Source: Radicibacter daui (GTDB lineage: Bacteria > Pseudomonadota > Alphaproteobacteria > Radicibacterales > Radicibacteraceae). From it: a stretch of DNA of 64,000 nucleotides. The position numbers and the translations under genes were made by a program. Below, piece after piece: positions 1-64,000 of this stretch. Location of the stretch: NCBI GenBank assembly GCA_030657355.1, contig CP131056.1:2066501-2130500 (forward strand), given 5' to 3'. How positions within the stretch are numbered: position 1 is the stretch's first letter; every line of letters starts with the position of its first letter. The notes under the pieces were generated by a model that saw only the letters and a program-made list of their open reading frames with translations, ran no database searches and was not told the origin of the DNA.

Positions 1-1484
1 GTTCGGGCATCAGCGCTTCTCCGCAAGGGTGGGTCGGTGTCGTCGATATCGGGTCGAATTCGATCCGTATCGTGGTCTACAGCCGGCTCGGCCGTGCGCC
101 CGTGGTCATCCACAACGAAAAGGTGCTGTGCGGGCTCGGCAAGACGCTGGAGCAGAGCGGCAAGCTGAACCCGGAAGGCGTTGAACTCGCCATCGTCAAT
201 CTTGCGCGCTTCCGGCACCTTGCCGAAGCGATGCGGCTGGTGCGGCTCGATGTCATTGCCACCGCCGCCGTGCGCGATGCGGTGGACGGGCCGGAGTTCG
301 TGGCGCGGGTGCGCCGGGAATGCGGGCTCGATATCACCGTCATCTCCGGCGAGGAGGAAGCCCGGCTTTCGGCTGTCGGCGTCATCTCCGGCACCCCCTG
401 GGCCGATGGCGTGATGGGCGATCTGGGTGGCGGCAGCCTTGAGCTGGTCGGCATCGACGACCATGCGCTCGGCAGCATGGTGACAACGCCGCTCGGTCCG
501 CTGCGCCTCATGGGGATTTCCGGCGGCAAGGACGCACTGGTGGCGGAGATCGACAAGCGGCTGGACGCCGTGCGCTGGCTCTCCAGCTATGCGGGCCGCA
601 ATTTTTATCCCGTGGGCGGTGCCTGGCGTTCGCTTGCCAAGGCGCATATGGAACAGACCGGCCACCCTATCCACATCGTGCATGATTACGAGGTGTCAGG
701 GCCGGAAATCACTGAACTTGCAAGCCGTGTCGCTGCCATGGGCAAGCCGGAGATCGAGAAGCTGCCGGGTGCCTCGCGCCGTCGGCGTGATGTACTGCCG
801 GTCGCCTGTCTGGTGCTGGAGCGGCTTTTGATGCGGCTGGAGCCGCGCTCGGTTATCTTCTCCGCCTTTGGTCTGCGTGAAGGCGTGCTGTTCGACCAGT
901 TACCGGACAGTGAGCGCATCAAGGACCCGCTGCTCGATGCCTGTGAGGCGCTGGAACATACGCTTGGCCGTTTTGGCCATGGCGAGATTCTGACCGCCTG
1001 GACCTCGCCGCTGTTTCCGGAGGAAACGCCGGGCGAGCGGCGCCTGCGGGTAGCCACCTGCACGCTTTCCGATGTCGGCTGGTTCGAACATCCGGATTAC
1101 CGTGCCGAACATGCCTATCTGCGTGTCCTGCGCATGCCTTTTGCCGCGCTCAGCCATCCGGAGCGTGCTTTTCTCGCGCTCGCCATCCACGCGCGTTATA
1201 GCGGCGATGCCGGGGGCGGTTTTACCGCCGATGCGCGGCGCCTGCTGGATGAGCGCCAGGTAGAGCAGGCGGTGCGGCTCGGCCTTGCGCTGCGGCTCGC
1301 ACATAACCTCTCCGGCGGTGCGCCGGCGCTGCTGGCGCCGACGGATCTGACGCTGACCGACAGCAGCCTGCTGCTCAGCCTGCCGCGTGAGGAGGATGTG
1401 ATGATCGGCGATGCCGTCATGCGCCGGTTCGAAGCGCTGGCCTCGGCGCTGGGCGTCACCGCTTCGGTCCAGATGATCGACTGA
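1..1484 (+). CDS. Ppx/GppA family exopolyphosphatase / (p)ppGpp phosphatase, 5' end missing
   Basis: This enzyme family hydrolyses polyphosphate or pppGpp in the cytoplasm. The frame is open from base 3 with no start codon, so the gene begins before the window. The first visible residues hold the actin-like ATPase phosphate-1 motif VVDIGSNSIR. A second nucleotide-binding loop, GDLGGGSLELV, lies about 115 residues later, and EEEARL between them is the usual catalytic-acid region. The C-terminal third is helical and HD-like, as in full-length Ppx. The visible 493 residues are close to the usual family length, so little is lost. Family assignment is firm. Whether the substrate is polyphosphate or pppGpp cannot be told from the sequence. 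Confidence 0.9.
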   Translation, partial: SGISASPQGWVGVVDIGSNSIRIVVYSRLGRAPVVIHNEKVLCGLGKTLEQSGKLNPEGVELAIVNLARFRHLAEAMRLVRLDVIATAAVRDAVDGPEFVARVRRECGLDITVISGEEEARLSAVGVISGTPWADGVMGDLGGGSLELVGIDDHALGSMVTTPLGPLRLMGISGGKDALVAEIDKRLDAVRWLSSYAGRNFYPVGGAWRSLAKAHMEQTGHPIHIVHDYEVSGPEITELASRVAAMGKPEIEKLPGASRRRRDVLPVACLVLERLLMRLEPRSVIFSAFGLREGVLFDQLPDSERIKDPLLDACEALEHTLGRFGHGEILTAWTSPLFPEETPGERRLRVATCTLSDVGWFEHPDYRAEHAYLRVLRMPFAALSHPERAFLALAIHARYSGDAGGGFTADARRLLDERQVEQAVRLGLALRLAHNLSGGAPALLAPTDLTLTDSSLLLSLPREEDVMIGDAVMRRFEALASALGVTASVQMID

Positions 1485-1506
1485 CGGCTGCCGCATCGGG
1501 AAATGA

Positions 1507-1537
1507 AAAAAGGGCTACCCGTCGGGATAGCCCTTTT
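1507..1537. terminator. Bidirectional intrinsic terminator
   Basis: A stem of about 13 bp with a three-base loop and one bulge is flanked by an A-run on the left and a T-run on the right. It lies between the convergent Ppx/GppA and EF-hand genes and can serve both. Confidence 0.85.
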
Positions 1538-1565
1538 TGCTGGAACTCTGGTCTGTCGGTAACCG

Positions 1566-2456
1566 TCAGGCCGCGCTGCCGAACATGGAGGCGGCAGAGG
1601 TCAGGCTGTCGGTGCTGGAGTAGGCGCTGGTCGCCTGCTTCATCATCAGGTTCATCAGCCCCTGCATCGGGTCGTTGCTCTGGCTTGCAGCGCTGCTGGC
1701 GTCCGTGCTGGTGCCGTCGCTGCCGTTCATGTAGGCCATGCGCTCGGCAAAGGAGACCACGCCGTCGCCATTGGTGTCAGCCGGATCGGTCGACTTGCTG
1801 GAGCCACCGGAACCGCCGGAGCTGCTGCTGTCGCTCGATGCGGTGGTGGCGTCGGTGCTGCTGTCCGGCGCTGCGCTGGCATCATCTGCGGGCGGCGGAG
1901 GTGGAGGAGCACTGCCATCGGCCGCGGCGACATTCTGGTCGTCCGGCGGCGGCCCCTTCTTGTCCTCGCTCGCCAGCTTGTCGAGATACTGGGAGAATTC
2001 GTCGAGGGTGATGTCGCCATCGCCGTTCTGGTCGACCTGCGCCATGAACTGGGCGGCCACGTCATCGGCCGCAGAACTCATGGTGTCGGCAGAAGCGCTG
2101 CTGTCCGAGGAGGACGAGGTGCCGGAGGCATCTTCCTGGATCTGCAGCAGGCCGCCCTGGGTCTGCTGGCTCATCTTGACGAAGAAGCCGGAAAGTTCGT
2201 CCTGCGACAGGCTGCCGGAGCCGTCACTGTCGATCGAAGAGAAAAGGTCGCCAAGAGCCTCTGACCCGGCACTATTTGCCGGGGAGATATTGCCGACCTG
2301 CATTCCTTGCCCAAAGGAGGCAAGCTCCTGAAGGCTTAGTCCGCCGCTCTGGTCCGTATCTGCACTCTTGAAGGCGTCCTTGGCCTTTTGCCCTATGGAA
2401 CCTGAAGAACCCGTTGTTCCCCAAGCACTTGCCCCTGCCAGCGCGCTACCGATCAT
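1566..2456 (-). CDS. EF-hand calcium-binding protein
   Basis: A 296-residue low-complexity acidic protein with four EF-hand loops, in order: DTDQSGGLSLQE, DSDGSGSLSQDE, DQNGDGDITLDE and DTNGDGVVSFAE. Each has the D-x-[DN]-x-[DGS]-G pattern and a terminal acidic ligand, so all four probably bind Ca2+. Loops 2 to 4 are separated by Ser/Ala/Asp- and Pro-rich linkers. No membrane segment or classical signal peptide is seen, so location and partner are unknown. The ATG at 2456 is preceded by GGAG at a suitable distance; an upstream TTG at 2471 is less likely. The role is probably calcium sensing or buffering, by family inference only. Confidence 0.8.
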   Translation of the reverse strand: MIGSALAGASAWGTTGSSGSIGQKAKDAFKSADTDQSGGLSLQELASFGQGMQVGNISPANSAGSEALGDLFSSIDSDGSGSLSQDELSGFFVKMSQQTQGGLLQIQEDASGTSSSSDSSASADTMSSAADDVAAQFMAQVDQNGDGDITLDEFSQYLDKLASEDKKGPPPDDQNVAAADGSAPPPPPPADDASAAPDSSTDATTASSDSSSSGGSGGSSKSTDPADTNGDGVVSFAERMAYMNGSDGTSTDASSAASQSNDPMQGLMNLMMKQATSAYSSTDSLTSAASMFGSAA

Positions 2457-2582
2457 GTTCTTCTGCTCCAACGATGTGGGCCGCGCCGTCCCCTTCCGGC
2501 GGCGCTGATCGAACTTGTGTTCGGGCTGGTAGAAGCAGGGCTTGTGCCAACGCCTGGAAAGACGGCCTGCGACAAAATGACA

Positions 2583-2617
2583 AAGGGCCGGCTTCCCTTA
2601 CGGAGAAGCCGGCCCTT
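2583..2617 (-). terminator. Intrinsic terminator of rnd
   Basis: A perfect 13-bp GC-rich stem with a nine-base loop lies just past the rnd stop. On the minus strand it is followed by a T-rich stretch, which fits termination of rnd. Confidence 0.75.
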
Positions 2618-2646
2618 CGGTGAAGCAGAGCAACAGGGAAGTTGCC

Positions 2647-3801
2647 TTATTCCTCGAGTTCGAACACCTCGACGGCACCGTCGCGGATGCCGAGGCCAAG
2701 TTTTCCGCCCTTGAGATCAAGCGCATCATGGCCGAAGAGCTCGAGCCGCCAGCCATGCAGCGCCGGCACCCCCGGCTTGTCGAAGGCGGCAATGAGTTCA
2801 AGGTCATTGCCGCTGGCAACGAGGCGCGGTGCAACTCCGGCTTCTTCGCAGCGGGTCTTGAGCAGCACCTTCAAGAGCTCGACCATCGGGCCGATCCCGG
2901 CCGGTAGCTCGGTGCGGTCCGGCGGCAGCGGCAGCTCATCCTTGGGCAGCGCCATGGCGCGCTGGATGGCGGCGATCAGTTCCTCGCCCAGCTTGCCTTC
3001 TGCAATGTTGCGCGGCAGGGCGCGGATACGGCCGAGATCCTTGAGGCTGGTCGGCGCCTGTCCGGCGATGTCGAGCAGGCTGTCGTCGCGCAGCAGGCGG
3101 TTGCGCGGAATATCGCGCTGCTGCACGGCGCGCTCACGCCAGGCGGCAACTTCGCGCAGGATGGCGAGGAAACGCGGCTTGCCGGAGCGATGCTTGATGC
3201 GCTGCCAGGCCTCCCACGGATCGACCTGATAGGTGGAGGGCGTGGTCAGCACCTCCATCTCCTCGGCGATCCAGCTCTCGCGGCCCGTCTCGGCGATCTG
3301 TGCGGCCATCGCCTCATAGATCACGCGCAGATGCGTCACGTCGGCGAGCGCGTAATCCACCTGCTTTTCGGTGAGCGGGCGCTGCGACCAGTCGGTAAAG
3401 CGCGAAGATTTGTCGAGGCTCTGCCGGGCGATCTTGTTGACCAGCGTCTCGTAACCGACGCTGTCGCCATAACCGCACACCATGGCGGCGACCTGGGTGT
3501 CGAACAGCGGGGTTGGAACCTTGCCGGTCATGGCCACGAAGATTTCCACATCCTGACGGGAGGCGTGGAAAACCTTCAGCACCTTTTCGTCAGCGAGCAA
3601 CTCCAGGAGCGGCGCAAGGTCGATCTCCTCGGCGAGCGGGTCGATGGCGACCGCTTCTTCGGAGGTTGCGACCTGCACGAGGCAGAGCTGCGGCCAGTAG
3701 GTTTTCTCCCGCATGAATTCCGTATCGACCGTGACATAGGTCTCCCGGCGGGCGCGGGAACAGAAATCGGCGAGGTCGGAAGTTGTGGTGATGAGAGTCA
3801 T
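2647..3801 (-). CDS. rnd: Ribonuclease D
   Basis: A 3'-5' exoribonuclease of the DEDD family that trims tRNA and other stable RNA 3' ends. The Exo I motif is DTEFMRE, Exo II surrounds FHASRQD and Exo III is DYALADV, so all four acidic metal ligands and the tyrosine are present. An HRDC-type helical domain follows (RDIPRNRLLRDD). The roughly 384-residue length is usual for RNase D. The start MTLITTT at 3801 matches the normal N-terminus; longer in-frame starts at 3813 and 3873 lack a good ribosome-binding site. It is transcribed alone, with a terminator after its stop. Confidence 0.93.
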   Translation of the reverse strand: MTLITTTSDLADFCSRARRETYVTVDTEFMREKTYWPQLCLVQVATSEEAVAIDPLAEEIDLAPLLELLADEKVLKVFHASRQDVEIFVAMTGKVPTPLFDTQVAAMVCGYGDSVGYETLVNKIARQSLDKSSRFTDWSQRPLTEKQVDYALADVTHLRVIYEAMAAQIAETGRESWIAEEMEVLTTPSTYQVDPWEAWQRIKHRSGKPRFLAILREVAAWRERAVQQRDIPRNRLLRDDSLLDIAGQAPTSLKDLGRIRALPRNIAEGKLGEELIAAIQRAMALPKDELPLPPDRTELPAGIGPMVELLKVLLKTRCEEAGVAPRLVASGNDLELIAAFDKPGVPALHGWRLELFGHDALDLKGGKLGLGIRDGAVEVFELEE

Positions 3802-3973
3802 GACAAATGCCATTACACCAGCCGGAGCCGGGCGCAAATGCTTATGCGCGCGGGAGGCGCCGCCGAGAGGCAACTAACCTCTCTTCGCGGGGTTTTGCGG
3901 GCACTTGTCTGCTCTCTTGCGAAGGGGCTGCACCGCCATCAGGACGATGCAGCCCGGCTTCACGGGACGAGCC

Positions 3974-4162
3974 TCAGGACGAAACCATGTCCGGCAGGGT
4001 TTCAACCACCGCACTGCGATTGCCGTGGGCGAAGAAATCCGCATTCTCGTTCATGAAGGTGGCAGCCCAGGCGCGGGCCTTGCCCTGCTCCTCGAAAACG
4101 GGCGCGCCGCTGATGGGGATCTTGTCGGTCCCGTTTGCGACTACCACGCGGTATCTGGCCAT
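3974..4162 (-). CDS. Small hypothetical protein, 62 aa
   Basis: A short protein that starts MARYRVVVANG and contains an ARAWAATFMNENADFFAHG segment. The ATG at 4162 is preceded by a strong GGAGGG Shine-Dalgarno six bases upstream, which supports it as a real gene. No transmembrane segment or known domain is recognised; the beta-rich start followed by a helix is typical of small orphan proteins of this group. It stands alone between rnd and aspS. Function unknown. Confidence 0.6.
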   Translation of the reverse strand: MARYRVVVANGTDKIPISGAPVFEEQGKARAWAATFMNENADFFAHGNRSAVVETLPDMVSS

Positions 4163-4378
4163 TATGCCCTCCGTTGGCTGGTCATCGGGACTACTGAATA
4201 TGGCACCGGCGGGCAGGGATCCCACCCCTGAGGCCAATTTTTATGGAATTAAATGGGCTGAGGCTGGTACCGGAGGGGCCGGAAGAAGCACTGCCGACCC
4301 TAGAGTTTTCTTGACAAAAGACCGCCGGCACGGTGGTTTGGCGGAACTTTTAGGTCCGCCCTCTGTCAGAGATAAAAA

Positions 4379-6184
4379 ATGAGCGAGTTGCACCCCTACC
4401 GGTCCCATACCTGCGGCGCGCTGCGCGCCGACCATATCGGCCAGACCGTGCGTCTGTCCGGCTGGGTGCATTCCAAGCGAGATCACGGCAACCTGCTGTT
4501 TATCGACCTGCGCGATCATTACGGTCTGACGCAGTGCGTGGTCGATATCGAGAGCGAGATCTTCAAGATCGTCGAGAGCCTGCGCGTCGAAAGCGTCATC
4601 ACGGTTACCGGCCGTGTGGTGAAGCGCATCGAAGGCACCATCAACCCGAAGCTGCCGACCGGTGAGGTTGAGCTGCGCATCGATGAAGTGACCGTGCAGT
4701 CGCGCGCCGACGTGCTGCCGCTGCAGGTTTCCAGCGACGAGGATGCCGGCGAGGATATTCGCCTGCGTTACCGCTTCCTCGACCTGCGCCGCCAGAAGAT
4801 GCAGCGCAACATCGTGCTGCGCTCGCGCATCATCACCTCGCTGCGCGGCCGCATGGTTGCCCAGGGCTTCACCGAGTTTCAGACCCCGATCCTGACTGCC
4901 TCTTCCCCGGAAGGTGCGCGCGACTATCTGGTGCCGAGCCGTGTGCATCCCGGCACCTTCTACGCGCTGCCGCAGGCGCCGCAGCAGTTCAAGCAGCTGC
5001 TGATGATCTCGGGTTATGATCGCTATTTCCAGATCGCCCCGTGCTTCCGTGACGAAGATGCCCGCGCCGACCGCAGCCCAGGCGAATTCTACCAGCTCGA
5101 TGTCGAGATGTCGTTCGTGGAGCAGGAAGACGTCTTCAAGGCCATTGAGCCGGTGCTGCATGGCGTGTTCGAGGAATTCAAGGGCGAGCGCACCGTGGTG
5201 CCGGGCCCGTGGCCGCGTATTCCCTACGACGAGTCGATGCTGAAATACGGCAACGACAAGCCGGACCTGCGCAACCCGCTGGAAATTGTCGACGTGACCG
5301 AGGTGTTCGCCCGCGACGACGTTTCCTTCAAGGCCTTCAAGGGCGTGATCGAGGCCGGTGGTGTGGTGCGTGCCATTCCCGCGCCGGGCGCTGCCGAGCG
5401 TCCGCGCAGCTGGTTCGACAAGCTCAATGACTGGGCGCGCGGCGAAGGTGCCCCGGGCCTCGGTTATATCGTCTTCAAGGATGGCGAGGGCTCCGGCCCG
5501 ATCGCCAAGTTCCTGCCGGAAGCCGCCCAGGCGGCGCTCAAGGAAAAGGTGGGCCTCAAGGCCGGCGATGCCGTGTTCTTCACCTGCGACAAGGCGCTGC
5601 CGGCGGCCAAGCTGGCCGGCAAGGCGCGTACCCGCATTGGCGAAGACCTTGAGCTGATCGATCACAAGCTCTTCAAGCTGTGCTGGATCGTCGACTTCCC
5701 GATGTATGAGGAAGACGAAGAGACCGGCAAGATCGACTTCTCCCACAACCCGTTCTCGATGCCGCAGGGCGGCCTTGAGGCGCTGGAGAGCAGGAACCCG
5801 CTCGATATCAAGGCCTTCCAGTACGACATCGTCTGCAACGGCATCGAGCTCACCTCGGGCGCCATCCGTAACCACCTGCCGGAGGTCATGTACAAGGCCT
5901 TCGAGATCGCCGGTTACAGCCGCGAGCAGCTGGAAGAGCGTTTCGGCGGCATGCTGTCGGCGCTCAAGTTCGGCGCCCCGCCGCATGGTGGTGCCGCGCC
6001 GGGTGTGGACCGTATCGTCATGCTGCTGGCCGACGAGCCGAACATCCGCGAAGTCATCGCCTTCCCGCTGAACCAGAAGGCGGAAGACCTGCTGATGGGC
6101 GCGCCGGCGGCCGTGGAAATGGAACGGCTGCGTGAGCTGCACATCAAGCTCGACCTGCCGAAGGCCAAGGTGAAGCCGGCCTGA
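4379..6184 (+). CDS. aspS: Aspartyl-tRNA synthetase (likely non-discriminating)
   Basis: Class II synthetase that charges tRNA-Asp with aspartate, 601 residues, the bacterial-type length. The N-terminal OB-fold anticodon-binding domain begins [11 protein letters not shown]. Class II motif 2 is seen in [25 protein letters not shown], interrupted here only for the note that it covers the [10 protein letters not shown] core. The bacterial GAD insertion lies around residues 290-410 and motif 3 is [12 protein letters not shown]. His36 (in RDHG) and Gly86 (in EGTIN) correspond to the His/Gly pair linked to relaxed specificity in Pseudomonas and Helicobacter AspRS. With gatCAB in this window, it may also make Asp-tRNA-Asn for amidation. 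A TTGACA at 4311 could be part of its promoter, but no good -10 is visible. Confidence 0.95.
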
Positions 6185-6211
6185 TCTCCAGGGGGCGGAC
6201 AAGAAAATGAA

Positions 6212-6245
6212 CAAAGGCCGGGAAGGGTAACTTTCCCGGCCTTTG
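6212..6245 (+). terminator. Terminator of aspS
   Basis: An inverted repeat of about 14 bp, GC-rich with a five-base loop, sits 28 bases after the aspS stop. The following T-run is short, so termination may be shared with the next hairpin. Confidence 0.65.
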
Positions 6246-6268
6246 CCTTTCTGGGGTGACGACAAAAA

Positions 6269-6300
6269 AAGGGCCCGGACAGAAGAACTGTCCGGGCCTT
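6269..6300 (-). terminator. Terminator of the GGDEF gene
   Basis: A stem of 11-13 bp with a five-base loop is preceded on the plus strand by a run of seven A, which reads as a T-run on the minus strand. It therefore ends transcription from the leftward GGDEF gene. Confidence 0.75.
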
Positions 6301-6389
6301 AGTCGCGCTAGGAAACTGGTAAAAGCTGCTTGCTGGAAGAGCCGGCGGAAGGGTGAGGGAACCCGGTGCCGGCGAAAGGGATGTGAAGA

Positions 6390-7079
6390 TCAGGCCGCCA
6401 TGGACTTGCGGGCGGCCTTGTCGGCATAGAGGTGACGGTCGGCCAGCGCGAAGACCTCGTCACGGCTGTCGCTGGACGCAAAGCTCGCATAACCGATGCT
6501 TGCGCCAGCCTCGATCACCTCGCCATTCCACTCGATCTGCATATTGGCAAGGCCGCGGGTAAGGGTGCGGATACGCTCGGCTGCGGCACGCTCGTCGGTG
6601 CGGGTCAGCACCACCGCGAATTCGTCACCGCCGAGACGGGCAATGATGTCGGCTTCGCGGACATTGTCGCGCAGCAGGTCGGCGGCATGGCGCAGCACGG
6701 CATCACCGGCCAGGTGCCCCTTGGTGTCGTTGACTTGCTTGAAACCATCGAGATCGATCAGCACCAGCACGCCGGCGGCGCCGTCATAACGGCGGGCGGC
6801 GGCAATCTCGCGATCGAACTGTTCGTTGAAGCCACGGCGGTTCAGGAGGCCCGAGAGTTCGTCGGCCATCGCCAGCGATTCCAGATAGGCAATCCGGCTG
6901 CGCTGGTCGGCCAGCATCTGCTCGGCTTCGGCCACCAGATCGAGAGCACGGTCGAGCAGCACGGAAAGGGAGCTGCCGAGACCCTTGCGGATATCCTTGA
7001 GCCGTTCGCTGGTGGCCGTGCCGTAAAGCAGGCTGCCGGTGGCGGGGGTCATTTCCTTGAGCGCGGAGTGTACGGTCAT
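6390..7079 (-). CDS. GGDEF diguanylate cyclase
   Basis: Makes c-di-GMP from two GTP. About 65 N-terminal residues without a recognised sensor fold are followed by a helical stretch (LVAEAEQMLADQRSRIAYLE) and the GGDEF domain (DELSGLLNRRGF, LIDLDGFKQVND, LGGDEF). The catalytic site is intact, and READ five residues before GGDEF is an intact inhibitory I-site, so product feedback is expected. No membrane segment is seen. The ATG at 7079 (MTVHSALKEM) is chosen over an upstream in-frame start at 7124. The gene stands alone, with its own terminator. It may act on the same c-di-GMP pool as PleD at 11.2-12.7 kb. Confidence 0.9.
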   Translation of the reverse strand: MTVHSALKEMTPATGSLLYGTATSERLKDIRKGLGSSLSVLLDRALDLVAEAEQMLADQRSRIAYLESLAMADELSGLLNRRGFNEQFDREIAAARRYDGAAGVLVLIDLDGFKQVNDTKGHLAGDAVLRHAADLLRDNVREADIIARLGGDEFAVVLTRTDERAAAERIRTLTRGLANMQIEWNGEVIEAGASIGYASFASSDSRDEVFALADRHLYADKAARKSMAA

Positions 7080-7178
7080 TTTTGCTTGCGTCCCTTGTCT
7101 GGTGGGGTGCGTTGACCCAATCAAAGCAAGGGGTGTGCCAAGCGTTTAGTGCATTGAAATTAATAGATAAAAATGAAA

Positions 7179-7202
7179 GAGGCAGGTTTTGCCGCCTGCC
7201 TC
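7179..7202 (-). terminator. Terminator of the hydroxyacid dehydrogenase gene
   Basis: A perfect 8-bp stem with an eight-base loop, followed on the minus strand by TTTCATTTTTATC. It lies directly past the stop of the 2-hydroxyacid dehydrogenase. Confidence 0.7.
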
Positions 7203-7219
7203 TTCCTGTATGTTGGGGC

Positions 7220-8188
7220 TCAGGCGATACGGTCGGGCGGTTCCTGCCCGGCAAAGACTGCCGCCAGATTGTCGAGCGCCTTGAAGCAAACGGCATTGCG
7301 GGTCTCGGTGGTGGCGCTGCCGATATGCGGCAGCAGCACGACATTCTCCAGTTCGAGATAACCCGGATTGATATTCGGCTCGTTCTCGAACACGTCGAGG
7401 CCGGCGGCATAGAGCCGGCCTTCCTTGAGCGCGGCGATCAGGGCGGCATCGTCCAGCACGGCGCCGCGCGCGGTATTGATGACGATGGCCGACGGCTTCA
7501 TCTGTGCGATCTTGGCGGCGTCGAGCCAGTGATAGGTCTCGGCCGTCGACGGGCAGTGCAGGGAAAGGAAATCAATCTCGCCGAGGAAGCCGGAGAGATC
7601 GGGGTGGTAGATGGCGCCCTGTTCCTGCTCGGGCGGCAGGCGGCGGCGGCCGGCATAGTGGATTTCCATGTTCAGGGCGCGGGCACGGGTGGCAAGCGCC
7701 TGGCCGATACGGCCCATGCCATAGATGCCGAGCTTCTTGCCGCTGACTTCGATGCCCATGATCGAGGAAGCCGGGGTGTAGCCGCCCCATTTGCCGGCGC
7801 GCACCTGCCGCTCGGCCTCGCCGGTACGGCGGGCGGCGGACAGCATGAGGACGAGCGCGATATCGGCAGTCGAGTCCGTCAGCACGTCCGGGGTGTTGGT
7901 CACGATAAGGCCGCGCTCGCGGGCGGCCTCAAGATCGATATGGTCAAATCCCACCGAAACGGTCGCAACAGCCTTCACCGATGCCGGCAGGGCAAAGATC
8001 ATCTCGCGGTCAAAGCGTACAGCCGGGGAAATCAGCAGGCAGGGCGTTTCTTTGGCGCCCTCCAGAATCTCTTCCCGGGTCATCGAACCGCCATTGGCGC
8101 CGCGCTTCGGCGAAAATTCTGCGTCCAGCCGTGCCTCAACGGCTGCCGGAAGGCGGTTGGTGACGAGAACGTTGCGATTTTTGCTCAT
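7220..8188 (-). CDS. D-2-hydroxyacid dehydrogenase (glyoxylate/hydroxypyruvate reductase type)
   Basis: NAD(P)H-dependent reduction of 2-keto acids such as glyoxylate or hydroxypyruvate. At 322 residues it has the full family length. The Rossmann motif GIYGMGRIGQALATRA lies near residue 155. The substrate arginine is in NTARGAVLDD, a Glu follows in VFENEPNI, and the catalytic His is in LLPHIGSAT. The arginine in YAGRRRLPPEQ just after the cofactor strand suggests NADP preference, which is inference. It is a single gene, divergent from the eipB-like gene, with a terminator after its stop. The exact substrate is not determinable here. Confidence 0.9.
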   Translation of the reverse strand: MSKNRNVLVTNRLPAAVEARLDAEFSPKRGANGGSMTREEILEGAKETPCLLISPAVRFDREMIFALPASVKAVATVSVGFDHIDLEAARERGLIVTNTPDVLTDSTADIALVLMLSAARRTGEAERQVRAGKWGGYTPASSIMGIEVSGKKLGIYGMGRIGQALATRARALNMEIHYAGRRRLPPEQEQGAIYHPDLSGFLGEIDFLSLHCPSTAETYHWLDAAKIAQMKPSAIVINTARGAVLDDAALIAALKEGRLYAAGLDVFENEPNINPGYLELENVVLLPHIGSATTETRNAVCFKALDNLAAVFAGQEPPDRIA

Positions 8189-8276
8189 GGATTGTCCCTA
8201 AAACAGCCTAGACTGCCATTTGTCGAGGTTGAAGAATGCCTTATCCGCGCCGCAGTGTGGCGCAAGGGTCAGAGCG

Positions 8277-9191
8277 ATGATTTTGAGGCCGGGGCTTATG
8301 TTATTCCACCGCGTGCTGTTATCCGCCAGCCTTGCGTTCACATTTACCGCCGGAGTTGCCCTTGCCGGGCCGGCTCCCGCGACGCCGGGGCCCTTGCCGC
8401 CCGCAAGCGCGAATGTCGTGCCGCACCGGGCGCTCTACGACATCACCCTTGCCCGCAGTTCATCCAACAGCCAGGTGACAGCGGCCTCCGGCAAGATGAG
8501 CTTTGAATGGGCTGATGCGTGCGACGGCTGGATCACCAACCAGCGCTACGATCTTGCCTACAGCTACCGCGACGGCGACGACGTGCAGATCCGCAACGAC
8601 TTCGTCTCCTGGGAATCGAAGGACGGCAACAGGCTGCAGTTCCATGTGCGCAAGCTGGTGAATGGCGACCTCGACGAGGCGATCGAGGGGACGGCCGAGC
8701 GCAGCGGCGGGCAGATGGTGGCGCATTTTACCCAGCCGGAGGAAAAGGACATCCCGCTTGCGGCGGATACCCTGTTCCCGACCGCGCACACCCTGCAGCT
8801 TATGCAGGCGGTGGGGCATGGCCCGAGCCTCTTGTTCCGCAAGCTGTTTGACGGCAGCGACATGGACAGCGGCGTTTCCGTCAATGCCGTGATCAGCCGG
8901 GCGCCGCGCGGGGGCAGTGCGGAAGAAGCTGCCGACAAGTTGCCGACGCAAAAGACCGCTGACGGCAAGGAAGGCAAGAAGGCCATCGATGCCCGGCTGC
9001 TGGCCTCTCCGGCCAAGTCGGTCTCGCTCGCCTTCTTTGCTCCGGATGGCGGCGATGCCAGCCCGGAATATGAGATGTCGTTCGACCTGCATGAAAATGG
9101 CGTCGCCAGTGACATGCTGATGAATTACGGCGATTACGTCCTGTCGGCGCGCCTGCTCGCGCTGGAGCCGTTACCGTCCGGCGGCTGCTGA
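8277..9191 (+). CDS. EipB-like (DUF1849) cell-envelope protein
   Basis: A periplasmic beta-spiral envelope-integrity protein, known from Brucella EipB. The first 30 or so residues form a signal peptide ending near VALAGPA. The mature protein shows family landmarks: HRALYDITL, GKMSFEWADACDGW, VSWESKDG, the LFPTAHTLQLM segment and KLFDGSDMDSG. About 300 residues is the usual size. ATG at 8277 or 8298 could be the start; the first is taken. Its 3' end overlaps the convergent dinB 3' end by 58 bases, so each transcript is antisense to the other there. Confidence 0.82.
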   Translation: MILRPGLMLFHRVLLSASLAFTFTAGVALAGPAPATPGPLPPASANVVPHRALYDITLARSSSNSQVTAASGKMSFEWADACDGWITNQRYDLAYSYRDGDDVQIRNDFVSWESKDGNRLQFHVRKLVNGDLDEAIEGTAERSGGQMVAHFTQPEEKDIPLAADTLFPTAHTLQLMQAVGHGPSLLFRKLFDGSDMDSGVSVNAVISRAPRGGSAEEAADKLPTQKTADGKEGKKAIDARLLASPAKSVSLAFFAPDGGDASPEYEMSFDLHENGVASDMLMNYGDYVLSARLLALEPLPSGGC

Positions 9192-10564
9192 TCCGCTGCG
9201 CTTTCGCGCTTTGAGGGTTTTGGGGCCAGCGGGTCGATGATGCGCGGGCGGGGCTCATGCGGCTTCCTGCTGGGCAGGGCGCGGCCTTTCATGATCGCTT
9301 CGTCTCCCATGCGGCCCCGGAGAGCTTCCATCGCCGCTTCCACTTTCTTGCGCTTGGGCAGGCCGGGATCGAGCAGGTCCGGCGGGTCGGCATCCTCTCC
9401 CGGCCTCAGGTGCGAGCAGCCGACGCCGATCAGCCGGTAGCGCACCGCTCCGGTTGCTTCCGGTGCCAGCAGGGCGGCGGCAGTGCGAAAGAGCGTATCC
9501 GCCAGCTGGGTTGGCGCCTCCAGCGTGCGCGAGCGGGTGACCGCCTTGAAGTCCCCGGTGCGCAGCTTGAGCGTGATGGTCTGGGCGGAAAAACCGGCCT
9601 TGCGCAGGCGGTGAGCCACTTTTTCGCACAGCGGCCACAAGATGGCGCGCAGTGCGGCAAGGCCGGCGATATCCTTGTCGAAGGTGGTTTCGCTGGAAAT
9701 GGCCTTGGCAACGCCATCAGGCTCCACCTTGCGCTCATCAAGCCCCTGCGACAGGCGCCAGAGATGCGGGCCCATGCGGCCGTAACGCTTCATCAGCAGC
9801 TTTTCATCGAGCCCGCGAATCTGGCCGATGGTGTGGATGCCATCGCCGGCCAGCTTCTGCTGCATGGCCTTGCCGACACCCCAGATGAGCGACACCGGCT
9901 TGGGGGCCAGGAAATCCAGCGTCTCCGCCTTGCCGATGATGGAGAAGCCGCGCGGCTTGTCGAGGTCGGACGCAACCTTGGCGAGGAACTTGTTGTGGCT
10001 GAGGCCTATGGAGACGGTGACGCCGACTTCTTGCTCGATCCGGCGGGCAAGGCGCACGAGGGTGAGGGCAGGAGGGCCGCCATGCAGCGCTTCAGTACCG
10101 CCCAGATCGAGAAAGGCCTCATCGATGGAAAGCGGCTCCACCAGCGGCGTCAGGTCCTGCATCAGCGAGCGCACCTTGCGCCCGGCTTCGACGTACCGCG
10201 CCATATCCGGCTTGATGACCACGGCATCCGGGCAGAGCTGCAAGGCCTTGAACATCGGCATGGCCGAACGCACACCGCTGATGCGTGCGATATAGCAGGC
10301 GGTGGAGACGACGCCGCGCGGTCCTGTGCCGCCAACGATCACGGCACGGGAGGCAAGTTCCGGCCTATCCCTTTTTTCTACCGAGGCATAAAAGGCATCG
10401 CAGTCCAGATGGGCGATGGAAAGGCTGGTCAACTCAAGGTGGCTGATGAGCCTCGGAGACCCGCAGAAAGGGCAGCGCGCAGATTTTCCCGGACGATCGC
10501 CGGCAATCTGGGGTGGTGTTTTGCGGTCGATGGGCCGCGTGCAATCCCGACATATCTCAAGCAC
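9134..10564 (-). CDS. dinB: DNA polymerase IV with N-terminal zinc ribbon
   Basis: A Y-family translesion polymerase. Residues 1-50 carry two cysteine pairs (CRDC and CPFC) predicted to bind zinc, an addition seen in alphaproteobacterial DinB and absent from E. coli Pol IV. The palm follows: IAHLDCDAFYASVEKRD (metal site), the steric region VSTACYIAR, and the second metal site PLSIDEAFLDLGG. Then come an HhH thumb (VSLIWGVGKAMQQKL) and the little-finger domain. The basic, disordered C-terminal tail (residues 430-476) runs over the eipB 3' end. No clear LexA box was found upstream. Confidence 0.92.
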   Translation of the reverse strand: MLEICRDCTRPIDRKTPPQIAGDRPGKSARCPFCGSPRLISHLELTSLSIAHLDCDAFYASVEKRDRPELASRAVIVGGTGPRGVVSTACYIARISGVRSAMPMFKALQLCPDAVVIKPDMARYVEAGRKVRSLMQDLTPLVEPLSIDEAFLDLGGTEALHGGPPALTLVRLARRIEQEVGVTVSIGLSHNKFLAKVASDLDKPRGFSIIGKAETLDFLAPKPVSLIWGVGKAMQQKLAGDGIHTIGQIRGLDEKLLMKRYGRMGPHLWRLSQGLDERKVEPDGVAKAISSETTFDKDIAGLAALRAILWPLCEKVAHRLRKAGFSAQTITLKLRTGDFKAVTRSRTLEAPTQLADTLFRTAAALLAPEATGAVRYRLIGVGCSHLRPGEDADPPDLLDPGLPKRKKVEAAMEALRGRMGDEAIMKGRALPSRKPHEPRPRIIDPLAPKPSKRESAADQQPPDGNGSSASRRADRT

Positions 10565-10883
10565 TTGACCACCACTGCGCGTGAAACCTTCACCGCCCGT
10601 TAACTTATTCTGTGAATATTGGGCTACGATAGCGTAAAACGAAATTCAAAGAGGCATGCCATAATAAGGGGTGCCGCCGACCGTGCCGGAGCGGATAACC
10701 GCTGACGGCATAGAAGCGATCCGGATAAGATCGCAATAACAAAATCAGGGCGTACCAGATTGCCGGCGCCCCGCCTTGGTGGCGGGCCTTGCCGGCCGGC
10801 TGAGCAGGGGCCAGAACCGGGATGAAGCTGACTTGAATCTGAGCCAGAATACCGCAGGAGCGCCGCGAGCTGCGCCGGCCAAG

Positions 10884-11240
10884 ATGGTGCTGATCGTTGA
10901 AGACAACGATCTCAACATGAAGCTTTTCAACGACCTGCTCGAAGCCCACGGCTACGGCACCATCCAGACCAAGGATGGCCTTGAGGCGCTTCGTATCGCC
11001 CGCAGCCAACGCCCCGATCTCATTCTGATGGACATCCAGCTGCCCGAAGTCTCCGGCCTTGAGGTCACCAAGTGGCTCAAGGAGGATGATGAACTGCGCA
11101 GCATTCCGGTGATTGCCGTGACGGCCTTTGCCATGAAGGGCGATGAGGAGAAGATCCGCGAGGGCGGGTGCGAGGACTACATCGCCAAACCGATCTCGGT
11201 GATGAACTTCATCGAGACCATCCGCCGTTACCTGGACTGA
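10884..11240 (+). CDS. divK: DivK single-domain response regulator
   Basis: A cytoplasmic cell-cycle receiver that, in Caulobacter, is phosphorylated by PleC/DivJ and tunes CckA and hence CtrA. The protein is almost only a receiver: acidic pocket VEDND, phospho-acceptor Asp50 in [10 protein letters not shown], Thr in VTAFAM and Lys in YIAKPIS. The [20 protein letters not shown] start strongly resembles DivK. The ATG at 10884 is used. The frame stays open upstream to a TTG at 10832 and beyond, so a short N-terminal extension cannot be excluded. pleD follows after six bases, as is typical in alphaproteobacteria. Confidence 0.93.
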
Positions 11241-11246
11241 CCCGCA

Positions 11247-12656
11247 ATGTCTGCCCGCGTCCTCGTCGTCGATGATGTACTGCCGAACGTCAAGCTGCTT
11301 CAGGCCAAGCTGACGCGGGAGTATTTTGACGTGGTGACCGCCTTTGACGGGCGGCAGGCGCTGGAGGTTGCCCACCAGCAGCACCCCGACATCATCCTGC
11401 TCGACATCATGATGCCGGGCATGGACGGGTTCGAGGTGTGCGAACTCCTGAAGAAGAACAGCGCCACCATGCACATTCCGGTGATCATGGTGACAGCGCT
11501 GTCCGACACGTCGGACCGTGTGCGCGGTCTTGAGGTGGGAGCGGACGATTTCCTGACCAAGCCGGTGAATGACGTGGCGCTGTTTGCCCGCGTGCGTTCG
11601 CTGGTGCGGCTCAAGATGATGATGGACGAGTGGCGCCTGCGCCAGCAGACCTCCGGCCAGCTGGGCGTGATGGTGGGCGACAGCTCGCTGATGGACGCAC
11701 CCACACGCAATGCCCGCATCCTGGTGCTGGATGACAGCGCCGTGGATATCGAGCGCATCGTGGAGACGCTGAAGCTCGACCAGCATGAGGTGAAGACGGC
11801 CCGCACGCTCGCCGACGCGATGGACCATGCAGCTTCAGACGAGTTCGAGCTGTTTGTCGTCAGCCTGACGCTGCTGGATGAAGATGGCCTGCGCCTTGTC
11901 AGCCAGCTGCGCTCGCGCGAGAGCACGCGGCAGATCCCCATCCTGCTGATCGCGGACGAGGGTGACCTGCAGCGTACGGTCAAGGGCCTCGATCTTGGCG
12001 CCAACGACTATCTGATGAAGCCGATGGACCGCAACGAGCTGCTGGCCCGCGTGCGCACGCAGGTGCGGCGCAAGCGGTTCCAGGATCAGCTGCGGCGCTC
12101 CTACGAGCGCAGCCTCTCCATGGCGATGACGGACAGCCTGACCGGGCTTTATAACCGCCGCTACACGATGGCGCATCTGGAGCGGGTCATCCAGAGCATC
12201 GGCGAGGCGGGCAAGCCCGTCTCGGTGCTGATGATCGATATCGACCATTTCAAGAACGTGAATGACAGCTTCGGTCACAGCATCGGCGATGAGGTGCTGA
12301 AGGAAATCTCGGTACGCCTCTCCGACAACCTGCGCAGCTTCGATCTGGTCGGCCGTCTGGGCGGCGAGGAATTCGTCATCATCATGCCGGATACCTCGCT
12401 CGAAAACGCCATGCTGGTGGGCGAGCGCCTGCGGGCACGGGTGGCCGGCAAGCCCTTTATCGTCGGATCGCTCTCCACGCAGCTGGAAGTGACCATCAGC
12501 GTGGGTGCCAGCGTGTGCACCGATCCGGAAGAGCCGGTGGACCGGGTGCTGCACCGGGCGGACATGGCGCTTTATGCGGCCAAGAATGCCGGCCGCAACA
12601 AGGTGGTCGCCGACGATGTCGACGGCGGTTCGGCAGCGAGCGTCGCCGGCGCCTGA
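11247..12656 (+). CDS. pleD: PleD response regulator / diguanylate cyclase
   Basis: A polar-development regulator that makes c-di-GMP when its first receiver is phosphorylated. Domain order: receiver 1 (residues 1-120, phospho-Asp53 in LLDIMMPGMDG), a second receiver-like adaptor (about 153-275), and a GGDEF domain (about 290-455) with DSLTGLYNRRY, IDIDHFKNVND and the active site GGEEF. In receiver 2 the usual Asp position reads VVSLTLLDEDG, so it is probably a dimerisation module, as in Caulobacter. RSFD five residues before GGEEF gives an RxxD inhibitory site. It is co-transcribed with divK, and a strong terminator follows. Confidence 0.95.
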   Translation: MSARVLVVDDVLPNVKLLQAKLTREYFDVVTAFDGRQALEVAHQQHPDIILLDIMMPGMDGFEVCELLKKNSATMHIPVIMVTALSDTSDRVRGLEVGADDFLTKPVNDVALFARVRSLVRLKMMMDEWRLRQQTSGQLGVMVGDSSLMDAPTRNARILVLDDSAVDIERIVETLKLDQHEVKTARTLADAMDHAASDEFELFVVSLTLLDEDGLRLVSQLRSRESTRQIPILLIADEGDLQRTVKGLDLGANDYLMKPMDRNELLARVRTQVRRKRFQDQLRRSYERSLSMAMTDSLTGLYNRRYTMAHLERVIQSIGEAGKPVSVLMIDIDHFKNVNDSFGHSIGDEVLKEISVRLSDNLRSFDLVGRLGGEEFVIIMPDTSLENAMLVGERLRARVAGKPFIVGSLSTQLEVTISVGASVCTDPEEPVDRVLHRADMALYAAKNAGRNKVVADDVDGGSAASVAGA

Positions 12657-12690
12657 GAGGCAGCGCTGCTGCCAGCAAGAGATCAGGATC

Positions 12691-12732
12691 AAAACAAAAG
12701 GCCGCTTCGATGTCGAAGCGGCCTTTTGTTTT
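12691..12732. terminator. Strong bidirectional terminator
   Basis: A perfect 20-bp stem with a two-base loop, A-rich at one foot and T-rich at the other. It separates pleD (plus) from rpmG (minus), which converge here. Confidence 0.9.
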
Positions 12733-12783
12733 GCAGGTCTGGAAAACGCGTTCGGCGCCCAGTGACCAGATAACTTTTACAAG

Positions 12784-12951
12784 TTACTTGATCTTGGCTT
12801 CCTTGAACACAACGTGCTTGCGCGCACGCGGGTCGTACTTGCGCATTTCCATCTTTTCGGTCTGCGTGCGCGGGTTCTTCTTCTTCACGTAGAAGTAGCC
12901 CGTGCCAGCAGAGCTGACCATGCGGATCAGTTGGGTAGCCGGCTTGGCCAT
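12784..12951 (-). CDS. rpmG: 50S ribosomal protein L33
   Basis: A 55-residue basic ribosomal protein starting [20 protein letters not shown], with the usual YVKKKNPRT and [10 protein letters not shown] segments. It lacks the CxxC pairs of zinc-binding L33, so it is the cysteine-free form. Start ATG at 12951. In related genomes it follows the rnr/DUF983 region, and that order is roughly kept here. Confidence 0.96.
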
Positions 12952-13056
12952 GGTACTCGAACTCCGAAAGACAATTTCAAAGCAAAATCTGGACGCGGAA
13001 CATAGGGCCTCACGCGCAGAAGTCAAGCGCCAAGCGCACCTTGCCTGCGCAAGGCA

Positions 13057-14718
13057 TCAATGCTGGGCGGGGGTAATATAGCCCTCGGCGACCGCAGAGG
13101 CGGTTTCGCCCCGGGTCTGCAAGGCAATCGCACGCTGGAAGAGCAGCGAGTTGCTGGCCACCCCAAGGGCAAGGTCGAGGTCGACGCCGTGCTTTTCCCG
13201 CGAGGGCGGGCAGCTGCGGCGATAATCGGCCAGGGCATCCCGGTCGGTCGCGGCGGCGGCCTGCAAGGCAAGAACACCGCTGACCGTCGGCAGGCCATTG
13301 ATGCGCAGCCGGCCCAGAACCTCGTCGACATCGCCCTCCTTGAGGGCAGTGGTGCAGATGGTGGGATAAACGCCGAGCCGGTTGAGCGTGGCACCGGAGG
13401 GGGAATAGAGCCGCGACCAGGTAAGGAAGAGCTCGGCCTGGTTGGGCAGGCGGGTCACGGTCTGCACGCTGCCCTTGCCATAGGAAACCGTGCCGATGAC
13501 GGCGGCACGCTCGCTGTCGCGCAAGGCGGCGGCCATCACTTCGGCCGCCGAGGCTGTTCCGCCATCGATCAGCACGACAAGCGGCAGGCCATGGGCCTGA
13601 TCGCCGGGATGGGCCATGTAGCGCTGCATGCTGTCGGGATGGCGTCCGCGCGCCTCGCTGATCAGGCCGCTATCCATGAAGAGATCGGCACTGGCGATAG
13701 CCTGATCGAGCAGCCCGCCGGGATTGCCGCGCAGATCGAGCACGAAGCCCTTCAGCCGGGCGCCATAGGCATGCATCTCGTAGATGGCGCGGGCGAGATT
13801 GGCGGCGGTTGCGGTGTTGAAACGGTCAATCGACAGCACGCCGACGCCATCGTCGAAGCGGGCAGTCACGCTGTTGCGCACCACCCGCTCGCGGGTAACG
13901 GAGACGGTGCGGAACGAGCCGTTGCCATCCTCTATCCCCAGCGTGACGACGCTGTTGAGCGGCCCGTGCATCATCTCCATCGCGTCATCTTCGCTGAGGC
14001 GGCGGGTGGGGATGCCATCGATGGAGGTAAGGCGCTCGCCAATGGCAAGGCCGGAGCGTTCGGCAGTAGAGCCGGTGAAGATATCGACGATGGTCGGCCA
14101 TTCGCCCTGCTGGGCAAGCGAGATGCCGATGCCGCCATAACCGTCGCGGTCGGCGCGCTCGACACGGGCATGGTCCGGATCGCTGTAGCGCGAATATTCA
14201 TCGAGATCGTGCACGACATGGCCGAGCACAGCGGAATAGACCGCATCGGCCGTGGTGCCGCGCAGCGGCGGCGACCAGGTGGCGGCATAACCGGCCATCT
14301 GCGCGATCAGATGGCCCCAGCCGCGTGCATCGTGCTGGGCGGGTGCCGGCAGGGCCAGCACCTTGCGCTCGCCGCTATAGAGCTGGACCATACCGCTTTC
14401 GAGCGTGGCCCTGATATTGGGGTCGAGCGCGGAGAGGCCGTTGATGCCGTCGACCGCCATCACGCGGATATCGACAGGATCGACAAACACTTCGTCAATG
14501 CGCTCGAAACCGACGATAAAGACACGCTCATCCAGCGCCGGGCCTGCTGCTGCCGGTTCGGCAGAGGGGCCCGGGGTGGACATGCAGCTGGAACACACCA
14601 GCATAAGGCCGGTGAGCAGGGCGCCGTGCCAGAGGCGGCGCAGCCGGGAGCGCTGCGGGACGACCAGCGGCCCCACAACGTTCAATCCCGGTTTCAGCCT
14701 CTTATCCCCAGCGACCAT
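13057..14718 (-). CDS. S41-family C-terminal processing peptidase, exported
   Basis: A periplasmic or membrane-anchored serine protease with a PDZ domain. A hydrophobic N-terminal segment ends at LMLVCSSCMS, which looks like a signal or lipoprotein region although the lipobox is not canonical. The PDZ domain is GIGISLAQQGEWP through RLTSIDG, about residues 195-280. The protease core has FVLDLRGNPGG, the nucleophile serine in GGTASAAEV and the catalytic lysine in SYGKGSVQT, so it should be active. The roughly 550-residue length is longer than classic CtpA because of an extra N-terminal domain (about residues 60-180). The start ATG at 14718 overlaps the DUF983 stop; a TTG near 14685 is an alternative. 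Confidence 0.85.
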   Translation of the reverse strand: MVAGDKRLKPGLNVVGPLVVPQRSRLRRLWHGALLTGLMLVCSSCMSTPGPSAEPAAAGPALDERVFIVGFERIDEVFVDPVDIRVMAVDGINGLSALDPNIRATLESGMVQLYSGERKVLALPAPAQHDARGWGHLIAQMAGYAATWSPPLRGTTADAVYSAVLGHVVHDLDEYSRYSDPDHARVERADRDGYGGIGISLAQQGEWPTIVDIFTGSTAERSGLAIGERLTSIDGIPTRRLSEDDAMEMMHGPLNSVVTLGIEDGNGSFRTVSVTRERVVRNSVTARFDDGVGVLSIDRFNTATAANLARAIYEMHAYGARLKGFVLDLRGNPGGLLDQAIASADLFMDSGLISEARGRHPDSMQRYMAHPGDQAHGLPLVVLIDGGTASAAEVMAAALRDSERAAVIGTVSYGKGSVQTVTRLPNQAELFLTWSRLYSPSGATLNRLGVYPTICTTALKEGDVDEVLGRLRINGLPTVSGVLALQAAAATDRDALADYRRSCPPSREKHGVDLDLALGVASNSLLFQRAIALQTRGETASAVAEGYITPAQH

Positions 14719-15071
14719 TGTGTTCCGATCACCGCTCCCTTGATGCGCGGCAGCAGCAGGAAAGTAAGTGCCAGCGTCGTCGGCACCCAGATTAGCATAT
14801 GTAGCCAAACGGGTGGATGCTGCAAACGCTCCAAAAGAAACAGCGCGGGGATGATGATGTGACCGACAATAAGTACGGTGAAGTAGGGCGGGGCATCGTC
14901 GGCGCGGAACTCACCGAGATTGAGTCCGCATTTGCGGCAGACCGGCTCAACTTTGAGAAAGCCGCGAAAAAGGGTGGCTTCACCACATTGCGGGCAGCAT
15001 CTGCTGAAGCCGCGGCCGAGGCCGCGCAGGGTGCGGGAAAGTTGTGATCCGCCGTAGATTTCTCTGGCCAT
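14694..15071 (-). CDS. DUF983 small membrane protein
   Basis: A 125-residue protein with an N-terminal zinc ribbon (CPQC and CRKC) and two membrane helices (TVLIVGHIIIPALFLLERL; LHMLIWVPTTLALTFLLL), the usual DUF983 plan. GRGFSRCCPQCGEATLFRGFL is the family signature around the first cysteine pair. ATG at 15071 is chosen; the open frame further upstream runs through the phosphatase gene and is a shadow. Function is not established. Related genomes place it near rnr and rpmG, as here. Its stop overlaps the start of the S41 protease by 25 bases, so the two are likely co-expressed. Confidence 0.8.
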   Translation of the reverse strand: MAREIYGGSQLSRTLRGLGRGFSRCCPQCGEATLFRGFLKVEPVCRKCGLNLGEFRADDAPPYFTVLIVGHIIIPALFLLERLQHPPVWLHMLIWVPTTLALTFLLLPRIKGAVIGTQWSLGIRG

Positions 15072-15175
15072 TGGCCATGTCCTTGAAAGCGTCAATCGCA
15101 TGCCGCCCGATGGCGGATGCAGCTTTTCTATAACATCAAGGCGACTTGCCGAGGGCCCTTTTCGCCGCAGGGCTG

Positions 15176-15820
15176 TTACGCGGGGCGCGCGGCCCGCGGG
15201 GTGCGGGCCTGTGTTCGCAGGGCGCCGAGGCCCGGCGGTGGAATCAATGCGGCGACTGCCCAGCCCGAGGGGCTGCGCCGGCCGGCGCCGGTAAGCTTGA
15301 GAAGGGTGAGCGGCAGGATATCGACGGCAAAAAAACTGGCTGCCGGCGCCGCCAGCGCGTGCAACAGGGCCGCGCGCAGCACGAACGGCGAGGCAATGGC
15401 AAGTGTGCTGCCGGGGGCATTCCACCCGTCGAGCCAGCCGCCGATACGGGACTGGAAGGCCAGCCGGCTTTCGCCGCCCGGCGGGGCGACAGCAGGGTCC
15501 TGCATCCAGCGCGAAAAGGCCGGTCCCTGCGTTTGCGCAAGCTGCCCGGCATCAAGCCCTGCCCAGCTACCGGCATCGTAGCCGGCGAGCGCGGGAGTGG
15601 GCGCTGCATAGCCATGGCCGATCAGCGTAGCGGTTTCCGCCGCCGCGGCATTAGGAGCGACGAGGGTGCGGCGATAGCGCGGCAGGGTCGGCGCTAGCGC
15701 CTGAACCCGGCGGCGGGCCGGCGCTTCCAGTACATCGGCGGCGCCGGCAAAGGCGGCGGCACGCAGCGCGGGGGTCGCGCCATGGCACAGCAGATAGAGG
15801 GTCGGGGGAGAAGAGGTCAT
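15176..15820 (-). CDS. Histidine-phosphatase-superfamily protein beside the B12 riboswitch
   Basis: A 214-residue phosphoglycerate-mutase-like protein. The catalytic loop reads LYLLCHGATPALR: the usual Arg of the RHG motif is Cys. Downstream landmarks are GSWAGLDAGQLA, PPGGESRLAFQSRI (second acid region) and IASPFVLRAALLHALAAP, where the second catalytic His of ordinary members is Ser/Pro. I recall relatives of this type near cbtAB with an LLCHAAT loop, so the Cys variant may be normal for the subfamily. A CobC-like role in cobalamin metabolism is inferred only from the riboswitch and cbtBA next door. ATG at 15820 with AAGGA five bases upstream. Phosphatase activity is uncertain. Confidence 0.7.
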   Translation of the reverse strand: MTSSPPTLYLLCHGATPALRAAAFAGAADVLEAPARRRVQALAPTLPRYRRTLVAPNAAAAETATLIGHGYAAPTPALAGYDAGSWAGLDAGQLAQTQGPAFSRWMQDPAVAPPGGESRLAFQSRIGGWLDGWNAPGSTLAIASPFVLRAALLHALAAPAASFFAVDILPLTLLKLTGAGRRSPSGWAVAALIPPPGLGALRTQARTPRAARPA

Positions 15821-15888
15821 GAATCCTTGAAAAGACATGTGGGAACGGGTGAGCGATGTTTGACAGTCAAGCCATCGCAACCTTAATC

Positions 15889-16004
15889 TAACGCCGTCGG
15901 CCGTGGAATGTGGAAGCCGGTGCAAACCCGGCGCGGTCGCGCCACTGTAACCAGCCCTTCGAGAATGTTGAGGGGACGGGAGTCAGACCTTCTTCCACGG
16001 CGTT
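15889..16004 (+). promoter_or_regulatory. Cobalamin (AdoCbl) riboswitch
   Basis: The conserved core is present: GCCGGTGCAAACCCGGC, then GCGGTCGCGCCACTGTAA, and the 3' B12-box element GGGAGTCAGACC. The ends pair as P1 (around CCGTGGA at 15901 and TCCACGG at 15994). It leads into cbtB, whose AGGAG ribosome-binding site at about 16030 is 26 bases past P1. No terminator stem with a T-run lies between, so control is probably at translation initiation. Confidence 0.93.
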
Positions 16005-16040
16005 ATCTGTCTTGCGGGACGCGTATCCCAGGAGCTTTTC

Positions 16041-16262
16041 ATGACCGACGCCGCTTATTCCACGGGTGCCCTTCCGGCTATCGAACCCGTTTCCATTCCC
16101 CTGAAGGCGCTGCTGCCCTGGGCGATTTTCGCCGGGCTTGTGTTTGTGCTGGCGATCTATTTCGTCGGTGTGGAGGAGGGGGCGCTCTCGCTCATCTCCG
16201 GCACTTCCGTGCACGAATTCGTGCATGACGGCCGCCACCTGCTGGGTTTCCCCTGCCACTAA
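16041..16262 (+). CDS. cbtB: CbtB, cobalt transporter small subunit
   Basis: A 73-residue one-helix membrane protein (ALLPWAIFAGLVFVLAIYFVG) with a histidine-rich tail, VHEFVHDGRHLLGFPCH, the metal-binding hallmark of CbtB. It pairs with CbtA, which follows after 18 bases, and acts in cobalt uptake for B12 synthesis; cbtAB is commonly under cobalamin riboswitches, as here. The ATG at 16041 has AGGAG upstream. Confidence 0.93.
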   Translation: MTDAAYSTGALPAIEPVSIPLKALLPWAIFAGLVFVLAIYFVGVEEGALSLISGTSVHEFVHDGRHLLGFPCH

Positions 16263-16280
16263 GACCCGCTGGAGGGGAAC

Positions 16281-17099
16281 ATGATCGCACAGCTTCTGGC
16301 ACGGGGCCTGATTGCAGGCCTCGTCGCCGGTCTTTTGGCTTTTGGTATCGCCCGGGTTTTCGGCGAGCCGCAGGTCAACCTCGCCATCGCTTTTGAAGAA
16401 GCCTCCGAAGCAGCCGCCCCGCATGAACACGCGCATGACCATGATCATGTCGCAGGGGCGCAAGAGACGGAGGGCCAGTCGGCGGCGCCTGCCGGCCACA
16501 GCCATGGTGAGGAGGCCCTTGTCAGCCGCGATACGCAGGCAGGCCTCGGGCTCTTTGTCGGGGTGATGGTTTATGCCACGGCCGTGGGCGGCCTTTTTGC
16601 GCTCGCTTTTGCCTTCTGTTACGGGCGGGTGGGGGCGCTCTCCGCACGGCCGCTGGCGGCATTGCTGGCACTCGGGGCCTTTATCGCCTTCTGCGTCGTG
16701 CCGGCAATCAAATATCCGCCCAACCCGCCGGCTGTCGGCGTGGGGGAGACCATCGCTTGGCGTACTGAGCTGCATTTCATCCTGCTGTTCTTCACTCTTG
16801 TGCTGATCGGTCTTGCGGCCTGGCTTCGCGGCCGGCTTGCCGCCAGCCTTGGCGGCTGGAATGCCGGTATCGTGGCGGTCGCCGCCTTGGTGGTCGCCAT
16901 CGGCATCGTGACGGCCCTGCTGCCGGCGGTGAACGAAGTGCCAGACGATTTTTCAGCCACGCTGCTGTGGCGGTTCCGGATGACGGCCATGGGCATCCAG
17001 CTTGGCCTGTGGAGCGTCATCGGTCTTGTCTTCGGGGCGCTTGCGGCGCCGGTCGTGGGTGAGAGGCGGCGCGCCGCTGCCAGGGCCGTCTTCGGCTAG
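16281..17099 (+). CDS. cbtA: CbtA, cobalt transporter membrane subunit
   Basis: A 272-residue inner-membrane protein with about five to six helices. After the first helix comes a long periplasmic or cytosolic loop rich in histidine (EHAHDHDHVAGAQ, GHSHGEE), suited to Co2+ capture. NPPAVGVGETIAWR and later helices match CbtA. It is the second gene of the riboswitch-controlled cbtBA operon, with a GGAGGGGAAC ribosome-binding site before ATG 16281. A terminator lies 23 bases after the stop. Confidence 0.93.
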   Translation: MIAQLLARGLIAGLVAGLLAFGIARVFGEPQVNLAIAFEEASEAAAPHEHAHDHDHVAGAQETEGQSAAPAGHSHGEEALVSRDTQAGLGLFVGVMVYATAVGGLFALAFAFCYGRVGALSARPLAALLALGAFIAFCVVPAIKYPPNPPAVGVGETIAWRTELHFILLFFTLVLIGLAAWLRGRLAASLGGWNAGIVAVAALVVAIGIVTALLPAVNEVPDDFSATLLWRFRMTAMGIQLGLWSVIGLVFGALAAPVVGERRRAAARAVFG

Positions 17100-17121
17100 G
17101 GTTTTCAGACTTCGCCCCTAT

Positions 17122-17152
17122 AAAGCCGACGATTTTCAGGATCGTCGGCTTT
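17122..17152 (+). terminator. Terminator of cbtBA
   Basis: A 12-bp stem with a seven-base loop followed by a T-rich stretch, shortly after the cbtA stop. The rest of the 17153-17343 gap shows no further recognisable element. Confidence 0.88.
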
Positions 17153-17343
17153 TTTCTTGTGCCGGTGCCGGCAAGTTTAATCGAACTTTCATCGAATCCG
17201 GCTTTGATAGCCGGGATCAAAGGCAAAGAGCCCATCCTCACCGGGAATGGGCCGAACCGGGGGGCTGATGCCGGGGCTCGCAAGCAGCCTTCTGCATCAC
17301 GCCATGGCACCATCAGGTGAAGAAATCGTAGCGGAGCCATTCG

Positions 17344-18105
17344 ATGTCCCTGCGCGCTTTCTTGTCTCTTTTTCTTCCGGGCCGGGCCGCCACCCTCAGC
17401 CTGGCGCTGGTGCTTTTCCATGCCGGCCCGGCACTTGCCGAGACCTTTCACCTCGCCTCGCTGGAATGGCCGCCCTATGCCAGCGCCAGGGAGAAGGATG
17501 GCGGCACCAGCACGCGCATCCTGCGCCAGGCCTTCGACGCCGCCGGCGCGTCGCTGGTGGTGGATTTCCTGCCGTGGGAGCGCGCGGTGGTGAGCGGCAC
17601 TACCGGAGCCGGCTATGTCGGGTACGGGCCGGAATATTATGACCGCAGCCTCGATGCCGAGGTGTCCGGGACACGCTGCCTTTATTCCCGGCCCTTTCAG
17701 CGCGGGCCGCTGGGCTTCGTGATGCGGCGCGACCGGCCGCTGGAATGGCAGGATTTGCCGGACCTTGTCGGCAAACATATCGGTGTCGTCTCTGGCTACA
17801 TGAATACGGCAGCCTTCGACGGCATGGTGGTTCGCGGCACGGTGCGGGCGGAAACGGCCCCCGATGACGTCACCAATGTGCGCAAGGTGGCGCTCGGCCG
17901 GCTGGATGCGGCGGTCATCGACAGCAATGTGCTGGACTATCTGCTGCAGACGGTCCCCGACCTTGCGCCCTTTCGCACAGCGCTGACGATGAGCACGCCA
18001 TTGTTGGCCCAAAAGGAGCTCTTCGTCTGTTTTCGTAATGATGCCAGTGGCCGGGCGGCACGCGAGGTCTTCAACAGCGGGCTTGCCAGCCTGCCGGGGC
18101 AATAG
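17344..18105 (+). CDS. Periplasmic solute-binding protein (SBP_bac_3-like), orphan
   Basis: A 253-residue protein with a signal peptide cleaved near HAGPALA/ETFHLAS. The mature part resembles polar-amino-acid-type binding proteins: LASLEWPPYAS at the start, KHIGVVSGYMNT in the second lobe and VALGRLDAAVIDSN. The typical arginine/aspartate ligand residues for amino acids cannot be confirmed. No permease or ATPase genes lie nearby, so it may act as a sensor or with a distant transporter. It sits between cbtBA and rnr, both unrelated. ATG 17344 with CGGAGC upstream. Confidence 0.75.
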   Translation: MSLRAFLSLFLPGRAATLSLALVLFHAGPALAETFHLASLEWPPYASAREKDGGTSTRILRQAFDAAGASLVVDFLPWERAVVSGTTGAGYVGYGPEYYDRSLDAEVSGTRCLYSRPFQRGPLGFVMRRDRPLEWQDLPDLVGKHIGVVSGYMNTAAFDGMVVRGTVRAETAPDDVTNVRKVALGRLDAAVIDSNVLDYLLQTVPDLAPFRTALTMSTPLLAQKELFVCFRNDASGRAAREVFNSGLASLPGQ

Positions 18106-18135
18106 GGGCAGCGCTGCCGCCCCTGGAATCGCTTT

Positions 18136-20469
18136 TTAGCGCTTGCCCGGACCTTTGCGCCCGCCGCTTTTGCTGCCGCCGCGGCTGCCGGCCTTGCCGG
18201 ACTGGCCTTCCTTGCGGGCCTTGGAGACGGCGCGCGCCTTTTTCATGTTGGAGCGCTTTTCCACCATCCGGCGATGACGGCTGCCGCCATCATTGAGCAC
18301 GTCGAAATTGGTGATCGGCGCATAGGGCAGGTCCGCGCCGTCCGGATTCTCGATGCGGAAGAGGGTGCTGCCGCTCAGGCCATCCGCCTCCAGCAGCGTG
18401 ACCTCCACACGGGCGCCGAGGCGGTAGACGCGGTGATGGCGCCGACCGATCAGCGCATGGCGCTGCTCGTCATGCACATAATAATCATCCGGCAGCGTGC
18501 TCATGGGCACGAGGCCGTCAGCGCCGGTTTCATCCAGCACCACGAAGCAGCCGAAGCGGGTGACGGAGGAGATGCGGCCGGCAAAACGCGCACCCACCTT
18601 GTCGCTGAGATAGGCGGCAACATAGCGGTTGGCGGCATCACGCTCGGCGGCAATCGCCCGGCGCTCGGTGCGGGAGATGTGGTCGCACGCCTCTTCCAGC
18701 GCCAGATGCGCGGTCACCAGTTCTCCTTCGCCAAGGCGATAGGCCTTGATGAGAGAGCGGTGGACGATGAGGTCAGAATAACGCCGGATCGGCGAGGTGA
18801 AGTGGGCATAGCGATGCAGGGCAAGGCCGAAATGCCCGATATTCTCGGGCGCATAGACGGCCTGGGCCTGGCAACGCAGCACACTTTCGTTGATCAGCAC
18901 CTTTTCCGGCTTGTCGACCGCCAGCTCCAGGATGTGGCGGAAGTTGGAAGGCTTGAGGCTGCCGGTGGCGAGCGAATAACCGAAGCTCTCCAGCATCTGG
19001 CGCAGGCCGACCAGCCGGTCTTCCGACGGCTGGTCGTGCACACGGTAGACGCAGGGGGCTTCCTTGGCCTCCAGCGCTTCGGCAGCAGCGACGTTGGCGA
19101 GGATCATGAACTCCTCGACAAGGCGGTGGCTGTCGAGGCGGGCACGGGTGCCGATGGTGGCAACCTTGCCCTCAGGGCTCATTTTCACCACCCGCTCCGG
19201 CAGATCGAGATCAAGCGTGCCGCGCCGGTCGCGCGCCTTCTGCAGAACCTTGAAAGCCTCGTAGAGCGGCTTGATGACCGTCTCCATCAGCGGGGCGGTC
19301 TTTTCGTCGGTATTGCCGTCGGCAGCTTCCTGCACCTGCTCGTACACGAGGCGGGCGGCCGAGCGCATCATGCCGCGCACGAACTTGTGGCGCTTGAGCT
19401 TGCCATGCTCGTCGATCCACATATGCGCGGCAAGGCAGGGCCTGTCCTCATGCGGGCGCAGCGAGCACAGATCGTTGGAAAGCCGCTCCGGCAGCATCGG
19501 CACGACGCGGTCGGGGAAATAACAGCTGTTGCCACGCTCATAGGCAGCCTTGTCGAGCGGCGAGCCCTGGCGGACGTAATAGGCGACATCGGCAATGGCA
19601 ACGATGAGATGCCAGCCTTCCTCGGTCGGTTCGGCAAAGACGGCATCGTCGAAATCGCGCGCATCGAGCCCGTCGATGGTGACGAGCGGGATGGTGCGCA
19701 GATCCTCGCGCCCGTCCATGCCCGGCGGCTCCGCCTCGGCGGCTTGGTCCAGCGCCTCCTGCGGGAAATCGACCGGGATGCCCTGCTCGTGGATGGCAAG
19801 CAGGCTGGCGGCGCGCGGATCGTCGGCACGGCCCAGCACCTCGATCACACGGACCATGCGCTGGTGGCGCATCGAACGGGGCAACAGCTCGCCTACGACC
19901 ACATCGCCTTCCTCGGCCTCGGCAAGGTCGGTCACCTTGGCCATGAAGTCGCTCTTGAGGCGCTTGTCGGCGGGAACGATGAAGGCAAAACCGCCGGAGA
20001 TGCGCTCGACCTTGCCGACGACACGCGGCGGCGCATCGGCCAGCACGCGGATGACGGCGGCATTGTAGGTGCCGTCTTCATTGCGGTTCAGGCGGGCCAG
20101 CAAGCGCACGCGCTCCGCCAGTTCGCCCTGATGGCGGCTGCCGGGGTTCACATAGATGAGCGGCGGCGCCTCTTCATTGTCCCACTTGGCAGGACGCGCG
20201 ATCAGTTCGCCATCGGCATCGGGGCCGACGACATCGATTACGCTCACGGCAGGCAGGCTCATCGGCGGGGCAACCTTGCGGCCGCCCTGACGCTCCAGCG
20301 CGCCTTCATCTTCCAGCGTCTTTAACAGATCCCTCAGCCAGCGCCGCTGGGCGCCCTTGAGGTTGAAGATGCGCGAGAGATCGCGCACGCCAATCGGGCC
20401 GGTGGCGGTGCGGATACGCTCCAGCACCTCCTCACGGGTAGGCAGGCCTTCGCCAGCAAAATCTTCCAT
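18136..20469 (-). CDS. rnr: Ribonuclease R
   Basis: A processive 3'-5' exoribonuclease that degrades structured RNA. Order: an N-terminal winged-helix region (EVLERIRTATGPIGVRDLSRIF), cold-shock OB domains, the RNB catalytic domain with the acidic cluster DARDFDDAVFAEP, and an S1 domain (ARFAGRISSVTRFGCFVV). A Lys/Gly/Ser-rich tail ends the protein. The 777-residue size is usual. The ATG at 20469 has GGAG five bases upstream; a GTG two codons earlier is possible. It is last in the minus-strand run with topA (42 bases upstream), dprA, plsY and the pyr genes. Confidence 0.95.
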   Translation of the reverse strand: MEDFAGEGLPTREEVLERIRTATGPIGVRDLSRIFNLKGAQRRWLRDLLKTLEDEGALERQGGRKVAPPMSLPAVSVIDVVGPDADGELIARPAKWDNEEAPPLIYVNPGSRHQGELAERVRLLARLNRNEDGTYNAAVIRVLADAPPRVVGKVERISGGFAFIVPADKRLKSDFMAKVTDLAEAEEGDVVVGELLPRSMRHQRMVRVIEVLGRADDPRAASLLAIHEQGIPVDFPQEALDQAAEAEPPGMDGREDLRTIPLVTIDGLDARDFDDAVFAEPTEEGWHLIVAIADVAYYVRQGSPLDKAAYERGNSCYFPDRVVPMLPERLSNDLCSLRPHEDRPCLAAHMWIDEHGKLKRHKFVRGMMRSAARLVYEQVQEAADGNTDEKTAPLMETVIKPLYEAFKVLQKARDRRGTLDLDLPERVVKMSPEGKVATIGTRARLDSHRLVEEFMILANVAAAEALEAKEAPCVYRVHDQPSEDRLVGLRQMLESFGYSLATGSLKPSNFRHILELAVDKPEKVLINESVLRCQAQAVYAPENIGHFGLALHRYAHFTSPIRRYSDLIVHRSLIKAYRLGEGELVTAHLALEEACDHISRTERRAIAAERDAANRYVAAYLSDKVGARFAGRISSVTRFGCFVVLDETGADGLVPMSTLPDDYYVHDEQRHALIGRRHHRVYRLGARVEVTLLEADGLSGSTLFRIENPDGADLPYAPITNFDVLNDGGSRHRRMVEKRSNMKKARAVSKARKEGQSGKAGSRGGSKSGGRKGPGKR

Positions 20470-20511
20470 ACTCACTCCCGGCGCCTGGCCCCACCTTCCC
20501 GAACCGGAAGA

Positions 20512-23241
20512 TCAGTCGGCCGCTGCCGTCTTTTTGGTTTTGGTTGCGCTGGCAGCCTTCTTTGCAGGCGCCTTCGCAGCCGTCTTTTTTGCCGGCGCCT
20601 TCCTGGCCGCCGCCTTGGCTGCCTTCGGCTTTTCAGCCGCATCGCCGTCCGCAGCCGGTGCCTTCTTCGCCGTCTTGCCCTTGGCGCCGCCGGATTTGGC
20701 ATCCAAGAGCTCGATGGCCTGTTCCATCGTCAGGCTTTCGACTTCCATGCCCTTGCGCAGCGAGGCCATGGTCTTGGCGTGCTTCACATAGGGGCCGAAG
20801 CGGCCGGAATGGATACTGACGGGGCCCTTGTCGCGCGGATGTTCACCCAGTTCGCGCAGCGGCCCGGCCTTGGTTAGCTTGTCCCCCAGAAGGGCGACGG
20901 CGCGGTTCATGCCCACTTCCAGCACGTCATCATCCGCCGTCAGCGACTTGTAGACGCCGCCATGCTTGAGATACGGGCCGAAGCGACCGATGCCAGCCTG
21001 GATCATCTCCTTGGTTTCGGGATGATGGCCGATATCGCGCGGCAGAGACAGAAGGCCGAGCGCCCGGTCCAGCGTCAGCAGCGCCACATCCTCGCCGCGG
21101 GGCAGGGAGACGCGCTTGGGTTTTTCCACCGCTGCCTTCTTGCCCTTGCCCTTGGCCGGCGCCTCGGCTTCCACCGCAACAGCCCCTTCCTTGGGGCCGA
21201 GCTGGACATACTGGCCGTAGGGGCCACGGCGCAGCGTGACGGGCAGGCCGGTCACCGGGTCGTTACCGAGATGGCGGGGGCCATCGTCGCCCTCGTTCTC
21301 GGAACCTTCGCCGGCGGTCAGCGGGCGGGTGTAATTACAGGTCGGGTAGTTCGAGCAGCCGATGAAGGCGCCGAACTTGCCGAGCTTGATGCTGAGCCGG
21401 CCTTCCCCGCAGGTGGGGCAGGCACGCGGGTTGGGGCGGTCTTCCGTCGGCTCGCCGAAGAAATGCGGCCCCAGCTCCCGGTCGAGCGTGTCCAGCACTG
21501 AACTGACGGTCAGCTCCTTGGTGCCATCCACCGCCTTGTGGAAATCGAACCAGAACTGCCGCAGCACATCGCGCCAGGCAATGGAACCGGTGGAGATTTC
21601 GTCCAGCTTTTCTTCAAGATCGGCGGTGAAGTCATACTCCACATAACGCTCGAAGAAGTTGCTGAGGAAGGCGGTGACGAGGCGGCCGCGATCTTCCGGC
21701 ACGAAGCGCCGATTCTCCAGCTTCACATAGTCGCGGTCCTGCAGCACCTGCAGGATGGAGGCGTAGGTGGAGGGGCGGCCGATGCCCAGCTCTTCCAGCC
21801 GCTTGACGAGGCTTGCCTCGGTAAAGCGGGGCGGCGGCTGGGTGAAATGCTGCTCGGGACGCACCTCGCCGCGGGTCAGCGGGTCGGTTTCCTTCATCGC
21901 CGGCAGGCGGCGATCCTGCTCGTCATCCCCGCCCGTATCGTCCTTGCCTTCCTGATAAAGGCGCAGGAAGCCGTCGAAACGGATGATGGAGCCGGTAGCG
22001 CGCAGGGTGGCGCTGTGGTCGGTCGCGTCGACATCGACGGCAACCTGGTCCAGCACCGCGCTTTCCATTTCGCAGGCGACGGTGCGCTTCCAGATAAGGT
22101 CGTAAAGGCGCAGCTCATCCCGGTCGAGATACTGCGCAACGTCACCCGGGCGGCGCATGATGTCGGTCGGGCGGATGGCCTCGTGGGCCTCCTGCGCGTT
22201 CTTGGCAGTGGATTTGTAGATGCGCGGCTGGGCCGGCACATAGCTGCCGCCAAAATCGCGGTCGATCAGGGCGCGGATGCTGCCGATGGCTTCCTGCGAC
22301 AGCGACGTGCCGTCGGTACGCATGTAGGTGATCAGGCCGACCGTCTCGCCACCAAGCTCGATGCCCTCATAGAGCTTCTGGGCAAGGCGCATGGTGCGGG
22401 TGGCGCCGAAACCGAGCTTGCGGCTGGCTTCCTGCTGCAGGGTGGATGTGATGAAGGGCGGCGAGGGGTTGCGCCGTGCCTGCTTGCGCTCGACAGCACC
22501 GACGCGGAAGGCGGCCTTTGCCAGCACTTCGACGGCGGCTTTGGCGTCCGCCTCGTTGGCGAGGGCGAACTTGTCGAGCTTCTTGCCATTGAGATGGGTG
22601 AGGCGTGCGGTGAAGGTGCCGCCTTCGGTGGTGGTGAAGGTGGCTTCAACCGACCAGTATTCGCGCGGCACAAAGATTTCGATCTCCGCCTCGCGCTCGC
22701 AGATGAGGCGCAGGGCGACGGACTGCACGCGGCCCGCGCTACGGCTGCCCGGCAGTTTTCGCCACAGCACCGGCGACAGGGTGAAGCCGACGAGATAGTC
22801 GAGCGCCCGGCGCGCCATATAGGCATCGATCAGCGGCTGATCGAGATCGCGCGGATTGCGGATCGCGTCGAGGATGGTGTTCTTGGTGATCTCGTTGAAG
22901 GTGACGCGGCGCACGGTCTTGCCGTCGAGTTTCAGCCGCTCGCCCAGCACCTGCTGCACATGCCAGGAAATCGCCTCGCCCTCGCGATCAGGGTCAGTGG
23001 CGAGGAAGATGGTGTCGGCGGCCTTGGCGGCCTTGGTGATTTCCTTGATCTGGCGTTCGGCGCGGTCGCTGAGCTCCCAGCTCATGGCGAAATCTTCGTC
23101 CGGCAGCACCGATCCGTCCTTGGCCGGAAGGTCGCGTACATGGCCGAAACTCGCCAGAACCGTATAGTCCGAGCCCAGATACTTGTTGATGGTCTTGGCC
23201 TTGGCGGGCGACTCGACAATGACGACGTTCTTGCCAGACAC
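20512..23241 (-). CDS. topA: DNA topoisomerase I
   Basis: A type IA topoisomerase that relaxes negative supercoils. The Toprim domain begins KNVVIVESPAKAKT and has DPDREGEAISWH. The active-site tyrosine is in GLITYMRTDGTSLS. A zinc-ribbon repeat (CPTCGEGRLS and GCSNYPTCNY) is followed by further degenerate repeats with G(R/K)FGPYLKHG and GRFGPYVKH, and an Ala/Lys-rich histone-like tail covers roughly the last 60 residues. The start is GTG at 23241 with AAGGA upstream, which places VSGKNVVIVESPAKAK at the N-terminus as usual; longer reading into the upstream gap is unlikely. Confidence 0.96.
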   Translation of the reverse strand: MSGKNVVIVESPAKAKTINKYLGSDYTVLASFGHVRDLPAKDGSVLPDEDFAMSWELSDRAERQIKEITKAAKAADTIFLATDPDREGEAISWHVQQVLGERLKLDGKTVRRVTFNEITKNTILDAIRNPRDLDQPLIDAYMARRALDYLVGFTLSPVLWRKLPGSRSAGRVQSVALRLICEREAEIEIFVPREYWSVEATFTTTEGGTFTARLTHLNGKKLDKFALANEADAKAAVEVLAKAAFRVGAVERKQARRNPSPPFITSTLQQEASRKLGFGATRTMRLAQKLYEGIELGGETVGLITYMRTDGTSLSQEAIGSIRALIDRDFGGSYVPAQPRIYKSTAKNAQEAHEAIRPTDIMRRPGDVAQYLDRDELRLYDLIWKRTVACEMESAVLDQVAVDVDATDHSATLRATGSIIRFDGFLRLYQEGKDDTGGDDEQDRRLPAMKETDPLTRGEVRPEQHFTQPPPRFTEASLVKRLEELGIGRPSTYASILQVLQDRDYVKLENRRFVPEDRGRLVTAFLSNFFERYVEYDFTADLEEKLDEISTGSIAWRDVLRQFWFDFHKAVDGTKELTVSSVLDTLDRELGPHFFGEPTEDRPNPRACPTCGEGRLSIKLGKFGAFIGCSNYPTCNYTRPLTAGEGSENEGDDGPRHLGNDPVTGLPVTLRRGPYGQYVQLGPKEGAVAVEAEAPAKGKGKKAAVEKPKRVSLPRGEDVALLTLDRALGLLSLPRDIGHHPETKEMIQAGIGRFGPYLKHGGVYKSLTADDDVLEVGMNRAVALLGDKLTKAGPLRELGEHPRDKGPVSIHSGRFGPYVKHAKTMASLRKGMEVESLTMEQAIELLDAKSGGAKGKTAKKAPAADGDAAEKPKAAKAAARKAPAKKTAAKAPAKKAASATKTKKTAAAD

Positions 23242-23310
23242 GCTGGTTCCTTCCTTCCGACTGGCCTCCGGCCGGTGCCCGAAAAAGCAAGGCAATCCGC
23301 GACCTGAAGG

Positions 23311-24426
23311 TCAGCGCAGGCTCACCCGGCTCCCGGCATGACGTTCCACAAGGCCCGCCAGTTCCAGATCCGTGAGTGCGGCCTGCACTATGGAGGCAGA
23401 CAATTGGCTATCTCGGATCAATTCGTCAACCGCGACCGGCGCAGGGGAGAGTGCCTCCATCAGCCGGCGGTAGAGCTGTGGCGTCAATGCGCCGTCCTCG
23501 GCAAAGGCTGCAGCAGCGCCGAGCCAGCCCTTTTCCGGCTCGCCGAGCGGGCGGGCGATGAGGGGGCGCAAAATGCCATCCACATCATCGGCATGTTCGG
23601 TCAGATGCGCGCCCTGACGCAGCAGATCGTTGGTGCCGCCGGCCCGCGGGTCGCGCGGGGAGCCGGGCACGGCAAACACCTCACGCCCTTGTTCCAGCGC
23701 CATGCTGGCGGTGATGAGAGAGCCTGATTTAAGCGCTGCCTCCACCACCAGCGTGCCGAGGCAAAGGCCGGAGACAAGGCGGTTGCGGCGGGGAAAGTGC
23801 CGGGCCTGCGGCTGGGTGCCGAACGGACTTTCCGCCAGAATGACGCCCTGCTGCTCCAGCGCCTGATGCAGGGCACGATTTTCCGCCGGATAGACAATGT
23901 CGATCCCGCCGGCCACCACGCCGGCCGTGCCGGTGGCAAGCGCCCCCTCATGGGCGGCGGCATCAATGCCGCGGGCAAGGCCGGAGACGATGGTGTAACC
24001 CCGCTCGCCAAGCGCGGCGGCAAGCTCGCGGGCAAACTGGCGGGCGCCGAGGCTGGCATTACGCGCGCCGACCATGGCAACCGCCGGCCGGTGCAGCAGA
24101 TGGATGTGGCCGATAACGGCGATGACGGGCGGTGCATCCTCTATAGCGGCGAGCGGGCGGGGATAGTCGGGCTCGCAGCTCGCCAGCAGCCGGGCGCCAT
24201 GCGCCTCCAGCGCGGCAAGCTCGGTTTCCGCGGCGCCGCGGCTCATCGCCTTCAGCGGGGCCTGCCGACCGGCGCGGCGGGCAAGCTCGGGCAGGGCATC
24301 GAGCGCGGCGGTAGCGCTGCTGAACCGCTCCAGCAGGCGATAGAAGGTCACGGGGCCGACATTCTCGCTGCGGATGAGCCGCAGCCAGTCCCGTCTTTCC
24401 GCCGCTGTCAAAACACGAGAATGCAT
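23311..24426 (-). CDS. dprA: DNA processing protein DprA
   Basis: Loads RecA on incoming single-stranded DNA during transformation. It starts with a SAM-like helical region (IRSENVGPVTFYRLLERF). The Rossmann core has VGARNAS, IVSGLARGIDAAAHEGAL, SPFGTQPQARHFPRRNRLVSGL and EQGREVFAVPGSP. The C-terminal winged helix (DELIRDSQLSASIVQAALTDLELAGLV) is DML1-like. About 371 residues. The ATG at 24426 is used; GTG 24429 and TTG 24435 are alternatives. It sits between plsY and topA, a common alphaproteobacterial order. Confidence 0.94.
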   Translation of the reverse strand: MHSRVLTAAERRDWLRLIRSENVGPVTFYRLLERFSSATAALDALPELARRAGRQAPLKAMSRGAAETELAALEAHGARLLASCEPDYPRPLAAIEDAPPVIAVIGHIHLLHRPAVAMVGARNASLGARQFARELAAALGERGYTIVSGLARGIDAAAHEGALATGTAGVVAGGIDIVYPAENRALHQALEQQGVILAESPFGTQPQARHFPRRNRLVSGLCLGTLVVEAALKSGSLITASMALEQGREVFAVPGSPRDPRAGGTNDLLRQGAHLTEHADDVDGILRPLIARPLGEPEKGWLGAAAAFAEDGALTPQLYRRLMEALSPAPVAVDELIRDSQLSASIVQAALTDLELAGLVERHAGSRVSLR

Positions 24427-24494
24427 CACGCGCAACCATGGCGGGTGCGCGTGATGTCGTCAAATAACCAGTGGTCGTGAAGGGGTCGCGCCGG

Positions 24495-25103
24495 TTATTC
24501 GGCCTTCTTTTTCTTGCCGAAGGACATGCGCGGCTCGGTGCCGGCCATCAGCCGGCGGATGTTCTGCCAGTGGCGGATATAGACCAGCACGGCAACGAAG
24601 ACGCCGAAGAGGGTGAGCAGCGGGCTCTTCTGCACGAACCAGGCGGCCAGCGGCGCCAGGGCCAGCGCCGTCAGGGCGGAAAGCGAGGAGATACGGCCGA
24701 CGATGGCAACCACCAGCCAGGTGGCGCAAGCAGCAAGGCCGAGCGGCCAGGAGAGGGCCAGATAGGTGCCGAGCGCGGTTGCCACGCCCTTGCCACCCTT
24801 GAAGCGCAACCAGACCGGGAAGGTGTGGCCCAGCATGGCGCCGGCGCCGGCGGCAACCGCCGCTTCCGGGCCGAATCGATAGGCGATCAGCACGGCGGCG
24901 GCGCCCTTGCCGCTATCGAGCAGAAGCGTCAGCAGCGCGAGCGGCTTGTTGCCGGTGCGCAGGACATTGGTGGCGCCGATATTGCCGCTGCCGATCTTGC
25001 GGATATCGCCATAGCCGCCAAGGCGCGCCAGCACGAGGCCGAAGGGGATGGAGCCCAGCAGATAACCGCCGGCCGCGCAGGCGAGCAGAACCGTTAACAT
25101 CAA
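24495..25103 (-). CDS. plsY: Glycerol-3-phosphate acyltransferase PlsY
   Basis: An inner-membrane enzyme that moves an acyl group from acyl-phosphate to glycerol 3-phosphate, the first step of phospholipid synthesis. The 202 residues form about five helices. Motifs are LGSIPFGLVLARL, GSGNIGATNVLRTGNK (glycerol-phosphate binding) and HTFPVWLRFKGGKGVATALG. The C-terminus is short and basic (GKKKKAE). It is upstream of dprA with a 68-base gap, on the same strand. Confidence 0.95.
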   Translation of the reverse strand: MMLTVLLACAAGGYLLGSIPFGLVLARLGGYGDIRKIGSGNIGATNVLRTGNKPLALLTLLLDSGKGAAAVLIAYRFGPEAAVAAGAGAMLGHTFPVWLRFKGGKGVATALGTYLALSWPLGLAACATWLVVAIVGRISSLSALTALALAPLAAWFVQKSPLLTLFGVFVAVLVYIRHWQNIRRLMAGTEPRMSFGKKKKAE

Positions 25104-25206
25104 GCCTCTCCGTTCTTCATTCTTGGGCCGGTTGGTGGCCGTTCTTTTGAACAGGGTCGTTTAAAGCGTCTGCCGCCCGGCTTCCCCGGCCAGGCGGCAA
25201 CCCGGA

Positions 25207-26499
25207 TCAGGAGGCGCTGTAAACCAGCCGTCCGTCAATGATCGTACGCAGCGCCCGCCCGGCGACGGGGCGGCCGTCGAACGGGCTGTTCTTGGATTTG
25301 CTGCGGAAGGTGGCAGCATCGACCTTCCACGGACTGAAGGGGTCGAACACCAGCAGGTCGGCCGGGGCGCCTGGCTTCAGCTTGCCACCGGGGATGCCCA
25401 GCAGCTCGGCCGGGGTGGTGGAGAGGCGGCGGATCAGCGTCTTGAGGTCAAGGTGCTCGCCATGCACCAGCTCCAGTGCCACCGGCAGCAGGGTTTCAAG
25501 GCCCACGGCCCCGAACTCGGCCTGGACGAAGGGCAGGCGCTTGCTGTCCTGGTCCTGCGGGTTGTGGTCGCTGGCAATGGCATCAATGGTGCCGTCGGCA
25601 AGACCTTCGACGACCGCGCGGCGGTCGAAATCGCTGCGCAGCGGCGGGGAAAGCTTCAGGAAGGTGCGGTAGTCGCCGATATCGGCTTCCACCAGCGCGA
25701 AATAGGGCGGGGCGGTATCGCAGGTAACGGCGATGCCGCGCGCCTTGGCGGCACGGATGGCCTCCACCGCAGCCCAGGTGGAGATATGCGAGATGTGGAT
25801 GCGCCCGCCGGTCATCTCGGCAAGGCGCAGGTCGCGCTCCACCATGATGATCTCGGCCTGGGTGGCGATGCCGGGCAGGCCGAGGCGGGTGGAAAGTTCA
25901 CCCGAATTCATCACGCCGCCGGCAAGGCGCGGCTCTTCCGGATGCTGGATGATGAGTGCGCCGAAGGCCTTGGCGTATTTCAGCGCCCGCGCCATCACGC
26001 CGGCATCGGCAATCGCCCGGGTGCCATCGGTAAAGCCGACGGCGCCGGCTTCCTTGAGCAGGCCGATCTCGGCCAGTTCCTTGCCTTCGAGCCCCGCAGT
26101 TACCGCGCCATAGGCATAGACCTTGGCGAGCTTGGTTTCACGGGCGCGGCGGGCAATGAATTCAAGCCCGGCCACATCGTCGATCACCGGCTCGGTATTG
26201 GGCAGGGTGACGATGCTGGTGATGCCGCCGGCAACCGCAGCGGCGCTGGCGGTGGCGATGGTTTCCTTGTGCTCGAAGCCCGGATCGCAGGCCTGTACGC
26301 GCATGTCGATCAGGCCGGGCACCAGATGGGCGCCGGCACAGTCGACGGTCTCGATACCCTCCGGCACCCCCTCGGCAAAGAGGCCGGGGCCGACATCGGC
26401 GATCTTCGTGCCTTCAACCAGCAGCGCACCGGCGGCGTCGAGGCCGCTCGCCGGGTCGATCAGATGCGCATTGATATAGGCGGTACGGCGCTCGGCCAT
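25207..26499 (-). CDS. Dihydroorotase-like protein, probably non-catalytic (PyrC'/PyrX type)
   Basis: A class I dihydroorotase homologue, 430 residues, immediately after pyrB. The metal-binding HxH that normally follows the first strand is replaced: LIDMRVQACDPG has Arg67 and Gln69. The TPHH region reads TCDTAPPYF, and the DHAPH loop reads SDHNPQDQD. HISHIST and the overall amidohydrolase fold are kept. A pseudo-dihydroorotase of this kind is known in Pseudomonas as a structural partner needed for PyrB assembly, and Rhizobiales relatives show the same losses. Its ATG overlaps the pyrB TGA, implying translational coupling. A true pyrC should lie elsewhere in the genome. Confidence 0.88.
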   Translation of the reverse strand: MAERRTAYINAHLIDPASGLDAAGALLVEGTKIADVGPGLFAEGVPEGIETVDCAGAHLVPGLIDMRVQACDPGFEHKETIATASAAAVAGGITSIVTLPNTEPVIDDVAGLEFIARRARETKLAKVYAYGAVTAGLEGKELAEIGLLKEAGAVGFTDGTRAIADAGVMARALKYAKAFGALIIQHPEEPRLAGGVMNSGELSTRLGLPGIATQAEIIMVERDLRLAEMTGGRIHISHISTWAAVEAIRAAKARGIAVTCDTAPPYFALVEADIGDYRTFLKLSPPLRSDFDRRAVVEGLADGTIDAIASDHNPQDQDSKRLPFVQAEFGAVGLETLLPVALELVHGEHLDLKTLIRRLSTTPAELLGIPGGKLKPGAPADLLVFDPFSPWKVDAATFRSKSKNSPFDGRPVAGRALRTIIDGRLVYSAS

Positions 26500-27470
26500 C
26501 AGAGCTTCCCTCCGAGATCGTCATTGTCGCCGCGCCGGTCGCGGGTCAGCAGGTCGAGCACGGCCATGCGCACGGCCACGCCCAGCTCCACCTGGTCGAG
26601 GATGACGGAGCGGTTGATGTCGTCGGCGATCACGCTGTCGATCTCCACGCCGCGGTTCATCGGGCCCGGATGCATGATGAGGCAGTCCGGTTTTGCCGCC
26701 GCCAGCTTCTCCTCGGTCAGGCCGAAGAAGTGGAAATATTCGCGGATGGAGGGGACATACTGGCCCTGCATGCGTTCGGTCTGCAGGCGCAGCATCATCA
26801 CGATGTCGGCGTCTTTCAGCCCTTCGCGCATGTTGGTGTAGACCTCCACCCCCATGCGGTCGATGGCGGCAGGCATCAGTGTGGGCGGTGCCACCACACG
26901 CACCCGGGCGCCCATGGTGTTGAGCAGCAGGATGTTGGAGCGCGCCACGCGGCTGTGCAGCACATCTCCGCAGATGGTGACGGTCAGCCCTTCCAGCCGG
27001 CCCTTGCGGCGGCGGATGGTGAGCGCATCGAGCAGCGCCTGCGTCGGGTGCTCATGGCTGCCGTCGCCGCCATTGACGACGGCGCAGTTGACCTTCTGGG
27101 CCAGCAGCTTGACGGCGCCTGAGTCCGAATGGCGCACCACCAGCGCATCGGGGTGCATGGCGTTCAGCGTCATCGCGGTGTCGATGAGCGTCTCGCCTTT
27201 CTTGATCGAGGAATTGGCGACCGCCATGTTGATGACGTCGGCGCCAAGACGCTTGCCCGCCAGCTCGAACGAGGTGAGCGTACGGGTCGAATTCTCGAAA
27301 AAGAGATTGATGACGGTGAGGCCCCGCAGCACATCCGTCTTCTTGTGACGGGAGCGGCTAAGGCCGACATAGTTATCTGCGAGATCGAGAACTTTCTCGA
27401 TATCCCAAGGAGATAGCCCTTCAATCCCCAGCAGGTGCCGGTGGGTGAAGGACGACGGTTGGAACTCCAT
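26499..27470 (-). CDS. pyrB: Aspartate carbamoyltransferase catalytic subunit
   Basis: Joins carbamoyl phosphate and aspartate, the first committed step of pyrimidine synthesis. The carbamoyl-phosphate loop is [13 protein letters not shown]. The second-subunit loop is [14 protein letters not shown], followed by [13 protein letters not shown] and [11 protein letters not shown]. 323 residues. The ATG at 27470 ([19 protein letters not shown]) has an AGGGG site upstream; the extended frame to 27533 lacks one. It is first in the run with the pyrC-like gene, plsY, dprA, topA and rnr. No pyrI is present, which fits a PyrB/PyrC' complex. Confidence 0.95.
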
Positions 27471-27572
27471 GGAGTATCCCCTCTTGGCCCGGATCGGCCC
27501 CTTATAGGCGTGGGGGGGCTGGCCCGCAATCACGAGTGCCGGGAAGTTTTAAACAGCGTCGGCAGGCGGCTC

Positions 27573-28127
27573 TCAGCCTTCCGGGTGCAGCAGTAAAAGG
27601 CAGCCGACAAGGCTTGCTGCTGTATCGGCGTCCGGCTCCCAGAGCGGGCAGTCGATGGCTTCAAAAGGCACGCGGGGAAAACCGGCGCGGTTGAAAAAGC
27701 CGCGGCAGAGCGAGGGGCGGCCGCTTGCCATCACCGCCTCATAATAGGCCGCCATGCCGCGATCGGCCTCCGGCCCGCTGTCAGGGCTGATCACGGCGCC
27801 GGTATTGTCGAAGCCAACGATATCGGCAATGCGCTCGCCCACGATGCGCAGCACGAAACCGCGCCCGTCCTCGCCGGTCCGCCGGACCAGATAGATGTCG
27901 CGCATGTTGCGGCCGAGCAGGGTGGGGTCGAAGGTCCGCCGCAGGACGGGACCGGAGGCGCTGCGCTCCTCCCACCATTCGCACAGGCGGCGGTTTACGG
28001 GGTGTTGCAGCAGGGAGCTGGCGGCGCCGGCGATCTGTTCGTTCACCTCCAGCACGCGCGCGGCCACCTGGTCGGCGGTTGCCGTCGGGTCGCGCATCTG
28101 ATGCAGGCGAAGATAGTTGATCGGCAT
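27573..28127 (-). CDS. PAS-domain (PAS_5-like) protein
   Basis: A 184-residue single-domain protein. CEWWEERSASGPVLRRTFDPTLLGRNMRDIYLV and FVLRIVGERIADIVGFDNTGAVI match the alphaproteobacterial PAS_5 family, usually stand-alone sensory or adaptor domains. No kinase, cyclase or DNA-binding domain is attached and no membrane segment is seen. The start is uncertain: ATG 28127 or 28097, or TTG 28172. Ligand and partner are unknown. It is a monocistronic gene on the minus strand, divergent from the COG4280-like membrane protein. Confidence 0.72.
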   Translation of the reverse strand: MPINYLRLHQMRDPTATADQVAARVLEVNEQIAGAASSLLQHPVNRRLCEWWEERSASGPVLRRTFDPTLLGRNMRDIYLVRRTGEDGRGFVLRIVGERIADIVGFDNTGAVISPDSGPEADRGMAAYYEAVMASGRPSLCRGFFNRAGFPRVPFEAIDCPLWEPDADTAASLVGCLLLLHPEG

Positions 28128-28341
28128 TGCGGGGCAGCAGCCTTCGGGGACGCGGCACGGGGATTCTGACAAAGTGCCGCAAGATGGCGCCCGCGGGTAT
28201 CCCCTAATTCCTTAGATTTCTTTTTATCCGCCTGTCCGCGGCAAAGAGGGCTCAATGCGGGGCTCGCCCGCAGCGGTATTTGCAGGCTAAGCTTCTGCCG
28301 CAGCGCGCAACCAATAGCGCGGAAGGGGAGCCGGGCACCGA

Positions 28342-29085
28342 ATGACGAACCTGACGCTGGCCGTCACCACCACCGGGGCGGCCTTTCTCGCCTCGCTGGT
28401 CGAGGTGGTGGAGGCCTTTACCATCCTGCTGGCGGTGGGGATCACCAATGGCTGGCGGCCGGCTTTTGCCGGCACCGCGCTTGCCCTGGTGGCGCTGGCG
28501 CTGCTGGTGGGGCTTGCCGGGCCGCTGCTGGCGCTGGTGCCGATCTGGCTGCTGCAGTCGGTCATCGGCCTGCTGCTGATCCTTTTTGGCCTGCGCTGGC
28601 TGCGCAAGGCCATCCTGCGCGCCGCCGGGCTCATGGCCCTGCGCAACGAGGATGCGGCCTATGAGCGCGAGAGCGCCGCTCTGGAGGCTGCGCGCGCCGA
28701 CCGGCGGGCGGCCACCATCGCCGGCATCGTGGCCTTCAAGGCCGTGCTGCTGGAAGGGGTGGAAGTTGCCTTCATCGTGCTGGCGGTGGGCAGCGGCAAG
28801 GGCCGTATGGATTTTGCTATCGCCGGCGCGCTGGCGGCGGTGGTTCTGGTGCTGGTGGTTGGCATCTTCGTCCACCGGCCGCTGTCGCGGGTGCCTGAAA
28901 ACACGCTGAAATTTGCCGTCGGCTGCCTTGTCAGCGGTTTCGGGATCTTCTGGTTCGGCGAAGGGGTTGGCATTCTTTGGCCGGGCGGCGACTTTGCGCT
29001 GGTGGCCATCGAGCTTGCGGTGCTGCTGGTGTCGCTGGCGCTGGTTCAGCTGGCGGCGCGGGCTGCCGAATGGGTGCGGGAATGA
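28342..29085 (+). CDS. COG4280-like integral membrane protein, internally repeated
   Basis: About seven helices over 247 residues. Two similar segments, SLVEVVEAFTILLAVG (residues 18-33) and VLLEGVEVAFIVLAVG (about 137-152), each place acidic residues inside a helix. That resembles the inverted-repeat cation carriers of the GDT1/UPF0016 and LysE type, so divalent cation transport is a reasonable guess but unproven. A charged loop (RNEDAAYERESAALEAARADRR) splits the two halves. Its stop overlaps the ATG of the next small membrane protein (ATGA), implying coupling. Confidence 0.7.
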   Translation: MTNLTLAVTTTGAAFLASLVEVVEAFTILLAVGITNGWRPAFAGTALALVALALLVGLAGPLLALVPIWLLQSVIGLLLILFGLRWLRKAILRAAGLMALRNEDAAYERESAALEAARADRRAATIAGIVAFKAVLLEGVEVAFIVLAVGSGKGRMDFAIAGALAAVVLVLVVGIFVHRPLSRVPENTLKFAVGCLVSGFGIFWFGEGVGILWPGGDFALVAIELAVLLVSLALVQLAARAAEWVRE

Positions 29086-29315
29086 GCGCGCTCGGCGCCG
29101 TGTGGCGCGAGTTGCTGGGGCTCTTTGTCGATGATGGCAATCTTGCCGTGCAGGCAACCTGTCTTCTGGCCCTGCTGGGGCTGACAGTGCCAACCGGCGT
29201 GATCCCGCCGCTGGTCGGGGCCTGGCTGCTGGTGGGCGGGCTGCTGCTGATCCTCGCCCTTAGCGTGCTGGGGCATGTGCTGAGCCTGCGGCCGAAACGG
29301 CGCCAGGGTCAGTAG
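29082..29315 (+). CDS. Small two-helix membrane protein, 77 aa
   Basis: Two hydrophobic segments (AVQATCLLALLGLTVPTGVIPPL and LLLILALSVLGHVL) and a basic tail. It is translationally coupled to the COG4280-like gene through an ATGA overlap, so it is probably an accessory subunit of that carrier. Its 3' end overlaps the convergent ruvX stop by seven bases. No family is recognised. Confidence 0.65.
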   Translation: MSALGAVWRELLGLFVDDGNLAVQATCLLALLGLTVPTGVIPPLVGAWLLVGGLLLILALSVLGHVLSLRPKRRQGQ

Positions 29316-29824
29316 TTATCCTCATCCTCGTCATCGAGGAGGGAGAGCGGGCGTGTCGGGGTGAAGGCAAGGCGATCAAGCGCGCCTTGCAGGATGTAGC
29401 CGGCCGCCATCTTGTCCACCACCTCGCCGCGGCGCTTGCGCGTCATATCGGCCTCGCTGGTGAGGAAGCGCTGCACGGCGGAGGTGGAAAGCCGCTCGTC
29501 CCAGAAGGTGGCGGGGATCGGCCGGCGCTGATGCACCTCGCGCACGAAGTCGCGCACCGACTGGCAGCGCGGGCCTTCCGTGCCATCCATATTGACCGGC
29601 AGGCCAACCACGAGACCGCCCACGCCGCGCTGGTCGATCAGCGCGAACATCTCCGCTACATCGCGGGAGAATTTGGTGCGGCGGATGGTGCCGACGGGCG
29701 AGGCGAGGGTGAGCATCGGATCGCTGAGCGCCATGCCGATGGTCTTCTCGCCAAGGTCGAGGCCGAGCAGCCGTTCGCCGGGCTTCAGCGCCGCCTTGAG
29801 CGCCAGGATATCTTCGTGGATCAT
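29309..29824 (-). CDS. ruvX: Pre-16S rRNA nuclease / Holliday junction resolvase-like RuvX (YqgF)
   Basis: An RNase H-fold nuclease that completes 16S rRNA 5' maturation in E. coli. GLDLGEKTIGMALSD carries the first catalytic Asp, VVGLPVNMDGTEGPR is the family loop, FWDERLSTSAV has the catalytic Glu, and VDKMAAGYILQGALD supplies the last Asp. 171 residues from ATG 29824; the open frame beyond that is not supported. The tail is acidic (DDEDEDNY). It is divergent from gatC. Confidence 0.92.
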   Translation of the reverse strand: MIHEDILALKAALKPGERLLGLDLGEKTIGMALSDPMLTLASPVGTIRRTKFSRDVAEMFALIDQRGVGGLVVGLPVNMDGTEGPRCQSVRDFVREVHQRRPIPATFWDERLSTSAVQRFLTSEADMTRKRRGEVVDKMAAGYILQGALDRLAFTPTRPLSLLDDEDEDNY

Positions 29825-30022
29825 GGCGCTCTCTCTACACCCGATCCGCCCGGCTTGTCGCCCCGGATAACGGATGCTATTTCCGTTGCCCGGCTTCGGC
29901 CGGACTGACCCCCGAACCAGACCCCCGGAACCCCTTGCCATCCGGCAGGCGGCCGGGAGCCACCTTTATCGTTAAATGCGGCAGCCCGCCTTCCGGCCGG
30001 CCGCCGGCCCCTCGGAGGAACC

Positions 30023-30310
30023 ATGTCACTCGACACCGCAACGGTGCGCCGTATCGCCTCGCTGGCGCGCATCAAGGTGAGCGACGACGCGCTCGATCAC
30101 TGGACCCAGGAGATGAATTCCATCCTCGGCTGGATCGAGCAACTGCAACAGGTGAATACCGACGGGGTCGAGCCGATGAGCTCGGTCGCCAACATGACGC
30201 TGCGCCAGCGCGAGGACGCCATCACCGATGGTGGCATCCAGGACAAGGTGCTGGCCAACGCCCCCGATGCGACGGCGGGCTTCTACACCGTGCCGAAGGT
30301 GGTTGAATAA
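30023..30310 (+). CDS. gatC: Asp/Glu-tRNA amidotransferase subunit C
   Basis: A 95-residue subunit that stabilises GatA-GatB in the complex that amidates Asp-tRNA-Asn or Glu-tRNA-Gln. It shows the family plan [32 protein letters not shown] and [17 protein letters not shown] site precedes ATG 30023. It is the first gene of gatCAB; the gatA ATG is two bases past the stop. Confidence 0.95.
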
Positions 30311-30311
30311 G

Positions 30312-31775
30312 ATGAGCAACCTGACCGACCTGACGATGGCCGATGCGCTGCACGGCCTTGAGAGCGGCGATTTTTCCGCCGTCGATCTGACCCGCGCCTA
30401 TATCGGCAAGATGGAGGCTCACAAGAGCCTCAACGCCTATATCACCGAGACGCCGGAACTCGCCCTTCAGCAGGCTGAAGCCTCCGATACCCGCCGCCGC
30501 AAGGGCGAGGCCGGGGCGATGGACGGCATGCCCATCGCCATGAAGGACCTGTTCTGCACCGAGGGTGTGCGCACCACGGCTGCCAGCCACATGCTGGAAA
30601 ATTTTGTGCCGACCTATGAATCGACCGTTTCCGGCAAGCTCAAGGCTGCCGGCGCGGTGATGCTGGGCAAGGCGAACCTTGATGAGTTCGCCATGGGCGG
30701 CGCCAACTCCAACAGCTATTTCGGCCAGGCGGCCAACCCGTGGAAGGCTGCGGGCGATACCGGCGTACGCGTTCCGGGTGGTTCCTCCGGCGGCTCTGCC
30801 GCTGCGGTTGCCGCGCATATGGCGATTGCCGCCACCGGCACCGACACCGGCGGTTCCATCCGCCAGCCGGCGAGTTATTGCGGCATCGTTGGCGTCAAGC
30901 CGACCTATGGCCGCTGCTCGCGCTGGGGCGTGGTGGCATTTGCCAGCTCGCTCGACCAGCCGGGTCCGATGGCCCGCACCGTAGCCGATGCCGCGCTGAT
31001 GCTGAATGTGATGGCCGGCTTCGACCCGAAGGACAGCACTTCGGCTGACATGGCGGTGCCGGACTTCTCCGCCGTGCTTACCGGCGATATCCGCGGCCTC
31101 AAGGTCGGTATTCCCAGGGAATACCGTGAGGGTGTGTCGCCGGAAATTCTCGCCGTCTGGCAGCAGGGCGAGGAGTGGCTGCGCGCGGCCGGTGCCGAGG
31201 TGGTGGAAGTTTCCCTGCCCAACACCCGCGCGGCGCTTGCCACCTACTACATCATCGCCCCGGCGGAGGCGTCCTCCAACCTCGCGCGGTATGACGGTGT
31301 GCGTTATGGCCTGCGCGTGCCCGGCGACGGGCTTGCCGAGATGTATGAGAACACGCGCGCTGCCGGCTTCGGCAACGAGGTCAAGCGCCGTATCCTCATC
31401 GGCACCTATGTGCTCTCGGCCGGTTATTATGATGCCTATTACCTGAAGGCGCAGAAGGTGCGTGCGCTCGTCGCCCGCGACTTCGCAGAAGCCTACAAGC
31501 AGGTGGACGTGCTGCTGACGCCGACGGCGCCGACCACGGCTTTCGTCGCCGGATCGCAGGAAGACCCGGTCACCATGTATCTCAACGACGTCTTCACCGT
31601 GCCGGCCTCGCTGGCGGGCATTCCGGGGGCGGCAGTGCCGGTTGGCCTTGCTGCCAACGGCCTGCCGTTGGGCCTGCAGCTGCTGGGCCGCCCGTTTGAT
31701 GAAGAGACGCTGCTGCGCGTTGCCGGTGTGATTGAAGAGGCTGCGGGCTTTACCGCGCGGCCGGAGGGCTTTTGA
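30312..31775 (+). CDS. gatA: Asp/Glu-tRNA amidotransferase subunit A
   Basis: The amidase subunit that releases ammonia from glutamine. The Ser-cisSer-Lys triad is complete: Lys in [10 protein letters not shown], the cis-Ser in [11 protein letters not shown] and the nucleophile Ser in [12 protein letters not shown]. The roughly 487-residue length is usual. ATG 30312 is taken; a longer open frame through gatC is a shadow. It ends two bases before the gatB ATG. With the likely non-discriminating AspRS upstream, it probably forms Asn-tRNA-Asn and Gln-tRNA-Gln. Confidence 0.96.
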
Positions 31776-31777
31776 AC

Positions 31778-33238
31778 ATGAGCACCACCTACACGATTGA
31801 TGGCGAAACCGGCCCGTGGGAACTGGTGATCGGCCTTGAGGTTCATGCCCAGGTCATCAGCCAGTCCAAGCTGTTTTCCGGCGCCTCCACCACCTTCGGC
31901 GCCGAGCCGAACACCCAGGTGAGCCTTGTGGACGCGGCCATGCCCGGCATGCTGCCCGTCATCAACAAGGAATGCGTGGCGCAGGCCGTGCGCACCGGCT
32001 TTGGCCTCAACTCGGCCATCAACCGGCGCTCGGTCTTCGACCGCAAGAACTACTTCTATGCCGACCTGCCGCAGGGTTACCAGATCAGCCAGTTCAAGCA
32101 GCCCGTCGTGGGCGAGGGCTGGGTGGATATCGATCTTGAGGGCGGCGAGGTAAAGCGCGTGCGCGTGGAGCGGCTGCATCTGGAGCAGGATGCCGGCAAG
32201 AGCCTGCACGACCAGAGCCCGACCAAGACCTTCGTTGACCTCAACCGCTCCGGCGTGGCGCTGATGGAGATCGTCTCCTTCCCCGACATGCGTTCCCCGG
32301 ACGAGGCGGGCGCCTATGTGCGCAAGCTGCGCACCATCGTGCGTTATCTCGGCACCTGCGACGGCAACATGGAAGAAGGCTCCATGCGCTGCGACGTCAA
32401 TGTGTCGGTGCGCAAGGCCGGCGCCGAATACGGCACCCGCTGCGAGATCAAGAACGTCAACTCGGTGCGCAACATGATGCTTGCCATCGAGTATGAAGCC
32501 CGCCGCCAGATCGAGATTCTGGAAGAGGGCGGTTCGATCACGCAGGAAACGCGCCTGTGGGATGCCGGCAAGGGCATCACCCGCTCGATGCGCAACAAGG
32601 AAGAAGCGCACGATTATCGCTACTTCCCCGACCCCGACCTGCTGCCGCTGGTGCTGGAAGAAAGCTTCATCGAAGGCATCAAGGCGACCCTGCCGGAACT
32701 GCCGGACGCCAAGAAGGCCCGCTTCATGAGCGAGTACGGCCTTGGCGACTATGACGCCAATGTGCTGGTGGCCGAGCAGGACCGTGCGGCTTTCTATGAG
32801 CAGGTGGCAAAGGGCCGCGATGCCAAGATTGCCGCCAACTGGGTGATCGTGGAGCTGCTGGGCGCGCTCAACAAGGCTGGCAAGGACCTTGCCGAAAGCC
32901 CTGTAAGTGCTGATAAACTTGGCGGTCTGCTGGATCTGATGGCGGACAACACCATCTCCGGCCGCATCGCCAAGGATGTGTTTGCCGAGATGGTGGAAAG
33001 CGGCAAGGATGCCGGCACCATCGTCGAGGAAAAGGGCCTGCGCCAGGTCACCGATACCGGCGCCATCGATACGCTGATCGACCAGGTGATGGCCGAGCAT
33101 GCCGACAAGGTGGCCGAATATCGCTCCGGCAAGGACAAGCTCTTCGGCTTCTTCGTCGGCCAGGCGATGAAGCGCAGCCAGGGCAAGGCCAACCCGGCGA
33201 TGCTCAACGATCTTCTGAAGAAGAAGCTCGACGCTTAA
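31778..33238 (+). CDS. gatB: Asp/Glu-tRNA amidotransferase subunit B
   Basis: The kinase and transamidase subunit that phosphorylates misacylated tRNA and accepts ammonia through a tunnel from Gat[14 protein letters not shown] starts the cradle domain; [10 protein letters not shown] and [11 protein letters not shown] follow. The tail domain (about residues 300-486) holds the helical YqeY-like tRNA-binding part. ATG 31778; a TTG six bases upstream overlaps the gatA stop. A terminator closes the operon. Confidence 0.96.
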
Positions 33239-33253
33239 GAAAATAAAAGAAAA

Positions 33254-33285
33254 AATCGGGGCGCGGCCATGGCTGCGCCCCGATT
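33254..33285 (+). terminator. Terminator of gatCAB
   Basis: A stem of about 13-15 bp with one G-U pair, ending in a T-containing stretch and preceded by an A-run, directly after gatB. Confidence 0.75.
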
Positions 33286-33326
33286 GCATTTAAAAGCGAT
33301 AATTCAGAAAACGGGAGAGCGCGGTT

Positions 33327-34457
33327 ATGGCGGATAGTCTCTACAGCAAGGCGGAAACCCTGCTGGCGCAGGCGCTGGGCGCCGCCGGGCCGGACGGCGC
33401 CATCGTGCCGGGCATCGAGCCTGCCAGCACCTTCGTGCGCGGCGAGGATGGCCGCACCCGTTATGGCCGGGATGACGACCCCACGCTGGTGCCGGCGGAA
33501 AGTGTGATTGCCGCGCTTGAAGGCGGCGCGGGCTGCCTGCTCTTTTCCTCCGGCATGGCGGCCTGTACGGCGCCGTTCCTGGCGCTGAAGGCCGGCGCGC
33601 GGGTAGTGCTGCCCAAGGCCATGTACTGGTCGCTGCGGGCCTGGGTGCAGAATTATGCGGCTGACTGGGGCCTTACCGTCGATTTCTACGATAATGCCGA
33701 TACCGCCTCGCTGGCGGCGGCCTGCGCCCGGCCGGCCGATCTGGTGTGGGTGGAAAGCCCCGCCAACCCGACCTGGGAAATTACCGACCTTGCCGTCGCT
33801 GCCGACCTCGCCCACAAGGCGGGTGCGCTGCTGGTGGTCGACAACACCGTGCCGACCCCGCTTTTGACCCGGCCGCTGGAATTCGGTGCTGACCTTGTGG
33901 TGCATTCCGCCACCAAGGGGCTCAATGGCCATTCCGACATTCTGGCGGGCGCGCTGGTCACCGGCCGGGACGATGCGCACTGGCAGCGGCTTAAAACCGT
34001 GCGCAAGGGCAATGGCAGCCGTCTCGGCGCCTTCGAGGCCTGGCTGCTGCTGCGCGGCCTGCGCACGCTGCATCTGCGCCTTGAGCGGCAATGTGCCTCG
34101 GCGATGAAATTCGCCGAACATTTCGCCGGCCATGCCGGCGTGCGGGAAGTCATTTATCCCGGCCTTGCCAGCCACCCGCAGCACGCGCTGGCGGCCCGGC
34201 AGATGACGGGCGGTTTTGGCGGCATGCTGTCGGTACGGGTTGCCGGCGGCTTCAAGGCGGCGGCTTCGGTTGCCAAAACCACCCGGCTTTTCCGCGACGC
34301 CACTTCGCTGATGGGGGTGGAAAGCCTGATCGAGCATCGCCAGCCGGTGGAAGGCCCGACCTCGCCGACGCCGGATGATCTGCTGCGCATTTCCATCGGC
34401 GTGGAACATGTAGATGACCTGATTGCGGATTTTGCGGCGGCTCTCGCTGCCTCGTGA
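33327..34457 (+). CDS. Cys/Met-metabolism PLP-dependent enzyme (cystathionine beta-lyase type)
   Basis: A fold-type I PLP enzyme of the trans-sulfuration family, 376 residues. LLFSSGMAACTAPFLAL binds the cofactor phosphate, ESPANPTWEITD and VVDNTVPTPLLTRPL surround PLP, and the Schiff-base lysine is in VVHSATKGLNGHSD. The C-terminal domain ends with LLRISIGVEHVDDLI. Substrates could be cystathionine, cysteine or methionine; context does not decide. It starts at ATG 33327 and is followed by its own terminator. Confidence 0.88.
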   Translation: MADSLYSKAETLLAQALGAAGPDGAIVPGIEPASTFVRGEDGRTRYGRDDDPTLVPAESVIAALEGGAGCLLFSSGMAACTAPFLALKAGARVVLPKAMYWSLRAWVQNYAADWGLTVDFYDNADTASLAAACARPADLVWVESPANPTWEITDLAVAADLAHKAGALLVVDNTVPTPLLTRPLEFGADLVVHSATKGLNGHSDILAGALVTGRDDAHWQRLKTVRKGNGSRLGAFEAWLLLRGLRTLHLRLERQCASAMKFAEHFAGHAGVREVIYPGLASHPQHALAARQMTGGFGGMLSVRVAGGFKAAASVAKTTRLFRDATSLMGVESLIEHRQPVEGPTSPTPDDLLRISIGVEHVDDLIADFAAALAAS

Positions 34458-34458
34458 C

Positions 34459-34489
34459 AAAAAAGCCCGGCCTGATGCCGGGCTTTTTT
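34459..34489 (+). terminator. Intrinsic terminator
   Basis: A 13-bp stem with a five-base loop, A-run on the left and T-run on the right, directly after the PLP enzyme stop. Confidence 0.88.
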
Positions 34490-34642
34490 CTTTTCTGCTT
34501 TTGTCCCGTTGGCCACGCGAGGCCGGCCAGCGGTTGTGCCTGCGCCGGCGCAGGATCAGGCTGGCACGCCTTGCTCTTGCGGGCAGGGATCCCCACGTCA
34601 ACGGGGCAGGGCGGCAAGGGGACCGCCGAGGGAGGAGGAAAG

Positions 34643-35473
34643 ATGCAGCATCATCCAGCCATAGCGCCGGGACGGGTTGCCGTTGTTACCGGCGGTGCCA
34701 GCGGCATTGGGCTTGCGGCAGCAAAGGCGCTCGCCGCGCAAGGCATGAAGGTGGTGATCGCCGACCGGGATGCCGCCATGCTGGAGGCAGCGCATGCTGC
34801 CCTGGGCAGCGATGCGCAGGCAGTCGTCTGCGATGTCGGTCGGCGGGAGGATGTGGAGCGGCTGAAGGAGGCTGCCGAGCGGCTTGGCCCCGTTACCTTC
34901 CTCATGAACAATGCGGGCCGCGAAGGCGGCGGCGACCTCTTTGCCGATCCCGCCCTCTGGCATGTGACGCTGGAGACCAACCTCTGGGGTCCGATCAACG
35001 GCGTGCAGCTGTTTGCGCCCGGCATGATCGAGCGCGGCTTGCCGGCTGCCATCGTCAATACCGGCTCCAAGCAGGGCATCACCCTGCCGCCGGGCGATAC
35101 CGCCTACAATGTCAGCAAGGCGGCGCTGAAGGCGCTGACGGAATCGCTCGCCCACAAGCTGCGGCAGAGTGAGGCGCCCGTCAGCGCGCATCTGCTGATC
35201 CCCGGTTTTGTCTTTACCGGTTTTACCCGTGCCCGCGGCGTGACGGAAAAACCCGCCGGTGCCTGGACGCCGGAACAGACGGTCAATTTCATGCTGGCCG
35301 CGCTCGCCCGCGGCGATTTCTACATCCTCTGCCCGGACGGCGAGGTAACGCGCGAGATGGATGAAAAGCGCATTGCCTGGGCCGCGGGCGACATCATCGA
35401 GAACCGGCCGGCGCTCTCGCGCTGGCACCCGGATTTTGCCGGCGCCTTCAAGGCTCATGTGGAAGGGAAGTGA
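34643..35473 (+). CDS. Short-chain dehydrogenase/reductase
   Basis: A classical SDR of 276 residues. The cofactor glycine motif is TGGASGIG, NNAG stabilises the core, and the active site is Tyr and Lys in AYNVSKAALK; the catalytic Ser sits in NTGSKQG. An Asp in VVIADRD after the second strand points to NAD+ preference. ATG 34643 has a strong GGAGGAGGAAAG site upstream. It is followed after six bases by a beta-hydroxyacid dehydrogenase, so the pair probably works in one short oxidation pathway of unknown substrate. Confidence 0.87.
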   Translation: MQHHPAIAPGRVAVVTGGASGIGLAAAKALAAQGMKVVIADRDAAMLEAAHAALGSDAQAVVCDVGRREDVERLKEAAERLGPVTFLMNNAGREGGGDLFADPALWHVTLETNLWGPINGVQLFAPGMIERGLPAAIVNTGSKQGITLPPGDTAYNVSKAALKALTESLAHKLRQSEAPVSAHLLIPGFVFTGFTRARGVTEKPAGAWTPEQTVNFMLAALARGDFYILCPDGEVTREMDEKRIAWAAGDIIENRPALSRWHPDFAGAFKAHVEGK

Positions 35474-35478
35474 AACCC

Positions 35479-36348
35479 ATGAAAATCGGTGTGATCGGCC
35501 TTGGCCAGATGGGGGCCGCGATGGCCCGTAACCTGCTCGCCGCAGGCCATGAGGTGATCGTGTGGAACCGCGATGCCGCCAAGGCGGCGCCGCTTGTCGC
35601 CCGGGGTGCGACCCTTGCCGCTACCCCGGCGGAGGCGGCAGCGGGCGGTCTTGTGATCTCCATGCTGGCGGATGACAGGGCGGTGGAGGCGGTAACGCTG
35701 GGGCAGGGCGGCCTGCTGAGCGCCGACATGCCCGGCCTTGTCCATCTTTCCATGAGCACCATCAGCCCGGCGCTCTCGGCGCGCCTCGCCGGTGAACATG
35801 CCAAAGCCGGCGGCCACTATGTCGGCGCCCCGGTCTTCGGCCGCCCGCCTGCGGCGGAAGCAGGCAAGCTCTTCATCGTCGTGGCCGGCGCTGCCGATGC
35901 CGTGGCGAAAGCGGAGCCGGTGTTGTCCGCGCTGGGGCAGCGCCAGTTTGTGGTGGGGGAGGAGCCTTCTGCCGCCCATCTGGTAAAGCTCTGCGGTAAC
36001 TTCATGCTGGTCTCCACCGTGGAAGCGCTGGGCGAGGCGATGGCGGCGGCGCACAAGGGCGGCGTGCCGCGCGCGGCTCTCTTGGAAGTGCTCAACAACT
36101 CCATCTTCCCCGGCGCCATCTACAAGATTTATGGAGACATGATCGCGGCGCAGACTTTCCGCCCGGCCGGTTTCACCGCCGCGCTCGGCCTCAAGGATAT
36201 GGGGCTGATGAGCGATGCCGCCGATGGCCTTGGCGCCGCCTTGCCGCTGCTCGATCTGGTAAAGGGCCATCTGGCCGAGGTGGTGGAGAAGGAGGGCGCG
36301 GATATCGACCTTGCCGGCATGTCTCTTGCCGCCCAGTACAAGGGCTGA
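35479..36348 (+). CDS. NAD(P)-dependent beta-hydroxyacid dehydrogenase (3-hydroxyisobutyrate dehydrogenase family)
   Basis: A 289-residue dehydrogenase. The Rossmann motif is GVIGLGQMGAAMARNLL, the substrate loop is HYVGAPVFGRPPAAEAGKLF, and the catalytic Lys lies in AAHLVKLCGNFM. VIVWNRD after the second strand suggests NADP(H), as in glyoxylate/succinic semialdehyde reductases. ATG 35479 with AAGGGA upstream; a GTG at 35470 overlaps the SDR stop. It is the last gene before tRNA-Ser. Confidence 0.88.
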   Translation: MKIGVIGLGQMGAAMARNLLAAGHEVIVWNRDAAKAAPLVARGATLAATPAEAAAGGLVISMLADDRAVEAVTLGQGGLLSADMPGLVHLSMSTISPALSARLAGEHAKAGGHYVGAPVFGRPPAAEAGKLFIVVAGAADAVAKAEPVLSALGQRQFVVGEEPSAAHLVKLCGNFMLVSTVEALGEAMAAAHKGGVPRAALLEVLNNSIFPGAIYKIYGDMIAAQTFRPAGFTAALGLKDMGLMSDAADGLGAALPLLDLVKGHLAEVVEKEGADIDLAGMSLAAQYKG

Positions 36349-36459
36349 CGCTGCAGCCGTGAAGCGATTGCTCCCACCCCCGCAAGGTTACGGAATTTCG
36401 AGGTCTCACGCGGGGTTGGGGGCGATGGCATTAATATCGCACTCCCCCAACACGAGGCG

Positions 36460-36488
36460 TTGACAAGCCCTCATCCGCCCCTTAAACA
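36460..36488 (+). promoter_or_regulatory. Probable sigma-70 promoter of tRNA-Ser
   Basis: A perfect TTGACA (36460-36465), then a 17-base spacer and TAAACA as a weak -10. It lies 43 bases upstream of the tRNA gene on the same strand. Confidence 0.55.
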
Positions 36489-36530
36489 CCCTGCTCACCG
36501 GCATCGGCGCGACCGATCGCACGAGGTGTC

Positions 36531-36622
36531 GGAGGGGTGGCCGAGCGGCTGAAGGCAACGGTTTGCTAAACCGTCATACTGGGAAACTGGTATCGTGGGT
36601 TCGAATCCCATCCCCTCCGCCA
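36531..36622 (+). tRNA. tRNA-Ser(GCU)
   Basis: A class II tRNA. Acceptor GGAGGGG pairs with CCCCTCC; the anticodon loop is TTGCTAA with anticodon GCT, reading AGC and AGU. A long variable arm (TACTGGGAAACTGGTA) marks it as serine. The T-loop is GGGTTCGAATCCC, and CCA is encoded. Its 3' 60 bases form the left attachment site of the mobile element, so the gene stays intact after insertion. Confidence 0.96.
36563..36622 (+). repeat. attL core, 60-bp direct repeat
   Basis: It runs from the anticodon loop of tRNA-Ser to its CCA end and is identical, base for base, to 50280-50339. The base on each side differs between the copies, which fixes the repeat length. Crossover probably lies in the anticodon stem-loop or T-arm, as usual for tyrosine integrases. 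Confidence 0.95.
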
Positions 36623-37147
36623 ACATTTAATTTCAATGCTTTACGGGCGCATTCGAGAGCATTCAGTCGCTTTCGAGCGCATGGCATTTGCAACAATGCT
36701 GCAACAAGCTGCAACAGATTGCGGCTCGTGAATGCGCCTGAAGCGGCATCAACACTCTTCAAAAGATTTGAGATGCGGGCCAGTGCGCACGAAAAGCGCC
36801 TAATCGGCCTTGCATTCTTAAAAGACGATTCGTATATCGTTAGGCAGTGGTTGCAGCCGAACTGCTGGTGCGGGTGCGGGGTAGCTGCTGGCGACGATCA
36901 GTCGTTTTGTTGGTGCGTACGGTCCGTTTGGACCGAGTTAGCCAAAGGGTTAATGCACTGGTCCACTGACGGGGTTGGTGGAGGCTTCAGCTTCGGCTGG
37001 CGCATAGTGTAGCACTGGCACAATGAGGGGTCGTATCAGCGTCAGTAGTGAAGCGTGCGCGCCCAGCAAGCTTGTAAATCATTAGTCCTAGTCGGGGGCC
37101 GACTAGCTGGACGTCTATCTCCACGCTAGTCATATGGACGGTTACCC
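36623..37147. other. Left-end non-coding region of the element with regulatory inverted repeats
   Basis: No convincing gene. A reading frame that starts in the tRNA (36563-37012) is a tRNA-derived artefact. The region holds three TGCAACA units near the left end, an inverted repeat at 37088-37106 (8-bp arms with a three-base loop) and a further CTAGT half-site near 37126. These sit just upstream of the AlpA-like gene and are good candidates for its operator or for excisionase sites. Confidence 0.5.
36689..36716 (+). repeat. TGCAACA arm-type repeats, left end
   Basis: Three TGCAACA-like units in about 28 bases. An 18-base stretch (36689-36706) is repeated exactly at 50211-50228 by the other end. 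Position (67 bases from the core) and repetition suggest integrase arm-binding sites. Confidence 0.6.
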
Positions 37148-37408
37148 TTGTTTTTGGACTCTACAAATGCGCCTTCCATGGCGCCTCTCCCCGAATCCGC
37201 TGTCGCTGACATGATCGGTGTCACTGCCAAGCACTTCGCACGCCTTCGCCGCGAAGGCGACGCACCTCCCCATGTGAAAATCGGCCGCCAGACGCTCTAT
37301 CTTGCCGCTGACGTTCACGCATGGCTGGAGGCCCGGCGCGTTGCTCCCGACGCTCCTGCAAAGCGTCGTGGCCGCCCGACTGGCAGCTTCACGCGTCGGG
37401 AGGGCTGA
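37148..37408 (+). CDS. AlpA-like MerR-type HTH protein (probable excisionase/regulator)
   Basis: An 86-residue winged-helix protein. LPESAVADMIGVTAKHFARLRREGDAPPHVKIGRQTLYLAADVHAWLEAR, described here by its parts, has the helix-turn-helix (AVADMIGVTAKHFARL), the wing (KIGRQTLY) and the closing helix of the AlpA/excisionase family. Such proteins activate excision or repress element genes. The TTG at 37148 has a weak GGACGG site; an ATG at 37178 is the alternative start. It is the first gene inside the left end, four bases before the next gene. The tail RREG and following stop are duplicated at the end of the next gene. Confidence 0.75.
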   Translation: MFLDSTNAPSMAPLPESAVADMIGVTAKHFARLRREGDAPPHVKIGRQTLYLAADVHAWLEARRVAPDAPAKRRGRPTGSFTRREG

Positions 37409-37790
37409 GCCATGACGACGACGCAAGGCGGCTGGATCATCACCGGCATCAACGAGGTCGAGTTCTCCGACAGCTGGGGCTGGGTCGACATCGACGCCAG
37501 TCAGGGCGAGAGGACCGCTTGTGTACGGGCTCAGTACTCCATGGAGGAGGGGCGCCCGGCGCTAGGAGATACAGAAATCCTATGGCTGGAGCCCAACACC
37601 GACAGGGAAGTTGTTGTCGAGCACTTCGGCACTGGCGATGAACTCACCGAAGACCAGATGGTCATCGTTGATGATATCCTGACGGCTGCTGACGGGTCGG
37701 CCGAGCTTGCGGCGGTGTTCGAACGCCGCTTCCGCCGGGAGGGCTGAGCCATGACGCAGCAAGGCAGGTTCATCACCGGCATCCAAGAGG
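37397..37790 (+). repeat. Tandemly duplicated gene junction
   Basis: A segment of about 55-60 bases that spans the end of one gene and the start of the next occurs twice: 37397-37453 and 37736-37790. The first 21 bases of each copy are identical, and the rest is close to identical with small gaps. It links the alpA-like gene to the next gene, and that gene to the third. Confidence 0.8.
37412..37747 (+). CDS. Hypothetical acidic protein, 111 aa
   Basis: No known family recognised. The N-terminus MTTTQGGWIITGINEVEF is similar to that of the next gene (MTQQGRFITGIQEAG). The protein is acidic and ends FERRFRREG. It lies three bases after the AlpA-like gene, with a GGGAGGG site upstream of ATG 37412, so the three genes probably form an operon. 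A small soluble regulator or anti-restriction-type protein is possible, but nothing in the sequence proves it. Confidence 0.65.
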   Translation: MTTTQGGWIITGINEVEFSDSWGWVDIDASQGERTACVRAQYSMEEGRPALGDTEILWLEPNTDREVVVEHFGTGDELTEDQMVIVDDILTAADGSAELAAVFERRFRREG

Positions 37791-38080
37791 CTGGAATAAT
37801 GAAGCAAGAGCGTCGCGCGCTTGAGGCCTACCTACTGGCGGCAGCTGCTGCCAGTAGGGACTGGCTATCAGCGAGGGAATGGTTCAGGTCCAGACCCCAA
37901 GACTTTGCGGACATGCACGAAAATGCATTGCTGCTCTATTTCGTTCAAGAGTTGGAGCATGGCGGCGTCCTCGGCCTTGATTTCAAGTACGTGACTGCTG
38001 AGCCGATAGCGCCATGGCAAGGGAATATGAATATCAGGGACATCTTGGTTCGATTTAAATCGGTTCATCGAGCGGCCTGA
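37751..38080 (+). CDS. Hypothetical protein, 109 aa
   Basis: A soluble protein with helical content (LEAYLLAAAAASRDWLSAREWF). Its first 15 residues look like a duplicated copy of the preceding gene's start, so the original protein may begin at the inner ATG 37799 (MKQERRAL), which has GGCTGGA upstream. No family recognised. It is the third gene of the left-end operon. Confidence 0.6.
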   Translation: MTQQGRFITGIQEAGIMKQERRALEAYLLAAAAASRDWLSAREWFRSRPQDFADMHENALLLYFVQELEHGGVLGLDFKYVTAEPIAPWQGNMNIRDILVRFKSVHRAA

Positions 38081-38092
38081 CAAGGAAGAAGC

Positions 38093-38452
38093 ATGTATCT
38101 CGATTACGAGGGTGGCTACTACACATTGCTGGTGATCAGGCCCGGAATTGTCGATTTTAGCGCGTACAAGAATTGTGGCCTTGGCGCTGACGAGTATTTG
38201 ATCGACCTTCAGCAAGACTACGGCTGGTTGCTTGAGGCCAGCCAGCCGGAAACGACAGCTGATGGCGACATCGTCGTTAAAATGGCAGGTGGCATCACCG
38301 CCGCATGCCCGTGCTGCCACAGCTCCGCCGGGCGCTTTCTGGTGACCAAGTGTGTGCCGGTAGCAGCCGGTGGCGGTGGCGACGGCAGCAAGGAGTGGGA
38401 AGAGGAAGCCGGACTGTATTGTTCTGGGTGCGGCGCCGTTGAGTTTGAGTAA
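38093..38452 (+). CDS. Hypothetical zinc-ribbon protein, 119 aa
   Basis: The C-terminal half has two cysteine pairs, CPCCHS (near residue 73) and CSGCGA (near 110), about 36 residues apart, as in a zinc ribbon. The N-terminal half is beta-rich and aromatic (MYLDYEGGYYTLLVI). A good AAGGAAG site precedes ATG 38093. Possibly DNA-binding or part of the element's regulation; function unknown. Confidence 0.65.
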   Translation: MYLDYEGGYYTLLVIRPGIVDFSAYKNCGLGADEYLIDLQQDYGWLLEASQPETTADGDIVVKMAGGITAACPCCHSSAGRFLVTKCVPVAAGGGGDGSKEWEEEAGLYCSGCGAVEFE

Positions 38453-38483
38453 GCGGTAAATTTTAGGACGCAACAAAACTACC

Positions 38484-38522
38484 TTCGTTCCGTCCCTTGT
38501 GTTCGCCGGGGGGCGGAACGAA
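38484..38522. other. Long hairpin between convergent genes
   Basis: 13-bp arms (38484-38496 and 38510-38522) with one mismatch and a 13-base loop lie between the zinc-ribbon gene and the Rep-like gene, which converge. A second short inverted repeat, GTGACG with CGTCAC, spans 38589-38608 over the Rep stop. It could be a terminator or an origin-like structure for a Rep protein. Confidence 0.5.
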
Positions 38523-38599
38523 ACAACTTCTGTCGAGGGCCTTGCTGGCGTCTCGTTCGGTGTGTTGCAATGATCTTTTTTGATTGCGGTGACGGATTA

Positions 38600-39742
38600 T
38601 TACGTCACGTTGACTAAGATTTTATGTTTAGGTGACGGTACGGGTTGCGGCCAGCAGGGAGAGGTTGTGCCAGTATCCGGCGATATTGTATTGGTACGGC
38701 CCCGATCCAACGCGGCCAATGCAGCCGCCTCGAACTCCCGCAGATCATAGCGTTTTTCAAGCTCTTCGATTGGATGGCCTCTCAGGTCGGCAATGAGAAC
38801 GGGTCTCAATTCCCCCTCAGGATTCCAACGAAGGCCCCACCCTTTGATTATCGGACCGTTCTCGAAGCGCGGTGCATCGCAAAGCCACCTGACCGGCTTA
38901 TCAGTGGACCGAAAAAACACCTCTCCAAGATCGATTGCGGGCCGAACGTCGTTTGCCCGCCAAGTCGAGATCGCTTGCCGAAAGCTGCCTCTTGCCTGCC
39001 AGCGGTGGAGAGGGGCGCCATTCACGTAGAGCTGCCTGACATACTCAGCTAGGTTGGCGTCGGTGAAGTCGTCGACGTAACGAGCAGTCGTTGACCGCAT
39101 GTAATTGGCAGCGCGTTCAACGTCGCTAAGCTGATATTCTGCGTCATCGAAATGAATATCATACTTTTTTTCTAGGTATTTGACCGCTGAATCGAACTCA
39201 TCAGCGTCGATATATTCGATGAGCGCATGGAAATGAACGTCGATGATTTCACCTCTGGCAAGAGGTCGGTGATGAACGGCATAGGCGATAACGCGACCGT
39301 GACCGAAGCGGCGATCCAGACGCTTGAGGGCGGCTCGCAGTTCGGCGATGTTGAGCTGATGGCCTTCTCTTAAGCTGCTGACAGGCATGTGGGCCAGCTG
39401 CCTTGAACGCAGCCTAAGCATGTAGAGCTTTGACCCGGGCCGACGATGACCCGGCGCGTCGGCATACATCTTTATTTGTTTGACGGCTTCGTGTTTTTCC
39501 CGTCTGGCATGTGTATTAAAGATGCACCACTTGGCCAGTGATTTGTCTTTCCACGACTTTTTGGCGATCCAGTCGACGTAATCCGGCTCGGCTCGGTCAG
39601 GATCTAGCCCTTGCGCGATAAGTCGAAGTCGCGTTCTGGCGTCTTGGGCAGCCTCCCACTGGCGCTGTTCGCGTTGGGCCGGGGTCATTTTTTCTCCGGC
39701 TCCACGGAAGCGGTGGACCCGGCCCCATCGGTCGATATGCAT
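38600..39742 (-). CDS. HUH-type replication initiator-like protein
   Basis: 380 residues. A central beta-rich segment has HxH at 170 and 172 (IDVHFHALIEY), the metal-binding HUH motif, followed by tyrosines 214 and 222 (NYMRSTTARYV) in the position of the catalytic Tyr helix of rolling-circle Rep proteins. The Arg/Gln-rich N-terminus is probably DNA-binding. No relaxase-specific or helicase domain is seen. It may replicate the excised circle. An AAGGGA site precedes ATG 39742. A pure DNA-binding role without nicking remains possible. Confidence 0.55.
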   Translation of the reverse strand: MHIDRWGRVHRFRGAGEKMTPAQREQRQWEAAQDARTRLRLIAQGLDPDRAEPDYVDWIAKKSWKDKSLAKWCIFNTHARREKHEAVKQIKMYADAPGHRRPGSKLYMLRLRSRQLAHMPVSSLREGHQLNIAELRAALKRLDRRFGHGRVIAYAVHHRPLARGEIIDVHFHALIEYIDADEFDSAVKYLEKKYDIHFDDAEYQLSDVERAANYMRSTTARYVDDFTDANLAEYVRQLYVNGAPLHRWQARGSFRQAISTWRANDVRPAIDLGEVFFRSTDKPVRWLCDAPRFENGPIIKGWGLRWNPEGELRPVLIADLRGHPIEELEKRYDLREFEAAALAALDRGRTNTISPDTGTTSPCWPQPVPSPKHKILVNVT

Positions 39743-39815
39743 TTTGCCATCCCTTTTCGGGATAGCCTCTTGATAATCGTTCTGATTTGACTGATTATTT
39801 TGAGGCTTGTTGAAT

Positions 39816-39864
39816 AAAAAAGCGCTCCGTGAGGCCTGCCAGCCTGTGACCGGAGCGCTTTTTT
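39816..39864. terminator. Terminator between mob and rep
   Basis: A perfect 14-bp stem with A-run and T-run feet and a 21-base loop, upstream of the Rep-like gene and downstream of the relaxase. It can end leftward mob transcription. A 12-bp palindrome at 39869-39880 and an inverted repeat at 39932-39982 (TTGTGACAAA arms) lie beside it. Confidence 0.75.
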
Positions 39865-39931
39865 ATTGCATGGCGCCATGACGCATATTGCAAGGGTCAA
39901 GAATCAGATAACACACATATTTTTCAGTGAC

Positions 39932-39982
39932 TTGTGACAAAACGACTGCGGTTTTGGCGATTTTGATGTCGATTTGTCACAA
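39932..39982. repeat. TTGTGACAAA inverted repeat at the mob 3' end
   Basis: Perfect 10-bp arms (39932-39941 and 39973-39982), 31 bases apart; the right arm overlaps the relaxase stop. It is upstream of the Rep-like gene, so it may be an operator or part of an origin. Confidence 0.5.
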
Positions 39983-41629
39983 AGGGTGCTCTTTCTCCCT
40001 CTTCTTTCGGTCGCGCTCATCTTCATCGTCGTCTTCTCGTGGCCTAACCCAGCTCGGCACAAAGGCAGGTGCAGGCGCTGGTTCAGGAGGCTGCGGCGGA
40101 GCGGTGGCCTCCTGAGCGGCCCGGCGTGCGGCTTCGGCTTCGGCCCGGCGCTTCTGCTCGTAAAAGTGCCAGTGCTCGGCGGCGCTTCCGGCCGTCGTAA
40201 AGTCGTTGGCTGCCAGCGCTGCGACGACTTTTGGATCGCGGGCGTCCATCGCCGACCGGATAACCCGCAAGCGCCTCATCTCGGCGGCGTCGGCGGCACC
40301 TTCTGAATAAGCCTTGGCCGTGGTGGCCTCTCTGGCCGTGTAGTGCTGGACTGCTGCTGTTAACTGCTCACCAGCCAGCTTCTCCGCCCTGTGTTTCTCG
40401 GCAGCGGCCTTGGCTGCGGCCCGCTGACCCGCGCCATCGGCCTCTGCCATCAGGGCGGCATGCCGGGTCGGGCTGATGGCGTGGTTCATCACCTGAATGC
40501 CAGCCTGACCGGCAGCAAAGGCCAGCCGGTCGCGCTCTTCGTTGGTGCCGCTGACGTTGATCTCGGTCCAGCCGTCACGGATGGCGTGGGCGATGATTTC
40601 CTTGACGGCGGTGGCGTCAAGCTGGCGACCTTTCAGCGTAACCTTATCCTCGGTGGCGCGGATGAAGCCGCCGTCCTTCAGGAAGTACATCAACGCGCCA
40701 TTTCGCTCTCTGATGCCCTTGAAAGCGGCCATTTCGGCGGTTTTGGCGGCGTCGTATCCGGCTCTTAGGTTGAGCAGCTTGGCAAGGTGGCAGCGTTTGC
40801 GGGCTTCCTTGATTTGGTCAGCGGCGGTGATGCCGAGCTCGATTTCGAGCAAAGCTTCCTCAAGCGCGGCAATTTCGGCCATGAGCTTCTCGGCCTGCCT
40901 GAGGTCGGCTTTTATTTGCCGGTTAGCGGCTAGCCACTCGGCAACCGGTGCGGCAGCGGCGCAGTCAGGGTCGCGCTTCCACGCTTCCCACATGCGGCGT
41001 GGGAAGTCCTTGGCATGGGTTTCTGCCGGGGCTTTGCCGTAGTCCAGACGTACCGGTATCAGCGCTGCTTCCAGCCATTCATTCGCCCGGTCCTCGAACC
41101 ATTTGCGCTTCTGGATCGCGGCGCCCCACCAGTCCGCGTTCGAAGTCTTGCGCTCGCTGAAACCACCGGGTCCAAGGGTCCGACGCGACAGGATGATATG
41201 TGCGTGGGGCTGCTCCTGGCCGTCGCTGGCAAGTGGGGAATGGATGTCGAGCTGCACCGCCAGCCTTTCATCCGTCACCATTGGCTGGACCAGCCATCGC
41301 ACAAAGTCCATGCGGCGGCGCTCCGGGATCTCGCGGGGGATTTCGATCTCAATCAGCCGGGCGGGCTGGCCATCTATGCGGGTTTCGGCGGCGGCAGCGG
41401 CTTGCCAGATGGCTTCTCTTGAGGCGACCCGGACGCCCGGCGGGAGCAATAACAAGCCGCCGCGATGTTCTTCGGCTTTACGGCTGAAGTCATAGACCTT
41501 GCCGTCTGGTTTGGTCATGCGGCCACAGCGCGAGTAAGCCGCGATCTTTATCAGTTCGTGGCCGCGCTTGGGCTGAACCACATCGAAGTCGATGTGACCG
41601 CGCCTGACTTTAATGGATTGTTGGCTCAT
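39977..41629 (-). CDS. MobA/MobL-family (MOBQ) relaxase
   Basis: 550 residues. The N-terminal relaxase domain has IKIAAYSRCGRM (catalytic Tyr region), VYDFSRKAEEHRGGLLLLPPGV, the family's Glu-rich IEIPREIPERRR, and PHAHIILSRRTL carrying the HxH metal motif. The C-terminal half is helical and Ala/Glu/Arg-rich, without primase or helicase motifs. It would nick an oriT and pilot the strand into a conjugative channel. The start ATG 41629 overlaps the small gene upstream by 20 bases. The oriT has not been located with certainty; the 42146-42354 gap is the best place to look. Confidence 0.87.
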   Translation of the reverse strand: MSQQSIKVRRGHIDFDVVQPKRGHELIKIAAYSRCGRMTKPDGKVYDFSRKAEEHRGGLLLLPPGVRVASREAIWQAAAAAETRIDGQPARLIEIEIPREIPERRRMDFVRWLVQPMVTDERLAVQLDIHSPLASDGQEQPHAHIILSRRTLGPGGFSERKTSNADWWGAAIQKRKWFEDRANEWLEAALIPVRLDYGKAPAETHAKDFPRRMWEAWKRDPDCAAAAPVAEWLAANRQIKADLRQAEKLMAEIAALEEALLEIELGITAADQIKEARKRCHLAKLLNLRAGYDAAKTAEMAAFKGIRERNGALMYFLKDGGFIRATEDKVTLKGRQLDATAVKEIIAHAIRDGWTEINVSGTNEERDRLAFAAGQAGIQVMNHAISPTRHAALMAEADGAGQRAAAKAAAEKHRAEKLAGEQLTAAVQHYTAREATTAKAYSEGAADAAEMRRLRVIRSAMDARDPKVVAALAANDFTTAGSAAEHWHFYEQKRRAEAEAARRAAQEATAPPQPPEPAPAPAFVPSWVRPREDDDEDERDRKKREKEHPL

Positions 41630-41870
41630 CCGGCGTCACCGGGGCCGGGCCGCGATAGATGAGGCCATGGGCAAGGTGCATCCATGCCAGCGCGCGGACG
41701 CACAGTTGTTTCAACGGCATGGGCTCAAAGCCTTTGGCGACGAACGGCGCCTCGTCGTTGAAGGTCACACTGGCATCGTACTTGCCGTTTGCAAGTGTGA
41801 GCCTGAAGCGGCCAACTTTGACTTCGGTGGGCTGCTTGTAGCTGGTGAATAAGTAGTCGTGGTCGATCAT
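41610..41870 (-). CDS. Hypothetical protein, 86 aa
   Basis: A small soluble protein (MIDHDYLFTSYKQPTEVKVG start) with a beta-rich first half (VGRFRLTLANGKYDASVTF). Its end overlaps the relaxase start by 20 bases, implying translational coupling, so it may help relaxosome assembly. No family recognised. Confidence 0.6.
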   Translation of the reverse strand: MIDHDYLFTSYKQPTEVKVGRFRLTLANGKYDASVTFNDEAPFVAKGFEPMPLKQLCVRALAWMHLAHGLIYRGPAPVTPDEPTIH

Positions 41871-41875
41871 GGCGA

Positions 41876-42145
41876 TTACTCATCGGTGTCTGTTTTATTG
41901 GCGCCGATGAAATTTAAATCACTGACTTTCCAGCCGAGATTTTCAAGGGACTTCGCGATTTCAGATTCCAGCTCTCCTGAGCGGAAAGCGCGAAAGGCGT
42001 CGAAACCTCTGAATTTTTCCTCACCGGTCAGCACGAAGTTAACGACGCACACGTCGGCGGACCCGGAAGGCAAAACTTCGACGAATGCATAGCCCGTCGA
42101 TGCCAATGAGAACTCACCTTTGAATTTCAGTACCAGCTTTTCCAT
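41876..42145 (-). CDS. Hypothetical protein, 89 aa
   Basis: A small soluble protein starting MEKLVLKFKGEFSLASTG with an acidic C-terminus. It ends five bases before the 86-aa gene and is first of the leftward three-gene mob unit. No family recognised; an accessory role in mobilization is inferred from position only. Confidence 0.55.
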   Translation of the reverse strand: MEKLVLKFKGEFSLASTGYAFVEVLPSGSADVCVVNFVLTGEEKFRGFDAFRAFRSGELESEIAKSLENLGWKVSDLNFIGANKTDTDE

Positions 42146-42205
42146 CGCTTCATCTCCGCGTGCGCAGTCTACACATTCATATCCAGTAATCGGTATTCAG
42201 CGAGC

Positions 42206-42220
42206 ATGTCGGAACGACAT
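42206..42220. promoter_or_regulatory. Small inverted repeat in the divergent intergenic region
   Basis: ATGTCG-GAA-CGACAT, 6-bp arms. It lies in the 209-bp gap between the leftward mob unit and the rightward TraY operon, and so could be a shared operator or part of an oriT. Confidence 0.35.
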
Positions 42221-42354
42221 ATAGGCGAGACTGAAAAACGATTACGATTCAATCTTGAGGTTTACGCTTCGCACATTTCAAGAAAACCGGTTCGACTTTC
42301 TGGACTCTGTACTCTAGGCGCCGTTCAATTAAAGGGCACCTCGGAGTTCACGAA

Positions 42355-42660
42355 ATGTCAGAGAAATTGGAAGTGCCACGTCTCGAACTTTCGCAAAGAA
42401 TTGAGACCTTGCGGCAGCGGGAATCTCAACTTCGGCTTCGCGTTGCACAGACGCAGCAGAAGCTGAAAGACACTGATCGCAAGCTTTCCGCTCAGCAAAA
42501 AATCGCGTTGGGCGCTGCATTATTGCGTGCGCTCGAAGCGAAGCCGCAGACATGCGAGCAGATGCGTCGATTTCTTATTCCGCACATCACGCGGCAAACT
42601 GACATTGACGCGCTGAAATCCACGATTTTGTTTCGGGATGTTGGCAATGAAGCCGAGTGA
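42355..42660 (+). CDS. Coiled-coil protein, 101 aa (possible MobC-like accessory)
   Basis: Residues 5-55 form a heptad-rich coil (LELSQRIETLRQRESQL and RLRVAQTQQKLKDTDRKL), followed by a helical part. This size and coil resemble mobilization accessory proteins encoded divergently from MOBQ relaxases, but no direct family match can be claimed. It starts at ATG 42355, and its end overlaps the next gene by 23 bases. First gene of the TraY operon. Confidence 0.6.
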   Translation: MSEKLEVPRLELSQRIETLRQRESQLRLRVAQTQQKLKDTDRKLSAQQKIALGAALLRALEAKPQTCEQMRRFLIPHITRQTDIDALKSTILFRDVGNEAE

Positions 42661-43243
42661 AGCTGACGAGGCTGATGATTGGGCCATGTATCTGGACCAA
42701 CGTCGCCAGTTGGAAGCGTGGCACGCTAACGCCGAGCGCGAAATCAAGCTGGAGCGACTAGCGAAACGGTCGAAGCGTCGTAATTCGATGCGGCTGCAAA
42801 TGCGCGCGTACGCAGATGTAAAAGCATCAGGAAAAGACCCAACCCACAACTTCGAGATGACTTTGACGATGGCAATGTTTGCTTTCGTCAACGGCCTCGA
42901 TACCGGTTTGGCTCGGGCTTTCGTCCAGCAGTGCCGCGCGATCCGGGCAAATGACGCTGGCCGGTTTGTCGATGAAGTCGAGGCCGTTGGCGTTCGGTTG
43001 TTGGCGCGCGGGGTCAACGGTGAAGCCAGCGCAAAGCCGCTCACCGGTGAGCAATTGGCGGGTGATGACCGGCTGGCTGTCGAGGGCCTTTGCGGCATCG
43101 TTCGGCCCGCCGAACCCAAAGAAGAAGAGCAAAAATCGACCTCGAAGGCGGTCACCAAGCCGCTTCCGCCAATATCATCTGAAATCGAGGGAATGTCGGA
43201 TGAAGAAGAACCAGAATTCTTTTCACCAGCTGTCACTTTTTAG
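42638..43243 (+). CDS. Hypothetical protein, 201 aa
   Basis: A soluble charged protein. The N-terminal coil is basic (AEREIKLERLAKRSKRRN), with a helical centre (MTLTMAMFAFVNGLDTGLARAF) and an acidic disordered tail (EGMSDEEEPEFF). It overlaps both neighbours (23 bases upstream, 44 downstream), so it is tightly coupled with them. No family recognised; it may be a cytosolic partner of the membrane genes that follow. Confidence 0.6.
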   Translation: MLAMKPSEADEADDWAMYLDQRRQLEAWHANAEREIKLERLAKRSKRRNSMRLQMRAYADVKASGKDPTHNFEMTLTMAMFAFVNGLDTGLARAFVQQCRAIRANDAGRFVDEVEAVGVRLLARGVNGEASAKPLTGEQLAGDDRLAVEGLCGIVRPAEPKEEEQKSTSKAVTKPLPPISSEIEGMSDEEEPEFFSPAVTF

Positions 43244-43391
43244 TCGCCTCTGCCTTGCCGCAGCGATGGTATTTGGCGGGTACGTCGTGTGTAGCGTGAT
43301 GGGCCAGATGCCCGAAACTCGGGTGCCGAGCGCTATTGCCATGTTTTTCGTGGTCTGCTCGGCGCTGTCGATGATCCGTAAGGGCGGCTGA
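43200..43391 (+). CDS. Small two-helix membrane protein, 63 aa
   Basis: Starts MKKNQNSFHQLSLF and has two hydrophobic segments (LCLAAAMVFGGYVVCSVM and SAIAMFFVVCSALSMI). A GAGGGA site lies eight bases before ATG 43200, inside the end of the previous gene. It ends one base before the TraY-like ATG. Its position suggests a partner of that protein or an exclusion-like inner-membrane factor. Confidence 0.65.
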   Translation: MKKNQNSFHQLSLFSRLCLAAAMVFGGYVVCSVMGQMPETRVPSAIAMFFVVCSALSMIRKGG

Positions 43392-43392
43392 A

Positions 43393-46092
43393 ATGAAATG
43401 GTTGCGCGTCCTGTCGGCTGTCGCTCTAGGCAGCGGCGGCGTTCTTGGAGCGCTGGGCGGCGGTGGCATCGCGGCGTCGACCCGGTCAGCCTTTGACGGG
43501 CACCGTGCGATTTTTCGTGCATTTTCCCAAGTATTACAGCGGAAGCCCTCATCTGCTGTAGCCAGCACCACGCAACCAGAGCTTCGGTTGCGATGGTACT
43601 GGATCACGTTACTGACGGCCCTGTTAGTCCTCGTGGCAGGGTCGTCAGTAGCGTCCACAATCTATACTTTGACGGACCAGACCAATCTGGATCCTGCGCT
43701 GCGGGCAATCGGGCTGATTTTTCCAGACTCTGACCATGCCAATGCCTTGACCACCATGGTCGCAAAATTCATGGCGATCCTGTCCATTTTGGCTGCGTCA
43801 GGCCTTGTTTATCACTCCCTGCTGGCAATTACCGCGATGGCCGAAAGCGGGCGCTTTCCGCACCGACCGATGGCGACCGTTGGCTTCTGCGTGGCTATGG
43901 CTTTGCTCCTGCCCGGTGGCGGTGGGGGGCTGAATCTTGGACAGCGGACGGTCGCAGAAGCGGCGAGGTGGTCCAGTGACACCGCGACCGAACTTTGGAC
44001 TGACTTCGCAAAAGCCACCCTGTTCGTGGACTACGAGCACAACGGCGGCGATCTGACGATCAACGTGGACGTTGGCGGCTACGACCTCGCGCGGGGCGTA
44101 TTTTATTCCGAGCTCTGCGCCGCATGGGTCGGTCAATACTGGCCGAACAGCGACCAGTATAAAGAGTATATGCCCGGAGAACCGATGCCCTCGGCCCCTG
44201 ATCCGGTTGGCGTCACAGCCAACGACGGCGGCTTGAGTTGGGATTGGGGCCTGTGCGGCTCGATCCGCGCGCTGCCCGCTGCTGGGACCGATGAGCCAGC
44301 GGAAGCGGCTTTCAAGACGGCCCGGATCTCAGCGATCAGGACGATGATTTCGAGCTTGCGGCAAAGCGGGATCGTAGAGCGCGCGGTCACCAGCTTTATG
44401 GCCATTGGAGCGGATGGCCCGACGCAATGGCCCGGTGATGGTGAGCTGCTGGCGGCCATTGGACCGGCAGCGCAGGGCTATAACGCTTCGATGAACGCCG
44501 CCGCTCGTATCTATATGGCGAAGGCCAACAGCCAGGCACTGACCAATGCCGTTGATGCCGTGGAGCAACGGGGCTGGACGGCAGCAGGAGCGCTCTGGCG
44601 GACGATCAGCGCGGCTAATGAAGCGGTCTATCATCAGGCTTCGTTGCGGCCTTCATATGTGAAGCAGTCCGACGACTACGTTGCCATGGGCAAGAAGGAG
44701 CCGGACCCACAACATGATGCGTTCGGCTGGCTGAGCCTGAAGGCGCGCATCGATCAGCAGCTTGTGAGGGAAGAGCGCCGAACCGAGCTTGCTGGCGACG
44801 ATCTGGCTGCCGCTGGCGACAAGCGGGACAACCTGCTTGCGAAGTTGCTTAACCCGTTAACGCGACCAGTTGCTGAACTGCTGGCGGATTCTCTATCCAC
44901 CAACGATGCCGATCCTGTCGGCTCTTCTATGAGCGAGGGCCACAAGCTCATCAACATTGTCGACACGGCTTGGTTGGCTGGAGCTGGCGTCGCAGTCGCC
45001 GCAAAGAACACAGCGGCGGACATGGCTGGTATCGATGGCGCCTTCGACTGGGCTGCCTCTTTCGTAAAGCCGTTTTTGTGGATCGCGTACACTATCGGGG
45101 TCGTGCACGCGTACATCATTCCGCTGATACCGTACGTCAGCGTAGTTTTTGCGGGCGTGAACTGGATGATCGCGCTGGTCGAAGCGCTGCTGGCTATGCC
45201 GATTATTTGCGTTCTTGCGTCGAGATTGGACAGTGACGGGCTAATTCATCAAGTCGCCCGGCCCGGATTATTGATCATCGGCAACATCGTATTTTTGCCG
45301 ATTTATACGGTATTTGCGTTGGCCTCGACCTACTACCTGCTGCCGCCCGCCCTGCAAATCGTAGATGGCACCTTCAGCGCTGCATTCACTGGAGCGCAGG
45401 GTGGCTTCACCATGGAGGTAGGCGGGCTGCTCGCTGTGATGGCAACCAAATTGTATTTGGATTGGATGATCATGAACCGTGTTTTTTCCGTAGTTCATGA
45501 GATCCCGAACCGGCTTCTCAAATATTTCGGGCTCAGCGGCGAGTTGACGGACGCGCGCGGGCACTCCGGCTTCGTCGGTGTTGTCGGCGGTGGTGGCGGG
45601 CTGCCGGGACCGGGCGCCGGGGGTGGCGGTGGTGGCCGCAAAGGCGGGCGCCGGGGCGGTAGTTTAGGTGGTAGTGGCGGTGGGCGCGGCGGGCTTCCCG
45701 GCATCTCCAAGGTGCCGGGGGCAGGCGGCGGCGGTGGCTCTAGCGGTGGTGGCAGTCTGACGCCTTCAAGCTGGCTATCTGGTGATGCCGGTGGTGGCGC
45801 GTCTTCTGGCGGTGGCGTCTCTGGTGGGGGTGCGCCATCCGGCGATGCAGGGGGCGGAGGCGGCTTTGGCGGGGGCGGCGACAACACCGAGGCCGACATC
45901 TGGTTCAATCGCGGTTCGGTGGGCAACCTTTCACAGGATGACTGGGGGCAAGTTGAGTCGGCGTATGAAAAGTGGTGTGAGGAACGGGCCAGCAAGGGCA
46001 AGCCAGTAGGCGACGATTTCAACGTAAATAAATATGCGGCGTGGGCGATTGGTCGACAAAATGAGCGCCGGGGCGGCGCTTCCAAGGTTTGA
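43393..46092 (+). CDS. DotA/TraY-family integral membrane protein
   Basis: 899 residues. The N-terminal helix-rich part has the family arrangement: a first pair of helices (YWITLLTALLVLVAGSSV), then SILAASGLVYHSLLAITAMAESG. A long periplasmic domain (about residues 190-530) follows. The C-terminal helices contain YIIPLIPYVSVVFAGVNWMI and VEALLAMPIICVLA, then FSVVHEIPNRLLKYFG, all typical of DotA/TraY. Residues about 729-832 are an extreme Gly/Ser-rich tail, then a small folded end. TraY is a channel subunit of IncI-type conjugation and a target of entry exclusion. It is the last gene of its operon and the only T4SS structural gene in the element. Confidence 0.78.
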   Translation: MKWLRVLSAVALGSGGVLGALGGGGIAASTRSAFDGHRAIFRAFSQVLQRKPSSAVASTTQPELRLRWYWITLLTALLVLVAGSSVASTIYTLTDQTNLDPALRAIGLIFPDSDHANALTTMVAKFMAILSILAASGLVYHSLLAITAMAESGRFPHRPMATVGFCVAMALLLPGGGGGLNLGQRTVAEAARWSSDTATELWTDFAKATLFVDYEHNGGDLTINVDVGGYDLARGVFYSELCAAWVGQYWPNSDQYKEYMPGEPMPSAPDPVGVTANDGGLSWDWGLCGSIRALPAAGTDEPAEAAFKTARISAIRTMISSLRQSGIVERAVTSFMAIGADGPTQWPGDGELLAAIGPAAQGYNASMNAAARIYMAKANSQALTNAVDAVEQRGWTAAGALWRTISAANEAVYHQASLRPSYVKQSDDYVAMGKKEPDPQHDAFGWLSLKARIDQQLVREERRTELAGDDLAAAGDKRDNLLAKLLNPLTRPVAELLADSLSTNDADPVGSSMSEGHKLINIVDTAWLAGAGVAVAAKNTAADMAGIDGAFDWAASFVKPFLWIAYTIGVVHAYIIPLIPYVSVVFAGVNWMIALVEALLAMPIICVLASRLDSDGLIHQVARPGLLIIGNIVFLPIYTVFALASTYYLLPPALQIVDGTFSAAFTGAQGGFTMEVGGLLAVMATKLYLDWMIMNRVFSVVHEIPNRLLKYFGLSGELTDARGHSGFVGVVGGGGGLPGPGAGGGGGGRKGGRRGGSLGGSGGGRGGLPGISKVPGAGGGGGSSGGGSLTPSSWLSGDAGGGASSGGGVSGGGAPSGDAGGGGGFGGGGDNTEADIWFNRGSVGNLSQDDWGQVESAYEKWCEERASKGKPVGDDFNVNKYAAWAIGRQNERRGGASKV

Positions 46093-46112
46093 TCGCTCCG
46101 GCATCGACAGAG

Positions 46113-46230
46113 GAGTTATCCACCCGCAGGGCAGCCGACTTAGGCTGCATGTCCATGGCTCCGGAGCAATCGAGCGCGGTTCTATCGCGCTGGCTCGATT
46201 GCGTAGGGGCTGTGGACATGTGGGTAACTC
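46113..46230. other. Origin-like nested inverted repeat
   Basis: Outer arms GAGTTATCCAC (46113-46123) and GTGGGTAACTC (46220-46230) differ at one base. Inside lies an imperfect stem around 46149-46178 and 46186-46219 with a seven-base loop. The outer arms contain DnaA-box-like TTATCCAC. No gene is seen in 46093-46433. Confidence 0.6.
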
Positions 46231-46291
46231 TGGGCTCCGCCCCCTCGAATTCATTCACGCAAGGATTCAAGTTTTTGGCGTGAGAACGCCT

Positions 46292-46337
46292 GACAGAGCG
46301 GAGCATCTACAGGCGCTGCTGGATGCTCCGCTCTGTC
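46292..46337. repeat. Perfect 16-bp hairpin before the methyltransferase
   Basis: Arms 46292-46307 and 46322-46337 are perfectly complementary with a 14-base loop. There is no T-run, so it is not an obvious terminator. A smaller CCTGTGGACAGG palindrome follows near 46345. With the larger nested repeat to the left, it fills the gap between traY and the restriction-modification genes. Confidence 0.6.
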
Positions 46338-46433
46338 CGAGTTCCTGTGGACAGGTTGAAGCCCCTCCTTTAGTTCAATGGGCCGTGAGAGGAGGCGCCT
46401 CTCGAAATTTCATTCACCGTTTTGGTTAGTCGT

Positions 46434-48152
46434 ATGCGTGCGCATCCTCGCTCTCCTGTCGAAGGGTTTATTCCCGGCCTGTCTCCTGTCGCCGAGGCGT
46501 TGGAAGAGATGGCACGGGCTGGTGTCGAAGCTCGCGGCGCTATATTCACTAAGCCCGAGGTCGTTGAATTTATTCTCGATCTAGCAGGCTATACTGCGGA
46601 TAGGCCGTTACATCGGTTTAGGTTGCTGGAGCCGTCGTTTGGTGACGGAGATTTTCTCCTGCCTATCATCGAGCGTTTGTTAGAGGCTTACGCAAGAGAG
46701 CGAGCGCCTGCCGCTGATGTCGTGGCAGATTTGCAGCGGGCTATTTGCGCTGTTGAAGTGCATAGCAAGACCGTGAGCCGGACCAAGGACAAGGTAAGGC
46801 GGCTTCTCGTAGAAAATGATTTTTCGGAGGAACAGGCCGAGGCTCTTGCCTCTAGCTGGATCATCGAAGGTGATTTTCTGCTAGTCGCCCTGAGCGGGAA
46901 ATTTACCCATGTGGTTGGAAACCCGCCGTATGTCCGGCAAGAGCTTATTCCGAATGCACTTTTGTCTCTGTATAGATCCCATTACAGCACGATATATGAT
47001 CGTGCCGATCTGTACGTGCCCTTTATCGAGCGGTCACTATTGAGCCTTGGCGATGAAGGTGTTTTGGCGTTCATATGCTCGGATCGGTGGATGAAAAACC
47101 GCTATGGCGGGCCGCTCCGTGAGCTGGTTGCCAAGAATTTTCACCTTACTCACTACATCGATATGGTGACGACGCAGGCATTCCAATCAGACGTTGTTGC
47201 CTATCCAGCCATCACCGTTATTTCGCGCGAGCGGCCCGGGAAGACACGTATCGCCCATCGACCCGAAGTTACATCGGCCACGCTACGTAAATTGGCGAAG
47301 GAGATGTGTTCGGATGAGCTACCTGATGGAAGTGGCTTGGTTGAGGTTTCGGGCGTGGCAAATGGCTCTGAACCTTGGATTCTGAATTCTTTCGATCAGT
47401 TGGCGTTGGTTAGGAAGCTTGAGGCTTCGTTCCCGCTGATTGAGGAGACGGGGTGCCGAATTGGTATCGGCGTTGCCACTGGAGCTGATGCCGTCTTTGT
47501 GGGGCAGTATGATGAGCTGCCCGTTGAGGAGAGCCGGAAGCTTCCTCTGGTCATGACGAAAGATATTCACGGCGGTGTAGTCGATTGGCGCGGCAAGGGT
47601 GTCATTAATCCATTTAATGAAGACGGGTCAGTGGTTCGTCTGGACGATTATCCGAAAATGAAAGTCTACATTGAAAAACATGAGGGCGCCGTTCGCAGGC
47701 GGAATGTTGCGAAGAGAAGTGGCGCGGGCTGGTTCCGAACCATCGATAAAATCAATCCTCAGCTAACTAATCGAGAAAAACTGCTGATTCCGGACATTAA
47801 GGGAGAGGCTAATGTAGTTTATGAAGGTGGTGAGTATTATCCTCATCATAATCTTTACTATATTACTTCGGATGAGTGGGACGTTCGTGCGTTACAGGCA
47901 GTCTTGTTGTCTGGTATCGCTAGACTGTTTGTTGCGACTTACTCTACTCGGATGAGCGGGGGGTATTTGCGCTTCCAAGCCCAATATTTACGTCGCATAC
48001 GCCTTCCGTATTGGAGTTCTGTGGCTGAGGATGTTCGGCAGGCGCTTATCGATGCGGCAATTGCAAATGATATTAATGCGTGTAATGAAGCAACTTTTGG
48101 GTTGTATCGTTTCACGGATGAAGAGCGCGCTATAGTTGGCGGAAGCGCTTAA
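46434..48152 (+). CDS. Adenine-specific DNA methyltransferase (XhoI/PaeR7I-type)
   Basis: A class I SAM methyltransferase, 572 residues. The SAM loop is [14 protein letters not shown], and the catalytic motif is NPPYVRQE, the N6-adenine NPPY signature. The rest is a target-recognition and C-terminal domain with [11 protein letters not shown] and [16 protein letters not shown] as in Eco57I/PaeR7I relatives. It should protect host DNA at CTCGAG together with the nuclease gene 18 bases downstream. ATG 46434 is used; an in-frame TTG is at 46422. The GC content is visibly lower than that of the chromosome. Confidence 0.85.
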
Positions 48153-48170
48153 AAACGAAAGGAATGCACG

Positions 48171-48932
48171 TTGCTAGATCTGGCCGATTACGAACAGCAG
48201 GCACGTGAAGCCGTTAAGGCGTTTTGGGGGAATAGAGAAGTCGCTAGGGCGAAGCAAGTTGAAAGCGGCAATAGCGATCAGGGTGAGCGTTCCGGTGTCA
48301 CCGGTGGCAAGAATATGGACGGCTTCCTTGTCCTTATTCAGGATATCGTGCGCCGAAATGGGCTTGCACACGCTCAGATTTGCATAGAGCGACGTTTGCT
48401 CACACTTCCCGGATTTTTTCGTCCAACGAAGCTGTGGGATATCCTCGTTCTGAACGGTGGTCGGTTGGTTGCCGCTCTTGAGCTTAAGAGCCAAGTTGGC
48501 CCTTCTTTTGGCAACAATTTCAACAACAGAACTGAAGAGGCAATCGGCACGGCTCTTGATCTTAAGGTTGCCTTCCGGGAGGGAGCCTTGGGGCAGGGGG
48601 CGCCGCAGCCGTTCGTAGGCTGGCTGATGCTATTGGAGGACTGCGACAGATCCAGAGAGCCGGTACGTGATGCATCTCCGCATTTCGGAACATTCCCCGA
48701 GTTTAATGGGGCTTCTTACTCTCAGAGATACAACATTCTCTGTCAAAAGTTGGTTCAGGAACAACTATATACGGCAGCTTGTTTCCTCAGTTCTCCCCGC
48801 GAGGCCGTTTATAATGGGGAATACAGGGAAATGTCTGAAAGTACGGGGCTGAGGAGCTTTGTGTCCACCCTTGCAGGGCATATTGCTGCCGAAGCAAGTC
48901 GTGGACCGTCGGCTGCGGGTTTTTTATTTTAG
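48171..48932 (+). CDS. XhoI/PaeR7I-family type II restriction endonuclease
   Basis: 253 residues. The family core is present: [27 protein letters not shown], given here by its parts, with the PD-(D/E)xK-like acid and ELK catalytic residues, then [17 protein letters not shown] and [14 protein letters not shown]. Members cut C/TCGAG. The start is TTG 48171 with GAAAGGA upstream, a weak start that fits low nuclease expression after the methyltransferase. No controller (C) protein gene is seen. The pair acts in defence against phage and in plasmid-like stabilisation of the element. Confidence 0.88.
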
Positions 48933-48970
48933 GCACCGGGAACAGCTTAAAAAAAGCGTGACTTTGTTCA

Positions 48971-49012
48971 TCATGCTGTCGGTTGATGCTCTAATTTCAA
49001 CCGGCAGCATGA
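48971..49012. terminator. Bidirectional terminator between R-M and integrase
   Basis: 16-bp arms (48971-48986 and 48997-49012) with one mismatch, followed by TCTTTT. It lies between the convergent nuclease and integrase genes. Confidence 0.8.
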
Positions 49013-49067
49013 TCTTTTGGTTCTTCGGACTGTTCAGCGTAAGAGCCTGTAGGCATTTGAGGGCCAA

Positions 49068-50201
49068 TCAGAGCTTCTTTGCGTTGAGCTTGCGCGCAAT
49101 GTCACTGGGCTTGGCGTTTAGATAGCCCAACAAGGACTGTGCGGATTTGTGCCCGCTCTGCGACTTGAGTTCACCCAGCGTCAGACCTGCGGCTGCCATT
49201 CGTGACAGGCTCTCGTGGCGCAGGTCGTGCCATTTCAAATTACGGACCCCGGCTGCCATCTTTGCTTTTCTCCAGCGGTAATGAACCGCTGCGCGATTCA
49301 AGCTGAACAGTTTGCCAGTTCGTCGGGCCTCGGGAAGCTGCTCAATGTAATGGTCCAGAGCTGCGATGGCATCGTCTGACAGAACGATCTGGCGGGGCTG
49401 TCCGTTTTTTGTAGTCCTTTTGTCGATTACCGTTGTTCCTTGCGCTCGTCTAATTTCTTCGTGATTAAATTTCAGCAACTCGGACTTGCGCAATCCGGCA
49501 CAAACGGCGATGCGATACAGGGCGAGCATCTGCGCAGCGTCAGGGCCTTCGGCCAGCGCCAGCAGGACGCGCTCTTCCTCTCCTGCGCTGCCTTCTTCCT
49601 CGTCGGCGTCTTGCAGACGCCGATCGCGTGGCGGCGTCTGTGGTGGCAGAATCACATCTGACACTGGATTGTGCAGGCCTTTGATGCCCCATCCGTGATT
49701 GCCGGTTCCGTCCACGTCGGCCCTCGCGGCGTGTGTGAAAAGCGAGCTGAGCGCGAATACGTCGTTTCGTATCGTGTTAGGGCTCTTACCGTCTTTCAGC
49801 CGCGCGTTAATGTGCAGTTGGAGGTCTCGCGGCAGATCGGGGCTCTCCAGACGCTCCGCCGCAATTGGATGGCGACGCCACGCCTTCAACCGGTTGCTCT
49901 TTTCTTTAAAACCCTTCTCTCTGACGGCCACGGTGTTGTTAAATAGCTCAAGTGCTCGTTCCAATGTCCAACCGGAATGCGGCTTGCCGTCGTCCGGCGG
50001 CAGTTCTGGGGCAAGGCCGAATTTAACGTGGAGGTGGGGCGGCAGCAGATCTCGGTCGGGCCAGCGGCCCTCATCAATGGCAGCCTTGACGCGGGTTTCC
50101 CACTTCTTGGCGGCGGTGATAGCGCCAAACGTTAACCCGAAAGAGACCCCTCGGTACCTGATGTGAGCTAAGTACCGACCGTTTCGCTGGATAACTGACA
50201 T
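49068..50201 (-). CDS. Tyrosine site-specific integrase
   Basis: A 377-residue tyrosine recombinase. The N-terminal arm-binding domain opens MSVIQRNGRYLAHIRYRG; a SAM-like core-binding domain follows (LPRDLQLHINARLKDGKSP). Catalytic residues: Arg in GLRKSELLKF, Lys in RTTKNGQPRQI, His and Arg in WHDLRHESLSRM, His in SQSGHKSAQSLL and the nucleophile Tyr in LLGYLNAKP. ATG 50201 has AGGA six bases upstream and leaves the TGCAACA repeats outside the gene; starts at 50207 and 50237 are less likely. It would insert the element into tRNA-Ser and, with the AlpA-like protein, excise it. Confidence 0.93.
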   Translation of the reverse strand: MSVIQRNGRYLAHIRYRGVSFGLTFGAITAAKKWETRVKAAIDEGRWPDRDLLPPHLHVKFGLAPELPPDDGKPHSGWTLERALELFNNTVAVREKGFKEKSNRLKAWRRHPIAAERLESPDLPRDLQLHINARLKDGKSPNTIRNDVFALSSLFTHAARADVDGTGNHGWGIKGLHNPVSDVILPPQTPPRDRRLQDADEEEGSAGEEERVLLALAEGPDAAQMLALYRIAVCAGLRKSELLKFNHEEIRRAQGTTVIDKRTTKNGQPRQIVLSDDAIAALDHYIEQLPEARRTGKLFSLNRAAVHYRWRKAKMAAGVRNLKWHDLRHESLSRMAAAGLTLGELKSQSGHKSAQSLLGYLNAKPSDIARKLNAKKL

Positions 50202-50209
50202 TTTCATTC

Positions 50210-50228
50210 CTGCAACAATGCTGCAACA
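50210..50228. repeat. TGCAACA arm-type repeats, right end
   Basis: Two TGCAACA units directly in front of the integrase gene and 52 bases from the attR core. They match 36689-36706 exactly over 18 bases and in the same orientation. They could also let integrase repress its own promoter. Confidence 0.6.
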
Positions 50229-50279
50229 GAAATTCAAAATATCATCAGAAACCGCAGAAACAAAGGGAATTGGAAGGGA

Positions 50280-50339
50280 TTGCTAAACCGTCATACTGGG
50301 AAACTGGTATCGTGGGTTCGAATCCCATCCCCTCCGCCA
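50280..50339 (+). repeat. attR core, 60-bp direct repeat
   Basis: An exact copy of the tRNA-Ser 3' half (36563-36622) without the 5' half, so it makes no tRNA. It marks the right end of the element. Ordinary chromosomal sequence resumes after it. Confidence 0.95.
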
Positions 50340-50486
50340 TTTACTCAGCAGCAATTCAGATAATCGAGCAGGCAAGCGCAAGTCGCTGGCCTGCATAGTC
50401 TTGTCTGAACCTGTACTCCCGGCATATTGGTCCTGTTCGTTATTGACGGCCGCAGCATGTCGTTGCGGCAAGCGAGGGACCTTCTG

Positions 50487-50831
50487 ATGTCACTGTTTAT
50501 GACCATGGACACCGCCGCTGTTGCCCCCGAGTACGGCCAGCCCGATCCCTCGCGCCTCATCCATGGTTCGCCCGAATTCACCACCTGGAACATTGAGCAG
50601 GCCGAAGGCGGCCTCTGGGCCGGGTTCTGGCAGTCGACGCCGGGCAAATGGCGCGTGGAATACACCGAGTGGGAATATTGCTGCATCCGCTCCGGCGTCT
50701 CCATCGTGACAGAAGATGGCGGCGAAGCGCGTACGGTGAAGGCCGGTGACAGCTTCGTGCTGCGCCCGGGCTTCAAGGGCACGTGGGAAGTGGTGGAGAC
50801 CACGCTCAAGGAATATGTGATCCGGGAGTGA
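50487..50831 (+). CDS. Cupin-domain protein (Cupin_3/DUF861)
   Basis: A 114-residue single-cupin protein. TPGKWRVEYTEWEYCCIRSG, GDSFVLRPGFKGTWEVVET and TLKEYVI give the usual DUF861 pattern. Members are small cytosolic proteins, some linked to ureidoglycolate or sugar metabolism; the substrate here is unknown. ATG 50487 has GAGGGA upstream. It is the first chromosomal gene to the right of the mobile element, originally just downstream of tRNA-Ser. Confidence 0.8.
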   Translation: MSLFMTMDTAAVAPEYGQPDPSRLIHGSPEFTTWNIEQAEGGLWAGFWQSTPGKWRVEYTEWEYCCIRSGVSIVTEDGGEARTVKAGDSFVLRPGFKGTWEVVETTLKEYVIRE

Positions 50832-50877
50832 GCCGGCGGCTGGCGCCGCCGGCCTTTGAGGGGCGCCCTTTCGCGGG

Positions 50878-51099
50878 TCAGGCGCCGGCTGGCCCGGTGC
50901 TGCGTGCCTTGCCGAAATAGGGCAGCGCAAAGAGATAAAGCCCGCTGAACAGCAGCAGGAACAGCGGCAGCAGCGGCGAATAGGTCAGCCACATCGGCGG
51001 CTCGCCCCAGATGCGGGCGATGAAATTGGCGATGACGGTGGCGGTGAAAAGCAGCGACAGCCAGCGATGGGTCTGGCGAATGCGCTTGTTCCAGCTCAT
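50878..51099 (-). CDS. Small membrane protein, 73 aa
   Basis: Two hydrophobic segments (WLSLLFTATVIANFIARIW and LLPLFLLLFSGLYLFALPYF) with a basic N-terminus (MSWNKRIRQTHRW). A strong GGAGGAAC site precedes ATG 51099. It may be the last gene of the ArsR/SRPBCC operon, 55 bases after the SRPBCC stop. No family assigned. Confidence 0.7.
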   Translation of the reverse strand: MSWNKRIRQTHRWLSLLFTATVIANFIARIWGEPPMWLTYSPLLPLFLLLFSGLYLFALPYFGKARSTGPAGA

Positions 51100-51154
51100 G
51101 GGCTTGTTCCTCCGGTTTGTTCTGTTTTCTGGGGGGGAACGCGTGGGCAGCCGG

Positions 51155-51577
51155 TCAGTCGGTCCGGGCCAGCAGGTCTTCCAGCGCGCCGAGGAAACGC
51201 GGCCACCCCATGCGGGCGCCGTGGAAATAACGCGGCTGGTCATCGCGGAAGCCCGTTTGCTCCAGCCGCAGATGTGTGCCGGCGGGTGTGGGTGTCAGCG
51301 TCCAGGTAACCACGCTTTTGAGGTCATGATCGCCCCATGTGTAGGAGAGGACGCGCCGGGGCTCGACCTCCAGCACCTCGCACTCCACCGAGCCCCATTC
51401 GGCGCTGAAACCGAACCGGTGGCCGACGTTCGGGGTAAAATCCGTCTTCATCAGCCATTCGGCCATCAGGTGCGGCTGGGTGAGGGCGCGCCAGAGTTTT
51501 TCCGGCGGGTGGGCCAGTTCCCGCTCGATGAGGATGTTCAGCGTATCGGGCGGGGTGGCGGGGGATATTCCGGTCAT
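51155..51577 (-). CDS. SRPBCC (AHSA1-type) domain protein
   Basis: A 140-residue START-like ligand-binding fold: IERELAHPPEKLWRALTQPHLMAEWL at the start, FGFSAEWGSVECEVLEVEP, and a closing helix (GWPRFLGALEDLL). Its ATG overlaps the arsR stop (ATGA), so both are co-translated. ArsR/AHSA1 pairs of this kind are common; the ligand is unknown. Confidence 0.88.
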   Translation of the reverse strand: MTGISPATPPDTLNILIERELAHPPEKLWRALTQPHLMAEWLMKTDFTPNVGHRFGFSAEWGSVECEVLEVEPRRVLSYTWGDHDLKSVVTWTLTPTPAGTHLRLEQTGFRDDQPRYFHGARMGWPRFLGALEDLLARTD

Positions 51578-51894
51578 TGGTCCATCCTGGTCAGGAGATC
51601 TTCAAGGGCATCGAACCGGCTTTCCCAGAAGCCGGTCAGCTGGCGGGTCCAGTCTGTAAGCGGGGCGAGGGCGCCGGGCCAGGCGCGGTAATGTGTCTCC
51701 CGGCCAGCCTTGCGGTCGCGCACCAGCCCGGCTTCCTTGAGCTGGGCAAGATGGCGCGAGACCATGGGCTGGGAGACGCCGGCGCCAGCGGTGAGGGCAT
51801 GCACGGTAAGCTCCCCCTCCCGCGCCAGCCGTTCAAACAGGGCGCGGCGCGTGGGGTCACCCAGGGTGCGGAACAGAAGGTCGGCGTCGATCAT
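51574..51894 (-). CDS. ArsR-family transcriptional regulator
   Basis: A 106-residue winged-helix repressor: LGDPTRRALFERLAREGELTV, then AGVSQPMVSRHLAQLKEAGLV as recognition helix. No metal-binding cysteines (ELCVCDL) are present, so it belongs to the non-metal ArsR group paired with SRPBCC proteins. ATG 51894. Two palindromes upstream are its likely operators, so it should repress itself and the SRPBCC gene. The C-terminus (LEDLLTRMDQ) resembles that of the SRPBCC protein. Confidence 0.9.
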   Translation of the reverse strand: MIDADLLFRTLGDPTRRALFERLAREGELTVHALTAGAGVSQPMVSRHLAQLKEAGLVRDRKAGRETHYRAWPGALAPLTDWTRQLTGFWESRFDALEDLLTRMDQ

Positions 51895-51901
51895 CAAAAC
51901 C

Positions 51902-51945
51902 CATAACTTACAAGTTATGAGATAATTCATAACTTTAAAGTTATG
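51902..51945. promoter_or_regulatory. Two 18-bp palindromic operators of ArsR
   Basis: 51902-51919 (CATAACTTACAAGTTATG) and 51928-51945 (CATAACTTTAAAGTTATG) are both palindromic and differ at two central bases. Their centres are 26 bases apart. They lie within 55 bases of the arsR start. Confidence 0.85.
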
Positions 51946-51949
51946 GGAG

Positions 51950-52927
51950 TCAAGCCTGCGGATCGAGGCTGTCGGTTGTCTGCGCCGGCCAGGGGTTCTG
52001 TCCGTCCCGCAGCCAGCGCAGGCTTTCCGTCCAGAAACCGGCGGTATGGCTGTCGTGGAACAAATTGAAATGGCCGATGGCCTCCCGCCCGTAGAGGGCG
52101 GGGGAAAGCCGCACGAGGGTGCGGGGTGCACCGGTATAATAAGCGAGCGTGCGGCGCAGGGCCGGGCCGGTGCCAAGCTCGTCATCCGTTACCCGCACGG
52201 CAAGGACGGGCGCGGTTACGGCGGCCATGCGGGCGAGGGCGGCCTGCCGTTCTTCCGGCGGGTGGCTGCGCTCGAAGCGGGCCCTGCGAAAGCTCCATTC
52301 ATAAGCAATGCCGGCCGGCAGATCCTCCAGCCAGCCCAGCCGGCGGCCGGGGAAATAACCGCACAACGCCGTGAGCGCCGGCATAGCGAGGTGCCATTTG
52401 GCAAACAGGCGCAGGCGCCGCTGCGGGGCATAATCGCCCCACCACGCATATTGGGCGCCGACCGTCAGCATGCGGGTGATGTGCGAGGCGGAGGGGGCAA
52501 GGCCGGGCAGAAAACCACCGATGCTGTGGCCGACGACCAGTAGTGCGCTCTGCGGCCGTTGCCGGCGGGCGAAGGTCAGCGCCGCCTCAAAATCCAGCTC
52601 GCCCCAGTCGCGCCAGCGATACCCGCAACCGCGAAGCTGCAACGGGTGGGAAGCGCCAATGCCGCGATAATCGTAAGTCAGCACATCAAAACCATGCCCG
52701 GCCAGGAAGCGGGCGTACCGGTGATAATACCGCGCCAGAACACCGGTGGCGGGGTTGAGGATGACGATCTTGTCCGCTGCGCCCGCCGGGCTGGCGCCTT
52801 CAAAGGCCCCGGGGGCTGCCGGCCAGAAATGGCCGCCGAGAGAAAGGCCGTCGGCAGCTGGGAAGCTCACCGGAACAGGGGCCGGAAGAGCTGTGGGGGC
52901 GGGCGGCTGGTGCAGGCTCTGGTTCAT
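51950..52927 (-). CDS. Alpha/beta hydrolase
   Basis: A 325-residue cytosolic alpha/beta hydrolase resembling the YheT/lysophospholipase group. VLTYDYRGIGAS is the oxyanion strand region, the nucleophile Ser is in LLVVGHSIGGFLPG, an Asp acid lies near RVTDDELGT, and the His is in EAIGHFNLF. It diverges from the TetR gene 78 bases away, with a TetR-like operator between, and may be the regulated target. The substrate is unknown. Confidence 0.82.
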   Translation of the reverse strand: MNQSLHQPPAPTALPAPVPVSFPAADGLSLGGHFWPAAPGAFEGASPAGAADKIVILNPATGVLARYYHRYARFLAGHGFDVLTYDYRGIGASHPLQLRGCGYRWRDWGELDFEAALTFARRQRPQSALLVVGHSIGGFLPGLAPSASHITRMLTVGAQYAWWGDYAPQRRLRLFAKWHLAMPALTALCGYFPGRRLGWLEDLPAGIAYEWSFRRARFERSHPPEERQAALARMAAVTAPVLAVRVTDDELGTGPALRRTLAYYTGAPRTLVRLSPALYGREAIGHFNLFHDSHTAGFWTESLRWLRDGQNPWPAQTTDSLDPQA

Positions 52928-52960
52928 GGCGGCGGATGTTACGCAGGCCTTCCGCCTCAG

Positions 52961-52982
52961 GTATATTCACTGGTCGGTATAC
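52961..52982. promoter_or_regulatory. Probable TetR operator
   Basis: GTATA and TATAC arms 12 bases apart in the 78-bp gap between the divergent hydrolase and TetR genes. Confidence 0.5.
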
Positions 52983-53005
52983 ATAAAACCGGAAGGCGGG
53001 CAGCC

Positions 53006-53602
53006 ATGGCCAAGGGAGAGCTTTCGACACGCGAGCGCATTGTCGAGGCGGCGGGTAAGCTCTTTTATGGCGAGGGTATTCGCGCCGTCAGTCTTGATGC
53101 GGTGGCCGAAAAAGCGGGGGTGACGAAGCGCACCTTCTATTACCATTTCCGCAGCAAGGACGATCTGGTGGCGGCCTATCTGGAAGCCCGCGACCAGCCC
53201 AATCTCGCCCTGTTCCAGCGCTGGTTTGCGGTAGCGGAGGGTGACCTGCCGGCCAGGGTGGAGGGCATCTTCCAGAACCTCGCGCGCTCTGCCCGGCACC
53301 CCAAATGGAAGGGCTGCGGTTTCCTGCGTACGTCGGTGGAGCTGGTCAACCTGCCGGGCCATCCGGCGATGGTGGCGGGGCGGGCGCACAAGAAGCGGGT
53401 GGAAAGCTGGCTCAGCGAAATGCTGGAACCGGAAGTCGGCACCGGGGCGGCCGAGCCGCTGGCGCAGCAGCTCATCCTGCTGATGGACGGGGCTTTTTCC
53501 GTGCAGCTGCTGCACCGGGATGCGGCCTATATTGAGGTCGCAGGGCAGGCGGCGGCAAATCTTGTCCGGGCCGCGATCACAGCGGCCGAAGGGCGGCTTT
53601 AG
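53006..53602 (+). CDS. TetR-family transcriptional regulator
   Basis: 198 residues. The DNA-binding domain is RERIVEAAGKLFYGEGI and LDAVAEKAGVTKRTFYYHF. The C-terminal part has CGFLRTSVELVNLPGHP, typical of the TetR_C AcrR-like regulators of small-molecule stress. A GGAAGGCGGG site precedes ATG 53006. It most likely controls the divergent hydrolase and itself. Its 3' end overlaps the convergent esterase gene by four bases. Confidence 0.9.
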   Translation: MAKGELSTRERIVEAAGKLFYGEGIRAVSLDAVAEKAGVTKRTFYYHFRSKDDLVAAYLEARDQPNLALFQRWFAVAEGDLPARVEGIFQNLARSARHPKWKGCGFLRTSVELVNLPGHPAMVAGRAHKKRVESWLSEMLEPEVGTGAAEPLAQQLILLMDGAFSVQLLHRDAAYIEVAGQAAANLVRAAITAAEGRL

Positions 53603-54570
53603 GCGAGCTTCAGCTGGCTGCGCAGCCAGGCCTCATACCAGCCCGGCCACTCGGCGCTGGGAGAGCCGGCATGCCCCATGCCAAAACCATGGCCGCCGCT
53701 TGCCAGCCGGTGCAGTTCCAGCGGCACGCCGGCGCGCTGGCAGGCATCGGCCATGATGGTGGCGTTGGCAGGGTTTACCACCCCGTCATCCAGCGCCTGC
53801 ACCAGGAACATCGGCGGGCAATCCTTCGCCACATGGGTCTCGATCGACCATTCGGCGCTTTGCGCCAGTTCGGGATGCTCTCCCAGCATCACGTGGCAGG
53901 TGGAGGTGCGGTTATAGGGCGCCTCCAGCGTGATGACCGGATAGATCAGCGCGGCAAGCGCAGGGCGCGCCGAAAGCGCATCGGCCTCATCGCGCGGGCG
54001 ATAACTCTCAAAAGCTGACCAACTGGCCGCAAGCCCCATCAGATGGCCGCCGGCGGAAAAACCGAGCACGCCCACTTCGTCCGCATCGATGCCGAATTCC
54101 GCCTCCCGCGCCTTGATGAGGCGCAGGGCGCGCTGGGCATCCTGCAGCGGGGCGAGCGGGCCGGCCTTCCAGCCTTCGCCGGGCAGGCGGTAGGTGAGCA
54201 CGAAGGCAGTGATGCCGCGGGCAGCAAGCCAGCGGGCCGCCGGATAGGCTTCCCAATGCTGCTCGATACGGCGATAACCGCCGCCGGCCGCAATCAGCAT
54301 GGCGGTGCCATTGGGTTTTTCCGGCCGGAAGACTTCCAGCGACGGTGTCACCACATTGCTGAGCGCGCCGCCGGCGCTCATATGGGCGGGGCCGGCCGGG
54401 CCGCCACCACCGGGCGGCGCGCCGTCCCAGAGCGGAAAGCTCTCGCGGGGAAAGGCAGTCGCCAAAGCGGGTTTCAGCAGGGGAGCGACCATCAGCGCCG
54501 CCGATCCGATCAGCAGCGTGCGCCGGGAAAGGCCGGCGGGGGTAACAAGGGGTCGCTTCCTGCTCTGCAA
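53599..54570 (-). CDS. Exported alpha/beta hydrolase (acetyl-xylan-esterase-like)
   Basis: 323 residues. A Tat-type signal, SRRTLLIGSAALMVAP, suggests export as a folded enzyme. The oxyanion motif is LIAAGGGYRRIEQHW, the nucleophile Ser is in VGVLGFSAGGHLMG, Asp is in QALDDGVVNPA and His in ASGGHGFGMGH. Such BD-FAE/acetyl esterases deacetylate plant polysaccharides or their fragments. It is convergent with the TetR gene. Confidence 0.85.
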   Translation of the reverse strand: MQSRKRPLVTPAGLSRRTLLIGSAALMVAPLLKPALATAFPRESFPLWDGAPPGGGGPAGPAHMSAGGALSNVVTPSLEVFRPEKPNGTAMLIAAGGGYRRIEQHWEAYPAARWLAARGITAFVLTYRLPGEGWKAGPLAPLQDAQRALRLIKAREAEFGIDADEVGVLGFSAGGHLMGLAASWSAFESYRPRDEADALSARPALAALIYPVITLEAPYNRTSTCHVMLGEHPELAQSAEWSIETHVAKDCPPMFLVQALDDGVVNPANATIMADACQRAGVPLELHRLASGGHGFGMGHAGSPSAEWPGWYEAWLRSQLKLA

Positions 54571-54803
54571 GGGCGGTGCATCTCAAGAGGATGGGCCGTC
54601 GATTTCGGCATTCTGACGGCAGCGGCCAGATAATCAATCCCTTCGGAAGGTCAGGTTTAGGTGAGATTCCCTGCGGCATTCCCCCGCATGCAAAAGGGCC
54701 GGGCCGCTGTGCAAGGCGGCCATGCATTTGCCGCCGTAGCATCACCCTTGCGGGCGGCGTAACGGCACGGCGATTATCAGGGCATGTTTCCGCCAGCCCG
54801 AGG

Positions 54804-55733
54804 GTGACGTCCGCCTTGTCCCGCCTCAATCTCGAACAGCTGCGTACCTTTCTTGCCATCGTGCGCCTTGGCGGTGTGCGCCGGGCCGCCGATACGCTGA
54901 ATGTGACGCAGCCGGCCGTTACCTCCCGCCTCAAGAACCTTGAGGACACGCTGGGGGCCGAACTCTTCGAGCGCTCCACCACCGGGGTGCGGCTCACCAA
55001 ACGCGGCGAGCTGCTGGTGCGTTATGCCGAGCGGTTCGAGGAGCTGGCCGCGCTGGTGGAAAAGGATGTGATGGACCCGGAAGCGGTGGAAGGCACGCTG
55101 CGCATCGGCGTTTCCGAAACCATCGCGCAATGCTGGTTGCCGGAGCTGATTGCCGAGCTGCACAAGGCCTATCCGGCGCTGGTGGTGGAGGTGAATGTCG
55201 ATATCTCCGTCAACCTGCGTGCCGGGCTCATGGGGCGGGAGATCGACCTTGCCGTGCTGCTCGGTCCCATTTCCGACTATTCGGTCAACAACGTGGAGCT
55301 GCCGGGTTTCGATCTTGCCTGGTACCGGGCAGTAAATGCGCCGGAGCCGGAGGAGGGGCCGGCCGGTTATCTGCGCGGGCCGGTGGTGACCTATGCCCGC
55401 AACACGCGCCCCTACCGGGAGCTGAAGGCGGCGCTCTTCGAGCGCTATGGCGCCGGCGTTTCCATCTTTCCCTCCTCCTCGCTCTCCGCCTGTTTTCGCC
55501 TCGTCGAGGTCGGGCTCGGTGTCGCGGCGCTGCCGCGGGCGCTTGGCCGGCAATTCGTCGAAAGCGGGCGACTGTGTGAGTTCGATCCCGGCTGGCTGCC
55601 GGCGCCGCTGCGTTTCAGTGCGTCCTGGCTCGGGGAGCCGCAAAGCCATGTTGCTGAAACTGCTGCGAAAATCGCCCGCGATGTGGCCGAGCGCTTTGCG
55701 GCTGAACGGCCTTCGGGTGATAAAAATAGTTGA
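54804..55733 (+). CDS. LysR-family transcriptional regulator
   Basis: 309 residues. The winged helix is NLEQLRTFLAIVRLGGVRRAADTLNVTQPAVTSRLKNLE, described here by its halves; the helix is AADTLNVTQPAVTSRL. The substrate-binding domain follows (LRIGVSETIAQCWLPELI). The start is GTG 54804, or TTG 54816; the longer open frame has no support. It lies upstream of and parallel to the DUF1445 and TRAP genes, the probable targets, with a ligand perhaps related to glutamate or 5-oxoproline. Confidence 0.88.
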   Translation: MTSALSRLNLEQLRTFLAIVRLGGVRRAADTLNVTQPAVTSRLKNLEDTLGAELFERSTTGVRLTKRGELLVRYAERFEELAALVEKDVMDPEAVEGTLRIGVSETIAQCWLPELIAELHKAYPALVVEVNVDISVNLRAGLMGREIDLAVLLGPISDYSVNNVELPGFDLAWYRAVNAPEPEEGPAGYLRGPVVTYARNTRPYRELKAALFERYGAGVSIFPSSSLSACFRLVEVGLGVAALPRALGRQFVESGRLCEFDPGWLPAPLRFSASWLGEPQSHVAETAAKIARDVAERFAAERPSGDKNS

Positions 55734-55809
55734 TCAATTCTGCTAAGAATTATCGATTTGCCGTTATATCGATCCCTGCCGATCCTCTTGGGGACAGGAG
55801 GACGCAGGA

Positions 55810-56622
55810 TTGGACACACAGTACGAACAACTTCGGCAGGTGGAGGCGAAAGCGGTGCGGCAGGACATCCGCACCGGGCGCTACAGCTCCCACACCGCAG
55901 GCCTTGCCGCCGGCAACCTGCAGGCAAACCTTGCCATCATGCCGGAAGCCTATGCGCTGGATTTCATGCGGTTTTGCCAGCGTAATCCGAAGCCGTGTCC
56001 GCTCACCGGCGTCTCCGATACCGGCAATCCGCAGATGTTCACGCTGGGCGCGGACATCGATATCCGCACCGACATTCCGGCCTACAACATCTACCGCGAC
56101 GGCGAACTGGCCGGCACCACAGCCGATATCCGCGATCTGTGGGCCGATGACATGGTGGCCTTCGCGCTCGGCTGCTCCTTCACCTTCGAGCATGCGCTGC
56201 AGGCCGCCGGCATCCGGCTCTGGCATATCGACAATGACCGCACGGTGCCGATGTTCCGCTCCAGCATCGAGACGGTGCCGGCCGGCCCCTTCCGTGGGCC
56301 GGTGGTGGTGAGCATGCGGGCGGTGCCGGAAGACCAGCTTGAACGCGCCATCGAGATTTCAGGCCGCTTTCCGCTTGCCCATGGCCGCCCGCTGCACTGG
56401 GGCGATCCGGCGGAAATCGGCATTGCCGACCTGGCAAAGCCCGACTGGGGCGATGCCGCGCCGCTGGAGCCGGGCCATGTGCCCGTGTTCTGGGCCTGCG
56501 GCGTCACCCCGCAGGCGGTCATCGCCGAGGCGGGCCTGCCCATCGTCATCACCCATAAACCCGGCCACATGCTGATCACCGACGTGCCTGAAGACGCGGA
56601 GGTGCCGGTACTCCGGGGATAA
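55810..56622 (+). CDS. DUF1445 putative hydro-lyase / D-glutamate cyclase-like
   Basis: 270 residues. The family signatures are present: CPLTGVSDTGNPQ, GCSFTFEHAL, and ACGVTPQAVI followed by THKPGHMLITD. Mammalian and bacterial relatives convert D-glutamate to 5-oxo-D-proline. The start is TTG 55810 with GGAGG eight bases upstream. The TRAP transporter genes follow 85 bases later, so uptake and use of a D-glutamate-like or other carboxylate substrate is a reasonable inference. Confidence 0.87.
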   Translation: MDTQYEQLRQVEAKAVRQDIRTGRYSSHTAGLAAGNLQANLAIMPEAYALDFMRFCQRNPKPCPLTGVSDTGNPQMFTLGADIDIRTDIPAYNIYRDGELAGTTADIRDLWADDMVAFALGCSFTFEHALQAAGIRLWHIDNDRTVPMFRSSIETVPAGPFRGPVVVSMRAVPEDQLERAIEISGRFPLAHGRPLHWGDPAEIGIADLAKPDWGDAAPLEPGHVPVFWACGVTPQAVIAEAGLPIVITHKPGHMLITDVPEDAEVPVLRG

Positions 56623-56707
56623 AAACTGCCCTGAACAAAAAGACTACCCAAAAGAAAAAGCCACCAAAAATACGGCAAAACAACAAGTTACGAACAGGAG
56701 AGTCCCG

Positions 56708-57745
56708 ATGAAATCTTTGCTTCCGCTGATCGCGGCCGGCGCCCTCGTTTCCGCCCCGGCCTTTGCCGAAGATCTCGCCGTTGTCGGCAGCTGGTCCTCG
56801 CTGCCGCTGCACAAGCAGTTTGAAGCCCCGTTCTGGTCCAAGACGCTGCCGGAAGCCTCCGGCGGCAAGATCAAGGTGGCGCTCACCACCCATGACCAGA
56901 TGAATGTCGGCGTGGGCGACGTCTACCGGCTGCTGGGCCAGGGTGTTTACGATGTCGGCATGACGGTTGCCGATTATGCGGTGACCGACGCGCCGGAGCT
57001 TGAAGGGCTCGACGTGCCGCTTTTGGCGCTCACCACCGACCAGGCCAAGGCAATGGTCGAAGCGGCAAAGCCGATGGTCGAGGACATCTTCAAGAAGCGC
57101 TTCAACTCCCATGTCCTGGCCATCGTGCCCTATCCGCCGCAGGTGGTGTTCTGCAACAAGCCGATCACCGGCCTTTCCGATCTCAAGGGCCTCAAGATCC
57201 GCGCTTCGGGCCGCATGACCGCCAAGTTCCTGGAAGCGCTGGGCGCGGAAAGCGTCAATGTCAGCTTCGCCGAAGTGCCCGGCGCGCTGCAGAAGGGTGT
57301 GATCGACTGCGCTGTCACCGGTGCCGGTTCGGGCTACAGCGCCGGCTGGTGGGAAGTTTCCACCCATCTGTTCCCCATTCCGCTCGGCGGCTGGGATTCC
57401 GTGGTCACCGCCATCAATCTCGACAAGTGGAACTCGCTGAGCGCAGAGACGCGGGAACTGCTGACCACCGAGACGAAGAAGGATTTCGAGGACAAGGTCT
57501 GGGCGGCCGCCCAGGGCTCCCTCGATAACGATATCGCCTGCCTGACCGGCAAGGGCACCTGCACCTCCGGCCCCGCCCATGCCATGACTCTGGTGCCGGT
57601 GACGGACGGTGATTTCGCCCGCGCGTGGGATATCCTCGAGGTTTCGGTGCTGCCCGACTGGGCCAAGCGCGCCGGGGCCGACTGGGTCACGCGCTGGAAC
57701 GAAACCGTGGGCCGTACCGTCAACGTCGTCGTCGAGACGAACTGA
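56708..57745 (+). CDS. TRAP transporter solute-binding protein (DctP family)
   Basis: 345 residues with a signal peptide cut near SAPAFA/EDLAVV. The TRAP landmarks are present: GQGVYDVGMTV, DLKGLKIRASGRM, whose Arg binds the substrate carboxylate, and GVIDCAVTGAGSGY. It delivers a carboxylate or related solute to the DctQM permease. A good AGGAG site precedes ATG 56708. Order in the operon: DUF1445, P, Q, M. Confidence 0.92.
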   Translation: MKSLLPLIAAGALVSAPAFAEDLAVVGSWSSLPLHKQFEAPFWSKTLPEASGGKIKVALTTHDQMNVGVGDVYRLLGQGVYDVGMTVADYAVTDAPELEGLDVPLLALTTDQAKAMVEAAKPMVEDIFKKRFNSHVLAIVPYPPQVVFCNKPITGLSDLKGLKIRASGRMTAKFLEALGAESVNVSFAEVPGALQKGVIDCAVTGAGSGYSAGWWEVSTHLFPIPLGGWDSVVTAINLDKWNSLSAETRELLTTETKKDFEDKVWAAAQGSLDNDIACLTGKGTCTSGPAHAMTLVPVTDGDFARAWDILEVSVLPDWAKRAGADWVTRWNETVGRTVNVVVETN

Positions 57746-57778
57746 GGCGCTCGCAAGAGGTCGGGAGAGGATCTGGAA

Positions 57779-58327
57779 ATGGCAGAACGGTTGCTCGCGG
57801 GCCTGAGGCGCGCGAACCGGTGGGTCGTTCTGGCGGTGGGGCTCGTGTTGTTTGCCTGCGCTGCCTTCGTTCTGGCGGATATTATACTCAGGAAAACCGG
57901 GTCCTCTCTCGGCGGTACTGACGAGATCAGCGGTTATGTAATGGCAATCGCCACCTCCTGGGGGATGGCGTTTGCCCTGACGGAACTGGCCCATGTGCGC
58001 ATCGATGTGCTGCGAGCACGGGTAGGGGCGCTTGGGCGCAGCCTCTTCGATCTCTTCTCGATGATCGTGCTTTCGGCCTCCGTCACCTTCATCGCCGTCA
58101 AATGCTGGCCGGTGGTGGCGCAGACGCTCGCCAATTCCTCCCGCGCCAATACGGCGCTGGAGACCCCGCTCTGGCTGGTGCAGGTGCCGTGGTTTGCCGG
58201 CTGGGTGTGGTTTGCCTGTGTCGCCTGGCTCACCCTTTTTGCCGCTCTCATTCTGGTGCTGCGCGGCGAGTTTGAAAAAAGCGAAAGCGCCATCGGCGCT
58301 TTTGCCGAGCAGGAGAATGCGCTGTGA
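57779..58327 (+). CDS. TRAP transporter small permease (DctQ)
   Basis: 182 residues, four helices; first helix WVVLAVGLVLFACAAFVLADIIL. GGTDEISGYVMAIATSWGMAFAL is the family core, given by parts: the GTDEISGY turn and the helix after it. Its stop overlaps the dctM-like GTG start (GTGA). Confidence 0.92.
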   Translation: MAERLLAGLRRANRWVVLAVGLVLFACAAFVLADIILRKTGSSLGGTDEISGYVMAIATSWGMAFALTELAHVRIDVLRARVGALGRSLFDLFSMIVLSASVTFIAVKCWPVVAQTLANSSRANTALETPLWLVQVPWFAGWVWFACVAWLTLFAALILVLRGEFEKSESAIGAFAEQENAL

Positions 58328-59607
58328 TCGCCTATGTCTCCATCGGCCTTCTGGGCCTGCTTGCCTGCTCCATTCCTGTCGGTATCGTGCTGTTCCTGCT
58401 GGGCTTTGGCATCGACATGTTCTTCAGCCCGTTTCCGCTGTCGCGGGGGCTCGGGCTCATGGTGTGGTCGACCTCCAACAATGCCACGCTGATCGCCATC
58501 CCGTTCTTCGTGCTGCTGGGCGAGGTGCTGGTACGCAGCGGCATCGCCACCCGCACCTACAAGGCGCTCGATCACTGGGTGTCCTGGCTGCCGGGCGGCC
58601 TCATCCACGCCAATGTGGCAACCGCCACACTGTTTTCCGCCACCTCCGGCTCTTCCGTTGCCACCGCGGCGACGGTGGCGACCGTGGCGATGCCGCAGGC
58701 GGAAAAGATGGGATACGACCCCAAGCTGTTCTCCGGGGCGATTGCCGCCGGCGGCACGCTCGGCATCATGATCCCGCCGTCGATCAACCTCATCGTCTAT
58801 GGCTTCCTGACGCAGACTTCCATCCCGCGGCTCTTCCTCGCCGGGCTGCTGCCGGGCCTGCTGCTGGCGCTGGGTTTCATCCTCATCACCGTGGTGCTGT
58901 GCACGATCAAGCCGTCTCTCGGCGGCGAAAGGCGGGTATTTCCGCTGAGGGAGATGCTGGTGGCGCTGTGGGAACTGGCGCCGATCATCCTGCTCTTCAG
59001 CGTCATCATCGGCACCATCTATGAAGGTTGGGCAACGCCGACGGAGGCTGCTGCCGTGGGCGTGGCGGGGGCGCTGGGTGTCGCATCCATCTTCAGCCGG
59101 GTTACCTGGCAGATGATCGCCGAGAGCGTGGTCGGCACCGTCAAGGTCACTTCCATGATCATGCTGGTGGTCATCGGCGCCTCCTTCCTCAACTTCACCC
59201 TTGCCTCCGCCGGGCTGGGGCCGATCCTGCGCGGTTTCCTCGACGGGCTCGGGCTCTCGCCGCTGATGACGCTGCTGGTCGTGGTGCTGATGTACATCGT
59301 GCTCGGTTTCTTCATCGAGACGCTGTCGCTGATGGTCGTCACCATTCCCATCATCGTGCCGCTCATCCTGCACCTTGGATACGATCCGATCTGGTTCGGC
59401 ATCCTCATGATCGTGCTGATCGAGATGGCGCTCATCACGCCGCCGGTAGGCCTCAACCTCTACGTCGTGCAGGGCGCGCGCAAAAGCGGCCGGCTCGGCG
59501 AAGTTATCCTCGGCACCATTCCTTATGTCGGAGTGATGGTGCTGATGATCGGTGCGCTCATCGCTTTTCCGAAGATCGCGCTGTTTCTGCCCCAGACGCT
59601 GCATTGA
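58324..59607 (+). CDS. TRAP transporter large permease (DctM)
   Basis: 427 residues, about 12 helices; catalyses Na+-driven import. Motifs: FFVLLGEVLVRSGIA, TSGSSVATAATVATVAMP, GTLGIMIPPSINLIVYG and EMALITPPVGLNLYVVQG, as in all DctM. It starts at GTG 58324, coupled to dctQ. A terminator follows 66 bases after the stop. Confidence 0.94.
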   Translation: MIAYVSIGLLGLLACSIPVGIVLFLLGFGIDMFFSPFPLSRGLGLMVWSTSNNATLIAIPFFVLLGEVLVRSGIATRTYKALDHWVSWLPGGLIHANVATATLFSATSGSSVATAATVATVAMPQAEKMGYDPKLFSGAIAAGGTLGIMIPPSINLIVYGFLTQTSIPRLFLAGLLPGLLLALGFILITVVLCTIKPSLGGERRVFPLREMLVALWELAPIILLFSVIIGTIYEGWATPTEAAAVGVAGALGVASIFSRVTWQMIAESVVGTVKVTSMIMLVVIGASFLNFTLASAGLGPILRGFLDGLGLSPLMTLLVVVLMYIVLGFFIETLSLMVVTIPIIVPLILHLGYDPIWFGILMIVLIEMALITPPVGLNLYVVQGARKSGRLGEVILGTIPYVGVMVLMIGALIAFPKIALFLPQTLH

Positions 59608-59673
59608 GGAGTGCAGTGATCTCCCGCGGTCCTGGCACCGGGGGGTGACGGAACCGGAGTTCAGGGAAACTCG

Positions 59674-59697
59674 AAGCGGGGCCGTCTGGCCCCGCTT
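59674..59697 (+). terminator. Terminator of the TRAP operon
   Basis: A perfect 10-bp GC-rich stem with a four-base loop followed by a T-run. Confidence 0.88.
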
Positions 59698-59731
59698 TTT
59701 TTATGCCCTGCGCCTGATGCCCGGCGAGAAG

Positions 59732-59763
59732 TATGAAGTTAATCTTTTTAGTTTACCTTCATA
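59732..59763. promoter_or_regulatory. Probable MarR operator
   Basis: Arms TATGAAG and CTTCATA, 18 bases apart with TTAA/TTTA inside, in an AT-rich stretch just upstream of the MarR gene start. Likely autoregulation site and promoter. Confidence 0.5.
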
Positions 59764-59780
59764 TCTGCCAGAATGCCGGC

Positions 59781-60251
59781 ATGACGAAGAGCGATCACCC
59801 CGGGGTGGAAGATGAAGCGCCGCTGGCGGAGCCGGCAGCGCTGCTGGCCTCCGAACTGCGCGCCGTGGTCGGACGGCTCAGGCGGCGCATGCGCGACCAG
59901 ACCGGTCCGCGCGATCTCAATTCCAGCCAGGTGGAAGTGCTGCTGCGGCTCGACCGCGAAGGGCCGGCCACTACTTCCAGCCTTGCCCGCGCCGAGGGCA
60001 TGCGCCCCCAATCCATGAGCGCGGCGCTCGCCCCGATGCTGGCACGCGGGCTGGTGGCTGGCGCGCCTGACCCTGCGGACGGGCGGCAGACCATCCTGAC
60101 GTTGACGGATGCCGGTCGCGGCTGGCTCGACCAGAAACGCGCCCTGCGCCAGGACTGGCTGACCCGCAAGGTGCGTTCCGAACTTTCCGCTGCCGAGCAG
60201 CAGGCGCTGATGACGGCCATCGACCTCATGAAGCGCCTTGCCGACGGCTGA
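59781..60251 (+). CDS. MarR-family transcriptional regulator
   Basis: 156 residues. The winged-helix core is LNSSQVEVLLRLDREGPATTSSLARAEGM, noted here by its parts; the recognition helix is RPQSMSAALAPMLARG and the wing ADGRQTILTLTDAG. ATG 59781. An MFS exporter follows 84 bases later on the same strand, the classic regulator-pump arrangement, so a phenolic or drug-like ligand may derepress it. Confidence 0.9.
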   Translation: MTKSDHPGVEDEAPLAEPAALLASELRAVVGRLRRRMRDQTGPRDLNSSQVEVLLRLDREGPATTSSLARAEGMRPQSMSAALAPMLARGLVAGAPDPADGRQTILTLTDAGRGWLDQKRALRQDWLTRKVRSELSAAEQQALMTAIDLMKRLADG

Positions 60252-60335
60252 CCTTTCGATTTTTTGATCCGGCACGCCCCGCAGAGCCGGCTCGCGGGGC
60301 GTGCGCCAGACTGACCGGCCTGAGTACCCATTAAA

Positions 60336-61604
60336 ATGAACCAGCGTGTGCTGCGTTATTTCCGTTCGCTCAAAAGCCGCAACTACCGCATCTGGGCCTC
60401 GGGCGCGATCATCTCCAACATCGGCACCTGGATGCAGCGCACCGCGCAGGACTGGCTGGTGCTGACCGAGCTGACGCACCACGACGCCTCCGCCGTCGGC
60501 ATCGTCATGGCGCTGCAATTCGGTCCGCAGTTCCTGATGCTGCCCTTTACCGGTTTTGCCGCCGACCATTTCGACCAGCGCAAGCTGCTGATCTTCACCC
60601 AGGCGCTGATGGGCCTGCTGGCGCTGGGGCTCGGGGTGCTGACCATCACCGGGCTGGTCCAGCTCTGGCACGTCTATGTCTTTGCTTTCCTCTTCGGCTG
60701 CGCCTCCGCCTTCGATGCCCCGGTGCGGCAGACCTTCGTTGCCGAACTGGTGGAGGAGGGGGATCTGCCCAATGCGGTGGGGCTCAATTCCACCTCCTTC
60801 AATGCCGCGCGCATGATCGGCCCGGCAGTCGCCGGCTTCGTTATCGCTTCGGTCGGCACCGGCTGGGCCTTCCTGCTCAATGGCGCCTCCTATGCCGCTG
60901 TGCTCGCCTCGCTTTTCGCGCTCAGGGTCAGCACCGGCGGGCGCATGGCGCGAGCGAGCGGCGGCAAGGGCAGCTTTACTGAAGGTTTCCGTTATGTGCG
61001 GGCGCGGCCGGACCTCAAGGCCATGCTGGTGATGCTGTTCCTCATCGGTACCTTCGGCCTCAATTTCCCGATCTTCATCTCCACCATGGCGGTGCGGGTT
61101 TTTGGCGTGGATGCCGGGGGGTATGGTCTCCTGTCGTCCATGATGGCGGTTGGCACGGTGATGGGGGCGCTGCTGGGGGCCGGGCGGGACAAGCCGCAAT
61201 TCTCCGCCCTGCTGGCAGGGGCTGCCATCTTCGGCATCGGCTGCGCGGTGGCGGCGCTGGCGCCGGGATACTGGTTCTTCGCCGGCACGCTCACCATCAT
61301 CGGCGTGGCCGCGCTTACTTTCATGACCACCTCCAACAGCCTGATGCAGCTGTCGACCGAGCCGGCGATGCGCGGGCGGGTGATGGCGCTGCGTCTTGCC
61401 GTCGCCATGGGCGGCACACCCATCGGCGCCCCCATCGTCGGCTGGATCGCCGACAATTTCGGCCCGCGCTGGTCGCTTGCCGCCGGCGCCGCCTCCGGCA
61501 TCCTCGCGGCAGCCGTCGCCATCGTCACCATGATGCGGCAAAAACACCGGCCGCCGGAACGCGGCGTTTCCGTGACGCTGCCTGCCGCCGGGCATCAGGC
61601 CTGA
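60336..61604 (+). CDS. MFS transporter (MFS_3/EntS-like exporter)
   Basis: 422 residues, about 12 helices. YRIWASGAIISNIGTWMQRTAQDWLV, given by parts, starts the first helix and has the family's NIGTWMQ; DRAD-type loop 2-3 is AADHFDQRKLLI, and FDAPVRQTFVAELV follows. The group exports siderophores, drugs or other small molecules by proton exchange. It is most likely regulated by the MarR gene just upstream. Confidence 0.9.
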   Translation: MNQRVLRYFRSLKSRNYRIWASGAIISNIGTWMQRTAQDWLVLTELTHHDASAVGIVMALQFGPQFLMLPFTGFAADHFDQRKLLIFTQALMGLLALGLGVLTITGLVQLWHVYVFAFLFGCASAFDAPVRQTFVAELVEEGDLPNAVGLNSTSFNAARMIGPAVAGFVIASVGTGWAFLLNGASYAAVLASLFALRVSTGGRMARASGGKGSFTEGFRYVRARPDLKAMLVMLFLIGTFGLNFPIFISTMAVRVFGVDAGGYGLLSSMMAVGTVMGALLGAGRDKPQFSALLAGAAIFGIGCAVAALAPGYWFFAGTLTIIGVAALTFMTTSNSLMQLSTEPAMRGRVMALRLAVAMGGTPIGAPIVGWIADNFGPRWSLAAGAASGILAAAVAIVTMMRQKHRPPERGVSVTLPAAGHQA

Positions 61605-61620
61605 ATGGCGAACTTTCGGA

Positions 61621-62229
61621 TCAAGAGAGGGGTGATGAAGAACCCTTGGCTCTCTCGGCTCTCCATTTACGAAAAGCCAGAAGGCCGTAAATGGCAATAA
61701 CTAACGCCGCCATGTAAAGCATCGAGTGGTCAGCATCTGGATCATCACGGTGACTGAGATATTGCTGTACGGCCAAGAGGATGCCCATCAGACAAATGAC
61801 AGCCATCTGGCGATAGGTAAATGTCGCGGTGTAGGCCTTGCGCACTTCTGCTTTTGAGGGCGGTGCGCCAACGGCTGGCCGGCCTCTCAGGGATCTGGCC
61901 GGCGCATTCCAGATTCTGCGATGTGCCAGCATAAAAAGCACCATAAAGATACCTGTTACGGCCAATATTGAACCCTGAAGGAACTGCTCGTCGGGGCCGG
62001 ACAGGATGAAGGCCAATGCAAGAACAGCCAGCAATACACCCCCGATAAGAAGATTCATTAGGCGCTTGCGCTGCGTTTCGTAGTTCGCGATGAAAATCTG
62101 GCGTTCCGAAGCGGTTACCCGGATAGGCGCCGCCTTCATGTTTTTCCTGTATAGGAAGTCGTTTCCTTCGGCCTCGAATTGGCCTGCGAACATCCGGCTG
62201 CCAGTTTCTGAAAATTTTCCACCAAACAT
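61621..62229 (-). CDS. Hypothetical membrane protein, 202 aa
   Basis: Four hydrophobic segments (LMNLLIGGVLLAVLALAFIL, SILAVTGIFMVLFMLA, QMAVICLMGILLAVQQYL, MLYMAALVIAIYGLLAF). The soluble N-terminus is about 55 residues. Base composition is visibly less GC-rich than that of its neighbours, suggesting recent acquisition. No family recognised. It converges with the MFS gene, 16 bases apart. Confidence 0.7.
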   Translation of the reverse strand: MFGGKFSETGSRMFAGQFEAEGNDFLYRKNMKAAPIRVTASERQIFIANYETQRKRLMNLLIGGVLLAVLALAFILSGPDEQFLQGSILAVTGIFMVLFMLAHRRIWNAPARSLRGRPAVGAPPSKAEVRKAYTATFTYRQMAVICLMGILLAVQQYLSHRDDPDADHSMLYMAALVIAIYGLLAFRKWRAERAKGSSSPLS

Positions 62230-62461
62230 ATGAACGCCACATTCAGGTATCTATTTTTACATCTTATAAGTCAGACATTGGGAGGTTGCAGCTACCTTTA
62301 ATGGAGCCTGGAACGCTCGTCCGGATTTGGTGGGAGCCGCGGAATGCAGGCCAGGCCTTTACGTTTTCTCCTTATGTTCCCATAATATGAAATTCAGATT
62401 GAACTCGCCCGTCTTTCAAAAGGGCGGGGACCGAGGGGCGCCCTGAAAGGCTCCGGCAGCC

Positions 62462-63376
62462 ATGACGGCCACGATTGGACAGGTACAGCTTATTCCGAAC
62501 ACGAACGGCTCGCTCGGCCGTGTCGTCTCGGTGTACCCGCTCTATCAGGTCGATCCCACCGAGGCAGTTTCCGCGGTGCAGCTGCAGGCCATCGAGCGGG
62601 CCGCCGCCGCCCGGGTTGCCGCCAATCCGCGGCCGGCTGCCTCTTCATCCTCTCCCGGCGCCTCGGTTGGCGATGGCGCGGTCGATCCGGCAACGCTGCT
62701 GGCGGCGCAGGCTGCCCTGCCGGCCGGGCAGCTCGATAGCGCAACCGCCTCCGCCGTGGCGCAGGCCGCCGCACAGGCGGCGACCCGCACGGTGCAGCGC
62801 ACCGAAGTCAGCGGCGGCGCGTTCAAGACCGAACAGCAGATGGATAGCGGCGAGAAAGCGCAGCTGGCTGAACTCAGGGCCCGCGATGCCTCGGTCCGCA
62901 AGGAAGAGCAGACCCATGCCGCCACGGCCGGCGTCTATGCCGGTTCACCGCAATACAAGTTCGAGCGCGGGCCGGACGGGCGGCAATACGCGGTCGAAGG
63001 GTCTGTCTCGGTCAAGATTTCCGCAGCGACGCTGAGCTCACCGGAAAAAGCGGCTGCCGCGCTCAAGACCATCCAGGATGCCGCGCTGTCGCCGGAAAAT
63101 CCGTCTGCCGGCGATCTGTCCGTCTTCACTCAGGCGCGGGCGGCGGAAGCCAGCAATCGCTACAAACAAAGCCAGGCTCTGGCGCAGAAGGGGGCGGCCG
63201 CGAGTGATGGCTCCGCAGATGGCGGCACGGCTGCGGAGGACACGGCCGGCAGTGACGGGACCGATCAGACGGACAGCAGCACGGCCGGTACCGATAACAG
63301 CCACGACGACAGCTGGCTGCCGCCCGGTGCACTGCCGGAGTGGAAACGCGAGAAAGAATTGAGCCTCAGCGTCTGA
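62462..63376 (+). CDS. CJM1_0395/SprA-like protein with degenerate metalloprotease motif
   Basis: 304 residues. The first 110 and the last 60 residues are low-complexity Ala/Ser/Asp-rich. The central domain (about residues 120-220) has LRARDASVRKEEQTHAAT, PDGRQYAVEGSVSV, and SPENPSAGDLSVFTQARAAEA, the plan of the putative metalloprotease CJM1_0395 family. In ordinary members the first part reads HEQAH; here it is EEQTH, so the first zinc ligand is Glu rather than His. It may be inactive or have a changed site. ATG 62462. No signal peptide is seen. Confidence 0.75.
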   Translation: MTATIGQVQLIPNTNGSLGRVVSVYPLYQVDPTEAVSAVQLQAIERAAAARVAANPRPAASSSSPGASVGDGAVDPATLLAAQAALPAGQLDSATASAVAQAAAQAATRTVQRTEVSGGAFKTEQQMDSGEKAQLAELRARDASVRKEEQTHAATAGVYAGSPQYKFERGPDGRQYAVEGSVSVKISAATLSSPEKAAAALKTIQDAALSPENPSAGDLSVFTQARAAEASNRYKQSQALAQKGAAASDGSADGGTAAEDTAGSDGTDQTDSSTAGTDNSHDDSWLPPGALPEWKREKELSLSV

Positions 63377-63390
63377 TTGCCGCTGTCCGT

Positions 63391-63525
63391 CCTCCCCATT
63401 CATGGGGAGGTGGCCCGCAGGGCCGGTGGGGGTAATGAGGTATCAATCGGGCGAAGGCCTTTACCCGGCACGCTCTCATTACCCCCATCCGCCGCTTTGC
63501 GACACCTTCCCCGGAGCGGGGAAGG
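63391..63525. repeat. Three-hairpin intergenic repeat element
   Basis: Perfect 8-bp hairpin at 63391-63410, a 13-bp inverted repeat (63427-63439 and 63475-63487) and a 9-bp hairpin at 63505-63525. CCTCCCCATTCATGGGGAGG-like palindromes of this kind occur as dispersed chromosomal repeats in alphaproteobacteria. No coding frame is convincing here. Confidence 0.6.
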
Positions 63526-63532
63526 ATTGTGG

Positions 63533-64000
63533 TCAGTTCCGGCTTGCCGTCAGCTCCGGCGATACCGCCATGGCAATGGTCTCGCGCTGGCCGAAGCGCA
63601 GCCGGTAGACATGCAGGTTTTCCAGCACGCGCTGGACATAGTTGCGTGTCTCGTAGATCGGAATTTCCTCGATCCAGTCGACCGGATCCTGTCCGGGGTC
63701 GCGCGGGTCGCCCATGTCCTTCATCCAGCCACGCACCCGGCCGGGGCCGGCATTGTAGGCGGCAATGGCGAGGATGTAGGAGCCGTTGAAGCGCGAGATG
63801 AGGTTGCCGATATAGGCCTCGCCAAGGGCGAGATTGTAGTCCTCATCGCCCGTAAGGGCGGCGGCCTTGTAGTCACGGCCGAGCTTCTTTGCCATGTCCT
63901 GCGCCGTGCCGGGCATCAGCTGCATCAGGCCGCGCGCGCCGGCATGGCTGTGCGCTTCGGCGTCGAAATTGCTTTCCTGCCGGACGAGGGCGTGGATGAG
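63533..64000 (-). CDS. Lytic transglycosylase (SLT domain), C-terminal part only
   Basis: An open frame to the right window edge. The visible 155 residues hold the SLT core: catalytic Glu in LVRQESNFD, then AGARGLMQLMPGTAQDMA, and AAYNAGPGRVRGWM, ending with IPIYETRNYVQRVLENL. This enzyme cleaves murein between MurNAc and GlcNAc in the periplasm. The N-terminal part, including any signal peptide, lies outside the window. Confidence 0.92.
   Translation of the reverse strand, partial: LIHALVRQESNFDAEAHSHAGARGLMQLMPGTAQDMAKKLGRDYKAAALTGDEDYNLALGEAYIGNLISRFNGSYILAIAAYNAGPGRVRGWMKDMGDPRDPGQDPVDWIEEIPIYETRNYVQRVLENLHVYRLRFGQRETIAMAVSPELTASRN

Follow-up and report, generated by a model that had tools for sequence, protein, structure and literature searches.

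What would a mobilizable element do with a single inner-membrane subunit of a conjugation machine that it does not otherwise encode? The question is posed by a locus of Radicibacter daui, lying in a window (the whole 64,000-nucleotide stretch of DNA that was analysed) in which a preliminary description had picked out a lone TraY-like gene and had likened it to the TraG carried by the genomic island SGI1.

A DotA/TraY subunit on an integrative mobilizable element

Membership of the DotA/TraY family is certain at family level. The preliminary description had called the protein TraY/DotA-type and had let that reading hang on a profile match; hmmscan against NCBIfam returns TIGR04346 (DotA_TraY) at 172.3 bits (E 1.7e-50, cut-off 100 bits) over positions 24-656 of 656, nearly the whole profile. 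NF033886 (T4SS_DotA) scores 82 bits, under its cut-off of 500, and the protein is therefore placed in the TraY/DotA family rather than as DotA proper, whilst phmmer against the PDB matches the solved DotA structures 9ngy and 9nh0 (E 4e-5). Six hydrophobic segments emerge from a simple hydropathy scan (residues 71-89, 121-139, 519-537, 561-579, 592-610 and 626-644), arranged as N- and C-terminal sets flanking a large soluble region, as in the TraYs of IncI and of the Xanthomonas plasmid pXCV19, and a long Gly-rich tail starts after residue 715. A single-sequence AlphaFold2 model reached a pLDDT of 38 and is unusable for the fold. The protein is very divergent, with a best identity of 23-25% and a long branch in the tree: tblastn against plasmids gave 100 records, with a best match of 25% identity and none at or above 60%, and searches by peptide patterns in genome contigs and viral contigs found no close relative of the TraY or of the relaxase; the genome sets at the level of the host's family and order consist of the host's own genome alone.

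The carrier is an intact element of about 13.7 kb, lower in G+C than its surroundings, bounded by a direct repeat of the 3' end of tRNA-Ser(GCT) (Table 1); the repeat is 66 bp long, with its last 60 bp identical and its two mismatches within the first six bases. The relaxase and integrase frames are open and the att sites complete. With an integrase, 60-bp identical att repeats and a MobA/MobL relaxase, and without a mating-pair formation system, it is an integrative mobilizable element, in agreement with the preliminary description. Pfam matches the relaxase with MobA_MobL at 69.8 bits (cut-off 26.7) and LPD7 at 28.9 bits (cut-off 27); a PHAH motif is present, and the NCBIfam MobQ profile scores 92 bits, under its cut-off of 200. 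Divergent from the relaxase operon is an operon made up of traY and the three ORFs that precede it. The presumed oriT region between the two operons contains no structured region (folding z-score -0.77) and no RSF1010-type nick site above chance.

Table 1. Features of the element and its integration site, in window coordinates.
Feature	Position	Strand	Basis
tRNA-Ser(GCT), the target of integration; attL is its 3' end	36531..36622	+	ARAGORN; direct repeat
attL core repeat, 60 bp identical to attR	36563..36622	+	direct repeat
380-aa protein with DVHFHALIEY (HUH-like) motif; candidate replication/nicking protein	38600..39742	-	motif by eye
MobA/MobL-type (MOBQ-like) relaxase with C-terminal LPD7 domain	39977..41629	-	Pfam, NCBIfam
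Divergent intergenic region between relaxase and traY operons; presumed oriT region	42146..42354	.	position only
101-aa protein encoded at the head of the traY operon; candidate relaxosome accessory (inference)	42355..42660	+	ORF
201-aa soluble protein, overlapping the preceding ORF	42638..43243	+	ORF; without hydrophobic segment
63-aa protein with two hydrophobic segments (13-31, 41-59), immediately 5' of traY	43200..43391	+	hydropathy
Solitary DotA/TraY family inner-membrane T4BSS subunit	43393..46092	+	899 aa; TIGR04346 172 bits; PDB DotA 9ngy
Eco57I-type adenine methyltransferase, cargo	46422..48152	+	Pfam Eco57I 84.3 bits
XhoI-family restriction endonuclease, cargo	48171..48932	+	Pfam XhoI 298 bits
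Tyrosine integrase	49068..50237	-	Pfam Phage_integrase 58 bits
attR core repeat	50280..50339	+	direct repeat

No significant Pfam, PHROG or NCBIfam match was obtained for the 101-aa, 201-aa or 380-aa proteins. The motif of the last resembles the HUH motif found in relaxases or in proteins of rolling-circle replication, and the element may replicate once excised. CTCGAG, the XhoI site, is absent from the element (about 13.8 kb, 4 expected from base composition) and occurs three times in the window against 21 expected, counts to be read in the light of a crude base-composition expectation and of a specificity that may differ in this particular enzyme.

The gene's solitary state extends from the element to the host. 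Pfam and NCBIfam scans recognise no other T4SS component among the element's ORFs, which upholds the original statement that TraY is its only T4SS structural gene. Across the host genome (5.06 Mb, two contigs) there is no second TIGR04346 match, and the two markers used genome-wide for a complete T4SS, DotH/IcmK (PF12293) and VirB4 (PF03135), are both absent; as controls, PF12293 is found in 4 of 11 and 7 of 10 other records and in 14 of 15 genomes, and PF03135 in Caulobacter. As the host has neither DotH nor VirB4, any helper must come from outside: the element is mobilizable, and is without a helper in its present host.

The neighbourhood of traY was compared with that of R64/IncI and IncL/M, where the same protein family serves as the donor-side target of exclusion. 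There, TraY sits inside a complete tra region with TraX directly 5' and the gene at the excA position directly 3', whereas the window has no detectable TraX and no recognisable downstream exclusion gene. The 63-aa protein was considered as a TraX, resembling in its two-segment layout and its position a 67-aa protein encoded 5' of the Microvirga TraY, but was set aside: its hhalign probability against TraX is 0.3, and sequence similarity did not exceed that of shuffled controls. Between traY and the methylase (46093-46421) no ExcA-like gene was recognised by eye or by annotation; the sole frame there, 46034-46429, overlaps both genes.

Solitary TraY genes on other replicons

With PF12293 as the marker of a type IVB core, TraY occurs without DotH in eleven records or genomes besides the window element. 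PF12293 is missing from pXCV19 (19 kb, MOBQ), from linear plasmids of Klebsiella and Salmonella, and from TraY-bearing records of Raoultella (43.8 kb), Microvirga (161 kb), Komagataeibacter (90 kb, MOBF) and Azospirillum (919 kb); three more enterobacterial plasmids and one genome of the host's class (G050) complete the list. DotH accompanies TraY in pND6-2, in one plasmid of Stenotrophomonas, in Bosea and in M. extorquens (on the megaplasmid of strain AM1), as well as in records of IncI, pOXA-48, Xanthomonas, Rhizobium, Acetobacter and Methylosinus. Among 385 genomes of the host's class, TraY is present in 16 and DotH in 15, with TraY lacking DotH in two (the host and G050) and DotH lacking TraY in one (G114). 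Two or three DotA/TraY genes in tandem occur in five genomes with the DotH core (G135, G236, G318, G307 and G218). The plasmids pND6-1 and pND6-2 were considered as an orphan and helper pair and discarded, since the plasmid with TraY, pND6-2, has DotH as well.

Restriction systems are found on several of the plasmids with an orphan TraY. A PilV shufflon adhesin gene is present on the Microvirga record, and major pilins of type 4 pili on Raoultella and one Klebsiella linear plasmid; these are IncI-type parts for recipient recognition, and their co-occurrence with orphan TraY is anecdotal.

A maximum-likelihood tree of 28 TraYs, labelled as orphan or core-linked, interleaves the two kinds: parsimony requires six changes of state, at least three of them forced by well-supported branches, from which it follows that the solitary state arose repeatedly. 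The pXCV19 TraY is nested within a core-linked clade (100/99), and a single orphan clade (100/99) unites the TraYs of the enterobacterial linear plasmids. Partly through near-copies, the orphan labels cluster more than they do after shuffling (about 2% of shuffles are as low). The window TraY, on its long branch, falls with moderate support among TraYs of Alphaproteobacteria, some of them orphan and others core-linked. With the same moderate support, its closest group appears to be alphaproteobacterial and MPF_I-type, not IncI/IncL, and the IncI-like helper envisaged at the outset was too specific.

Some orphans bring a partner. A TraX profile matches N-terminal extensions of the TraYs of Komagataeibacter (an orphan), Acetobacter and Bosea (hhalign 96.7%, E 3e-10), and in the Microvirga orphan a separate protein matches those TraX-like extensions (95.9%), so that some solitary loci carry a TraX-TraY pair. 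The 96.7% is for the set of extensions, which reads as a TraX-TraY fusion in three alphaproteobacterial TraYs (L035, L040 and L050). Two-segment proteins of the linear plasmids and of Raoultella were also tried as TraX and are individually unsupported by hhalign.

Two groups of carriers come closest to the window element in organisation. The first comprises pXCV19 and its relatives, likewise small and mobilizable, with a MobA/MobL-type relaxase, TraY as the sole annotated T4SS gene and no DotH; unlike the window element, pXCV19 is a plasmid rather than integrative, and its TraY lies near a Stenotrophomonas/Pseudomonas MPF_I clade at about 20% identity to that of the window. The same MOBQ-TraY module is on X. 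citri pB2_V1/V3 and, with TraY broken, on X. hortorum p66. X. euvesicatoria 85-10 holds both pXCV19 and pXCV183, a plasmid typed as conjugative MPF_I with an intact TraY of its own, the two TraYs being 47.3% identical over 732 positions; Icm/Dot genes were reported in this strain in a 2023 study (PMC10432156). In X. euvesicatoria LMG930, the helper-type TraY of pLMG930.2 (L048) is annotated as two overlapping ORFs. The idea that pLMG930.2 is a broken helper complemented by an orphan was dropped, since the pXCV183 TraY is intact in 85-10.

The second group is the pBSSB1-type linear plasmids of Enterobacteriaceae, which share with the window element a solitary intact TraY, the lack of DotH and a protein with an LPD7 domain. 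They differ in being linear replicons with no relaxase annotated, and in the exchange of TraY cassettes that is visible there.

Database records annotate single genes as 'DotA/TraY family protein'. A search of titles and abstracts for 'TraY family protein' found no open-licence paper on solitary TraY, and neither 'TraY' nor 'DotA' occurs in three papers on linear plasmids (PMC9453081, PMC6860452 and PMC1876496). The assertion that no element of this sort had been described thus holds for the open-licence literature, in which no description of the TraY/type IVB form was found; it does not hold for sequence records, where solitary TraY recurs. The general kind, a mobilizable element with a substitute for a helper subunit, is already known from SGI1.

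Exchange and selection of TraY alleles

On the linear plasmids, TraY is 69-84% identical (69.5-84.4%) where the backbone protein DUF927 is 97-98% identical, with dS of 0.8-1.1 for TraY against 0.04-0.06 for DUF927. Full-length nucleotide matches to one TraY fall at either 97.7-100% (11 records) or 73-74% (8 records), with none between, yet the DUF927 identities of the two classes overlap (91.7-100% and 85.5-97.6%). As TraY type does not follow the backbone, plasmids that are otherwise alike have swapped TraY as a cassette. These TraYs are least conserved in their C-terminal tail and in parts of the stretch from residue 200 to 550. Since dS is raised along with dN, the divergence reflects replacement by distant alleles rather than site-specific positive selection. 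Such exchange fits what would be expected of a specificity determinant, with a neutral recombination hotspot as the alternative.

The flanking genes up170 and dn141 also vary with TraY type, and are exchanged together with it on linear plasmids L002, L036, L043, L044 and L045. The dn141 product has three hydrophobic segments and is encoded 3' of TraY, at the position of excA in IncI; it could be the cognate exclusion gene.

Orphan TraYs appear to be maintained. Between pXCV19 and X. citri pB2, dN is 0.017 and dS 0.236 (dN/dS about 0.07), and between linear-plasmid alleles dN/dS is 0.12-0.21, low values that indicate purifying selection on orphan TraY; all of these figures come from relatives, the traY of the window having no close one. 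A pXCV19-type TraY that is intact on pXCV19 and pB2 has lost its frame mid-gene on X. hortorum p66_OSU778 (L059).

Possible roles of a solitary TraY

The reading preferred here, to which we give a probability of about 0.5 as a whole, is that the element would travel via the conjugation machine of a helper with a type IVB (Dot/Icm, MPF_I) secretion system and would supply one of its parts. The element's TraY would be made when such a helper enters or co-resides, and, in the inner-membrane channel, would take the place of the helper's TraY or mix with it; the machine would change in specificity, most likely evading ExcA-type exclusion in cells that already hold the helper, with the outcome that the element's own transfer would be favoured. 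Use of a T4BSS helper, incorporation of TraY and altered exclusion are steps that we infer, and escape from exclusion, taken by itself, is put forward more tentatively than the rest.

Two precedents that the preliminary description had invoked are borne out by the literature. In IncI, exclusion by ExcA has TraY as its target on the donor side, according to PMC8923210, which cites Sakuma 2013. In SGI1, TraGS is 37% identical to the TraGC of IncC, can replace it and disables entry exclusion (PMC5389848). Like SGI1, with its divergent copies of helper subunits (TraNS/TraHS/TraGS), the window element is integrative and mobilizable and carries a homologue of a T4SS subunit known as an exclusion target, and the divergence of the pXCV19 and pXCV183 TraYs is comparable to that of TraGS and TraGC. 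SGI1 differs in relying on the F-type T4SS of IncC and on TraG, where the window element has a type IVB TraY and a helper that is hypothetical. Replacement of a helper TraY is backed indirectly by purifying selection, by allele swapping and by the presence in one strain of a MOBQ plasmid with an orphan TraY and an MPF_I plasmid with a divergent one. Against it, the host genome holds no helper, the searches brought up no relative of the element and no oriT was recognised. MOBQ-type relaxases, moreover, are often mobilized by MPF_T helpers, which have no TraY, and this too counts against the account. As the window TraY stands on a long branch at 23-25% identity, its compatibility with any known helper is a guess.

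A divergent subunit in an oligomeric channel could instead poison assembly, and the solitary TraY would then be a dominant-negative protein that blocks an incoming or resident T4BSS, as fertility inhibition or defence. The restriction-modification cargo of the element, and the restriction systems of several other carriers, would suit such a role, but TraY travels with a relaxase both here and on pXCV19 and its relatives, allele swapping fits specificity at least as well, and pXCV19 co-resides with a conjugative plasmid in 85-10; interference is accordingly regarded as unlikely. That traY is all that is left of a conjugative element that has decayed, with no current role, is regarded as quite improbable: mobilizable elements can arise through loss of conjugation genes (reviewed in PMC11389934), and p66_OSU778 has a broken copy of the pXCV19-type gene, but the same single gene is intact on unrelated elements in Alpha- and Gammaproteobacteria, and the low dN/dS of the relatives, if not of the window gene itself, speaks for a function. 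A function apart from every T4SS, such as that of a membrane channel in its own right or of an exported ring, would suit a gene that at present has no machine to join in its host, but is very improbable given the interleaving of core-linked and orphan TraYs in the tree, the fact that several carriers combine the gene with relaxases and IncI-type pilus genes, and the lack of any sequence hint of an independent role.

Substitution of a helper subunit may apply well beyond this locus. It is possible, at somewhat less than even odds, that solitary TraY is a widespread accessory which hitchhiking elements have acquired independently and which gives type IVB machines a new specificity, with the diversity of exchangeable TraY alleles driven by the exclusion that recipients exert, and with the window element as an integrative example. 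If so, the trick of SGI1, bringing one's own copy of the subunit that is the target of exclusion, would be a general strategy rather than an F-type peculiarity, and would have evolved anew with type IVB systems, in integrative elements as well as in small MOBQ plasmids and in linear plasmids. This would suggest how the apparently 'non-mobilizable' linear plasmids of Enterobacteriaceae move, and would make a solitary TraY a marker that predicts the helper class of an element, whilst the natural series of TraY alleles would render the specificity between TraY and exclusion testable.
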